DNA of 44,649 nucleotides. It comes from a virus. The number at the start of each line of letters is the position of its first letter. Position 1 is the stretch's first letter. This document shows positions 1 to 44,649 of the stretch, piece after piece. Location: the IMG/VR virus record IMGVR_UViG_3300025138_000078, positions 1 through 44,649 of that record; one strand, 5' to 3'. The notes under the pieces are model-generated. The model ran no database searches. It had not been told where the DNA came from and worked only from the letters and a program-made list of their open reading frames with translations. The translations under genes and the position numbers were made by a program.

Positions 1-3000
1 CTGGATTATCTAAACTAAAACCTTTAGATTTAATTTCATCTATATTCCAATCAAAGGCTCTACCTGCTGATTGCATTTTCTGTAATTTAGATGCAACAGG
101 TGGTGATATTCTTAGTACTTCTAAAATTTTATCTCTGTAATTAGAATTTTTCTTTTGTGATTCTTCGTAAAGCTTTATACTTGTATTTTTCACAACGGTA
201 AATATAGCTCCATATACACCAGTACCTCTAGAAAGACCATCAACCATACCATTTATCGCTTTTGGTACTTTTTCATCTAAAATACTTTTATCTTCTTCAT
301 CGTCTTCAAACATTAAAGCGAATAAAGCTTGTTGCATGTAGTTAAAAATAAGGTTTTGCATAACACCGTAATATAATATCCTAGATAAATTAGTTTTTGC
401 ATCCCCTCGGCCATTCTTAATATCGCTAGCTGATTTCTTTATTATACGTGCATATTGAGCCGGAGTGTTAGCAAAAGCTAGCACAATACGCCCTAATGGT
501 CCAGCTTGCTCCTGGCTAATTTTATCAGGTCTACTTGACTGCTGAGACTCTTCTGCTATCTCTCTAAAGTCTCGCATCGCTTGTTTATTTGCAGCTATAG
601 GGTTCATGCCTCCTTTTACTAAAGAATTAAGTCTATTCCTATAGAAAGTAGATCCACCAGATGCAATAGCAAAACTATCTGCTAACTGTGTAGGTGTAAA
701 ACCTAATTTAAGTAATTTATTAATAACACCTCTAACCCCACTCTCCTTAGCCACGTCAGCAATATCTTGTTCATTTACATTTATCTTCAAGCCATCACGT
801 CTTTCAACCAAGAAATCAGAGTTCCATAATGTTTTAAAATCACTCCAGAATTGAGGTTGATTAGCAAAAGCTTTACCGGCCGCTATAACATTATTGTCGC
901 CAAAGTTTATAAAGTTAACTGCAGATATTAGCTGTAAAGTAGCAGATCTAGTATTAAAGAACATAATAGCAGCCGTAGATCCATTTATCCAGTCAGTGAA
1001 ACGCTCCACCTGTTTATTACCAAAACCTCTGTTTCTACCACTCTTCATTCTTTTTAAAATATCCTTCATAGCTTCTTTATAAGACTCACCAAAAGCAGCT
1101 TCTAGCTTGTTTAGATTTTTAGGAGAAAATATAATGTCTACATTTTGTTGCCATAATTCTAAATACTGTTTTCTACCAGTGGTATTTAAAGACTCTAAAA
1201 GGTCAGTTGTAATAGTACCAGTGTCCCATTTTTCCGAAGGTTTTACATAAGCTCTACCTTTATTAAGTTTCATTATTTCTTGAGCAAATAACTTTAATTT
1301 AGGATCAGATTCCACTAACTCAACTAACTCAGCAATATCTGCTTCAGATAAATCTGGTGTTTTTTCACCTATTTGTTCCCATATATATACGCGTACAGCT
1401 TGTTCTCTTGTAAAAAGACTATCTTTTACTTTTTTCTTAAGGTTTTTAGGTACAATTTTTAAATCTCTTTTTAAAGCTCTAAAGTCTCTACCTAAATTGT
1501 TTCTATCTCTAGTTATATTCTCAACTCCTCTAGCATAAGGATCTATTAAATTATCTTTATACCATTTCATTTGAGAATTACCAACACTACCTTCACCTAA
1601 AGTAGCATACAATAAACCCATAAAATCTTCTGCCGACGGAGGAATAAAGAAGTTAAACCTACCTTTTTTCTTACCCATTAAGCCGGCCTTAACACCTGCA
1701 ATTGTTTCACTAGAAGCAATACCGGTTTTATTTTCTATTATATCATTAAACTCTTTATCAAGTTTAGGCGCTGCATTTTTAGAGAATTGAATTTCAGCTT
1801 CATTAATCTCATTATCTAGCTCACCCATTCTATCTAAAACATCTTGATTTGTAAAATCACCTGTTAACCTTTGTGATTCAGGTAACATGTTATTATTAGA
1901 TTTTGCAGCTTTATCTACAGATTTGCTAAGTGAAATATAAGACTTTTTAATTTCCTCTAATTCAGCCATCCTGTCAATAACAACATCACTAACCCCATCT
2001 GTAATCCTCTCTGCGTAATACTCAATTGATTCTTTTACGAATCTACCGCTGATTGGATACCTTAATATTATATTTTTTTCAGTTACTTTTGGTGCTGTAG
2101 GTGATTTACCATTTTTACCAACTACTACAGTCTCCTCTATATAAGTATCTTTGTTTAATCTTGTATGTGAAACCGTGCGTTTTGTAACAATATTACCTGT
2201 TTTTAAATCTTTAACGGTTGATACTGATGAACTAAACTCTCCATCATTGTATTTACTTTTAATGATATCGACAGCTTTCCCGCCATTGTTCATTCTGGTC
2301 CGTTGAACTTTTGTTGATGAAGAAATTTTACCATCTTTGTAAACTTTTTGCTCAGTAAGATTTTTATCCGCATCGTAAAGCTTAAAATCACTTGTTCTGC
2401 TCATAAAGTCACCTTCACCGTATCCAGTAATATCACTACCACCTTTAGAATTCATTGAACCAATAATCTTATACCCTGTAGCTTTGTCTTTACCTAAATC
2501 AATTGTTAAGTCAGGAGTAGGGGTATCAAACCTATCCCACCAGTTAGGATCTTTTTCATAATCATAAACACCAAGTTCAACCATTCTTGTATCTCCTTCT
2601 CCTCCATCTCTAAAAGATAATAGTTTACCGTTTTGGAAAGCTATTTTATAACCCGCACCATCACCATCTATATTATACTGTTGCCAATGAGTCCAAGCTT
2701 CTTTCATTACATCTAGATCTTTTGGGTCAACCGCTCTAGAAACAACCCATTTTCCTACTCCTTCTTCGTACGCAATAGTGTTATCAGTGTCCCAGTAATC
2801 ACGAAGAGTTTCTGAGTGCTCTTTAGCTTCTAATTTAGTATCAAAAACTTCAAGTGTATCTCCTTTAGACCTAGCTATTAAGCACCAAGGATTAGAGTTT
2901 TCACCCCAAAAGCTGTCAACTATGTTTCTAACTGCTTTTTGGCCTTTTTTAGAATCTACAACGTCATAAATAACTATACCGTCATCCATTTCTTGTTTGT

Positions 3001-6000
3001 TGCTAAGTTCTGGCACGTTGTCTGGATTTATTTTTTCCGTTCTAACTTCTTCGGTGAATTTGTTTATTAACTCATCTGGATTTGCGTAAGCATACGGATC
3101 TATTTTATTCTTATTAGACAATCTAACAACCTCTTCTATTTTATAACCATCTTCAGGAAATCTAGTATAACCATTAACTGTATAATATAATGCTAATTTC
3201 TTGTACTTAGGTTTTTTGTTTTCTGGAACATTTAATTCATCAGCCCAATCCAATAAGCTTTCAACTTGTTTAGGTATGTTTGGTAGATCTGGTCTTTTTT
3301 TCCTTAAAATACTCTCGTACTCAGCTCTTTTTTTCTTAGAGAATTGTATTTCTAACAAAGAATTATGATTACTACCAGGTTGTAAGCCAAGATTATTTAT
3401 TATTTCTTGCTCTCTTACTACTCCTTCAATATTTTTACTAAACATTAAACTAGATTTACCAGCACCTAGATCGGCTTTAGCCTGATTACTATCTAGTTTA
3501 GATCTACCAACAGTGTTGATCACATTGTCGATATACATCTTAGTTAATCCAGTTAGTATGCTTCCAAACTCAGTTCTAGCTTCACCTTTAATAGGTATAC
3601 TTAAAGTTCCTTTGTTTATTCCAATTAAGCTTTGTAGTTTAGCTACAGAACTAGGTGATATATTACCTGTAAATTCAGGTTTTAATTTATAAACATCTGT
3701 CTGAGTAGTTTTACCAAGACTTCTTCCGTTGGGACTGGATATACCAGGAATCGCGCCATCTACTTTATCATAAAATATTGCTAAAACCTTAGGATTAATA
3801 CCTATTGATCTTCCATAAGTATCTCTAGATACGTCTATAGTTTCACCCTGCTCATTTACAACTGTCTCTTTAGTAGCGATATTGTAATCTGGCATTGTTT
3901 TTATAAACTTTCTAACATCACTATCGTTCTTAAATACGTTCTGCAGAGAATTAGCCTCTGAAGACCCACCGCTTTTATCGTATTTTAATGTAGCATTACC
4001 TCTAGCTTTCTTACCGCTTATACCAAATATAGCCTCAGACACTTTGTCAAAGAATTTATTGTTTAAACTTTTGAAGTTAGGTCTTTCACCTTCTTTTATA
4101 TCTATTACGTTTTCTACAGCTTCTAGTATCGAAGGATCACTTATAGGACCAAAGCTTGTAGCTTTTATCATCTTCTGAGTAGAATCTTTTAAATCGCTAG
4201 GTTTGCTGTCGCTTCCATATAACGTATTAACATCACCTGACATTTCTTTAACAGATCCAACACCACCTGCTTCTACATCAAGACTTTTATCAGCTATCTT
4301 TCTAAACTTTTCGTAAGTCTGCTGAGCCTTGGGTGCTATGTTATTATATACCCAGGTTGAAAACTTAGAATCTCCAGGTTTATAAGACTCTATTATTCTA
4401 GGTAGAAATTCTCTTAAATAATCTTTAACTTCGTCTCTATCATAATCTCCTTTTCTAGTATCGTACTTTATAGCTCTTAAAGCCATGTTATCGAAAGACT
4501 CAACTAAATCAGCTTCAGCTTTTGCTTTTTCTTTGATAGAAGTATCTTTTGATTTTATAGTTTCTATTAAACCTTCGTTATCGTATACTTTTTTAGGAGC
4601 TGATTTTTCTTTAGTTGAAGATTCTTTTTTAACACTAGATTTTTTAGCTTGTCTTATTTTTAATTCTAAGTTAGATTTTTGAGCATCAAAGTCTCCTTCG
4701 TCCATCTCAAATTCTCTGTCTATTAAATCTTCTAGTTCAGTGTTAAGTTCTGAAACTGATTTAGATAAACTAACACCGCTCACTTTACCATCCCCATCTT
4801 TACCTGCAAGTGCTTTCAAAGATCCTTTAAAATTACCCTTACTGTAAGCCTTGTTGTAATCTTTTATAAAGTTTATAACCCCCTCAGCTTTATCGAATCT
4901 TATGTTTCTAAGGCCTAAGTCTTGAAAAATTCGTCTAAAGAAATCCTGTATTTTTGTTATACTAGACTCATTTAGTTTTACCTCTTTGTTAGTTACAGCC
5001 TCTGAAAATAAAGGAAGAATTTCTTCAAAGAACTTGTCAGCAGTAATTTTATCATCAGTAGCATAGCTTTCTATACGTGCTACAATATTTGAGGAAGATG
5101 AAGAGGATGCTAGTATTTCTTTTAAAAGCAATTCCCCAGCCTGTTGAACTAGCTCTGGTTTTGATGACAGAGAAGCTTTTAGGAATTTATGTAAAAATTC
5201 ATGTTGACCAGTTGTAACAACTCTATCACTAAGTGCAGAAGCTTTGTTTATAACTAAAATTTCTTTACCATCAGCATCCACTACAAATGTTCCGTAAGAA
5301 TCTTTAGTTTCTTTAGCGTACTCCTTAGACTGACCAACGCTTATTAAAAATTCTTCCATCTTATCATCGGCAGATCCATCTTGATCGTCTTCAAATATCT
5401 TGGTTTCATCTACTTTTTGACCAATAGAATTTAAAGACTTTGCAAAATTACTTACATCTTTATCAAATCCTTCAGTTATACTTCTTTTTATACTGCTGTT
5501 TTCTATTTCACTATCAATTTCTTTAATTCTATCGTTTATAGGGCCATGGAAAGAAGAGTCTGTGTTTTTCTTCTTCTCTATTAATTTCTTTTTCTGAATT
5601 AACAATTCTATCTGATCAGATGAAACGTCTTCTGGAGCCGTATTCATAACGCTAGCAACGTCTCTAACGAACACTCTGGCTTTATTTATATCTTCTATAA
5701 GGCTAGGATCTGTAGCCGTCTCTAGCATAGTTTTAAAGTATAAATCCGTGGATTTTAAGTTGTTAAATATACCTTTATATATTTGTGCTTTTTGAGCGTT
5801 GTAAGTATTTTTAGCACCAGTAAGACCAATACCACCGCTAAGCATAAAAGTTCCAGCTATTAAGTTTATTTGCTCATCAACGAATTCATTTTGCTTTAAT
5901 GCGCCTAAGCCAAAAGCCATGTCTGTAATAATGTTCATTCCAAAAGTAACCTCCTCTTCGAGAAGTTCTTTAAACATATTCCCTGTGTATGTTTTAACTG

Positions 6001-7900
6001 CTGCTTTAGTACCTTCTTTAGTAGTCAATCCTTTTAAAGAATTAAATAATGCGTTTTTTATTTCTTTACCAGCACCACCTTTTATAAACTTATAATCAGG
6101 CATTATAGCTTGAACCAAACCTTCTGTAAAAGAAACAGTTGTAGCATATAAATCCCCAGCAGGACCACTTAAACCTTTTTTGTTTGCTTCTATAGAATTA
6201 TTCAAAATAGTCATCCTAAAAGCAGCATCACTGGATATAATAAGGTTCTTCATGTTTTGAGCAGACTTTGTTACAGCTCCTGCTTTGGTATAATTTGAAA
6301 GCATTTTACCTAAACCCTCTCTATACCCTGTAAATTTACCTTGTTTTACATTTCTGATTATCTCAGCTGTAAAAGGAATCATATTAAAAGCTGTTTTACT
6401 CCATGCTCTAGCACTAAACTCCTTAAGGTTACCTTCGCCATCTGTGATGTTAAATTTTTCATCCTTAGAGTCTGGAACCACGTTAAAGTTTAATAAATCA
6501 CCCCAAGTATCCCTCATAGAGTCAAAGCTACTATAAGTGTCATCATCCGTGAACAAGTCTCCAAATGCAGTTGTTACAAAAACAGGGAATCCAACAACTG
6601 TTTGGCCAGCTAGTTTCACCATTTCTTGAGCAGTGCCTCCTACTTGATCAACAGCCCAGTTAAAAACTCCATCACCGGAAAAAGCTTCTGTGTATTTTTT
6701 TACATCATCAGTTAACTTAAAGTTACTTTTCAAAGCCATTCTAGCTATATCTACACCCCATTGAGCGTTTATAACTTCTTGACTCTTATTTAAAGACTCT
6801 TGCTTGCCTTTATATCTATCAGAAGTTTGTTTAAACGTATCTTTTAGAGAGTTGTATTGTTCTAATAAACCATTATATTTATCTAAAGTCTCTTGAGTGT
6901 AGCCAGTTGCAGGTTTATTGTTTTTTATAAGATTCATACTTCTAACTAAAGATGATTCTTGTCTTTTTAAATCACCAAAAACATCTTCAGTTTCTAGTTT
7001 TAAAGCATCGTATTCTTTACTTAATTCTTTACGTACTTCTAATATTTTAGGTATTCTGTATTTATTTATTAAAGCTTCCTTATCCTGCAAGTTCATCTTG
7101 CCTTGCGCTAGCTTCTGTAAAGTTCTAACGTCTTCACCTCCAGCGATAGCTCCTTCTAAACTGTCTTCAAGCTCTATTACCTGTGAAGGCACATCGGTCT
7201 TAGCATCGTTTATCCAGTTGCCAGAAATAGCTTGCAGTCCTTGTTTGAAAAGCCCTTGAGAAAAAGGAGTATCAAAAGTGTTACTCGTATTTCCTGTGTC
7301 TTTTCTTAGTTGTTCTATAGCTTTATCTTTTAATTTAAAGTTGTCATCAAACTTATATATTTGCTCTTTTTCAGCTTTAGCTTCTTCATCAAATTTGTCT
7401 GACTGATCATCTATATATTGCCTAGCATCTTCCCAAGTATCAAACACATCACCTTCTAAACCGTCTTCCGCGTAGTTAGTTGCTAATTTAATTAATTTTT
7501 GTTTAGCTTCAGGTGTCTTCTTTAATGTCTTCTTTATTTCTTCATAATCTGTTATAACAACTCCAGAGCTATTTTTTCTAAGCAGGGTTTCACCCATTGG
7601 ACCTTTTTCAATATAGTCATCATCAGTTAAATCCATTATAGAACCAGGTTTATTACCTGTTCTTTGCTCGTAATTGAAACTAGCCTGCTCGTTTGACAGT
7701 GGCTCCGAAGAACCATTTTCCGATGCTGAATCCATAGCTGTTACACTTGCATCCTCCGTTGCAACAGCTTCTGTCTTTACTGGTTTAACTTCTTCTTCAA
7801 TTAGCACAGCTCCTTCAAATTGTTCAGAACTCTTAAAATCTTCAAGTAAATTTTCAGGTACATTAATTAATTTACCTGATTTCAATCTATAGTATGGCAT
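1..7900 (-). CDS. Giant ejection/polyvalent-type virion protein, C-terminus cut by window edge
   Basis: One reading frame runs from ATG at 7898-7900 to the left edge with no stop in the stretches I read, giving at least 2633 residues (start MPYYRLKSGKLINVPENLLE). Residues 900-904 read HEFLH, an HExxH zinc-peptidase-like motif in the context TTGQHEFLHKF. Near residue 1670 is a NPWCLIARS segment in a Trp/Tyr-rich domain. Residues about 2310-2600 (RSATLQLISAVNFIN, IADSFAIASGGSTFYRNR, ESQQSSRPDKISQEQ) resemble the C-terminal domain I recall from giant marine phage proteins and polyvalent proteins (LPD38-like). A hydrophobic stretch lies near residues 670-700. It is last of three ejection-type genes, 15 nt after the 617-residue gene. 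By analogy with T7 gp16 it probably travels in the capsid and enters the host; that is inference, and peptidase activity is unproven. Confidence 0.8.
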   Translation of the reverse strand, partial: MPYYRLKSGKLINVPENLLEDFKSSEQFEGAVLIEEEVKPVKTEAVATEDASVTAMDSASENGSSEPLSNEQASFNYEQRTGNKPGSIMDLTDDDYIEKGPMGETLLRKNSSGVVITDYEEIKKTLKKTPEAKQKLIKLATNYAEDGLEGDVFDTWEDARQYIDDQSDKFDEEAKAEKEQIYKFDDNFKLKDKAIEQLRKDTGNTSNTFDTPFSQGLFKQGLQAISGNWINDAKTDVPSQVIELEDSLEGAIAGGEDVRTLQKLAQGKMNLQDKEALINKYRIPKILEVRKELSKEYDALKLETEDVFGDLKRQESSLVRSMNLIKNNKPATGYTQETLDKYNGLLEQYNSLKDTFKQTSDRYKGKQESLNKSQEVINAQWGVDIARMALKSNFKLTDDVKKYTEAFSGDGVFNWAVDQVGGTAQEMVKLAGQTVVGFPVFVTTAFGDLFTDDDTYSSFDSMRDTWGDLLNFNVVPDSKDEKFNITDGEGNLKEFSARAWSKTAFNMIPFTAEIIRNVKQGKFTGYREGLGKMLSNYTKAGAVTKSAQNMKNLIISSDAAFRMTILNNSIEANKKGLSGPAGDLYATTVSFTEGLVQAIMPDYKFIKGGAGKEIKNALFNSLKGLTTKEGTKAAVKTYTGNMFKELLEEEVTFGMNIITDMAFGLGALKQNEFVDEQINLIAGTFMLSGGIGLTGAKNTYNAQKAQIYKGIFNNLKSTDLYFKTMLETATDPSLIEDINKARVFVRDVASVMNTAPEDVSSDQIELLIQKKKLIEKKKNTDSSFHGPINDRIKEIDSEIENSSIKRSITEGFDKDVSNFAKSLNSIGQKVDETKIFEDDQDGSADDKMEEFLISVGQSKEYAKETKDSYGTFVVDADGKEILVINKASALSDRVVTTGQHEFLHKFLKASLSSKPELVQQAGELLLKEILASSSSSSNIVARIESYATDDKITADKFFEEILPLFSEAVTNKEVKLNESSITKIQDFFRRIFQDLGLRNIRFDKAEGVINFIKDYNKAYSKGNFKGSLKALAGKDGDGKVSGVSLSKSVSELNTELEDLIDREFEMDEGDFDAQKSNLELKIRQAKKSSVKKESSTKEKSAPKKVYDNEGLIETIKSKDTSIKEKAKAEADLVESFDNMALRAIKYDTRKGDYDRDEVKDYLREFLPRIIESYKPGDSKFSTWVYNNIAPKAQQTYEKFRKIADKSLDVEAGGVGSVKEMSGDVNTLYGSDSKPSDLKDSTQKMIKATSFGPISDPSILEAVENVIDIKEGERPNFKSLNNKFFDKVSEAIFGISGKKARGNATLKYDKSGGSSEANSLQNVFKNDSDVRKFIKTMPDYNIATKETVVNEQGETIDVSRDTYGRSIGINPKVLAIFYDKVDGAIPGISSPNGRSLGKTTQTDVYKLKPEFTGNISPSSVAKLQSLIGINKGTLSIPIKGEARTEFGSILTGLTKMYIDNVINTVGRSKLDSNQAKADLGAGKSSLMFSKNIEGVVREQEIINNLGLQPGSNHNSLLEIQFSKKKRAEYESILRKKRPDLPNIPKQVESLLDWADELNVPENKKPKYKKLALYYTVNGYTRFPEDGYKIEEVVRLSNKNKIDPYAYANPDELINKFTEEVRTEKINPDNVPELSNKQEMDDGIVIYDVVDSKKGQKAVRNIVDSFWGENSNPWCLIARSKGDTLEVFDTKLEAKEHSETLRDYWDTDNTIAYEEGVGKWVVSRAVDPKDLDVMKEAWTHWQQYNIDGDGAGYKIAFQNGKLLSFRDGGEGDTRMVELGVYDYEKDPNWWDRFDTPTPDLTIDLGKDKATGYKIIGSMNSKGGSDITGYGEGDFMSRTSDFKLYDADKNLTEQKVYKDGKISSSTKVQRTRMNNGGKAVDIIKSKYNDGEFSSSVSTVKDLKTGNIVTKRTVSHTRLNKDTYIEETVVVGKNGKSPTAPKVTEKNIILRYPISGRFVKESIEYYAERITDGVSDVVIDRMAELEEIKKSYISLSKSVDKAAKSNNNMLPESQRLTGDFTNQDVLDRMGELDNEINEAEIQFSKNAAPKLDKEFNDIIENKTGIASSETIAGVKAGLMGKKKGRFNFFIPPSAEDFMGLLYATLGEGSVGNSQMKWYKDNLIDPYARGVENITRDRNNLGRDFRALKRDLKIVPKNLKKKVKDSLFTREQAVRVYIWEQIGEKTPDLSEADIAELVELVESDPKLKLFAQEIMKLNKGRAYVKPSEKWDTGTITTDLLESLNTTGRKQYLELWQQNVDIIFSPKNLNKLEAAFGESYKEAMKDILKRMKSGRNRGFGNKQVERFTDWINGSTAAIMFFNTRSATLQLISAVNFINFGDNNVIAAGKAFANQPQFWSDFKTLWNSDFLVERRDGLKINVNEQDIADVAKESGVRGVINKLLKLGFTPTQLADSFAIASGGSTFYRNRLNSLVKGGMNPIAANKQAMRDFREIAEESQQSSRPDKISQEQAGPLGRIVLAFANTPAQYARIIKKSASDIKNGRGDAKTNLSRILYYGVMQNLIFNYMQQALFALMFEDDEEDKSILDEKVPKAINGMVDGLSRGTGVYGAIFTVVKNTSIKLYEESQKKNSNYRDKILEVLRISPPVASKLQKMQSAGRAFDWNIDEIKSKGFSLDNP

Positions 7901-7915
7901 ATTGTTTTACTTTTA

Positions 7916-9769
7916 TTAACTTCTTTTTGTAACTTGATTTCCTCTTTTTTGGTCAACTTTAAAAACCTCAGCTTCGTTTTTTTCTTTTTCAAGCGCTTCA
8001 GCTTCTGCTTTTGCTTTAGCATCAGCTTTTTCTTTTGCTTTTGCTTCTGCCTCTTTTTTCTTTTTATCTAACTTAGACGATCTAAAGCGAGTATCATTTC
8101 TTAAAGCGTCTTCATATCCTTTTTGTTCTTCTTTTGATAGAAGAGAAGTTCCTTTAGTTCTTTCCGAAGCTCTTAAAAGATTTAAATAAAACCTGTTTCT
8201 ATCTGTAGAGTCATTCATGTTGTAAACTACATCTTTTGTAAGTTCAGGATTATCTTTATCGTAACCACTAACAGACTCTTTACCAATTGTTATTGTATTT
8301 TTTTCTCGATTAAATATTGGTTCTACGCCAACATATTCTTGATACATACCAATAGGGTTTTTCTTCACTTCATTATAAAAATCTTTACCTTTATTAACCG
8401 TAGATTTAACACTTTTTTCATAAGGAGTAATACTAGGATTACCTTTAGAAGTGTAATATACTTTTGTAGGTGTTCCATCTTCATTAAGCAAGTCTAATTC
8501 AATACCATCAGCTTTATAAGCGGCTACGTCTTCAGGTGTAGCGTCTCTAGTTTTTACACGGTTTTTACCACCAGCACCCATTAGCTTCTGTAAGTCTTTC
8601 TCAAACCTTTGCTCCATTAAAAAGCTTTGTTTCATTTCGGGTGTAGCACCAGCCCAGTCAGACTGCTTTATAGTCGGCCAACCAAGTGTATTACTTATAT
8701 ATTTTATTTGTTGATCCAAGGGTAATGCTAATATACCCGCAGCAGAACCTTTCAACTCTGCGTCGTATGCTGTATTATCTCTCAAAGCATCTGGATCAAA
8801 ATGCTCTTCAGCTGTTCTTTCCACACCGCCTTTAACTCCTCTGCTAGAATACACTACATTTTTATTAAAACCTAAACCAGTAGCATTACCTTTGTCATCA
8901 GTAAATCCAGCTATTCTTAAAGATTCTGTAGTATCTCCTTCTGGAGCTATATCAACTATTAAATCACCTTCTTCACCCCAAGTAGCAAGATCTCTTTTCC
9001 AAGAAAAGCTACCAACATCGCTGCCTTCTTCAAAGGTTAGATCATCTCTACTTATTAAACCTGCAGCTTCTAGCTCTTTGAACGTTTTGCTTTTTGTATC
9101 TATAGATGAATTTATAGTTAACATGTTTCTATATTTACCATCTTCACCTTTAACTCTTGCTAATACTTTCTTACTTGTAACGCCTTCCATTTGTTTACCT
9201 AGAAGAGAGTAGGAAGCTACTTGACTTTGAGTATTTTCAAAACCCTGTCCTTGATAGTCCATAGTTTTACCAATCATACCTGTAGTGCTATTAGCTAAGC
9301 CATCTAATCCAGATATTATATTACCAGCGCTAGAAACCATACTTGTTTGATAACCTTTAAAATCTGTTACAATTTGACTATAAGCGTCTCTAGTGTCTTT
9401 ATCTAGGTTAGGATTCATTTTTAGCTCTGTCTGAGCCTCAATAGCACCTATTTTAAAAGATTTACCGTTTACAGTTATTTCTTCTCCAACATTAGCCATC
9501 ATCTTAGCAGTATCTTTGAATTGCTCAGAAATACTCGGGTCTTTAATACCGCTACTTACTTGTTCTATACCTTCAAGAAACTTTTGAGAAACACCATTAG
9601 CTGTAAGTTGCTTAGCTTGTTTTTGTTTTCTTGCAATTTCTTGGTTCTTTTCTTTAGCAGCAGCATAATTATCTATTCCTCTAGCGACGTCTTTTCCAAA
9701 ACCAGCTATGGCTTGACCCCAGATTTCTCCAGATCTATCAATTATTACTTGTGGGTTTCTATAACTCAT
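7916..9769 (-). CDS. Internal virion / DNA-ejection protein candidate (617 aa)
   Basis: The 617-residue protein starts MSYRNPQVIIDRSGEIWGQA. It has an alanine/lysine-rich helical N-terminus, a long mixed middle, and a strongly charged Ala/Lys/Glu tail at about residues 555-600 that should form a helix or coiled coil. No enzyme motif is visible. It sits between a small alanine-rich protein (246 aa) and the giant protein, the same small-medium-giant order as T7 gp14-gp15-gp16. I therefore infer an internal virion protein delivered with DNA. It could instead be another inner-capsid or tail protein. The ATG at 9767-9769 follows an A/T-rich leader without Shine-Dalgarno. Confidence 0.6.
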   Translation of the reverse strand: MSYRNPQVIIDRSGEIWGQAIAGFGKDVARGIDNYAAAKEKNQEIARKQKQAKQLTANGVSQKFLEGIEQVSSGIKDPSISEQFKDTAKMMANVGEEITVNGKSFKIGAIEAQTELKMNPNLDKDTRDAYSQIVTDFKGYQTSMVSSAGNIISGLDGLANSTTGMIGKTMDYQGQGFENTQSQVASYSLLGKQMEGVTSKKVLARVKGEDGKYRNMLTINSSIDTKSKTFKELEAAGLISRDDLTFEEGSDVGSFSWKRDLATWGEEGDLIVDIAPEGDTTESLRIAGFTDDKGNATGLGFNKNVVYSSRGVKGGVERTAEEHFDPDALRDNTAYDAELKGSAAGILALPLDQQIKYISNTLGWPTIKQSDWAGATPEMKQSFLMEQRFEKDLQKLMGAGGKNRVKTRDATPEDVAAYKADGIELDLLNEDGTPTKVYYTSKGNPSITPYEKSVKSTVNKGKDFYNEVKKNPIGMYQEYVGVEPIFNREKNTITIGKESVSGYDKDNPELTKDVVYNMNDSTDRNRFYLNLLRASERTKGTSLLSKEEQKGYEDALRNDTRFRSSKLDKKKKEAEAKAKEKADAKAKAEAEALEKEKNEAEVFKVDQKRGNQVTKRS

Positions 9770-9793
9770 GTTTTATTTTATTATTTATTTCAA

Positions 9794-10534
9794 TTAACTC
9801 CCAGGTTTAATAGAGCCTAAAACACTAGAGCCAATGCCGCCTACAGCAGACATAAATCCTGCATTAGCTGATGCTCTGTTTTGATTAGCTTGTGCTACGT
9901 TTTGATTTTCCTGTGTTATCTTACCTTGTGCAGCGTCTAAATCTGCGTTAGTTCTATTCTCTTGCGCTTGAAATTCAAATTGCTTACCAGCGGCTTCAGC
10001 TGACTGTACTCTTTGACCTTCAGATATAGCTATACCTTGAAGTCTTTGAGCTTCAGACATCTTTTGTTGGTTTAGTTGTTGTTCACCTTGAGCTTTTAGT
10101 TTTTCGTTTTGAGCTTCTTGGCTCTCTATAGAAGCTGCAACTCCTTTCTTGCTTTGTAAAGCAGCTTGTGCTAATGCCGTTGCTCCACCCGCACTTGCAC
10201 CCGTAGCCCTTAATGTGTCTAAAGTGTTTGCTAGAGCAATATCACTTTGTTCCATTTGAATCTCAGCCGCTTGAGTTGCAACACCTAGTTGAGCGAAAGG
10301 ATTATTTAAGTTTCCGCTTAAGTCCTTTGCCATACCAGATAAATCAGTTACACCTGCAAAAGGATTAACTATATCTTGCCTAGAGTTTTTTATTGACTCC
10401 ATCTTGGCTTCAGCTCTTCCTTTAGCCGACCTCGCGTGCTTAGCGTCTTTTTTTGCTTTACTCGCTGCTGTAGCCGCCCCAATTCCTGAGGCTAAAAGAC
10501 TAGCTCCCGCTACTATACCAGTTATTACTCCCAT
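9794..10534 (-). CDS. Small ejection-type protein with hydrophobic N-terminus (246 aa)
   Basis: The protein begins MGVITGIVAGASLLASGIGA, a Gly/Ala-rich hydrophobic segment of about 23 residues that could insert in a membrane. Residues about 25-55 are basic, and residues 75-220 are Ala/Gln-rich and predicted helical. The C-terminus returns to a Gly-rich hydrophobic stretch (AGFMSAVGGIGSSVLGS). This layout is typical of small podoviral ejection proteins (T7 gp14-like, P22 gp7-like) that help form a channel in the cell envelope. It lies 3 nt after the GNAT-like gene and 24 nt before the 617-residue gene, so it is probably co-transcribed with them. The role is inferred from composition and position. 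Confidence 0.6.
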   Translation of the reverse strand: MGVITGIVAGASLLASGIGAATAASKAKKDAKHARSAKGRAEAKMESIKNSRQDIVNPFAGVTDLSGMAKDLSGNLNNPFAQLGVATQAAEIQMEQSDIALANTLDTLRATGASAGGATALAQAALQSKKGVAASIESQEAQNEKLKAQGEQQLNQQKMSEAQRLQGIAISEGQRVQSAEAAGKQFEFQAQENRTNADLDAAQGKITQENQNVAQANQNRASANAGFMSAVGGIGSSVLGSIKPGS

Positions 10535-10537
10535 TTC

Positions 10538-10939
10538 CTAAATTTTTTTAATTATTTCATACGATGGACTTTCATCTACCGTGTACCCTAGTTTTTTATG
10601 TTTATCTATAAGGCTTTTGCTTCTACCTATGCTAAGAATCAATTCAAACCCACCTTCAATTCCCCATTCTTCTAATGAGGATATTAATAGTTCTATAGCT
10701 TCTGATTTATTTTTTTCTTCTGGATTTCCTACAATCCACTCCATCCAAGCTATCTTTGAGTTTGTACCATATAAAAAGCCAGCTACAATAGGATTACCAT
10801 CTCTTTCGATCATAATACCACCTGTGCCGTTTTCTGGTAATAAGTTTCTAGCTAATGGCACCCAATCTGGCCAAGACTCCCACCATTTTACTAATGTTTT
10901 GTAGTCATCATGTTGTAGTCTTCTTTTACTTAATTCCAT
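10538..10939 (-). CDS. GNAT-like acetyltransferase in the tail/ejection module
   Basis: The 133-residue protein starts MELSKRRLQHDDYKTLVKWW. Its pattern fits a GNAT fold: an N-terminal helix pair, a strand-turn with RDGNPIVAGFLYGT (about residues 46-59), a central strand (IAWMEWIVGNP), a helix, then a strand and a final KHKKLGYTVDES segment like the C-terminal part of GNAT enzymes. The classical Q/RxxGxG acetyl-CoA loop is not clear, so activity and substrate are unknown. It lies between a tail protein and an ejection protein with gaps of about 3-10 nt. It may modify a virion or host protein, or be a structural use of the fold. Confidence 0.55.
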   Translation of the reverse strand: MELSKRRLQHDDYKTLVKWWESWPDWVPLARNLLPENGTGGIMIERDGNPIVAGFLYGTNSKIAWMEWIVGNPEEKNKSEAIELLISSLEEWGIEGGFELILSIGRSKSLIDKHKKLGYTVDESPSYEIIKKI

Positions 10940-10949
10940 TTAATTATAT

Positions 10950-12365
10950 TTAGTATGCTGATTCAACATAATCTGAAGATACTGCGAACAATTCCATTGG
11001 CCCTGTTCTACTAGTTGTATCTGATTTTATAGTTACAGTAGCAATGTAACCTTTTACACCTGTCATAGAATTACCAAATACAACCTCTCCTTGAGTAGCA
11101 GCGCTGGCATTAACTAAGTTAGTCATATACTTACCTTCTTTTTTGTTAAACCCAGCATAATATGTATAACCAAAATCCCCTATATAAGCTCCATCATTGT
11201 AGCTTAACACAGGTGATATGGTATCTCTTAATTCAAAAGATCTATTTGCATTGAAAGAGGGTACTTCCCAGCCGTTAGAGCCTTCGTAATTAATTGTTTT
11301 AAACACTTTAGATACACTAGGTGAAGGGTTAAATACAAATTGTATAGATGAATCGTACTGAACTCCATAGAAGTTGTTTCTAGGCTGAGCTGGGACGTAG
11401 TGTTTATAAAGCTTATCGTCTTTAAATGTGTAGTAATTACTTTGAACACTAAAAACTTGATCTGGTTGATAAGAAAAAAAGCTAGGAAACCCTAATATTC
11501 TTTCGTCAAATGATAAAGTTATTGAATTGGGATCTGGATTTGGTTGTGGATTTTCAGCTACGGTTTGTTTACTTTGTTGTAAAGATAGTACATATTGCTT
11601 AGTATATATATCAAAACCTCCAATAGCTTTACCTTTACCAAATATGCCATCTAAAATACCAAATTGATCCCTAAAGTAATCAACCATACCATAATTAGAT
11701 ATTTCTGTTATACCGTCCCTAGATAACCTTAAAACAGAATTTCTATTTTTATCGGTAAAATATTTTCTATAACCATAAGTTGCAAAGCTTTCTGGATTTT
11801 TACTAATACCAAATTCACCCGCATAAGGCTGTATTGCTCCTATAACTAAATTAGAAGAAGTAACTGTACCTCCTCCTTCAGCGGAGTATATAGCGTCTTT
11901 ATCTATTAATGCTCTAGATACTTTAGATTCTTGAAATATAACTAAATTAGTATCTTCTGCATATAGTTTTTGTATAGAGCCGTTAACAGGGTCAACAGAT
12001 TTAGTTATGTCTTCACCTACAGAAAATACATTTGTATTATTTATACCTGTTCTAGAATTATATATACCAGAGTATATCATTGTATTAATTCTAAAAGAAG
12101 CGTTAGGATTATCTTCAACTAAGTAAGCTTTTACTCCGTAGTCTATGTTTGTATTATTATAGCCGCCTCTTATTCTAGCCTCTTCTATAGCCCAGCTACT
12201 TCCATCATCTAAAGGTGTTACACCACTAATTGGAGTAGACCCAGAAACACCAGTTGGCACACCAAACGAGCCATTCCAAACCGGGGCGTCTGGAGTTAGT
12301 GCTGTATCTACTGTTTTCTTTAAAAGAAAAGCGTTAAAGTAACTTACTTCTATTATTGCTCCCAT
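10950..12365 (-). CDS. Tail stabilisation-like protein (471 aa)
   Basis: The protein starts MGAIIEVSYFNAFLLKKTVD and is rich in Tyr, Asn and Ser with alternating strand patterns. A segment near residues 220-245 (NSVLRLSRDGITEISNYGMV) resembles the blade-like repeats in podoviral tail stabilisation proteins of the P22 gp10 type, as I recall them from marine phages. It directly follows the 1464-residue gene after a 53-nt gap, and the two probably form one tail substructure. No catalytic residues are evident. It may be the second half of a protein that is single in relatives, or a paralogous tail component. Confidence 0.55.
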   Translation of the reverse strand: MGAIIEVSYFNAFLLKKTVDTALTPDAPVWNGSFGVPTGVSGSTPISGVTPLDDGSSWAIEEARIRGGYNNTNIDYGVKAYLVEDNPNASFRINTMIYSGIYNSRTGINNTNVFSVGEDITKSVDPVNGSIQKLYAEDTNLVIFQESKVSRALIDKDAIYSAEGGGTVTSSNLVIGAIQPYAGEFGISKNPESFATYGYRKYFTDKNRNSVLRLSRDGITEISNYGMVDYFRDQFGILDGIFGKGKAIGGFDIYTKQYVLSLQQSKQTVAENPQPNPDPNSITLSFDERILGFPSFFSYQPDQVFSVQSNYYTFKDDKLYKHYVPAQPRNNFYGVQYDSSIQFVFNPSPSVSKVFKTINYEGSNGWEVPSFNANRSFELRDTISPVLSYNDGAYIGDFGYTYYAGFNKKEGKYMTNLVNASAATQGEVVFGNSMTGVKGYIATVTIKSDTTSRTGPMELFAVSSDYVESAY

Positions 12366-12418
12366 GTTTTTATTATTACTTATTTAAAGTTTTAGTTACA
12401 TCGCATTAAATGAACATC

Positions 12419-15400
12419 TTATATAAGACATCCTACAGAGGATGTAATCCTAAGTCCAGCAGTATTAAACTTAGCTAAATACGACCCGTTATTATAACCT
12501 TCTTGATTAACCCCGCTTATTCTAAACTTACGAGTAACCTCTGCGATAAAAGTAGCTTTAATAGTCATAGCTTGATCAGTATAAAGCTGAGTTACGTATT
12601 TAGCTATAAATTCTCTAGCATAATATGTAGATTCACTAGTAGCGCTACAAACAGCGTTTACGTTTGCAGTTGTAACTTTATATTCATTGCTTCCTGATCC
12701 GTTAGGTCCTCCATAACTAGCGTCTCCCATTGTTATTGAATTCTCATCTACGGTTTGGTTATTATCATTTGAACAAGGAGAACTTGGGTTATAGCCAGTG
12801 CCTGTGTCGTCCCAAAAGTTACCAAGAGTTATTCTGTATTCGCCATCGGTTTGCCCGTCTTGGCTCCCGTTAAAAGCAAATATTCTATAACCATTAGTAT
12901 TAAACATGGTGCCATTTGATACTTGATACTGAAAAAGTGGCTGTGGATACGGAAAAATTGAAGAGGCTTCTAAATCACCTACAGTAGAACCGTTAATTCC
13001 AGGTACAAATCTACAGTCATCTTGTGTGCCATCCGCTTTTAACGTTTGTCCAAAATTTGCTAATTCCCCATTTATGTCTTTAGCTGGTTGCCAATTAGAA
13101 CTAAACAATGTATTTCTCCATTCCACAGAAGCAGATGTACGTGATGTCTTGTTATTAAAGGTGGTATTCGCTATAGCTACGTAAAAAATAGCATTATCAC
13201 TCGCTTGAAGCCAATCTCCTTTACGTTCTTTTTTCCATATGTAATTAAGTGATGGATCAGTAATTGAAGGACAAACCACGCCATTTATAGGGTTAGAACC
13301 AGAGGCGGGTGTAGAGGTAGTCAATTGTCGATATCCTAAATCCAAAACATGAGTATTGCCGTCTAAATTATTATATCCCCCGGAAGCATTAGGATCTGTG
13401 AAGTAATAAGTTAACATAGCTCCATTTGCTTGACCAATCCCGCCAGGTATTGTTTTAGGTATTTTAAAATCATCATTAATTTCAGCAAACCCAAAAATAA
13501 TAATTATAGTAGCTTGAACAACGCTTCCCCCTGCGTCTGTAACGCTAACAATTAAAGTGTAAACACCAGCAGCGGAATTGTCTTGGTTTGCTAACTCACC
13601 GGTGCTAGAGTCTAAAGTAAAAATACCATTAGGGTAATTAGCGTTATTAACGTTACCACTAACAATTGACCAAACAAGATTCAAAGTTGATTGCCCCCCT
13701 AAAGCGTTAGATCCATTTAAACCCGCTAAAGTAACTATAGTACCCGTTTCTCCAGTTGTCTTAGATATAGTTTGATCACCGCCTGTAATAGATGGAGCTA
13801 TATTAGTAAGACTACCAGTTGTCGTTAGAGTTCTTGGAGTGCTTGGAGGAGCGGTAGTGGTGTCAATCACTTCAAGGTTAAATATATAAGATTCATTAGT
13901 GTTAGCGTTAGGACCAAAGTATTGATAGCCATCAACAAAACCGCTTCCATCAGTCGCTGCGGCTATATTAAGCTTATAAGAGTCAAAACCACCACTACTT
14001 CCAGCGCTTACTAAAATCCACTCGCCAGTTCTGTCGTTGCCAGCTGTGTCTTGAACACTTGTAAGGGTAACCGTTGAGTTAACTATACCTGCTCCAGCTA
14101 CATCTAAAGGATAGAAGTTATTAGTAACAGTCTGTCCTAAAGGCATACTTTCGTTTTGTGTAAGACTAAAAAAATTAAAATTATAAGCACCTCCAATATC
14201 CTCAGCTACAGAAGTGTTTAACTCAGATATCAATCCACTTGTCGATGTTTCAAAATAGAAGTCTAATCTAGAAAGATCAGGCTCTGTTTCAAATACAGTT
14301 AAGTTTTCTATAGCAGCATACTCAGGATTACCTGTAGTATTTATATTGGTATTCAATAAACCAAAAGGCCTAGTTGTAGTTATTTGAGCTACTAAAGGAT
14401 CTGATTCTGCTTTGTAAAAAGGAAAAAATGGACTTTCATTAGATGTTACTGGAACAGGAGAGGTAGCGGTTCCAACTAATTCATCTACATCGAAAAGACT
14501 ACGTAAGTCTTCAATAGAAGAAGTGGTGTCTGTTAATCTTCCAGGGTAAAATTGTTGATTACCTACAGCTACTGTTTCGTATTCTGTATTTTCTACCCTA
14601 CCTATTAATCTAACTGATGATCTAAATTGCCTCTGCAACGGGCCCACTTCTGATAAATCCCTAGGAACTTTGTTTATATTATCGTTTAGTAACGTGATAT
14701 ATGAAGTGTTTAAGTCTTTATTAACATTTTGAGGACTACCTTTCATAGCTCCAGCGTTATAGACATTGTAGTAATCTTGTTCTTTTTGCTGAACAACAAC
14801 TTTATATGAATACCAGCCTAGCGGATTATAATCTAAGCTAGTTGCATCGTTGTTGTATAAGCCAGGAGTTCCGGTTAGTAAATTTTTAGTACTAGATATA
14901 ATATCGTTAAAAAGTATTTTTAAAGAATCTCCAGCCCATTCCGACGGAAGATTGTCTGCTTCTGTTTGATAAGGAGAAAACACAGTTGAAGAACCAAAAC
15001 CTGAAGCTGTTAAAGAACTATCGTTATTAGAAAGTATAGTAGATGATTGTCTTCCGAATTTATCAGATAGTACTATACCTGCTTGATAGTTTCTGTTTTG
15101 TTTAACTGTTGAGTTAGGGTATTCTACTACTACTTTACTACTAAATGGATCGTTTTTAGGGTATTTTTCTGATACAGCTACTTGGTAATCTATAAATTCG
15201 GGAGGCGTATGTTTGTTTTGAAAGTTTCCATAAACAACCCTATTGCTTATAATTTCTTGAGAAAAAGCTCTAACTGGTATCTTGTCGTAAACTCTTATTA
15301 AATCTTTAGAAGGAAGTGTTTTAAAAGGCTTAGTAGATTCATAAACATATTCGTATATATTATTATTGCCAACAGAAGCAATAGTTTCAATTGGTATTGT

Positions 15401-16813
15401 TTCTACTACTTGAACAGCTAAGCCATCAGATTCTTTATATAATACATCAATAGCGGTTATTTTAAAAGAAGAGGTATTAGATGCTAAATCGGAACCGCTG
15501 GAAGGTAAAGGTATTTGAAGATCTATTTTTGTAACTTTGTTTTCCATAAACTGCACTACAGTGCTGGAAAAAGTTTGTTTTTCGTCGTTATTTATAAAGT
15601 AACCGTCTTGCTTTGGAATAAAGCATGGTTGCGTGAAAGGAGCAAATATAGAGTTTTCTCCATCATCGAATTGAAATCTATAACTAAATCTAACAAACTT
15701 ATCTTCTAAGAAGTCAGGATCACCTCCAAATGTAGAATCGTAATATGGGTTTAAAGTTCCAAAAGTTAATGCTACATTGTTCTTAAGACTTTGAGCAATA
15801 TTTACCTCAAGGTCTGGAGCCGTATAGCTTACAACTGTTGTACCCGCTACGACGCCTGCACCAGATACCGTTGCTCCTGCGGCTATAGATCCAATTACAT
15901 TATCTATTGGAATTGTAGTTGTTACCAAGACGCCTCCGTTTGTCAAAGCCGAACCGCCATTGGGTAATGTAGGGGTAGATACATCATACATTGAAGTTTC
16001 TAATCCAACAAACTCAATAGTATCGCCACTACCTAGATTTTGAACTTTGTTAACGGTTATATCACTACCGCTTATACTTTCTACTACGGTACCAGTTTTT
16101 ACACCTGTTCCAATAACACCATTACCAATTTGAACACCAGCGCTTGAATTTACTGTTAATATATTTGTAGTAGATAATACTGTAAGTGCTGTTGAAAGAA
16201 CAATAGCTCCCGTTTGGGTACTAGCTTTAATAACCTTAATGCATTCGTATGGATTATATTTAGCCACTGATATCTGATCCTCGCTAACGTAATAGGTTGG
16301 AGTAATATTGTTAGCTATTGGATTAGCATTAGTTACATTTATTTTTCTGGGTTGGTTTCTATTATCTGTAAAGAATAACAGCTCCTCTAAGAGGTTTACA
16401 CCTATTATTGGACTAGTTGTTGAGAAGTTTAAAAAAGCTCCTCTAACAAGCACTCTGGTGTCTAGAGTACTTAAATTGTGTTTGAATATAAAGTTTTTAG
16501 CGTCAGGGCTATAAGCTATAGCGTTGGAGCTGGAAATATCTGTATAGTTTGTAAAAAAAGAATATACATCATTTCTGAATTCATCAACAAAGAAACCAAT
16601 ACATTTTATATCAGTAGCTGAAACTATAGCTCCAAAATCTGTTTTTGGGTTAAAATTATTTCCTAGTACATTTTCTAAGGCACCAACGTCAGATGCTTCA
16701 GATTTACTAACCTGTACGTTTAAAGCGTCACGGTATTCTCCATTAGGTAATAATCGATCATCAAGATCTTTGTTCATCTTGGACTTAATGAATGCGTTTT
16801 TAACTTCAGCCAT
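12419..16813 (-). CDS. Large tail stabilisation / tail tube-type protein with Ig-like insert (1464 aa)
   Basis: The N-terminus (MNKDLDDRLLPNGEYRDALN, residues 13-32, then VSKSEASDVGALENVLGN) matches a segment I recall from marine podoviral tail stabilisation proteins (gp10/gp12-like). Residues about 218-264 and 294-348 look like two diverged copies of a small domain, each with a G-x-GV-x2-GT-x-V core and ending in a Gln-rich strand before F-G/V. Residues about 1000-1115 (SITGGDQTISKT ... GIFTLDSSTGELANQDN ... YTLIVSVTDAGG) read as a cadherin/Ig-like domain. The rest is beta-rich and ends in a cysteine-containing region. It should sit in the tail below the connector, and the inserted domains may be surface-exposed. 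It starts 5 nt after the 406-residue connector gene. Confidence 0.65.
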   Translation of the reverse strand: MAEVKNAFIKSKMNKDLDDRLLPNGEYRDALNVQVSKSEASDVGALENVLGNNFNPKTDFGAIVSATDIKCIGFFVDEFRNDVYSFFTNYTDISSSNAIAYSPDAKNFIFKHNLSTLDTRVLVRGAFLNFSTTSPIIGVNLLEELLFFTDNRNQPRKINVTNANPIANNITPTYYVSEDQISVAKYNPYECIKVIKASTQTGAIVLSTALTVLSTTNILTVNSSAGVQIGNGVIGTGVKTGTVVESISGSDITVNKVQNLGSGDTIEFVGLETSMYDVSTPTLPNGGSALTNGGVLVTTTIPIDNVIGSIAAGATVSGAGVVAGTTVVSYTAPDLEVNIAQSLKNNVALTFGTLNPYYDSTFGGDPDFLEDKFVRFSYRFQFDDGENSIFAPFTQPCFIPKQDGYFINNDEKQTFSSTVVQFMENKVTKIDLQIPLPSSGSDLASNTSSFKITAIDVLYKESDGLAVQVVETIPIETIASVGNNNIYEYVYESTKPFKTLPSKDLIRVYDKIPVRAFSQEIISNRVVYGNFQNKHTPPEFIDYQVAVSEKYPKNDPFSSKVVVEYPNSTVKQNRNYQAGIVLSDKFGRQSSTILSNNDSSLTASGFGSSTVFSPYQTEADNLPSEWAGDSLKILFNDIISSTKNLLTGTPGLYNNDATSLDYNPLGWYSYKVVVQQKEQDYYNVYNAGAMKGSPQNVNKDLNTSYITLLNDNINKVPRDLSEVGPLQRQFRSSVRLIGRVENTEYETVAVGNQQFYPGRLTDTTSSIEDLRSLFDVDELVGTATSPVPVTSNESPFFPFYKAESDPLVAQITTTRPFGLLNTNINTTGNPEYAAIENLTVFETEPDLSRLDFYFETSTSGLISELNTSVAEDIGGAYNFNFFSLTQNESMPLGQTVTNNFYPLDVAGAGIVNSTVTLTSVQDTAGNDRTGEWILVSAGSSGGFDSYKLNIAAATDGSGFVDGYQYFGPNANTNESYIFNLEVIDTTTAPPSTPRTLTTTGSLTNIAPSITGGDQTISKTTGETGTIVTLAGLNGSNALGGQSTLNLVWSIVSGNVNNANYPNGIFTLDSSTGELANQDNSAAGVYTLIVSVTDAGGSVVQATIIIIFGFAEINDDFKIPKTIPGGIGQANGAMLTYYFTDPNASGGYNNLDGNTHVLDLGYRQLTTSTPASGSNPINGVVCPSITDPSLNYIWKKERKGDWLQASDNAIFYVAIANTTFNNKTSRTSASVEWRNTLFSSNWQPAKDINGELANFGQTLKADGTQDDCRFVPGINGSTVGDLEASSIFPYPQPLFQYQVSNGTMFNTNGYRIFAFNGSQDGQTDGEYRITLGNFWDDTGTGYNPSSPCSNDNNQTVDENSITMGDASYGGPNGSGSNEYKVTTANVNAVCSATSESTYYAREFIAKYVTQLYTDQAMTIKATFIAEVTRKFRISGVNQEGYNNGSYLAKFNTAGLRITSSVGCLI

Positions 16814-16818
16814 TTAAT

Positions 16819-18039
16819 TTATGATTTTATCCATTTAGATTTACCTCTCATTACTTGAACTATCTGGTCAAGCTTTATGTTAGATAATCTTATTTTAGCG
16901 TTTCTAAGCTTAGCACTTTTTTCTCTTTTTAATCTATTAACAACGTACTCGGGTTGATTTATTCTTGATGCAATTACTGCATGACTAATATAAGCGTACA
17001 TGGCATCTTCAGCCATCTTAGGAACCTTAGTATCTAAGTCGTATGATAAGCCATCTGATATGTATTCTAATACAATCAATTCACCTGCTAAATTACTTGA
17101 AAAAGACATTTTGCCTTCTCTATGATTTATAGTAAACCATCCATTTGTTTGAGAATACTGAGGGTCCATACCGTAACGCTGACCGTAACCCATACCAAAT
17201 TCTTCCCACCTAAGAGAATCATATTGATTATTGTATAGTTGAGGTGTTAAATTACCATTTACTATGTTGTCATTAGCGGAAGCCCATCTAGCCTCTGTTA
17301 TCGATGTACCCTCTAAGTTTTCTCCAAAGTTGTCTTGAGTTGGAACTCCAACACTGTCTTGAAGAGGTATTGCTCCAGGATTGATCGTTAAGTTATTTGC
17401 AGGGTATATAGGTCTTTTAACACCTAAAGCGTCTATCCAAGATGCTTTAACGTAGTTGACATAATCTTGAGGTATAACAACACTTAGACTAGGGGGTACA
17501 TTTAACTCTTGAGATTTAGTACTTTGTAGAGTATCGTAACTAAATTCTTGCATAGCTCTTTTTGCATGGAATATTATATCTGTTCTCTTTGCACTAGGTA
17601 TAAGTTTTCCGTTTCCAACGTAAGCTACTATAAAATTATTTATTATTTCAGATAAAGCAGTATAAGCATAGCTATTGTAGTTTTCTTCAACAACATTTCC
17701 AATAGCATCTCTATTTCCATAGTTACCACCGTCTAATCTTTTCAGTTGAACAACTACACTAGTGTTTAAAGCAATTGCTGCTGTTATAGTTATAGTATTA
17801 CCTATAACAGTAAAAGCATTAATATACTCTGTATAGGTTAAAACCCCTGGTGCTGCTGTATATAGTTTAAAATTGTTTAAAGCGTAATTTATATCTAATG
17901 GGTTCCACGCATCTGTGCCCCCAAAAACTAATTCAGTATCAAAAGTAGTTGTAAAAGCTTGTCCACCTAAAGCTGTTGCTGCTAGGAATTTTTGAGAACC
18001 TGCGTAATATTGTTCATTAGTTTCTGTTATAAGTCCCAT
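16819..18039 (-). CDS. Head-tail connector / tail adaptor protein (406 aa)
   Basis: The protein starts MGLITETNEQYYAGSQKFLA. Residues 1-110 are beta-rich, and the middle contains RTDIIFHAKRAMQEFSYDTL, a helical signature I recall from marine phage neck proteins. The C-terminus is basic (MRGKSKWIKS). It lies 3 nt after the 263-residue gene and 5 nt before the giant tail protein, so the three form one transcription and assembly block after the capsid. A T7 gp11-like or P22 gp4/gp10-like adaptor role is inferred from order; no motif proves it. Confidence 0.6.
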   Translation of the reverse strand: MGLITETNEQYYAGSQKFLAATALGGQAFTTTFDTELVFGGTDAWNPLDINYALNNFKLYTAAPGVLTYTEYINAFTVIGNTITITAAIALNTSVVVQLKRLDGGNYGNRDAIGNVVEENYNSYAYTALSEIINNFIVAYVGNGKLIPSAKRTDIIFHAKRAMQEFSYDTLQSTKSQELNVPPSLSVVIPQDYVNYVKASWIDALGVKRPIYPANNLTINPGAIPLQDSVGVPTQDNFGENLEGTSITEARWASANDNIVNGNLTPQLYNNQYDSLRWEEFGMGYGQRYGMDPQYSQTNGWFTINHREGKMSFSSNLAGELIVLEYISDGLSYDLDTKVPKMAEDAMYAYISHAVIASRINQPEYVVNRLKREKSAKLRNAKIRLSNIKLDQIVQVMRGKSKWIKS

Positions 18040-18042
18040 TTA

Positions 18043-18834
18043 TTAACTTTTTTGATTTATTTCTTCTTGTTGTATTTGTTGCGCTGCTGCTTGAACAATT
18101 TGAGGATCTCTTATAACTATACCGGCATAAAGTAATATTTTTAATATAACGCTTGTTTGCTCTGTAGAAGACAACTCAAAATTAACTGAGCCTTGTCCAG
18201 GCAAAGGGTTAAATAAGTAGCTACTCCCGGGTCCAGCAGTAAAAGCCCATTGAACATTTAATGGTTTTCTTAAAAAATCTACAGATACAGTATTAGCAGC
18301 TATAGTAGTAGGTCTTATAAATAATTTATTATTTTCATACAAATACGTAGGAAATGCTAGCGTAGATGCGGTAAGATTTGATCTTTGTATATTATAAAAT
18401 TCGTTTCTTGGAAGTCTTTGAAGTTCTATAGGTAAACCTATGGTTGGTTGATATATTACAGTTCCTAATTTATAAAAACCAGCTTGGCCCGTAGTTAATG
18501 GAGCTAATTGATTGTATATAATTGTAGTACCATATAAATCAATTGTTGGTAAATCCCAGTAGGGATTATTTGCTATTGTTGTATTAAGCGTTGCATTACC
18601 TGTAGTTTTGAATATAGATATTTTTTCATCTATAGACATTTGTCTATCAGCATAATCAACATCTGCTTGTGGCACTCGTAGCTGTTGGTTTAAGTCTTCG
18701 AAATATTGTTCGAATATATCTAACTGAACTTGAGTAGCTATCCTGTTAAATTCGGGTGGCGTCATATAACCTCGCTGTTCTTTGTTTAGTATTAACAAAA
18801 CAGTTTTATATACTGTATCTACGTTTATTGCCAT
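18043..18834 (-). CDS. Head completion / connector protein candidate (263 aa)
   Basis: The protein starts MAINVDTVYKTVLLILNKEQ and continues GYMTPPEFNRIATQVQLDIF, a helical opening common to small connector-type proteins beside portal and capsid genes in marine phages. The middle is beta-rich. The end (AAAQQIQQEEINQKS) is a short Gln-rich helix. It is the first gene after the stem-loop at 18855-18881 and lies 3 nt before the 406-residue adaptor gene. Its position downstream of the capsid gene supports a ring or adaptor function. The family name is not known to me. Confidence 0.55.
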   Translation of the reverse strand: MAINVDTVYKTVLLILNKEQRGYMTPPEFNRIATQVQLDIFEQYFEDLNQQLRVPQADVDYADRQMSIDEKISIFKTTGNATLNTTIANNPYWDLPTIDLYGTTIIYNQLAPLTTGQAGFYKLGTVIYQPTIGLPIELQRLPRNEFYNIQRSNLTASTLAFPTYLYENNKLFIRPTTIAANTVSVDFLRKPLNVQWAFTAGPGSSYLFNPLPGQGSVNFELSSTEQTSVILKILLYAGIVIRDPQIVQAAAQQIQQEEINQKS

Positions 18835-18854
18835 TTTTTTTATTTATTATAATA

Positions 18855-18881
18855 TAGGCCCGAGTTAACGAGCCCTATATT
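18855..18881. other. Intergenic stem-loop between the 273-aa and 263-aa genes
   Basis: The 58-nt gap carries arms TAATATAGG and CCTATATTA (9 pairs) around a GC-rich loop containing GAGTTAACGAGC. It follows the 273-residue gene's stop on the minus strand, but no U-run follows it in that direction. It may be an RNA-processing or stability element, a weak terminator, or a protein site. A similar GC-rich stem-loop stands upstream of the 273-residue gene (19797-19825). Confidence 0.45.
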
Positions 18882-18892
18882 AATATTACATG

Positions 18893-19714
18893 TTAATTCA
18901 AATTTTTCTCTATAGATCTGAAAACTTCTACACCTTCGTCGGTTTTAAAGTAAGCAGCCATTGCAGAGTAAGGATTTTCATCGAAAGGAACTGTCATTAG
19001 TTTTCTTCCATTTGATCCCCATAAAAATGTTCTTTGATCTTGAGAAAGTGATATAATTCCTGCTTCAGCAGCTCTAATAGCTGTATTTCTAAGCTGAACG
19101 TTATCATCATTAGCTAAATCAATAAGTAACCTAGGGTTTGTTTTAGCAAACAAAAGTAAATCTCTTCTAATCTCTTTAGAGGTCATAGAGTTGACTGATG
19201 ATCCTAGTTCTACTCTCATTATAGCTTCTGCTTGATCAATTTCCATTTCTCTAGCAAATACTAAAGCATCTATTTGCAAGTCTAGTTCTTCTAAATCATC
19301 TTCAGCTTCTTCTACTGCGCTAAACTCTTCGTATAATTTACCTTTTAAAGGGTGAAAAATTGAAAGTAGTTTTTGTAAGTTTTGTTGCTGTTTAGATACT
19401 TTTAAATCACCATTGGCAAATTGTATATGCCCTAATGTGCATTCTCCTTTTTGTTCATCTACTAGCGGAGATTCTTGGTTAGTAGCGTATCTTATTTCTC
19501 TTTGTTTACCATTTTCTTCGTCGAAATAAAGTAGCGAATGCTTTTTAGTGTGACGACATGGTATAGTTAGAGTTAAAGGGCTTTTGTTATCCGTTAAATA
19601 ATAAATCCTGTCCTTGATTTCCCAAGTTGGTTTAATTGGTTTAGCAGCCTTTATAGGTTGTGCTTTAACTTGAGGTGCTACCTCAACTTTTTTAGCTTGT
19701 GCTTTTGTAGCCAT
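18893..19714 (-). CDS. Unknown head-region protein with Cys/His residues (273 aa)
   Basis: This 273-residue protein has a basic Ala/Lys/Pro N-terminus (residues 1-30). It then shows C53-x-H55, H59 and C92-x3-H96 spaced like a possible metal site, an acidic helix (about 130-150) and an alpha-helical C-terminal half with VQLRNTAIRAAEAGI, reminiscent of a HEAT-like helical pair. I do not recognise the family. It sits alone between capsid and connector genes, flanked on both sides by stem-loops and preceded by the long interrupted palindrome at 19742-19786, so it may have its own expression level. A head-associated or decoration role is only inference. Confidence 0.6.
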   Translation of the reverse strand: MATKAQAKKVEVAPQVKAQPIKAAKPIKPTWEIKDRIYYLTDNKSPLTLTIPCRHTKKHSLLYFDEENGKQREIRYATNQESPLVDEQKGECTLGHIQFANGDLKVSKQQQNLQKLLSIFHPLKGKLYEEFSAVEEAEDDLEELDLQIDALVFAREMEIDQAEAIMRVELGSSVNSMTSKEIRRDLLLFAKTNPRLLIDLANDDNVQLRNTAIRAAEAGIISLSQDQRTFLWGSNGRKLMTVPFDENPYSAMAAYFKTDEGVEVFRSIEKNLN

Positions 19715-19741
19715 AATATGATATAATATAAATGTTTATTT

Positions 19742-19786
19742 AATGACAATAGCCTGTTACTATAATATATACTAGCTAATGTCACA
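19742..19786. promoter_or_regulatory. Interrupted palindrome, copy C
   Basis: Outer arms AATGACAATAG and CTAATGTCACA flank a 23-nt AT-rich core. The element matches the two 47-bp elements at 43374 and 44485 (arms TGTGACATTAG and CTAGTGTCACA, 25-nt core), including the TAGTAA..GG core edge next to CTAATGTCA when read on the minus strand. It lies 27 bases before the start of the 273-residue gene. A regulator-binding site, promoter-linked operator or recombination/replication site would all fit. Confidence 0.55.
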
Positions 19787-19796
19787 TAAGAGTAAT

Positions 19797-19825
19797 AGTT
19801 ACCCCCGTCGTTTAAACGAGGGTAA
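19797..19825. other. GC-rich stem-loop behind the capsid gene
   Basis: TTACCC and GGGTAA form outer arms. TCGTTT and AAACGA form inner arms with a 3-nt bulge, and the core CGTTTAAACG is a perfect palindrome. It lies 24-52 nt past the capsid stop on the minus strand. No U-run follows, so it is not a textbook intrinsic terminator. It could stabilise the 3' end of the abundant capsid mRNA or be a factor-dependent terminator. Confidence 0.5.
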
Positions 19826-19848
19826 GAATTACATTAATTTTGAATCTT

Positions 19849-21300
19849 TTAGATTCCTTTGAATAATACAAAGTTGTTAGCAGCTTGAGTTACTAAACAT
19901 CTTTCAGATAGGAAGTTTACTTCCATTGCATCTAAAGTTGATGTTGAAGCTCCACCAGCAGAACCAGTTAACCAAGATTTCATACGTCTATCATCAGATG
20001 CAGACGCTCTATATCTTACGTGTAAGAAAGGTCTTCTAATGTTAGTTCCTAAAATTTGGTCATATACTGTAGATGTTCCAGCAGGTACTAATACTCCTTC
20101 AATAGAAGAGATACCGTTTAAAGCTCCACGTGTAGACGCATCGTTTAAGTATTTCCAGTCAGTTTTGTAGAAGTCATAAGAACCTCTTCTAAATCCTGAG
20201 AAACCTAAGTTCAAAGCCATTTCTTCTGAGTTCTCGAATAAACCAAAAGCAGTACCTCCAGCAAATCCACCAGAAATTGCAGCTAACATATCGTCAAAAT
20301 CTAAAGACGTTTGTCTTTGTAAAAATAACATGTTTTCTTCAATAGCTCCTTGTGTATCTAAGTTCTTTAAGATAGCATCAAATTCGTCTAATCCAGCAGC
20401 AGCAGTAAATCCTACTTCTACGTTTCCACGAGTTTGAATAGCAGCGAATAAACCTTGTGTTCCAGGGTTTGTTGCAAGAGTTGCAGCATTCTGATTAAAC
20501 TCACCTTCTACCATACTCATTTCTAAATAGTCTTCAAAACGTAATCTTGTTTCAGATTCAGCTTTTAAATACCATAAGTATCCAGATGTTCCATCTTCAG
20601 TTGCAACTTCCACCCATCCAATTTGTGACATGTCAGAACCAGAAATAGTATACTGAGATCTTAAAATAATAGGAGAGTTAGAATATTGTGTAAAGTTAGG
20701 ACTAACAGAAACTCTTGTGTTAGCTGCTTGAGCACCTGCAACGCCTGTACCTGTAGCTATTTGAGAACCTTTTCCGTAGTCAGAACCATATACAAATATT
20801 TTTAATCCTGCGTTAGCAGCACCAAAAGTAGCTACAATTGTAGCAGCGCTATAAGGTTGAACTACAAGAGCTCCAGTAGCTGTGTTAGAAGCTGTTACTA
20901 AAGCTTTTGCCTCGTTTCCAGTAACTGGATCAAGAATAACGATAGTATCATTTAAAGATATAACATTGATAATACTCGCCGCTACCGGGATAGTAAGGTT
21001 GTTAGCTGTTGCTCCTGCTGCTCCAGTTAAAACGTTGTTGTAAGAAATGTGTAATCTATTTTGCTCAGACCAAATAACTTGATCAGAAGTCATTGGCATT
21101 TCTGCGCCAACCATTCTTAAGAAACCAGATAACGTCCTGTTTCCATAGCGCTCTACTTCTTGTTCATAAATTTCAGGTAAATACTGTTGTGCAAAGTTGT
21201 TTGCACCAGCACCAGCTCCGTTAAACTGGAGGTAGTTACTGTTTAATAATTGTTGTCCTTGTGATGGGACAATCGATCCAAATTGTGGAGTTAAAGCCAT
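19849..21300 (-). CDS. Major capsid protein (483 aa)
   Basis: The 483-residue protein starts MALTPQFGSIVPSQGQQLLN. It has the features of an HK97-fold capsid protein: a helical segment FAQQYLPEIYEQEVERYGNR (about residues 36-55), an Ala/Gly/Thr-rich beta insertion (about 90-190), a long acidic-helical middle (GYLWYLKAESETRLRFEDYL), and a beta-rich C-terminus (FLHVRYRASASDDRRMKSWL). It stands after portal and scaffold candidates, where capsid genes sit. The A-rich leader (AACTAAAAAACAATTATT before ATG) has no Shine-Dalgarno. Its strong intergenic stem-loop and isolated 3' end fit high expression. Confidence 0.8.
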   Translation of the reverse strand: MALTPQFGSIVPSQGQQLLNSNYLQFNGAGAGANNFAQQYLPEIYEQEVERYGNRTLSGFLRMVGAEMPMTSDQVIWSEQNRLHISYNNVLTGAAGATANNLTIPVAASIINVISLNDTIVILDPVTGNEAKALVTASNTATGALVVQPYSAATIVATFGAANAGLKIFVYGSDYGKGSQIATGTGVAGAQAANTRVSVSPNFTQYSNSPIILRSQYTISGSDMSQIGWVEVATEDGTSGYLWYLKAESETRLRFEDYLEMSMVEGEFNQNAATLATNPGTQGLFAAIQTRGNVEVGFTAAAGLDEFDAILKNLDTQGAIEENMLFLQRQTSLDFDDMLAAISGGFAGGTAFGLFENSEEMALNLGFSGFRRGSYDFYKTDWKYLNDASTRGALNGISSIEGVLVPAGTSTVYDQILGTNIRRPFLHVRYRASASDDRRMKSWLTGSAGGASTSTLDAMEVNFLSERCLVTQAANNFVLFKGI

Positions 21301-21312
21301 AATAATTGTTTT

Positions 21313-22521
21313 TTAGTTAAATTTTTTGTTTTTAATACTTAGTTTTGAAGAATCAGGACTACTAATTGATTTAACTTTCCACCCATTTACAAATTCCGAA
21401 CCAGTAGATGTTTTTCTTGGCTCTGTTGTAATGTTTTTTGATTTAGCTATAACATCTTTAACTTGATCAGCTTTACCCTGTTCGTAAAAATGTTGAGCTA
21501 TTGTGTCAGCGTTTCTAGCAGCATACAAAGCTTTGTGGTAACCTTTCGCATCAGCTATTTCTCCTTCTTTGTTTAGGAACTTCCCAATAAAGTTAGTAAT
21601 ATCTGATTGTTGCTCAGCTACCGCTGAAGGATTTTTAACACCATATCTAAATTTTTTTTCTCCTACGTTGAAATCAAAACCTTTGAAATCGTCATTGAAA
21701 AGTTTGCTAGTGGCATTTTTAAAATTCTTCTGTTTGACAATGTTTACTTCCTGCTCTTCGTTATATCGGCTAAAAAAGTCAGTTGCTTTCTGTTGGTCTT
21801 GAGTTACGCCTGGTCTCAACTTGATCTCATCGTAGTACTTACTCTTAGTTTCCTCTAAAAAGTTTCTAGCTTTATTAACTTCTTCTTTAAACGCAATTTT
21901 TTTCTTGCGTATATCTCTTTCCTCATCTAAATCTTCGTCATATTCATAATCTTCTAAGATTATACTCATGTCTTCATTATCTAAATAAGGTTTTGTTTTT
22001 TTATAATACTCTTTTAATAGTTGAGTTTCATCAATTGCAGAGTAATCAGCGTTTAATCTAACATAATCTTCAACTGTTCCACCAGTGTCTTCCATGAAGT
22101 TTACTAGCTTCTCAACATTTTCTGGTAGTTTTCTACCTAAGATTTTTTCATCTCTTACAGCTTCTTGAGCTTCTTTAGTTACCTGTTTTACTTCTTCGTT
22201 TGTTACTTCTTGTAAAGGCGCAAACTTGGTAACAACATCCTTAGCGGACCCTTCGTCTCCTTGTCCCACTTCTTGCAATCCCACTTCGGGTTGTTCTGTG
22301 AGTAACACAGGGCTCTCTGTTTTTTGCTCTTGAATGGCATTTTTTTCGGGGTTTAACGTGTCATTAGGGATTACTACTTTAGTAACTTCTTCTTTCTTTT
22401 CTAACTCAGGTTCTTTTATACTGACCTTTGTTACAGCCGGAGCTTCTTGATTTAACTGTTTAGGTTTAGTGCTTTTTCCTTTTAAAGAAAACTCACCTTC
22501 CTGTTTAGTTGCTTCTTCCAT
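21313..22521 (-). CDS. Scaffolding-type protein candidate (402 aa)
   Basis: The protein is very rich in Glu, Lys, Asp, Gln and Val and is low in hydrophobic core residues, as expected of a scaffold. Residues about 1-130 look disordered and highly charged. Residues about 150-310 (EDYEYDEDLDEERDIRKKKI, then long helices) are helical. The C-terminus is basic (KSISSPDSSKLSIKNKKFN). It lies between portal and major capsid genes, the usual scaffold or maturation-protease site. I see no protease signature. The call rests on position and composition. Confidence 0.55.
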   Translation of the reverse strand: MEEATKQEGEFSLKGKSTKPKQLNQEAPAVTKVSIKEPELEKKEEVTKVVIPNDTLNPEKNAIQEQKTESPVLLTEQPEVGLQEVGQGDEGSAKDVVTKFAPLQEVTNEEVKQVTKEAQEAVRDEKILGRKLPENVEKLVNFMEDTGGTVEDYVRLNADYSAIDETQLLKEYYKKTKPYLDNEDMSIILEDYEYDEDLDEERDIRKKKIAFKEEVNKARNFLEETKSKYYDEIKLRPGVTQDQQKATDFFSRYNEEQEVNIVKQKNFKNATSKLFNDDFKGFDFNVGEKKFRYGVKNPSAVAEQQSDITNFIGKFLNKEGEIADAKGYHKALYAARNADTIAQHFYEQGKADQVKDVIAKSKNITTEPRKTSTGSEFVNGWKVKSISSPDSSKLSIKNKKFN

Positions 22522-22556
22522 AATATAATATAATTAAATAGTTAATTTTGATAATA

Positions 22557-24968
22557 CTAGAAATTTTCTAGTCCGAAACCTCCGAGGGTATCATTTCCGG
22601 ATGACTCAAAGTTTGTTGGTAATGAATCATTTTGCCTTTGTGATATCAACTCAGATTGTTGAGTTGCTTGTATTTTAGTTCTTTCGTCTTTTCTGTCTTC
22701 TATTTCTTTTTCCTTAGATCCTTCAGCGTTTGCTTTTATCTGAGCTAGTTGCATACTGTAATTAAACTCTTCAGCCATCAATTGCTTCTTTATTTCAGCT
22801 TCCATTTGAAGTCTCTGCATAACAAACTGTGACTTTCCTTGTTCAAACTGCAGATTGCTTTCTGTTAAAGCTTGTTGCTTTTGAACTTCTGACATAGCTG
22901 CTTGTTCCGCTTGTTGAGCATTTGCTTGTGCTTGTGCTTGTATGTTTTGAAGACTTTGCTGTTGCATAGCTTCTGCTTTTCTTTTTCGCTTAACTTTAAG
23001 CATTTGATTGGCTAGTTTCATATTAGATATGTCTCTTATATCTATTACATCTTCTAGATCAATACCACCTGTTTTTAAAGCTATTTGAATGTTTTGTTCT
23101 AAAGCTTGTTTATCTTCTTCTTCTGGTTCTAAATCAAGGAATATACCAAATTCATGTAAATTTAATGATTCAATCTGCTGTAAAGTATCTACGTTAAAAG
23201 AACTTATAGAATTCATTAAAGCGTTTCTAGTTAAAGGAAATGCTATCATATCCGCCGCTCTTAAGCTAATGTTCTCTGCTGTTTTTGTAGTTATATACAT
23301 TAATGATTGTAAGATATGTTTAGTAGCTACATTAGAATTAGCTGCTGCTAATTTTTGTAAACCTACAAGAGAGTCTTTAGCTGGTTGACTGCCATCTCTA
23401 GCTTCGTTTAATCCAGTTACGTCCCTAATCATTTGAAGATAATACTGGTAAGTAGTTATAAGCGCTTGTATTTTATTTATACCAGAAGAACTTTGTAATT
23501 CTTGGATTGGTATCTTAGCTCTATTTGGATCACCATCTTGAGTTAAAGATCTACCAACTATACTACCAGTTTGGAAGTACATATTTAAAGCCTCTTGAGC
23601 ATTATAATTTGTACCATTTCCTAAATCAACTTCAGCTAAACCATCAACGTCTACAAATACACCATCAGGAACTAACTTTTGCAGAACTTGTTGTATTTTC
23701 AGGTGTGTTATCTGAATCATATCTGCAAAACTTATAGTTTTACTAACTATAGATTCTATACGACCTTGATACATTCTAGGCGCAGATATACTATAATTCA
23801 TAGCAACTTTTGTTTGGTCGCTGTATGGTCTTGTCATGTTTTCAGCCAACTCCCACTTAAGCATCTGCTCGTGTCCTAATATCTTAGCTCCACTGTATAA
23901 AACCTCTATTGATCTACTTACTGTATTAAAGTTATCGTTTTCTGGTGGATTATAAGTGTCTGGCTTTTGAAGAGACTTTTCTAAACCTTGATCTGTTTGC
24001 TTAATCTTCCAAACTTGATCTGAGTATGTTTTATATTCAAAATAAAGAACTTGAACATTACTAGTATCATTATCTTGACCTCTAGGTGTTCTAGTATAAT
24101 TTATATCTCCAGGGTATTTTTGTATTTTTTCTAATTCACTGTCAGTTAAATCAGGAAATTCTTTCTTTAACTCTTGTAAACTTATGCTTTTAACTTCACC
24201 TACATAATATATATCTTCAAAATTAGGGTCTTCTGTATAAGAATATATAATATCAACTGGATCTACATAATCTACAGTGATTCCGTTAGCTAAATTAAAA
24301 CCAGTTTTGCTACAAGCAATACCTAAAACTGTTAAATCGTATGCTATTCTTTTCTTTGTTTGCTCGTATTTATTAAAGCTAAAAACGTTTTCAATTAACT
24401 CTTCTTCAGCTATTTCTATAGCTTGCTTGTAGTTTAATTGCATGTGTAAATCTAACTCGTTTTTATCTCTAGGTAATTCCTCTATAGGAATACTAGTTCT
24501 TTTTAAGTCAATACCTACGTTTTGGTTTGTTTCCTGTATTAGTTCGCTAGCAAAAGCATCTTGGGCTATAGCTGTTGCGTGATCAGTTCTTTGCTTAACG
24601 GCAAAAGGATCTGAAGCATAAGATCTTATTTTATAACCTTTATCAGTCATACCATTTACAACGATATCAACAAACTTAGATAAAACAGCAATAGGCTTCC
24701 AATCTAAATTAAGATAAGACAAATCACCATTTATAGATAACTCGTCTTTATATTTTCTAACTGACTGTTCTCCTCTAGCGTACAGTCTTAAATTGTGGAA
24801 GTATTGCCAATTACTAGCAAATCGACCTCCAGAAGCTCCTCCTATATCTCCTCTAAACCATTCGTTCTCTATTGCTCTTCCTACAGCGTGACCGTATTCG
24901 TAGCTTTGTTTCTCTTCATCAGAAACTACCTGGCTTGGAAAAGTGCTATTTGAATTTGTATAAATCAT
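22557..24968 (-). CDS. Portal protein (803 aa)
   Basis: This 803-residue protein starts MIYTNSNSTFPSQVVSDEEK. Mixed segments such as IAVLSKFVDIVVNGMTDKGY (about residues 92-111), FNLANGITVDYVDPVDIIYS and IRDVTGLNEARDGSQPAKDS are typical of portal proteins of this phage group, the last being the conserved TGxNxxRxG-type element. A Gln/Ala-rich helix of about 85 residues (about 659-743) forms the C-terminal barrel/crown region. The ATG lies one base past the TerL stop codon, so translation is probably coupled. It forms the dodecameric channel that receives TerL. Confidence 0.85.
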   Translation of the reverse strand: MIYTNSNSTFPSQVVSDEEKQSYEYGHAVGRAIENEWFRGDIGGASGGRFASNWQYFHNLRLYARGEQSVRKYKDELSINGDLSYLNLDWKPIAVLSKFVDIVVNGMTDKGYKIRSYASDPFAVKQRTDHATAIAQDAFASELIQETNQNVGIDLKRTSIPIEELPRDKNELDLHMQLNYKQAIEIAEEELIENVFSFNKYEQTKKRIAYDLTVLGIACSKTGFNLANGITVDYVDPVDIIYSYTEDPNFEDIYYVGEVKSISLQELKKEFPDLTDSELEKIQKYPGDINYTRTPRGQDNDTSNVQVLYFEYKTYSDQVWKIKQTDQGLEKSLQKPDTYNPPENDNFNTVSRSIEVLYSGAKILGHEQMLKWELAENMTRPYSDQTKVAMNYSISAPRMYQGRIESIVSKTISFADMIQITHLKIQQVLQKLVPDGVFVDVDGLAEVDLGNGTNYNAQEALNMYFQTGSIVGRSLTQDGDPNRAKIPIQELQSSSGINKIQALITTYQYYLQMIRDVTGLNEARDGSQPAKDSLVGLQKLAAANSNVATKHILQSLMYITTKTAENISLRAADMIAFPLTRNALMNSISSFNVDTLQQIESLNLHEFGIFLDLEPEEEDKQALEQNIQIALKTGGIDLEDVIDIRDISNMKLANQMLKVKRKRKAEAMQQQSLQNIQAQAQANAQQAEQAAMSEVQKQQALTESNLQFEQGKSQFVMQRLQMEAEIKKQLMAEEFNYSMQLAQIKANAEGSKEKEIEDRKDERTKIQATQQSELISQRQNDSLPTNFESSGNDTLGGFGLENF

Positions 24969-27179
24969 TTATCTTATTATTTTTGAGAACTCTCCTTTGT
25001 TATCGTATTTTTTAAACCCTAATGGTGTAACTGTTTTAACTTGCTTGAAAACCGGGGTGTACCTATTCTTGTTACAAGCCATTAAAGCTAAACCAGAACT
25101 TATGGAAGCATCATGACTAGTCCTATTATTTATGTTGAACCTAGCCCAGTCTTCTAATGTTCTTTGGAAGTACATATTGCCATAACCTTCTTCTGTTTTA
25201 CCAACATGAGAATTTATATATGTTTCTATTGCTGAAGCGTGAGCTTGTTTTATATCTTCACTAGAGTTAGGTATTCCACCTATCTCTTTTTCTGTTACTG
25301 ATAATTTATTCCAAACCTTATCAGGTCTATTCATTGAAAAACCTCTATAACCTCTTCTCTTAAAGTGATATAGTAATCTAGGTTTATTGTTTTCACATAA
25401 TATAGGCATACCGTAAAACACGCAAGCCATTAACACCTCTTCAAAAAATATCTCAGCAGTTTGAGGTCTAGCTATATATTCTAAAAAAAATTGATTAGGT
25501 GGAACATCTTCCATACTAAATTTAGTTAAACCGTGCAAAGCGCCATTAGATCCTCTTCCATCAACTGTGCCTGATATATCGTAACTGTCACATCCAAAAG
25601 CTCCACAGTGTTCATTTGCTGGGTATTTACTCCCATTTCTTACTATCACACGATTTTGCAGATTAACAGGTGGAACCCAAGATATTTTAAATCTACCATC
25701 TTTATTTGGTATAAATATAACGTGTGAATCTAACTTACCATCATGCCATTGAAAGCTACCTGTAGTAACTATTGATGTGTTTCTAAGGTCTACGTTGTAA
25801 TCTATTTGTTCGTATATTTTCGCCAGGTTAAATAAAGACTCTTTAGCTTCGTCTCTGAATGCATGCTCTTCAGTTCTTGGAAATTGTCTATAAAATTCAT
25901 TTAACCCGTCTTGATCATCTTTTAATCCTTCTACTTCATTCTTCCAAAACTCTACAACACCTAGTGTTATTTTATCCCCGAATACATCTAGAACTTCTTT
26001 TTTTGGTGTATCGAATACAGGAAACCCATAAGAATCAATGTATCCTTCGTAGTTCCATTCCATAGGAATGAACAGAGAATAGAGTCCTGAGCTAGTCTGC
26101 CCGTTGCGGTTTCTCTTTGTAACGTCTGATCCATGGTATAGTTTTTTAAAGTTTTCACCTCCTTTATCTAAAGCATTTGATGTTGATCCCATCATACACT
26201 TTCCAATAATTCTAGAACCTAATCTTAAAGTTGTTTTGGTAACCCTCCAGTTATTGAGGATGTTGTTCGGCCTTTCCCACTTCCCACTCTCATCGTGGAC
26301 GAGGAGTTTGAGTTTCTCTCCATCGTACGCATTATCACCCGTGTTTTTCCAATCGATTGTTGTATCCAATCCCGTGAGTGTCTCAATCTGTGTTTTTGAA
26401 TCGAGTCCTCTACGGGTAAGCTTGGATGCGGGGACACGATACGCGAGTTCCGTTTTTGGCCTGTCCATCCCGTCTTGTATTGGTTTAAAGAAAAAGGGGT
26501 AGTTAACACTAATGGGTACAACTTTATCTGTGAACATTTTTTTCGCATCGGCTCCAGATTTGGACAATATCCCAAACCGTGAGTCGCTTGATATAGTGGC
26601 CATGTTGACTGCCTCCCCAGACGCCATGAATGAAAATCCCGAACGCCTATTCTTGAGATATGACATACCATAACATCTCTTGTCTGCTTTGCAAGCTTCC
26701 CAGAATAAATAGAATAATCTATTGGACTCTCTAAAGTCCGGCTTCCCAATATCAATCTTGGACCATTGCAGGTACATGTACTGAGTACCAGTAATATAAG
26801 TAGGCTTGTCTTTGTTAAAAAACCAATAACCTTTTTCACGCCTTTGAAATTCTTCTTCAATATAGTCATACCATTCTTCTTTAAATTGTTCAGAGTAATT
26901 CTTCCAATCAAAAACAGTTTTAATATTCTTTAATTCTTTAGGATACTCAGCAGCTTTCCATCTGTTACCTTCGTTTTTTACCACATCAGTAGCTTTTGGT
27001 AAAGCTATTATTAGATTTTGTATTTCATAAATCTCTCCTATCTCCCCGGTTTTACTAATAACCACCATATCATGATCTTCATCATAACCGTATTTCCACT
27101 TCTTAAACTTATTGTTTCTATTTAAGATCTTGGTTTTAACGTGGTTAGGTAAAATTTTGTATAATGACTGCTTGTACAT
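24969..27179 (-). CDS. terL: Terminase large subunit, ATPase plus nuclease (736 aa)
   Basis: The 736-residue protein packages DNA. A Walker A-like segment YLKNRRSGFS spans about residues 174-183 and is degenerate, lacking the usual GKT. Walker B is LLVHDE (292-297), with its acidic pair. Motif III is GSTSNA (331-336). The C-terminal RNase H-like nuclease has GAFGCDSYDISG (D530 likely catalytic) and HDASISSGLAL (D690). Length fits large terminases. The start overlaps the preceding stop as TAATG. Bases about 26235-26790 (residues about 130-315, the ATPase core) are richer in G+C (166 of 360 bases counted at 26281-26640) and use CTC, CGT and GGG codons unlike the flanks, suggesting acquired DNA. 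Confidence 0.92.
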   Translation of the reverse strand: MYKQSLYKILPNHVKTKILNRNNKFKKWKYGYDEDHDMVVISKTGEIGEIYEIQNLIIALPKATDVVKNEGNRWKAAEYPKELKNIKTVFDWKNYSEQFKEEWYDYIEEEFQRREKGYWFFNKDKPTYITGTQYMYLQWSKIDIGKPDFRESNRLFYLFWEACKADKRCYGMSYLKNRRSGFSFMASGEAVNMATISSDSRFGILSKSGADAKKMFTDKVVPISVNYPFFFKPIQDGMDRPKTELAYRVPASKLTRRGLDSKTQIETLTGLDTTIDWKNTGDNAYDGEKLKLLVHDESGKWERPNNILNNWRVTKTTLRLGSRIIGKCMMGSTSNALDKGGENFKKLYHGSDVTKRNRNGQTSSGLYSLFIPMEWNYEGYIDSYGFPVFDTPKKEVLDVFGDKITLGVVEFWKNEVEGLKDDQDGLNEFYRQFPRTEEHAFRDEAKESLFNLAKIYEQIDYNVDLRNTSIVTTGSFQWHDGKLDSHVIFIPNKDGRFKISWVPPVNLQNRVIVRNGSKYPANEHCGAFGCDSYDISGTVDGRGSNGALHGLTKFSMEDVPPNQFFLEYIARPQTAEIFFEEVLMACVFYGMPILCENNKPRLLYHFKRRGYRGFSMNRPDKVWNKLSVTEKEIGGIPNSSEDIKQAHASAIETYINSHVGKTEEGYGNMYFQRTLEDWARFNINNRTSHDASISSGLALMACNKNRYTPVFKQVKTVTPLGFKKYDNKGEFSKIIR

Positions 27180-27454
27180 TACTTAGATCTACCTTCAGCA
27201 AACCCTTTAAAAGCTTTTTCTTCTTTAGCTCCTTTAGGTTTCTCGTTAAGAATATTGTCTTCTTCATCTATACGTTTAAGTATTTCAAAAGCATCAAATA
27301 TTGCTAATTTTTTAGTGGCAGCTGCGTTTTTAAGCTTGTCTGCTGTTAAATCATCATCTGAATCTACGATAAGTTCTTTAGCTACTTTAACTAATTCAGC
27401 TATTGCGATGTGCCCAGCTTGGATTATACTCAACTTGGTTTCCTTGGTGTTCAT
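27179..27454 (-). CDS. Small protein before TerL, possible small terminase (91 aa)
   Basis: The protein is acidic and helical: MNTKETKLSIIQAGHIAIAE, then a DDDLTADKLKNAAATKKLAI helix, ending in Lys/Glu-rich sequence. It overlaps the 202-residue gene by 59 nt in another frame and its stop overlaps the TerL start as TAATG. Position supports a small terminase or packaging cofactor. It is shorter than most small terminases and shows no recognisable helix-turn-helix, so the function remains open. Confidence 0.5.
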   Translation of the reverse strand: MNTKETKLSIIQAGHIAIAELVKVAKELIVDSDDDLTADKLKNAAATKKLAIFDAFEILKRIDEEDNILNEKPKGAKEEKAFKGFAEGRSK

Positions 27455-28004
27455 ATTTGATTACAATATCATTAGATTTCATACAGAAAACTCTTTGCTC
27501 GTCGACGATAAAATCCCATTCGCTGTTAGGAGTAAACCCTACAACATCTCCTGGGTTGATTTTAAGCGCTTCTAAGGACTTGTTACCATACTTTAGTATA
27601 CCAATAAGCTTTTGCTCTTTATCGTTCGTTAGAATGTCTTCGTTTTTTAGAGGCATTACAAAACATCTGTCTCCAAATGATTTCCAATCCTCTGTATTTT
27701 TATACAAGTATATCTGATCTACAGCACAGAAATATAAATCATCTTTAAAATATGATCTACTATTTTTTTTAACACCTTTCATATCGTAGAATACTCTAAA
27801 AACATTGTGGTGTATTAATACTATATCTCCTTTTTGTATACTTGTTTTAAATGCTTTTGGTGTTTCTACTACAACTGCTAAATTGTTAACAGATTTAAAA
27901 CTTTCTATTTTAGTATTTAAAACCAAAGTTTTGTCACCAATCTTTATCTCATTTTCATATCTATCACCAAGAGGTTTGATGATGAAGTCGTACAAGCTCT
28001 TCAT
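27396..28004 (-). CDS. Tandem GroES-like co-chaperonin protein (202 aa)
   Basis: The protein reads as two GroES-like halves. The first (residues about 5-105) has FIIKPLGDRYENE, a mobile-loop-sized stretch, then IQKGDIVLIHHNVFR and a terminal VDQIYLYK. The second (about 108-190) has CFVMPLKNED, ALKINPGDVVGFTPNSEW and VFCMKSNDIVIKYE, which match the pattern V-x-P-L ... GD-V-x-F ... V-x-M-x4-DI of GroES. It stands just before the terminase module, about 5 kb away from the phage groEL-groES pair. It may adapt a chaperonin for capsid or terminase folding, as T4 gp31 does. Its target is unknown, and one half may be degenerate. Confidence 0.6.
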   Translation of the reverse strand: MKSLYDFIIKPLGDRYENEIKIGDKTLVLNTKIESFKSVNNLAVVVETPKAFKTSIQKGDIVLIHHNVFRVFYDMKGVKKNSRSYFKDDLYFCAVDQIYLYKNTEDWKSFGDRCFVMPLKNEDILTNDKEQKLIGILKYGNKSLEALKINPGDVVGFTPNSEWDFIVDEQRVFCMKSNDIVIKYEHQGNQVEYNPSWAHRNS

Positions 28005-28231
28005 TAATACTCTAAATCGTATTCAACAGATATTGCCATGTTAGAATTAAATTTTTTCCATGGCATTACCTCATCTTCTTTTTTAATGTATATACTGTAA
28101 GAGTTTGATTCTTGATCGTGTAGTATAGCTGTAATAGTATGTCCGCCATAAACGTTTTGCCCAACTGCGTAATGCATGGCATCGTTTTTATAGTCAGAAC
28201 CTATACTGATCTTTCTTACAATAGAGCTCAT
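28004..28231 (-). CDS. Small conserved phage-type protein (75 aa)
   Basis: The protein reads MSSIVRKISIGSDYKNDAMH, then GQNVYGGHTITAILHD and IYIKKEDEVMPWKKF. I recall similar sequences as hypothetical proteins in marine phages but know no function. It is mostly beta in pattern and has no membrane segment. It overlaps its neighbours on both sides through TAATG junctions, so it is translationally coupled with the tandem GroES-like gene and the 88-residue gene. Confidence 0.6.
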   Translation of the reverse strand: MSSIVRKISIGSDYKNDAMHYAVGQNVYGGHTITAILHDQESNSYSIYIKKEDEVMPWKKFNSNMAISVEYDLEY

Positions 28232-28497
28232 TAAGCTTTTTCCAAAGTGCTTGCAGATTCATTTTTCTCAATAACAGTATAACTACCATCAGTTAGATCA
28301 ATATTAACTTGACCATACTCTTGCTCTAGTTTTTTCTTAGTTGCTTCTAGAGCTTCTGATGCCTGAACTTGAATGTGCAGAGCTTCATGCTTTTTACTCT
28401 CAATAAAACCAACATCAATAAACGCTGCTTGCAATTTAGCTTGTTGGTCTTGAATTGTTTTTAACTGCTCTTCTGTAATTTTTGTTACTTCACTCAT
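28231..28497 (-). CDS. Small coiled-coil protein (88 aa)
   Basis: The sequence is nearly all helical, with heptad-like spacing from MSEVTKITEEQLKTIQDQQA through residue 60. It then has a short beta segment IDLTDGSYTVIEKNE. No enzyme motif is seen. It begins a small set of TAATG-coupled genes leading to the tandem GroES-like gene and TerL. A structural or assembly role is plausible but unproved. Its leader contains AAATCAAATT, shared with two other gene starts. Confidence 0.6.
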   Translation of the reverse strand: MSEVTKITEEQLKTIQDQQAKLQAAFIDVGFIESKKHEALHIQVQASEALEATKKKLEQEYGQVNIDLTDGSYTVIEKNESASTLEKA

Positions 28498-28549
28498 AAT
28501 TTTAATTATATTTAATTTGATTTATATTTATATAGTTACTTGTTTTTTA

Positions 28550-29098
28550 TTATTTACCCGCCACTAAGTTAGTAACAGTTGTTGCATTAGATAAAACATA
28601 ATCTACAACTACTGGAAACCACTCTCCTTGAATAACGTTTGTAAAAGTAATAGCTTGAGTTACTGTTGGTAATCCAGGTGTTGCTACTATTCTAAACACT
28701 GCATTAGCATCACCGCCATCTACTGTAACTAAATCACCGTTTAAGTAACCAGTTCCTTGATCTATTATTTGAGTAATGCTAACAACTTGTCCGTTAACAG
28801 CTGTATATAATATATCCAAGCCATTACCGCTGCCGCCTATCATATCTGTGTTCTCGTCTACAACGTCTCCATATCCAGTTCCGCCAGACCCAGTATATCC
28901 AGGTGATGAAAAACCACTTATAACGCTTGGTCCTACAGTCCCAACTGGTATTACTTGAATATTACCAGGAGCACTAGTTCCTACATATATAATAGAACCG
29001 TCTAAGGAGTCAGCCGCGGTTAAATTAGCTGCTAAAACAGGAGTTACTGTTTTAATGTCATTTGTGATAAAATCAGGTTGATTTCCGAATTGTCCCAT
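28550..29098 (-). CDS. Beta-rich virion structural protein (182 aa)
   Basis: The protein is rich in Gly, Thr and Val, with strand-turn repeats. It contains VVSITQIIDQGTGYLNGDLV (about residues 106-125), a motif seen in small virion domains of marine phages (ITxxGxGYxxGDxVTV). The N-terminus is MGQFGNQPDFITNDIKTVTP. No Cys and no charged active site are visible. A decoration or tail accessory protein is the likely role. It starts 5 nt after the holin-like gene. Confidence 0.55.
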   Translation of the reverse strand: MGQFGNQPDFITNDIKTVTPVLAANLTAADSLDGSIIYVGTSAPGNIQVIPVGTVGPSVISGFSSPGYTGSGGTGYGDVVDENTDMIGGSGNGLDILYTAVNGQVVSITQIIDQGTGYLNGDLVTVDGGDANAVFRIVATPGLPTVTQAITFTNVIQGEWFPVVVDYVLSNATTVTNLVAGK

Positions 29099-29103
29099 TT
29101 TAT

Positions 29104-29502
29104 TTATTTATTTTTAATTATTGATTTTGCTTTTTCCCAAGTTCTTCCCACGAAATAAGCTCCGTAAACCGTAACCAATAATGTTTGAAATATTGGTATG
29201 TATTCTTTTGCTATTTTAAATTCACCTATGTTACCATCTGTAAAAGCCAACAAGCTAAATACAAATGTTAAAAACACTAGAACTAAAGGTCTAATGTTTT
29301 TAGCTAACCAACTGTCAGAATTCATATCTGCATTCCAACGGTCTGTTACTTGTTGCTGAGCATTATTGTCAGCTTCTTCAAGAATGATTTGAAGTTGTTT
29401 TTTTATTTCAAGCTTCTCTTCTTCAGTTGTTGTAAGCTTATCAATGACGTTACCAATCTCTTTGATAACACCACCTGTAAGCCATGCAAATATTTTTTTC
29501 AT
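29104..29502 (-). CDS. Holin-like membrane protein (132 aa)
   Basis: The 132-residue protein has an amphipathic N-terminus (MKKIFAWLTGGVIKEIGNVI), a charged linker containing VTDRWNADMNSDSWLAKNIR, and two hydrophobic spans (about residues 71-90 and 102-122) before a basic tail. This layout fits the 3TM-holin family seen in phages and gene transfer agents (PF11351-like). It probably forms membrane lesions for lysis. No endolysin is recognised beside it. The gene runs 29 bases before a basic structural gene's stop region and is one of two holin candidates, the other being the 50-residue gene at 32243-32395. Confidence 0.65.
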   Translation of the reverse strand: MKKIFAWLTGGVIKEIGNVIDKLTTTEEEKLEIKKQLQIILEEADNNAQQQVTDRWNADMNSDSWLAKNIRPLVLVFLTFVFSLLAFTDGNIGEFKIAKEYIPIFQTLLVTVYGAYFVGRTWEKAKSIIKNK

Positions 29503-30039
29503 TTATTTATTTTTATTTCTACGATTATTTAATCTTGAACTACCTACTTGAATTTCTCCTCTAGGATATTCGTCATAACTTGAATTACCACTAGGCGTTA
29601 GAGTCACTCTGTTGTCACCTCCGCTATTGCCCTTTAATTTAGTGTAACGCATGTTTTTTCTTGAAACTTGAATATTGTCACTACTCCTCCCCGTATTAAT
29701 GTTGTAATTTCCTTTTTCGTCAATACTTTTTATAGTACCACCTCCAAACTTATCTCCTTGTTTAGGCCATAGATTTAATTTCTCCATCATTTGATTTTTG
29801 TTAGCATTACCTATGCTGTCTCTTTCTATGTCTTTTTTGTACATGGATGTAACTATATCGTCTTTAAACTTATCCCCACTAGAAGTAGGAGCAGGAGTAT
29901 TATTAACGTATTCTCCTCCAGGGGGAACATAGTTTTTACCTTTTTTTTCATCTGGTGATTGTAATAAAGCAGAAGGAACTCCTGCGCCTGTTTTTTGCAT
30001 TGAACCTCGTCCAGCTTGTTTTTTTTGATTGTAAGCCAT
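29503..30039 (-). CDS. Basic low-complexity protein, probably virion-associated (178 aa)
   Basis: The protein is Lys/Arg/Asn/Gly-rich with MAYNQKKQAGRGSMQKTGAG at the start and SALLQSPDEKKGKNY following. It has a middle domain with GDKFGGGTIKSIDEKGNYNI, like a short SH3-type turn, and a basic end (SRLNNRRNKNK). No function is recognised. Similar basic, low-complexity small proteins are clustered through 29.5-33 kb, suggesting capsid-internal or assembly roles. It ends one base before the holin start. Confidence 0.55.
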   Translation of the reverse strand: MAYNQKKQAGRGSMQKTGAGVPSALLQSPDEKKGKNYVPPGGEYVNNTPAPTSSGDKFKDDIVTSMYKKDIERDSIGNANKNQMMEKLNLWPKQGDKFGGGTIKSIDEKGNYNINTGRSSDNIQVSRKNMRYTKLKGNSGGDNRVTLTPSGNSSYDEYPRGEIQVGSSRLNNRRNKNK

Positions 30040-30044
30040 AATAT

Positions 30045-30419
30045 TTATTTGTTTTTTGTTAAGTCTATATAAAAATGTGATAATTTTTTAACGGTAACAG
30101 TTTTATTTAAGTCACCAGTATATTCACATATCATTGTGTTTGAATCTTTTAAAATATACTTAATATCAACGTAGTACCCGTTATCTGGATTATGTAGTTT
30201 AGTTGTAAAGGTTTCTCCATTACTACTTACAATATACTCTTCTATAAAATCATTTTCAGAAAAGCTAGTGTTAAACACTTTAACTGGTTTAGATTCATCA
30301 GTTATGATAGTCATAACATATGAAGATGTTTCACTTACCCAAGAACCTTCCATTTTATTTATTTGGGCACTTAATAATAATGTTGATGTTAATAATAAGA
30401 TTAATAGTAATTTTTTCAT
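30045..30419 (-). CDS. Secreted small protein with signal peptide (124 aa)
   Basis: The N-terminus MKKLLLILLLTSTLLLSAQ is a clear signal peptide with likely cleavage near SA|Q, typical of Flavobacteriia. The mature 105 residues are beta-rich (GSWVSETSSYVMTII, TTKLHNPDNGYYVDIKYILK) and resemble a small lipocalin- or calycin-like barrel with a GSWxS opening, though this is inference. It would be exported by the host cell. It is unusual among virion genes and may have been taken from a host. Candidate roles include envelope interaction or superinfection exclusion. Confidence 0.6.
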   Translation of the reverse strand: MKKLLLILLLTSTLLLSAQINKMEGSWVSETSSYVMTIITDESKPVKVFNTSFSENDFIEEYIVSSNGETFTTKLHNPDNGYYVDIKYILKDSNTMICEYTGDLNKTVTVKKLSHFYIDLTKNK

Positions 30420-30450
30420 TTAATTAGATTTGATTTGTATACTTGTATTA

Positions 30451-30774
30451 TTACGTGTATTTCAGCTTATTTGCCTTCCAAGCTTTCACCTCCCAAGGCA
30501 GTTTTTTATTTCCCTCATCCATTGTAGATCTTGGATATTTTTTACCTTTCCAGTAAACGAATTCATCATCGTAATCAAGGTCGCCGCTTTCCATTTGAGC
30601 TAAGTGAACTTTCTCGTGTCTAACTACATCTTCTCGCTCTAGTGCGTTTAAGTTTTTATCTACTATTATAGAACCATTTTTATTAGCTTGACCCATAACA
30701 CCTTCGTCTGTATCCATTTGGTATATAGGAGTGTTGTCAATAGATAACTTACCCATTTTCATTTTATAAGCCAT
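30451..30774 (-). CDS. Mini-metallopeptidase-like protein with HExxH (107 aa)
   Basis: Residues 53-57 read HEKVH in the context DVVRHEKVHLAQMESGDLDY, and E95 in LPWEVKAW could be the third zinc ligand, a gluzincin arrangement. The N-terminal half is a beta region ending in the conserved-looking GSIIVDKNLN. At 107 residues it is very short for a peptidase, but HExxH plus a distal Glu in a minimal domain is known in mini-gluzincins. It has no signal peptide. It might cleave a virion protein, or act on host envelope or wall peptides. Confidence 0.6.
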   Translation of the reverse strand: MAYKMKMGKLSIDNTPIYQMDTDEGVMGQANKNGSIIVDKNLNALEREDVVRHEKVHLAQMESGDLDYDDEFVYWKGKKYPRSTMDEGNKKLPWEVKAWKANKLKYT

Positions 30775-30775
30775 A

Positions 30776-30982
30776 TTACTTTATAGGTGTTTCTATTACG
30801 TATTTAGCTCCAGGAAAAATATAGTCGTGTCCCGGATACATTGTTTTCGCATACCCATTATTGTCAACACCTAAAACTTTAAACTCTACTCCTTTCATTG
30901 TAATCTTATTTCCCATAACCTTGTTTTGAGAATTATTTACGTCAGGGCTATTTTTTAAGTATCCAGTTTTTGTTGTCTTCAT
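30776..30982 (-). CDS. Small conserved-looking phage protein (68 aa)
   Basis: The protein reads MKTTKTGYLKNSPDVNNSQN, then GNKITMKGVEFKVLGVDNNG and PGHDYIFPGAKYVIETP. I recall the closing HDYIFPGA-type motif from other marine phage small proteins without a function. It ends two bases before the HExxH gene and starts just after a terminator-like hairpin. Composition is neutral, with no membrane segment. Confidence 0.6.
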   Translation of the reverse strand: MKTTKTGYLKNSPDVNNSQNKVMGNKITMKGVEFKVLGVDNNGYAKTMYPGHDYIFPGAKYVIETPIK

Positions 30983-30989
30983 AAAGATA

Positions 30990-31029
30990 ATTTAAAAATA
31001 CCACAGAATTTTTAGGCTCTGTGGATATT
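30990..31029 (-). terminator. Intrinsic terminator-like hairpin
   Basis: Read on the minus strand, CCACAGA-GCCTAAAAAT-TCTGTGG forms a 7-bp stem (31001-31024) and is followed by TATTTTTAAATT, a U-rich run. It follows the 122-residue structural gene and precedes the 68-residue gene. Additional AAATA/TATTT pairing can extend the stem across one bulged base. This is the clearest intrinsic terminator in the window. Confidence 0.65.
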
Positions 31030-31036
31030 TAATTAA

Positions 31037-31405
31037 TTAGGCAGTCCAAGCATTTTGTGTATATGTCACATATGTTTGAGACGTAGTCACTACTTGTCTA
31101 CCAGAACCAGTTTGTGCTGCTGGAGCTTGTAATACAAGTACAGGCGAGCCTACAGTAGATACAATACCTCCTGGATTAGCTCCCATAGCTTTGTAGATTG
31201 CTTCTACTACAGAGTTATTAGCTACACCTGCTGCTAACGCTACAGAGTGAGTGATAACCCACTTTGCAGTTGCGCTAGTGTTTAATTGAATAGTTGTTGC
31301 AGTTCCACCTCCGTTAGTTGTTACCGCTGCGATTTGATCAATCGCGATTAATACTGTTGGCTGGTTTGCAGCAGCAGTACAGTTAAATTTAATAAATTTT
31401 GCCAT
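31037..31405 (-). CDS. Small Ala/Thr/Val-rich structural protein (122 aa)
   Basis: The protein starts MAKFIKFNCTAAANQPTVLI. It is beta-rich with many Ala, Thr, Val and Gln, and contains VITHSVALAAGVANNSVVEA, a helix, and a C-terminal TTSQTYVTYTQNAWTA. It is low in charge, as are decoration or tail accessory proteins. A terminator-like hairpin follows it, suggesting it is expressed strongly or ends a transcript. Function is not recognised. Confidence 0.55.
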   Translation of the reverse strand: MAKFIKFNCTAAANQPTVLIAIDQIAAVTTNGGGTATTIQLNTSATAKWVITHSVALAAGVANNSVVEAIYKAMGANPGGIVSTVGSPVLVLQAPAAQTGSGRQVVTTSQTYVTYTQNAWTA

Positions 31406-31474
31406 TTTTGTTAGTGTTAGTGTTAAGTTAGTGTGTGGCGTTTTTGAGTTTTATCACAGATCTCTACTGTTTTA

Positions 31475-31936
31475 TTAGCTCATGTTAGAATCTGAAGAGT
31501 AAGCTCCTTTGCCTTTGCTCTTTTCCATTCCTTTTGACTCGTCTCTACGATCTTTTAAAGATTGAGAATTTTTACCGTCTTTTGCTCCTAAAGTTTCGTC
31601 TAGTCTATCGTTATAACCTTGTTGTTGTAAAGGAGAACTTGAAGGCATATAACTTTGAGAATGTCTCGACATCCAAGAACCGGATGCTCTAGAAGCTATA
31701 GGATTATCACTTAGTAAGTTTTTCTTTTCTTGTTTATTAGATTCATAACCTTTGTTTTGATTATACAAAGGAGATTTTTTCATCATAATACCTGATTCTC
31801 CAGCTGCTACTTCTAATTCTTTTTTCTTTTCGTATTTAGCTGCTTTTTTATCTCCGCTTTTATAGTCAGCGATAGCGTTTCTAGCGTAGTCTTGTTCTAC
31901 TTTTTGTTTTGATTTTTTTAAAGGTGACTTTTTCAT
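31475..31936 (-). CDS. Basic disordered protein with repeated SPL motif (153 aa)
   Basis: The protein is Lys/Ser/Gln-rich and likely disordered. It contains three SPL motifs: MKKSPLKK at the start, MKKSPLYNQ near residue 52, and SSSPLQQQGY near residue 101. The rest is charged (DRRDESKGMEKSKGKGAY). Similar SPL-bearing small basic proteins occur in other marine Bacteroidetes phages, as I recall. A capsid-internal, DNA-binding or assembly peptide is a guess. It starts 23 nt after the DUF6321-like gene region's stop side. Confidence 0.5.
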   Translation of the reverse strand: MKKSPLKKSKQKVEQDYARNAIADYKSGDKKAAKYEKKKELEVAAGESGIMMKKSPLYNQNKGYESNKQEKKNLLSDNPIASRASGSWMSRHSQSYMPSSSPLQQQGYNDRLDETLGAKDGKNSQSLKDRRDESKGMEKSKGKGAYSSDSNMS

Positions 31937-31959
31937 TTTTGTTTATATTTATTTATTAT

Positions 31960-32241
31960 TTAACATTTCCATCTTCTTCTTGCAGCTAATCCTCTCTCAC
32001 CTTTCCATCCTTTGGACCTAGCGCAAAAAGATTTTCTTCTGCCGGCAGCTTTACTACCTTTTTTAACTTTACCTGTTACAGCTGTTTTAAGTTTACTTCC
32101 AGGGTTTTGTTTTCTGTACTTTTTTACTCCAGCAGATGTCATACCAGCTCCTTCTCCAGTTGTTCGAAAGTTTCGACCTTTTCCTTTAGTTGTTTTACGA
32201 ACTCTTAGGAAAGGTGATGAGTCTGGCTGAATATATGGCAT
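31960..32241 (-). CDS. Very basic DUF6321-like protein (93 aa)
   Basis: The protein is extremely basic. It contains GEGAGMTSAGVKKYRKQNPG and GSKLKTAVTGKVKKGSKAAG, then RRKSFCARSKGWKGER and ends RRRWKC. This matches my recollection of the DUF6321-like sequence (xLTxxGVxKYRRxNPGSKLKTAV) found in marine phages and large eukaryotic viruses. No enzyme motif is visible. Its charge fits nucleic acid binding or condensation in the capsid, which is inference. The two C-terminal Cys residues could bind a metal or crosslink. Confidence 0.7.
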   Translation of the reverse strand: MPYIQPDSSPFLRVRKTTKGKGRNFRTTGEGAGMTSAGVKKYRKQNPGSKLKTAVTGKVKKGSKAAGRRKSFCARSKGWKGERGLAARRRWKC

Positions 32242-32242
32242 G

Positions 32243-32395
32243 TTACTTTTTTTTCTTTAAATGAATCCATTTATGTACTGTATAACCTATAGTTATCAGT
32301 AATAGCATAATTTTTAATAAACTATCTATATGTGTCATAGTTATAGCCATAGTGCCTACACTGAGTGTGTATAATTTGATATCCTCAAAGTTCAT
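32243..32395 (-). CDS. Small membrane protein, holin candidate (50 aa)
   Basis: This gene fills the gap between two longer genes. ATG at 32393-32395 overlaps the preceding stop as TAATG, and the TAA is at 32243-32245. The sequence MNFEDIKLYTLSVGTMAITM is followed by a hydrophobic span IMLLLITIGYTVHKWI and a KKKK tail. It has one clear and one weaker membrane segment. Its size and charge fit a small holin or pinholin, or a membrane-active accessory. The tight coupling to both neighbours supports it as real. Confidence 0.6.
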   Translation of the reverse strand: MNFEDIKLYTLSVGTMAITMTHIDSLLKIMLLLITIGYTVHKWIHLKKKK

Positions 32396-32604
32396 TACAT
32401 TTGACCTTTAGCTCGTTGAGTAATAGGTAGCCTGTAAGAATCACATCCACAGCTAGCTTTAGATATTTCCATACCATAAGTTCCTGAACTAGATCCTTTT
32501 CCCATTGGAAAACCTGTTGTATTCAACGGTCCATCCCAAACAGCGTTCTCACCTATTTGCCCTTGTAATTGTGCTTTGCCAAACATTGCTTTTTTATCTT
32601 TCAT
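32395..32604 (-). CDS. Small unknown protein (69 aa)
   Basis: The protein reads MKDKKAMFGKAQLQGQIGEN, then GPLNTTGFPMGKGSSSGTYG and SKASCGCDSYRLPITQRA. A longer frame starting at 32724 exists but would overlap most of the neighbouring 75-residue gene, so I chose ATG at 32602-32604, which gives a clean gap. Its stop overlaps the next start as TAATG. A CxC pair near the C-terminus might bind a metal. Function is unknown. Confidence 0.5.
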   Translation of the reverse strand: MKDKKAMFGKAQLQGQIGENAVWDGPLNTTGFPMGKGSSSGTYGMEISKASCGCDSYRLPITQRAKGQM

Positions 32605-32614
32605 AGTGTATATT

Positions 32615-32842
32615 TTAAAATTGTTCGAAATCTTCTTGTTGCACACCAGGTTCTCCATTATAATCTGGATCCATCTTGTAAAGAGGAGCAGGTAGTGATT
32701 GCCCACCAAAAACACTCTGACCAATTTGCTGTTGAGGTTGAGTTATAAAATTTTGAGGACGTCCGCCTTGCATATTAGCTGGCATTTGTTGCTGAGGGTT
32801 TGCCATTGGCATACCTGTCATTGGATCTATTTGTTGTGTCAT
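32615..32842 (-). CDS. Gln/Pro/Met-rich small protein (75 aa)
   Basis: The sequence MTQQIDPMTGMPMANPQQQM is followed by more Gln/Pro-rich sequence and LPAPLYKMDPDYNGEPG. It is probably disordered. I chose ATG at 32840-32842, one base past the preceding stop, rather than an upstream ATG at 32867-32869 that lies inside the previous gene. The acidic C-terminus (EDFEQF) resembles short linear interaction tails. Function is not recognised. Confidence 0.5.
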   Translation of the reverse strand: MTQQIDPMTGMPMANPQQQMPANMQGGRPQNFITQPQQQIGQSVFGGQSLPAPLYKMDPDYNGEPGVQQEDFEQF

Positions 32843-32843
32843 A

Positions 32844-33290
32844 TTATCTACTTTTATCTTTGTTAACATTATCTATAGCCACTGTCAATACTTTATCAGT
32901 ATATGAATTACCAGCTATAATTTTATTGAATCTTTTAGTTGTTGGTATATCTTCTTGTCCAAGCATAATTCTATACATTCTAGCTATAAGTTGTTTACAC
33001 TTAAAGCTTACTTTGTATATATTATATTTCTGAGTAGTTCTGTTTCTATTACGCCACACAACTATCCAGCCTTCTTGCAATAATCTATTCCATCTTCTGT
33101 TGTCCCAACTATAAGAATAACTACCCATTTTGAAATCTTGTTTTGTGAAAAACTCCATACAATCAAAGTAGATTAACAATTCTAAATCAGCATCATTAAG
33201 ATCGTTGTTTTTACAAGCCCATCTTCTTATTATTCTGTAGTGCTTTAGCAGGTTTAAATCTTTTATATCCCTTGCATCTAGCTTTCTCAT
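32844..33290 (-). CDS. Winged-helix-like protein after groES (148 aa)
   Basis: The protein reads MRKLDARDIKDLNLLKHYRI, then a LNDADLELLIYFDCMEFFTK helix, SYSWDNRRWNRLLQEGWIVV and RTTQKYNIYKVS. The helix order and the W-x-L-x3-GWI turn suggest a winged helix-turn-helix similar to MarR-like DNA-binding proteins, and I recall related sequences in marine phages. It overlaps the GroES stop by ATGA. A role in late-gene regulation is possible, but a structural role is not excluded. Confidence 0.55.
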   Translation of the reverse strand: MRKLDARDIKDLNLLKHYRIIRRWACKNNDLNDADLELLIYFDCMEFFTKQDFKMGSYSYSWDNRRWNRLLQEGWIVVWRNRNRTTQKYNIYKVSFKCKQLIARMYRIMLGQEDIPTTKRFNKIIAGNSYTDKVLTVAIDNVNKDKSR

Positions 33291-33553
33291 AGAACAACAA
33301 CTACATCTTGTAATTTTATAACATGATAAGTTTCTTTATTTACTTCAATCTTATGTCCCGCATGCCTATCAAAAAATATTTTACCATTATCCTTTAAGCC
33401 AGTTGCAGCAGCTTCATCACCTAGTGAAACTATAGTAGCTTCAGTGTATCTAATATCTTCTCTTTGAGTTTCTGCAAGTAAGAGACCACCTTTTGTAGTG
33501 GTAGTCCCTTCTTTTAGTTTTCTTATAATTATATTTCTACCTACTGCTTTCAT
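33287..33553 (-). CDS. groES: GroES co-chaperonin (88 aa)
   Basis: The 88-residue protein fits GroES length and pattern: MKAVGRNIIIRKLKEGTTTT, then GGLLLAETQREDIRYTEATI as mobile loop and strand, a GDEAAATGLKDNGKIFFDRH segment in place of the usual GxGR/GDxVxF region, and a terminal YHVIKLQDVVVVL. It probably caps the phage GroEL. It starts 17 nt inside the groEL stop region, which couples it to groEL. The order groEL-groES is the reverse of the usual bacterial groES-groEL order. Confidence 0.85.
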   Translation of the reverse strand: MKAVGRNIIIRKLKEGTTTTKGGLLLAETQREDIRYTEATIVSLGDEAAATGLKDNGKIFFDRHAGHKIEVNKETYHVIKLQDVVVVL

Positions 33554-35096
33554 CGATTCTCAAATTATTGATTACACAATCTGTTGATAAAATAGTAGTA
33601 GCTACTGAAGCTGCATTTACTAACGCGCTTTTTGTAACAAGTAAGGGATCGATAATACCTGATTTAATCATATTCACCATTTTCCCTGTAACCACATTAA
33701 GACCTTTTCCTTTACCTTTTGGAAATTCATAGTTGTTTATACCAGCGTTTTCTAGTATTGTCTTAAAAGGCGCTCTAACGGCTTCTAGCAATAATGTCTC
33801 ACCCTCTGATTTAGCAGCTATTTTTTCCGATGCATTTAATAAAGCAATTCCTCCACCAGGTACAATACCTTCTTTGATTGCTGCTTTAGTAGCGCAGATA
33901 GCATCTTCAACTCTATCTGTTTTTTCTTTTAATTCAATATCAGAGTTAGCACCAACTTTAACGATAGCTATTTTAGCGGCTAGCATTGCTAGTCTTTTCT
34001 CTAACTTGATTATTTGATAAGCTTGTAAATTATCTTTAGATAATTCATCTTTAATTCCTTTGATTATGTCAAGTATCTCTTCAGATGCTTCACCAACCTG
34101 TATTACAGTCTCTTCGTGAGAAGTAACACTTTTTAAGCAATATCCTAGGTGTTCTACTTGGATCATATCCATATCGTCTCCTAAGTCTTCATTTATAATT
34201 GTAGCACCTGTTAGTAAAGATAAGTCATCTAAAACTTCTTTCTTACTAATTCCAAATGTGGGTGCATCGATAACGTTTACCTTTATGTTACCCTTCATTT
34301 TGTTCATAGCTAGAGCAGATAAAACACCTTGATCTAAATCGCCTATAATAAGCAAAGGTTTATTGTTTTTTATTACGTACTCTAACACTGATTGTATTTG
34401 TCTGATAGTATCTACTGGAGATTCTATTAATAATACTAAAGGGTTTTCAAGTTCAGCGGTTTTTGACTGAAGGTTTGTAACGAAATGAGAGTTTGTCAGT
34501 CCTTTATTATACTGAACACCATCAACGACTTCAACTTCTGTTTTACCATTAGCCGACGTTTCCATCATTACTACACCTGTGTTATCCACTGCTCTAAAAG
34601 CATCTGCTATAATTTTACCAAGTTCAGGATCGTTGTTAGTAGATATTGTAGCTATTTGATCTATCATGTTACCTTTCACCGGCACTGAAGTTAGCTCTAA
34701 AAATTTAACTACTTTTTCAACAGCAGAATTAATCCCGTCTTTTAATTCTCTTAAATTTGTTTTGTTAGAAACCTTGTAAGCTTCTTCCAGTATTGAATGA
34801 GCTAGAACTGTAGCTGTAGTGGTACCATCACCCGCTTCTCTAACTGTTTTTCTTGCAGCTTCTTTTAAAAGTGTAGCTCCCATGTTTTCTACTGGGTCTC
34901 GCAAGATTATTGAATCAGCCACCGTTACACCATCTTTTGTGATAATAGGCATTCCTGATCCATCTTCTAGTAACACGCGTTTACCACTAGCTCCTAACGT
35001 AGAACTAACGGCTTTCGTGAGTTGTTGTATTCCTTTAAACACTTTCACTCTGGCATCTTCACCAAAGCTAAGATTCTTAACTATTGCATCTGACAT
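33537..35096 (-). CDS. groEL: GroEL chaperonin (519 aa)
   Basis: The protein folds substrate in a double-ring chamber using ATP. GDGTTTATV is at residues 89-97, DGVTVADS at about 55-62, and D398 in RVEDAICAT aligns with the catalytic Asp of bacterial GroEL. The family signature AAIKEGIVPGGG starts at residue 405. It ends NNLRIDESSR and lacks the Gly-Gly-Met tail of host GroEL, so it is about 30 residues shorter than the E. coli protein. Equatorial, intermediate and apical regions appear complete. It may fold the large capsid, tail or ejection proteins. A 79-nt gap precedes it, with the AAATCAAATC leader motif. Confidence 0.92.
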   Translation of the reverse strand: MSDAIVKNLSFGEDARVKVFKGIQQLTKAVSSTLGASGKRVLLEDGSGMPIITKDGVTVADSIILRDPVENMGATLLKEAARKTVREAGDGTTTATVLAHSILEEAYKVSNKTNLRELKDGINSAVEKVVKFLELTSVPVKGNMIDQIATISTNNDPELGKIIADAFRAVDNTGVVMMETSANGKTEVEVVDGVQYNKGLTNSHFVTNLQSKTAELENPLVLLIESPVDTIRQIQSVLEYVIKNNKPLLIIGDLDQGVLSALAMNKMKGNIKVNVIDAPTFGISKKEVLDDLSLLTGATIINEDLGDDMDMIQVEHLGYCLKSVTSHEETVIQVGEASEEILDIIKGIKDELSKDNLQAYQIIKLEKRLAMLAAKIAIVKVGANSDIELKEKTDRVEDAICATKAAIKEGIVPGGGIALLNASEKIAAKSEGETLLLEAVRAPFKTILENAGINNYEFPKGKGKGLNVVTGKMVNMIKSGIIDPLLVTKSALVNAASVATTILSTDCVINNLRIDESSR

Positions 35097-35175
35097 AAAA
35101 TAATTTGATTTGATTTAACTTACACCTTTATGGTATATTAGTATCATTACTTATTTTATGTGATTTTTACTTTTT

Positions 35176-35535
35176 TTATTCTACTAAAGGTACTGGTTCC
35201 CCAATTGTTAAAGTAATAGAAGTTGGGTTTATAAGACTTTCTATTTGGCTAGCTATACTAGTTTCAATAGAAGCAACTTGCTCTTCGCCCATAGCTGCTT
35301 GAGTCCACTCAACAACTATTTCATTAGTTAAGTCTTCAAATGGTATAAATGTACCTTCTGGATTCCAAGGCACGTTTTGAGTACCAATACTAGTAGCTGA
35401 ATAAGCTACGCCGTCTGGCTTTAACTCATCTGAAACACCTGTCACTATCCAGTGAACGTTATATACTACATCTACTTCTCCGTCCTCTAAAGGGCGGGCA
35501 TCTACTGTTTTGCAATTCCAATCGTAATTAATCAT
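35176..35535 (-). CDS. Small conserved phage-type protein (119 aa)
   Basis: The protein starts MINYDWNCKTVDARPLEDGE. It contains VVYNVHWIVTGVSDELKPDG and FIPFEDLTNEIVVEWTQAAM, then a helix and IGEPVPLVE. I recall this pattern (VHWxxTG, FxPFExLT) in proteins of many marine phages beside tail-fibre genes, without a known function. It lies between the 1554-residue fibre and groEL. A tail or fibre assembly role is inferred. Confidence 0.55.
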   Translation of the reverse strand: MINYDWNCKTVDARPLEDGEVDVVYNVHWIVTGVSDELKPDGVAYSATSIGTQNVPWNPEGTFIPFEDLTNEIVVEWTQAAMGEEQVASIETSIASQIESLINPTSITLTIGEPVPLVE

Positions 35536-35607
35536 AATTTTTGTTTCTATTGTTAATAATATTCTGTAATGAAAATGTATCTGTACTTAAGACTGAACCA
35601 CAAGCCA

Positions 35608-38600
35608 TTATTTTTCTAGTTTTTCTAATCTAGCCTCTAATTCAGCTATCTTAGCGATTAATAAATCTATATAAGCCACAGACTTCATTCCTTCGTCATC
35701 TGTTCTTACAAACTCAGGATGAACTTCCTCTAACTCTTGCGCTATTACACCATATCTACTTTGACCTTCTTCTGAATTCATTTCAAAAGTTTTCCAATTA
35801 ACGTCTATATGATTATTATTAACTTCTTCTACATTGTTCTTTAATCTCTTATCTGAACTTAGTATAAAGTTGGTTGCGGTTACTGTAGAGGTAAATCTAC
35901 CATTTCCTGTTACATCTAAATTATAAGAAGGATTGGCTGTATTAATTCCTACGTTACTATTTTTTACAACAATAACATCATCAGTATTAGCCGAACAAAA
36001 AGACATGTAAGGACCTCCTGTTGAAGTACTCTTTGCCTTAATACCCATGTCAAATGCAGTATTATTACTCGCACCCATCTTTAGTGCATAAGCACTTTGA
36101 TTCGCTGCATAAGATATAGGTGTTGCATACACAGTTCCTTGAACTTCAAGTTTCTCTAAAGGACTAGTCGTTCCGATACCTACGTTATTTCCTGATCCGA
36201 ATATTAAATCAGCATCATTTTGCCTTATCTTAAAGTTACCACTAGCATCAGACCCAAAACCACCACCTGTTCCTGCTGTGTAGTAGTATTTTTCTGCACT
36301 AATAAGAGTATTTCCATCTACGTGTAGCTTCTCACTTGGACTAGCCGTACCTATACCGACGTAGCCTGAAGAGTCGATACGCATTAATTCATTACGAGTA
36401 GAGCTTCCATAAAGACTATTTGTAAATATAAATTCAGCAGTATTTGTATTTATATTTCCTGCGTTTGATGCAAAAAGTAATGATGCATTTCCACTACCTA
36501 TAGGAGAAGATATTTCACTTCTTACACTAGCTCCATTTCCTGTCGAAATTGCACCCGCAACCTCTAACTTAGCACTAGGACTAGTTGTACCAATCCCGAC
36601 GTTGCCATCACCTCTAACCAAAAATACTGTACCATTTGTATTTTTTACTTCTAAAATTTCTCTACTGTCAGAAGTAGTAGCCGATTCAAGAAGTAAAACA
36701 TTTCCATTACCTGTTGTTTTTATTCTTGCTAAAGCTCCAGTTCCTTCAGCATAACCACCTTGAACATACAAGTGTTGTTGATTTAAAGTACTTGTTACGT
36801 CTAAGTTTGCTGTTGGACTAGTCGTTCCGATCCCGACGTTGCCGCCGGATTGAGCGTTTATATATAACGCACTAGAATCTAAGTATGTTGGTTTCCAAGT
36901 ACTAGCTTGTCTACCATAAATAAGAGCATTAGTTCCGTCACTTCCCATCCAGATTCCAGGAACTGTTAGTGCTGTGGCTCCGGTAGTACCTTGTACGCCA
37001 ATTCCACCACTTACAACGTGAAGAGCAGTTCCAGGACTAGTCGTTCCGATACCAACGTTACCGGCAGAAAGAATAGTCATTCTTGTGGAATTACTTGTTC
37101 CTAAAGTTATGTTGCCTGCTTCTCTATTATTTATAGTAAAATTATTTCCAGTTGAAACTAAAGCTGTTCCGTCAGATGCGGTAATTCCTGTTGTATCATT
37201 TGTAAATTTTAATTCAGAAGATGTTGTAGCGTCTATATGAAGACCTGTTCCACCTGATTGTAAAGCAGGACTAGTCGTCCCAATCCCTACGTTACCGCTT
37301 TCTGCTATAAATAATTTTGATTGGTCTTTGTGTGCTGGACCTGCAGCTGAATCTATACTTGTAGCATAGGCTGCATTACCAATACTATAACCTCCACCAT
37401 TATAAGGTACACCTGCATACCATTCACTATCTGAAGTATCAGTAGCGTTTCTATGTGTTAAATAGACCCCTCTACCTCTTTCGTCATTATTTGTTTCAAT
37501 TTCTAACACAGCTCCAACATAACCAGTTCCATTGCTCGTGTTTCCAACAAATTTAGAAACATTATAATTAGATGTACTAACCTGAAGTTTTTGAGATGGA
37601 CTAGTAGTCCCGATCCCGACGTTGCCGCCGGATTGAGCGTTTATATATAACGCACTAGAATCTAAGTATGTTGGTTTCCAAGTACTAGCTTGTCTACCAT
37701 AAATAAGAGCATTAGTTCCGTCACTTCCCATCCAGATTCCAGGAACTGTTAGTGCTGTGGCTCCGGTAGTACCTTGTACGCCAATTCCACCACTTACAAC
37801 GTGAAGAGCAGTTCCAGGACTAGTCGTTCCGATACCAACGTTACCGGCAGAAAGAATAGTCATTCTTGTGGAATTACTTGTTCCTAAAGTTATGTTGCCT
37901 GCTTCTCTATTATTTATAGTAAAATTATTTCCAGTTGAAACTAAAGCTGTTCCGTCAGATGCGGTAATTCCTGTTGTATCATTTGTAAATTTTAATTCAG
38001 AAGATGTTGTAGCGTCTATATGAAGACCTGTTCCACCTGATTGTAAAGCAGGACTAGTCGTCCCAATCCCTACGTTACCGCTTTCTGCTATAAATAATTT
38101 TGATTGGTCTTTGTGTGCTGGACCTGCAGCTGAATCTATACTTGTAGCATAGGCTGCATTACCAATACTATAACCTCCACCATTATAAGGTACACCTGCA
38201 TACCATTCACTATCTGAAGTATCAGTAGCGTTTCTATGTGTTAAATAGACCCCTCTACCTCTTTCGTCATTATTTGTTTCAATTTCTAACACAGCTCCAA
38301 CATAACCAGTTCCATTGCTCGTGTTTCCAACAAATTTAGAAACATTATAATTAGATGTACTAACCTGAAGTTTTTGAGATGGACTAGTCGTCCCGATCCC
38401 GACGTTACCTGGGTTTGAAAAGTAAGCGTGTGTGGTGCTTCCGTCTAAAGTTAAATAAGATACTGAAGCTCCAGAGCCATTATCGGATTCAAATATTATA
38501 TCTTTATCATCTGCGTGGTTACTAATATATAGATTACCTACTGAATTTGCAATAACGCTATTTGTTCCGTTATGCTGAATTGTTAAATCATTGCTAGCGC

Positions 38601-40272
38601 CCCATTTTGCCGATACTTGATCTCCGTGTTGTGTGTGATCATTAAATTGTGTAACACCAGTCATAGTACCACCAGCTAGTGGTAGGTAAGGACCACCAAT
38701 CACAGTTGAAGCGGCTACCCAAGTTGGTGGAGCATCTGCATTTGATTTTAATATTTGTCCAGATGTTCCGTAGGCTGAATTTGATGTTCCAAATGATAAA
38801 CCTCCTTGTGCTGTAAAATACAACATTTGCTGTAAGTAAGGAGTTCTACCTTGCAGTCCAGTATAAAAAGCTAAACCGTTATGAGCACCGTTAGATATTT
38901 GTGAAATATTTTTAATACTAGCACCTATACCTCCTGTTGTAGAAGGGTCATTTACACCAAAATTTATTTCTCCATTTACAGCACCTGCTGTTGTTTGAGT
39001 ATTTAATCCGCCTTGTATTTCAAAAGTAGCAAGGGCATTGTCTTTTTTAATATGTAATACACCAGAAGGATTAGTCGTCCCGATGCCGACGTTGCCTGAA
39101 CTGGTTATTGCTAATCTTGTTAGAAATCCAGCTGTTACGTCATCAAACCTGAAGCTGCCGTCTGTTCCTATAAAAGTTCTATATATTCTGGCACCTGTAC
39201 CTGTTGGTTCAAAACCTATGCCTGAACCATATGATCCCGTTGTCCCGCCTATTGATAATTTAGAACCGGGTGAAGTCGTCCCAATCCCGACGTTGCCGCC
39301 TGAGGTAATACGTATTCTTTCATTTGATGAACCATTTGTTGCAAAGGCTAATGCTTGGTTACTTTCTGAATTTATAGTATTAACACCTCCATCACTTTCT
39401 ACAGTAAATCCAACACCATAACCCACGCTGTTATGAAGTTCAGCAACTTTACCTGTTGTCCCAGATAACCTTATATCTAACTTAACGCTAGGACTAGCCG
39501 TACCGATTCCAACGTTGCCGTTTGATTCAATAGTCATTCTTTCTGTTAGACTATTTGTATAAAACTTAATATCCGCAGAATTCATGAGTATTCTTGTGGT
39601 ATCGTAATATGTTATTTGAGTACCAAGACTAGGATCTCCAATTTTCAAATCACCATACTGCCCATCTACTTCTAATTTTCCTCCAGGACTAGTCGTTCCT
39701 ATACCAACGTTGCCGCTGGAGTCAATACGCATTTTTTCGTTACCACTTATACTAAATATATGTGTTAAAGCTTCAAGCCTTAGAGGTCTAAAAGTATTGT
39801 TGCTTCTTTTATACGATATAATTCTTGAACTTGAACTAATACTGTTATGAAATTCTAAGCCATCAGTACTTGAGTTACTTATAACAAGAGGTGCTTGAGG
39901 ATTAGTCGTCCCAATCCCGACGTTGCCGGCAGAATCAATACGCATTCTTTCTGTTGCACTTGTGCCCGCTGTAACGCCTCTTGTTCCGAATGCTAAACTT
40001 GTATTGTAATTACTACTGTAATTACCAATAGCGTGTACATAAGCGCCAAGTTTGTTAGTGCCCAAGCTGTTTTTAGTGTTAAAACCTACACCCCATGTTT
40101 CACTTACCTCAGTAGCGTCTCCATTTGTTAATAATAAAAAATTACTATCAAGTGTTGTTGGGTCTGTACTACTACTGCTATCAAATATTTCTAGTTTAGA
40201 ATCAGGACTAGTCGTTCCGATTCCTACCTTAGCGGAAAAATATGCGTTATTTAAAAATGGTATATATGCCAT
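35608..40272 (-). CDS. Repeat-rich tail fibre/spike with S74 chaperone domain (1554 aa)
   Basis: This receptor-binding candidate contains 17 copies of a VGIGT(T/A)xP-like repeat (mostly GNVGIGTTSP), each heading a variable module of about 60-100 residues. The C-terminal 83 residues, from S1472 (SSDKRLKNNVEEV ... YGVIAQELEEV), form a Peptidase_S74 intramolecular chaperone domain, which in other fibres trimerises and cuts itself at Ser-Asp. A coiled coil (IAELEARLEKLEK) ends it. Two 261-residue blocks are identical in protein and nearly so in DNA (see repeat). Several modules carry LDSSALYINAQSGG and similar repeated segments. The protein is probably exposed on the tail and determines host binding. 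Confidence 0.85.
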   Translation of the reverse strand: MAYIPFLNNAYFSAKVGIGTTSPDSKLEIFDSSSSTDPTTLDSNFLLLTNGDATEVSETWGVGFNTKNSLGTNKLGAYVHAIGNYSSNYNTSLAFGTRGVTAGTSATERMRIDSAGNVGIGTTNPQAPLVISNSSTDGLEFHNSISSSSRIISYKRSNNTFRPLRLEALTHIFSISGNEKMRIDSSGNVGIGTTSPGGKLEVDGQYGDLKIGDPSLGTQITYYDTTRILMNSADIKFYTNSLTERMTIESNGNVGIGTASPSVKLDIRLSGTTGKVAELHNSVGYGVGFTVESDGGVNTINSESNQALAFATNGSSNERIRITSGGNVGIGTTSPGSKLSIGGTTGSYGSGIGFEPTGTGARIYRTFIGTDGSFRFDDVTAGFLTRLAITSSGNVGIGTTNPSGVLHIKKDNALATFEIQGGLNTQTTAGAVNGEINFGVNDPSTTGGIGASIKNISQISNGAHNGLAFYTGLQGRTPYLQQMLYFTAQGGLSFGTSNSAYGTSGQILKSNADAPPTWVAASTVIGGPYLPLAGGTMTGVTQFNDHTQHGDQVSAKWGASNDLTIQHNGTNSVIANSVGNLYISNHADDKDIIFESDNGSGASVSYLTLDGSTTHAYFSNPGNVGIGTTSPSQKLQVSTSNYNVSKFVGNTSNGTGYVGAVLEIETNNDERGRGVYLTHRNATDTSDSEWYAGVPYNGGGYSIGNAAYATSIDSAAGPAHKDQSKLFIAESGNVGIGTTSPALQSGGTGLHIDATTSSELKFTNDTTGITASDGTALVSTGNNFTINNREAGNITLGTSNSTRMTILSAGNVGIGTTSPGTALHVVSGGIGVQGTTGATALTVPGIWMGSDGTNALIYGRQASTWKPTYLDSSALYINAQSGGNVGIGTTSPSQKLQVSTSNYNVSKFVGNTSNGTGYVGAVLEIETNNDERGRGVYLTHRNATDTSDSEWYAGVPYNGGGYSIGNAAYATSIDSAAGPAHKDQSKLFIAESGNVGIGTTSPALQSGGTGLHIDATTSSELKFTNDTTGITASDGTALVSTGNNFTINNREAGNITLGTSNSTRMTILSAGNVGIGTTSPGTALHVVSGGIGVQGTTGATALTVPGIWMGSDGTNALIYGRQASTWKPTYLDSSALYINAQSGGNVGIGTTSPTANLDVTSTLNQQHLYVQGGYAEGTGALARIKTTGNGNVLLLESATTSDSREILEVKNTNGTVFLVRGDGNVGIGTTSPSAKLEVAGAISTGNGASVRSEISSPIGSGNASLLFASNAGNINTNTAEFIFTNSLYGSSTRNELMRIDSSGYVGIGTASPSEKLHVDGNTLISAEKYYYTAGTGGGFGSDASGNFKIRQNDADLIFGSGNNVGIGTTSPLEKLEVQGTVYATPISYAANQSAYALKMGASNNTAFDMGIKAKSTSTGGPYMSFCSANTDDVIVVKNSNVGINTANPSYNLDVTGNGRFTSTVTATNFILSSDKRLKNNVEEVNNNHIDVNWKTFEMNSEEGQSRYGVIAQELEEVHPEFVRTDDEGMKSVAYIDLLIAKIAELEARLEKLEK
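36824..38390. repeat. Tandem 783-bp direct duplication inside the fibre gene
   Basis: The segment from about 36841 to 37623 repeats with a period of exactly 783 bp (261 codons) as about 37624 to 38406. The sequence from GCCGCCGGAT onward is the same in both, and the only difference I noticed lies at the repeat edge (CTAGTAGTCC against CTAGTCGTCC). Each copy is bounded by the conserved GGACTAGTCGTCCCGATC-type sequence that encodes the GNVGIGTTSP motif. Recombination between those short repeats could have made it. An assembly error is the main alternative. Confidence 0.9.
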
Positions 40273-40294
40273 CTAAGATTTTATTAAGTTAATA

Positions 40295-41824
40295 TTATAT
40301 GTAACTAACGTAAGCCGTGTAGAAGCCAGCCGATGTGCTTACTACTGGTATAAATTTAAATTCTAAACTACCAGTTCCATTACCGGTTACTTCAGGATAT
40401 ACAATAAGGTTACTAGCTGTTTCTTTTACTGTTGCAATACAATTAGCAGCAAGTGCTCCTACACCAAACATAGTTACAATGTTTACCGTAAATGTAGTTT
40501 GCCCACCAGAGTCAACACCTCCTGTTAAAGCTATCTTTTTAGCATAAGGATTTGATTGAGGTTTTAATTGAACCCAACCATTCGTTGACACCGTAAAGTT
40601 TTCGCTGTCAAATCCAGATACACCCTTCTGCGTAGCTCCATCTGTTGCACCCGCGCCTGCTACATTGTCATCCGATTGTACAACCGTATAGTTGGATAAA
40701 GCAGGAGTAGAATTAGCAGCGATTGCGTTGTTAGCAAATATAAAGTCACCAGGTTCTAATGCTTCACCTAAGAAACTACCAGATACTGATACTACGAAGT
40801 AATCACCTTGATCTAAAGCAACATTACTAGCTCCCTCTAAAGCCGGAGAGTTTGTAGCTGCGTTATATGATCCTTGGAATACACCAACGCCTGCGACAAG
40901 TAATTCTACTTGAGCTAAGTTAACACCGTCAGTTCCAGCCGTACCTGTTGCAACACCCAACAACTTCGTGTTGTTCATGTTAAGTGGGCTGTTAAAACTG
41001 TTTTCGTTACCTGTAGAAGTTTGTTCTATTTCGCCTTCAACTGTTAAGTCGTTGGTTATAGTTACATTACTTGTTAAAGCAACTCTAAGTTCCGATGCGC
41101 TTATTCTAGTTAAAGCTATTTGACCAGTTGTTCCAGATATAGTTACATCATCGTTTGTGCCAGTGCTAGGGTCTAATCTAATAGCAGTACCAGTCGGTGC
41201 TGTAAGTAAGTCGTAAGTGGTGTCATCTGAAGCAGGTATGGTAACTGTTTTAGTATTAACGGCTGTTACGTGGCCAGTTGCGTTTGTAGTTACAGAATCA
41301 AGAGCCGTGAATGTAGAGCCGTACCCTGGAGTCGCTGTTGATGTTGTATTTGTTCTAGTTGTTGCATCGTGATTAACAATAGGCACTGGGCCTGTTTGAT
41401 TTGTTACACTTATATAAGTACCACCTTGTACTTCAGTTATATCTCCAAATGGTATAGTTGCCCATTTATTGTTTTTAGTTAAAAACCTATCAGCAGCACT
41501 TGATGTACCGTCAACAGCTGTAAGATCTACCGTACCTACAGTTACATCTCCAATAGCCGAAGCATTATCGCTACCAAAAGCTACATAAGTACCACTTGTG
41601 TTTGTAAATGTCTCAACACCACTAGTAGCACCCACTTCAACCCAACCAGGATTACCTGATCCGTTATCTGACACGTACTGCTTTAGAGTATCAATACCAG
41701 TGTTGAAATATATTTGTCCTATAGAACTGTTTGCAGCTGAAGGGTCAGCACCTAGGTTTTGAATCCTGGCATTGTCAAGGGAGTTCTTATTAAGATCAAC
41801 CGTGTTTAAAAAATTAATTGCCAT
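40295..41824 (-). CDS. Tail fibre-like protein (509 aa)
   Basis: The protein is Ala/Thr/Ser/Asn-rich and beta-structured: MAINFLNTVDLNKNSLDNAR, IGQIYFNTGIDTLKQYVSDN, TTNATGHVTAVNTKTVTIPA. Its opening, with NxLDNARIQNL, resembles N-terminal attachment regions of phage fibres. The C-terminus (KEIASNLIVYPEVTG-like region) is beta-rich. It lies just upstream in transcription of the 1554-residue fibre with a 22-nt gap, so they may form one fibre apparatus. No enzyme motif is seen. Confidence 0.6.
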   Translation of the reverse strand: MAINFLNTVDLNKNSLDNARIQNLGADPSAANSSIGQIYFNTGIDTLKQYVSDNGSGNPGWVEVGATSGVETFTNTSGTYVAFGSDNASAIGDVTVGTVDLTAVDGTSSAADRFLTKNNKWATIPFGDITEVQGGTYISVTNQTGPVPIVNHDATTRTNTTSTATPGYGSTFTALDSVTTNATGHVTAVNTKTVTIPASDDTTYDLLTAPTGTAIRLDPSTGTNDDVTISGTTGQIALTRISASELRVALTSNVTITNDLTVEGEIEQTSTGNENSFNSPLNMNNTKLLGVATGTAGTDGVNLAQVELLVAGVGVFQGSYNAATNSPALEGASNVALDQGDYFVVSVSGSFLGEALEPGDFIFANNAIAANSTPALSNYTVVQSDDNVAGAGATDGATQKGVSGFDSENFTVSTNGWVQLKPQSNPYAKKIALTGGVDSGGQTTFTVNIVTMFGVGALAANCIATVKETASNLIVYPEVTGNGTGSLEFKFIPVVSTSAGFYTAYVSYI

Positions 41825-41830
41825 GTTTTG

Positions 41831-42514
41831 TTAGTTTAGATATGCTTTACCGGCAAATCCTGCCGAAAATGTTATTATTACGTTATTATTGTCTGTATAC
41901 TCGTACTGCCCTATGACTACAGTATTTGCTGTATCTACAACGGAAATAGATGGAAATTTTCCTAAGTTATGGCTTACGTTCCATACCGCAGCCGCTACTG
42001 CTTGTGTAAATATAAAAGTTGGTGCTACTTGTGATGAAAGCGTAAATACTGCAAAGTCATAGTATAATAAGTTTGTTAAGTTCCCGTTTCCTCCGATGTT
42101 GGTTAAATTTAATGTGTAGAAACCAGCAGCGCTAATAGTATAGCTGTTTATTAAGAAATGACCAAACGTACTTATATTGTTTTGTTCACTTATAAGTATA
42201 CTGCTACCTACTAGGTAATTCATAAATGCAATAACATCTTGACCAGAAGCATCGGCTGTAGATAATTGCATTGTAGTTATAGATGTTATAGCAGAACCAT
42301 CAGCTGGCCCAGAAAAATCACCAGCTCCTGGATTAACATCCACATACTTAAATACCATCTGAGCAGATATAGATATCTTACCCTTTATATTCAAATATCT
42401 AGCCACAGCTTCAGCCGTGTATTGCTTAGTAGATCTATTGACAGAGTCAGAGCCCACCCAAGCATCAGTGTCTTGAACTGTAATGTCGTATGGATACGAA
42501 CTTATTCTTGCCAT
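41831..42514 (-). CDS. Fibre or tail-tip protein (227 aa)
   Basis: The N-terminus MARISSYPYDITVQDTDAWV, followed by STKQYTAEAVARYLN, resembles an adaptor module seen again in the 167-residue gene. The middle is beta-rich. The C-terminal WNVSHNLGKFPSISVVDTAN, then YEYTDNNNVIITFSAGFAGK, is a pattern I recall in phage tail-tip and receptor-binding ends. It starts 12 nt after the 167-residue gene and 6 nt before the 509-residue gene. Trimeric fibre attachment is inferred. Confidence 0.6.
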   Translation of the reverse strand: MARISSYPYDITVQDTDAWVGSDSVNRSTKQYTAEAVARYLNIKGKISISAQMVFKYVDVNPGAGDFSGPADGSAITSITTMQLSTADASGQDVIAFMNYLVGSSILISEQNNISTFGHFLINSYTISAAGFYTLNLTNIGGNGNLTNLLYYDFAVFTLSSQVAPTFIFTQAVAAAVWNVSHNLGKFPSISVVDTANTVVIGQYEYTDNNNVIITFSAGFAGKAYLN

Positions 42515-42526
42515 ATTTTATATTTG

Positions 42527-43030
42527 TTAAACCGCAGTTACAATTAACGCTCCTGCATTTGATACTGTTATTTTAAAAACGCTGCCATCAGCTGACTTCA
42601 TATGAAATCCGTCTTGGATCGTTGCATTTATTTCCAAAGTGTCTGCCAACTCATTACCTATTGTACTATTACCTAAAATACTAACAATTCCACCATTACT
42701 GCCATTGATATTCGTAGCAGATATAGTAGTACTTGAAATAATAGGTGCGTTTATGCTATTGCCTGTAAACCTAGTACTGTCTTCTGGACCAATATATACT
42801 ATGCCATTGCTATCTTGTCTTATTACGGAATTTACTAATCCAGTAGCTGAAAATGCTGGTATAACATTAGTTGTACCTCCATTGTTTTGAACTACATCCG
42901 CTATAGATTGAACTGTAAAGTTCCTTGTTGGGTTGTCTAATACTGGATCTGCAGTAGTATATGTCTGTGTACCTACTATAAGATCTCCCAGTTTTGGTGT
43001 TATTATGGGATACGTTGAAGTTATTGCCAT
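42527..43030 (-). CDS. Small fibre/adaptor protein (167 aa)
   Basis: The N-terminus MAITSTYPIITPKLGDLIVG, with NPTRNFTVQSIADVV, parallels the adaptor opening of the 227-residue protein (short TYP/SYP start, GDLIVG/DAWVG, then a helix). The rest is beta-rich: GGIVSILGNSTIGNELADTL, then a C-terminal FKITVSNAGALIVTAV. It is the first fibre gene in transcription order after the small basic protein. A proximal fibre piece is the likely role, with no enzyme activity. Confidence 0.55.
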   Translation of the reverse strand: MAITSTYPIITPKLGDLIVGTQTYTTADPVLDNPTRNFTVQSIADVVQNNGGTTNVIPAFSATGLVNSVIRQDSNGIVYIGPEDSTRFTGNSINAPIISSTTISATNINGSNGGIVSILGNSTIGNELADTLEINATIQDGFHMKSADGSVFKITVSNAGALIVTAV

Positions 43031-43039
43031 GTCGATGTT

Positions 43040-43306
43040 TTATTTATTGTTTTTCTCGGCTTTTGTACCGTCTTTTTTGCTCTTACTCTGTGTTCCTCCT
43101 CTATTGTGGGACGATAACACAAACTTGCTTGTATTATGGTCATAATCCTTGTCTAATAAAAACGCCACACCCTTATTCTTTATGGCTTTTCTTCTTTTCA
43201 TCTGACTATCTGCTCTCTTAGCCTTCCTGTCGTCTGTATTAGCGCAAGCTAAATCCCTCACTGCCTTTGCTTTTGCAGCTTTAGGACTTAATTTCTGTTT
43301 CCCCAT
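43040..43306 (-). CDS. Small basic protein at start of late region (88 aa)
   Basis: The protein is Lys/Ala/Arg-rich throughout: MGKQKLSPKAAKAKAVRDLA, then RADSQMKRRKAIKNKGVAFL and GTQSKSKKDGTKAEKNNK. I recall similar small basic proteins at this position in marine phages, with no known function. It begins the minus-strand late run beside the divergent region. Its composition fits nucleic acid or virion-interior binding. A TATATACTATATAA stretch about 25 nt upstream could be its promoter. Confidence 0.5.
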   Translation of the reverse strand: MGKQKLSPKAAKAKAVRDLACANTDDRKAKRADSQMKRRKAIKNKGVAFLLDKDYDHNTSKFVLSSHNRGGTQSKSKKDGTKAEKNNK

Positions 43307-43373
43307 TTTAATTGTGGTGTTATATAGTATATATACTTACATGGAAAGAGTAAATCTTACAAATAACCAATAA

Positions 43374-43420
43374 TGTGACATTAGCCCCCTACTATACCTA
43401 TCTAGTAGCCTAGTGTCACA
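43374..43420. promoter_or_regulatory. Interrupted palindrome, copy A
   Basis: Arms TGTGACATTAG and CTAGTGTCACA are 11-nt inverted copies with one mismatch, around a 25-nt core. The core itself contains CTACTA and TAGTAG. It shares exact length and arms with copy B at 44485-44531. It stands about 68 bases before the first late gene on the minus strand, near the candidate late promoter. Confidence 0.65.
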
Positions 43421-43640
43421 CTTTTATATTGCGATAATTTTTCTGAAAAAATTTTTTTTGAGATGTAGGGAAGTTTAGTGTTACCCCCTAACTCTCTGAC
43501 TTTCAACCAGTTACGAAACGCGTTTCAGTTTAGCGGGTCCCCCCTTTTTTTTACGTTTTGTTTCTATATATGCTTGGTTTCCAGCGCGTTACGCCTGTAC
43601 TATTTATGTTTTTTATAGCAAACAACTAATTTTTTTGCAA

Positions 43641-43669
43641 AAAGAATACGACTTTGCCCAGATAATATA
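43641..43669 (+). promoter_or_regulatory. Promoter-like motif P1
   Basis: AATACG (43645-43650), ten bases, then GATAATATA (43661-43669), preceded by a T-run ending 9 bases before AATACG. The spacing is the same as in P2, P3 and P4. No gene starts right after it; a short RNA carrying the hairpin at 43681-43694 could arise here. Confidence 0.6.
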
Positions 43670-43708
43670 TATGTAACGACGATGCTGCTGCATCAATACA
43701 AGCTCAGC

Positions 43709-43722
43709 AACCTCTCGTCCTT
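43709..43722 (+). repeat. Boundary repeat D1
   Basis: AACCTCTCGTCCTT is the shorter copy of a repeat found again at 44194 and 44462. It lies 15 nt before promoter motif P2. In all three cases the repeat precedes a promoter-like motif. Confidence 0.5.
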
Positions 43723-43737
43723 GTCGCTTTCAAATAA

Positions 43738-43762
43738 AATACGGATATTATAAGATAATATA
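43738..43762 (+). promoter_or_regulatory. Promoter-like motif P2
   Basis: AATACG (43738-43743), ten bases, GATAATATA (43754-43762). It lies 45 bases before the ATG of the 80-residue gene and shares TTTCAAATAAAATACGGA with P3. The GATAATATA box resembles a TATAAT-type -10 element, but no TTGACA-type -35 is present. Confidence 0.65.
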
Positions 43763-43788
43763 TATGAATAATAATAATAATAATAATT

Positions 43789-43798
43789 AATCTAAAAT
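43789..43798 (+). promoter_or_regulatory. Translation leader motif before the 80-aa gene
   Basis: AATCTAAAAT ends exactly 8 nt before ATG. The same motif and spacing precede the genes at 44093 and 44284. No Shine-Dalgarno is present, so this may be a start-site enhancer or an RNA/protein site. Confidence 0.6.
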
Positions 43799-43806
43799 TC
43801 AAGTTT

Positions 43807-44049
43807 ATGAACAATCAAGTAGTAGTATTGGAATCTAAAAGATTCGTAGTAAGAAAGTCGTTGATCGGTAAAAACACAATAGTAAATGTAACGTTCAAGA
43901 ATGGAACTGTAGCGAAGTACAATCACGACGCAGTGTATGAAGTTATGAAAGAGAAACTAAATGCAATGAACTGCTGGGAGAAGTACAAGTCATATACTTC
44001 ATCAGTAAGTATGCCGGTTGCAACAAGATCACTACTTTTAACCAAGTAG
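43807..44049 (+). CDS. Short early-type protein (80 aa)
   Basis: This is the first plus-strand gene. The protein reads MNNQVVVLESKRFVVRKSLI, then GKNTIVNVTFKNGTVAKYNH and VYEVMKEKLNAMNCWEKYKS. It is basic, with strands followed by a helix, and no known family. It is driven by motif P2 and preceded by the leader AATCTAAAAT with 8 nt to ATG. The small size and separate direction suggest an early host-takeover protein, which is inference. Confidence 0.6.
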   Translation: MNNQVVVLESKRFVVRKSLIGKNTIVNVTFKNGTVAKYNHDAVYEVMKEKLNAMNCWEKYKSYTSSVSMPVATRSLLLTK

Positions 44050-44073
44050 TTCAGTAGAAATCCCCTACATATT

Positions 44074-44084
44074 AATCTTAAAAT
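44074..44084 (+). promoter_or_regulatory. Translation leader motif before the 31-aa gene
   Basis: AATCTTAAAAT ends exactly 8 nt before the ATG at 44093. It differs from the other two copies by one extra T. Confidence 0.55.
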
Positions 44085-44092
44085 CAAATAAC

Positions 44093-44188
44093 ATGAAGAA
44101 AAGTAAACAAGATCAGTTACTGTCGAATCAAGTACACGCAGTAGTAATGGTAATTATAGTAATAATCCTAATAACAATAAACATATGA
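44093..44188 (+). CDS. Tiny membrane peptide (31 aa)
   Basis: The 31-residue frame starts MKKSKQDQLLSNQVHAVVMV and continues with a hydrophobic run rich in Ile, Leu and Val (about residues 16-31) to TGA at 44186-44188. It has a basic start and one membrane span. It is too short for most gene calls. Its leader AATCTTAAAAT-N8 matches the neighbours, which is the best evidence it is translated. It may modify the host membrane. Confidence 0.5.
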   Translation: MKKSKQDQLLSNQVHAVVMVIIVIILITINI

Positions 44189-44193
44189 TCTAA

Positions 44194-44216
44194 AACCTCT
44201 CGTCCTTAACAAGAAC
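44194..44216 (+). repeat. Boundary repeat D2
   Basis: AACCTCTCGTCCTTAACAAGAAC is 23 nt, with one mismatch to D3. It lies 5 bases past the tiny gene and before P3, and could fold a weak GTCCTT/AAGAAC hairpin. It may mark the end of one transcript. Confidence 0.55.
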
Positions 44217-44236
44217 AGCCCAATTTTTTCAAATAA

Positions 44237-44261
44237 AATACGGACTTATAAAGATAATATA
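44237..44261 (+). promoter_or_regulatory. Promoter-like motif P3
   Basis: AATACG (44237-44242), ten bases, GATAATATA (44253-44261), with upstream TTTTTTCAAATAAA. It lies 22 bases before the ATG of the 59-residue gene. Confidence 0.65.
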
Positions 44262-44265
44262 ATTG

Positions 44266-44275
44266 AATCTAAAAT
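44266..44275 (+). promoter_or_regulatory. Translation leader motif before the 59-aa gene
   Basis: AATCTAAAAT ends exactly 8 nt before ATG at 44284. This argues for ATG at 44284 over the earlier TTG at 44263, which lies next to the GATAATATA box. Confidence 0.6.
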
Positions 44276-44283
44276 ATATAACT

Positions 44284-44463
44284 ATGACCTTAACTGAATC
44301 TATTAAATTAACTATTAAACTGAATAAACAACTAAATAAACAGATCGATCTGATAACTAATACTGAATATTTAAACAGACAGTGCTCAATCGAATATTTA
44401 CTTGAACAATTAAATAATATCTATCAAGAAGAATTGGAATTCCAACAAGAATTAAATAAATAA
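44284..44463 (+). CDS. Short helical early-type protein (59 aa)
   Basis: The protein reads MTLTESIKLTIKLNKQLNKQ and continues IDLITNTEYLNRQCSIEYLL, ending QEELEFQQELNK. It is Gln/Asn/Leu/Glu-rich and predicted as helix pairs, possibly a coiled coil. It ends where boundary repeat D3 begins. No family is recognised. A small regulator or adaptor is plausible. Confidence 0.55.
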   Translation: MTLTESIKLTIKLNKQLNKQIDLITNTEYLNRQCSIEYLLEQLNNIYQEELEFQQELNK

Positions 44464-44484
44464 CCTCTCGTCCTCAACAAGAAC
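44462..44484 (+). repeat. Boundary repeat D3
   Basis: AACCTCTCGTCCTCAACAAGAAC starts inside the stop codon of the 59-residue gene and abuts palindrome B. It is 23 nt and matches D2 at 22 positions. Confidence 0.55.
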
Positions 44485-44531
44485 TGTGACATTAGCCCCT
44501 TACTAGTTATACTTAACTACCTAGTGTCACA
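44485..44531. promoter_or_regulatory. Interrupted palindrome, copy B
   Basis: Arms TGTGACATTAG and CTAGTGTCACA with a 25-nt core, total 47 bp, as in copy A. It is followed by a T-run and motif P4. Its close link to a promoter motif suggests operator function. Confidence 0.65.
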
Positions 44532-44545
44532 CTTTTTACGAAAAG

Positions 44546-44570
44546 AATACGATCACTCGTAGATAATATA
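44546..44570 (+). promoter_or_regulatory. Promoter-like motif P4
   Basis: AATACG (44546-44551), ten bases, GATAATATA (44562-44570). It points right, out of the window. The bases after it hold a GCGA-GACTT-TCGC hairpin and no visible start codon in the 79 bases left. Confidence 0.6.
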
Positions 44571-44649
44571 CATGTAGCCTGATACTTTTTAAGTAATCGG
44601 AAGAGTAGACTCCGCCCTACGCGAGACTTTCGCCACACTCTAAAGAATT

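What the first reader, a model, noticed from the sequence alone, without database searches (positions are those of the whole stretch)
43641..44570. Four copies of a promoter-like motif with fixed spacing in the short plus-strand module
AATACG, exactly ten variable bases, then GATAATATA occurs at 43645, 43738, 44237 and 44546, each after a T-run 8-9 bases upstream. Two subtypes exist (AAAAGAATACGA and TTTCAAATAAAATACGGA). This is not the Bacteroidetes TAnnTTTG promoter or a sigma70 TTGACA. It may be a phage-specific early promoter that hijacks host RNA polymerase or uses a phage factor.
Basis: partly seen in the sequence, partly recalled or inferred. Interest (0 to 1): 0.75.

Follow-up and report, generated by a model that had tools for sequence, protein, structure and literature searches.

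The report
Widespread dedicated promoter in uncultured phages
The four repeats are a genuine gene-start switch shared by many uncultured phages that probably infect Bacteroidota; these phages seem to have given up their hosts' normal promoter signal for one of their own, probably read with the help of a phage-made sigma factor.

Summary
In detail: four exact copies, all on the plus strand, at the stated coordinates. The motif is not private to this window. Scans found it in well over 100 stretches of viral DNA. All 28 motif-bearing contigs tested (window included) carry one terminase family, that of Bacteroidota podoviruses. A logo of 216 sites gives TTACAAACTAAATACGA-N9-GATAATATA. Spacing is invariant (30 of 30 in seven genomes). 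In 80 loci retrieved by a sigma gene rather than by the motif there are 242 sites forward, 0 reverse, 0.2 expected. Sites lie at the start of the arm opposite the structural genes. The base 12 nt after the G of GATAATATA is a purine, and in 50 of 242 sites an ORF's ATG sits exactly there, placing the start and implying leaderless mRNAs. No T7-like polymerase is present (T7 control positive). The clade encodes a sigma-70-family protein in the same arm: 17 of 17 motif contigs of at least 58 kb have it, 0 of 4 motif-less relatives. The host box TAnnTTTG is enriched in close relatives elemo and MW202828 but not in the motif clade. That this sigma reads the motif is inferred; coevolution tests gave no support. 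A second, late-arm promoter class was also seen.

The parts
43635..43673 (+). Promoter 1: upstream box 43635-43651, -10 element GATAATATA 43661-43669, predicted start G 43673
   Evidence: exact match; PWM 32.6; start by clade register
43728..43766 (+). Promoter 2: upstream box 43728-43744, GATAATATA 43754-43762, predicted start G 43766; drives the ORF at 43807
   Evidence: exact match; PWM 33.7
44227..44265 (+). Promoter 3: upstream box 44227-44243, GATAATATA 44253-44261, predicted start G 44265; drives the ORF at 44284
   Evidence: exact match; PWM 34.2
44536..44574 (+). Promoter 4: upstream box 44536-44552, GATAATATA 44562-44570, predicted start G 44574; its gene lies beyond the contig end
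   Evidence: exact match; PWM 29.3
43807..44049 (+). First early-arm ORF, 80 aa, family found in five of seven motif genomes (up to 3 copies), absent from 4 outgroups; function unknown
44093..44188 (+). Small ORF (31 aa), hydrophobic C-terminal half, between promoters 2 and 3
   Evidence: read from sequence
44284..44463 (+). ORF of 59 aa downstream of promoter 3 (ATG start inside the longer TTG ORF 44263-44463)
43375..43418 (+). Hairpin/palindrome GTGACATTAG...CTAGTGTCA followed by CACTTTT; clade-conserved, between the two arms
   Evidence: fold -18.6 kcal/mol, z -5.3; 0 copies in 4 outgroups
44486..44529 (+). Second copy of the hairpin/palindrome followed by CACTTTTT, directly before promoter 4 (terminator-then-promoter layout)
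   Evidence: fold -16 kcal/mol, z -4.9
43332..43362 (-). Candidate late-arm promoter TTGTAA-N16-GTAAGTATA upstream of the first late gene 43040-43306
   Evidence: class pattern in 22 of 29 relatives' upstream regions, 1.0 expected

Best explanation
The four repeats are promoters of the arm transcribed away from the structural genes. The -10 element is GATAATATA at -12 to -4, transcription starts at the purine 12 nt after its first G, and a 17-bp upstream box (TTACAAACTAAATACGA in the clade) occupies -38 to -22 at fixed distance. They are used by the host core RNA polymerase with a phage-altered specificity, most likely the clade's own sigma-70-family protein, encoded further down the same arm. 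That gene lies outside this truncated contig. In two relatives the sigma gene itself starts leaderless from this motif, so positive feedback is likely. Shown: the motif, its conservation, strand, spacing, start register, clade restriction and co-occurrence with sigma.
For: Four exact sites, one strand. Motif-retrieved contigs all carry terminase phrog_6681 (28 of 28). In seven genomes every site is on the strand opposite the terminase and 0 sites appear in shuffles. Spacing is 30/30 at N10. In sigma-retrieved loci 242 sites forward, 0 reverse, 0.2 expected; ATG exactly at the predicted +1 in 50, with 0 and 2 at the neighbouring positions; start base 100% purine. Sigma protein: Pfam r2 1e-5 and r4 2e-5, PHROG sigma 8e-25, PDB SigA 8e-13. 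Sigma present in 20 of 28 motif contigs, including 17 of 17 of at least 58 kb, and 0 of 4 outgroups. Motif in 38 of 42 sigma-retrieved contigs of at least 55 kb, with variant boxes found in two of the other four. Host box TAnnTTTG: elemo 17 against 4.0 expected, MW202828 10 against 2.3, motif clade 9 against 23.9. Sigma ATG sits at the motif start in L279 and L300. No T7-type polymerase (control).
Against: Residue covariation and partial Mantel tests do not tie box variation to sigma or to its HTH neighbour better than to control proteins. Sigma lies downstream of the motif cluster, so the first round of transcription needs another source. Two sigma-positive contigs (G065, G070) showed no site in the parts read. 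A second promoter class in the late arm could be the sigma's real target. No transcript data.
Confidence: 0.55

Rival explanations
1. The motif is an early promoter read by the unmodified host holoenzyme (primary or alternative host sigma); the phage sigma is made from it and serves the late-arm promoters TTKTAA-N16-GTAATNATA.
For: The motif sits at the very start of the arm and upstream of sigma; a distinct late-arm promoter class exists; no other obvious source for the first transcripts was found.
Against: Host sigma-A of flavobacteria reads TAnnTTTG at -12 to -5; the six sigma motifs mapped in F. psychrophilum do not include this one as far as the text describes them (PMC9723704). The upstream box changes coherently from genome to genome, which a fixed host factor does not explain well. 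The hosts are only inferred.
Confidence: 0.25
2. Sigma-appropriation type: a phage DNA-binding protein reads the upstream box and works with a sigma that reads only the -10, as T4 MotA/AsiA do.
For: Upstream box centred near -30 with fixed distance to the -10, box variable between genomes and -10 invariant; an HTH protein is encoded next to sigma in 87 of 89 loci.
Against: One genome with a variant motif has sigma but no HTH neighbour in place (G075); the HTH protein has no MotA-like or other solved fold match; no covariation with the box.
Confidence: 0.14
3. T7-type single-subunit RNA polymerase promoter: AATACGA + 9 nt + G is the spacing of the T7 promoter TAATACGACTCACTATAG.
For: Exact identity over AATACGA and the same distance to a G.
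Against: No PF00940 polymerase in 37 records, while T7 itself is found at 1e-109; the 9 nt are not CTCACTATA-like; ATG register places the start 12 nt later.
Confidence: 0.02
4. A binding site without promoter function (replication, packaging or operator repeats).
For: Repeats clustered at one place of the genome.
Against: Strict strand, position upstream of ORFs, ATG in exact register and start-like purine.
Confidence: 0.04

Closest known systems
T4 middle promoters (MotA box centred at -30 plus -10 element; PMC2988021)
   Same: Phage-specific upstream box replacing -35 at near-fixed distance from a strictly conserved -10; no phage polymerase
   Different: Different box and -10 sequences; longer box (-38 to -22); no MotA or AsiA homologue recognised; the clade has a full sigma-70-like protein; about 20% of sites leaderless
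Phage-encoded sigma-70-family factors (phrog_351; sigma factors of group 2 jumbo phages, PMC7824862)
   Same: Region 2, 3.0 and region 4 homology; phage redirects host core polymerase
   Different: No similar protein in any named phage at E 1e-3; small podovirus-like genomes; promoter motif not previously described in the library searched
Bacteroidota primary promoter (-7 TAnnTTTG; PMC9723704)
   Same: Core element lies in the same -12 to -4 interval
   Different: GATAATATA shares almost no bases with TAnnTTTG; host box not enriched in this clade but enriched in the sister elemo and MW202828 phages
Flavobacterium elemo phages (Elemovirus) and MW202828
   Same: Terminase 45-62% identical, portal, GroEL, two-arm layout
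   Different: No motif, no sigma, host-type promoters

Membership tests
Promoter recognised by a sigma-containing bacterial-type RNA polymerase | Conserved A/T-rich -10 element about 7 nt before a purine start | tested here: met
   GATAATA invariant; purine 100% at predicted +1; ATG in register
Promoter recognised by a sigma-containing bacterial-type RNA polymerase | Transcript 5' ends at the predicted position | not testable with these tools
   needs RNA from infected cells
Promoter of the clade's phage sigma factor | Sigma homologue present with the motif, absent without it | tested here: met
   17/17 motif contigs of at least 58 kb, 0/4 outgroups; motif in 38/42 sigma contigs
Promoter of the clade's phage sigma factor | Coevolution of sigma DNA-reading residues with the motif | tested here: inconclusive
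   no signal above control proteins
Promoter of the clade's phage sigma factor | Direct recognition in vitro | not testable with these tools
   bench experiment
T7-type single-subunit polymerase promoter | Phage encodes a PF00940 polymerase | tested here: not met
   0/37 records, T7 control positive
T4 MotA-type middle promoter | MotA box (TGCTTtA) 12 +/- 1 bp before -10 | tested here: not met
   box is TTACAAACTAAATACGA ending 9 bp before GATAATATA
T4 MotA-type middle promoter | MotA and AsiA encoded | tested here: inconclusive
   an HTH neighbour of sigma exists; no fold match; AsiA not searched for
Bacteroidota sigma-A promoter | TAnnTTTG at -12 to -5 | tested here: not met
   sequence at sites; box not enriched in clade

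The most novel reading that the evidence does not exclude
A whole lineage of uncultured, probably Bacteroidota-infecting phages abandoned the host's TAnnTTTG promoter signal altogether and runs both genome arms from two private promoter classes, bootstrapped by its own sigma-70-type protein with an autoregulatory leaderless transcript. This would be an orthogonal transcription circuit for Bacteroidota.
Probability: 0.35. Interest if true: 0.75.

Novelty: new variant of a known kind. Interest (0 to 1): 0.6.

Why it matters
Bacteroidota transcription uses an atypical primary sigma and promoter. Here is a large, uncultivated phage clade with a sharply defined promoter that does not fit that signal and that occurs with a private sigma factor absent from all named phages searched. 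It gives a ready-made map of transcription units and start sites for these phages, a testable sigma-promoter pair, and a possible orthogonal expression tool for Bacteroidota. It also raises the question of how infection starts when neither promoter class resembles the host's.

Tried and rejected
T7-like polymerase reading: rejected. A sigma-region-2-like stretch in the window's giant virion ORF (2-7900) was suspected by eye; not supported by Pfam, PDB or the clade's sigma profile. Recoded stop codons: the giant ORF is open under the ordinary code too. Coevolution of sigma or its HTH neighbour with the box: no signal. RNA covariation of the palindrome: none convincing. Rfam: nothing. Fold of the HTH neighbour: good model (pLDDT 85) but no solved relative. 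Searches used a mis-spaced pattern and must be ignored; one search is the correct one. No named phage carries the sigma or the HTH neighbour.

Full report
Check of the observation. The pattern AATACG-N10-GATAATATA occurs exactly four times in the window, at 43645, 43738, 44237 and 44546, all plus strand; looser matches elsewhere are at chance level. The record is a truncated 44.6-kb virus contig with terminase, portal and GroEL genes on the minus strand and only a short plus-strand stretch at its right end.

The motif is a clade-wide signal. Of 28 motif-bearing contigs examined, the window included, all encode terminase family phrog_6681, whose named relatives infect Flavobacterium, Cellulophaga, Tenacibaculum and Maribacter. 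A logo of 216 distinct sites extends the motif to TTACAAACTAAATACGA-N9-GATAATATA. In the window and six relatives read whole or nearly so, the sites (4-10 per genome) lie on one strand, opposite the terminase, clustered at the start of that arm; none occur in shuffles, nor in the relatives MW202828, elemoE, phi38:1 and phi18:3.

Anatomy. With spacings 5-16 allowed, all 30 AATACG...GATAAT pairs in seven genomes have exactly 10 intervening bases. To avoid ascertainment by the motif I retrieved 80 loci by a sigma gene: they contain 242 sites on the sigma strand, 0 on the other, 0.2 expected; the core GATAATA is essentially invariant and the base 12 nt after its G is always a purine. In 50 of 242 sites the ATG of an ORF begins exactly at that base, 0 one base before and 2 one base after. 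This pins the start and implies leaderless mRNAs at about a fifth of sites, against 5.5% in Flavobacterium psychrophilum (PMC9723704). With that start, GATAATATA is at -12 to -4 and the upstream box at -38 to -22. In the window the predicted starts are 43673, 43766, 44265 and 44574.

What reads it. No PF00940 polymerase was found in 37 records, while T7 itself scores 1e-109; no other polymerase was recognised among the early-arm proteins of one relative that were scanned. The early arm of the relatives encodes a protein of about 245-260 aa with sigma-70 region 2 and region 4 (PDB SigA E 8e-13). In the alignment to SigA the W-W, Q and T positions that read the canonical -10 are replaced by K-R, G and R (residue roles from general knowledge). 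The sigma is in 20 of 28 motif contigs, including all 17 of at least 58 kb, and in none of four motif-less relatives. Of 42 sigma-retrieved contigs of at least 55 kb, 38 have the motif within one mismatch, against one hit in total for the reversed pattern. Two of the remaining four, and a further sigma-positive contig (G075), have genome-specific variants of the box with GATAATA and the spacing unchanged. In L279 and L300 the sigma gene starts leaderless at a motif. The host -7 box TAnnTTTG is four-fold enriched between genes of the sister phages elemo and MW202828 but below expectation in the seven motif genomes (9 seen, 24 expected). Together this suggests a switch of promoter specificity that goes with the sigma.

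Limits. The link sigma-motif is circumstantial. Covariation and partial Mantel tests gave no support. Position suggests early use, but sigma lies downstream, so first transcription needs a host-read site or a virion factor; neither was found. A second promoter class, TTKTAA-N16-GTAATNATA, precedes the first late gene in most relatives (22 of 29 for its core, 1.0 expected) and may be the sigma's real target. An HTH protein encoded next to sigma in 87 of 89 loci is a candidate activator, but one motif-variant genome lacks it at that place and its fold has no solved relative.

Novelty. The library of open papers gave no phage paper with GATAATATA, and no named phage has the sigma. The kind (phage promoter plus phage-modified host polymerase) is known; this promoter, its strict geometry, leaderless use and apparent replacement of host promoters in a presumed Bacteroidota phage lineage are new as far as tested. 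Host assignment rests on relatives and on many Bacteroidota bins among 37 metagenome-genome contigs (others are archaeal or proteobacterial bins, probably mis-binned) and is an inference.

Noticed in passing
window 43332-43362 (-) and upstream of the first late gene in about 29 relatives: A second, different promoter class for the late arm, TTKTAA-N16-GTAATNATA, with ATG often 14-15 nt after the G (leaderless); core seen in 22 of 29 sequences, 1.0 expected.
   Followed up: partly
window 43375-43418, 44486-44529, 19745-19785 and relatives: Clade-specific inverted repeat GTGACATTAG...CTAaTGTCAC, about 1-4 per genome, 0 in four outgroups; strong hairpin with U-run on the plus strand in the window but little RNA covariation, so terminator or protein-binding site is open.
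   Followed up: partly
window 43711, 44196, 44464: CCTCTCGTCC (longer form ACCTCTCGTCCTnAACAAGAAC twice) repeated between early genes; absent from 379 other loci.
   Followed up: partly
window 43807-44049: 80-aa early ORF family (KRFVVRKSLIGKN...), 1-3 copies near the start of the early arm in five of seven motif genomes; a weak below-threshold Pfam match to an enterotoxin B chain is probably meaningless.
   Followed up: partly
window 2-7900 (-): Open-ended giant ORF (over 2600 aa) with a conserved C-terminal 650 aa across the clade and an HEFLH metallopeptidase-like motif; no Pfam or PHROG match.
   Followed up: partly
L374 (G075), L380 (G057), L384 (G047): Genomes in which every site shares a changed upstream box (TTCGAA.., loss of CG, or CCCC..) while GATAATA and spacing stay fixed.
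   Followed up: partly
L279 and L300, sigma start: Sigma gene ATG exactly at the predicted start of a motif, suggesting autoregulation.
   Followed up: no
L257-L336, just upstream of sigma: Conserved 204-213-aa HTH protein next to sigma in 87 of 89 loci; AlphaFold pLDDT 85, no solved fold relative.
   Followed up: partly
L338, L341, L351, L365 and others: Contigs of these phages sit in archaeal and proteobacterial metagenome bins in the species genome collection, very likely mis-binning.
   Followed up: no
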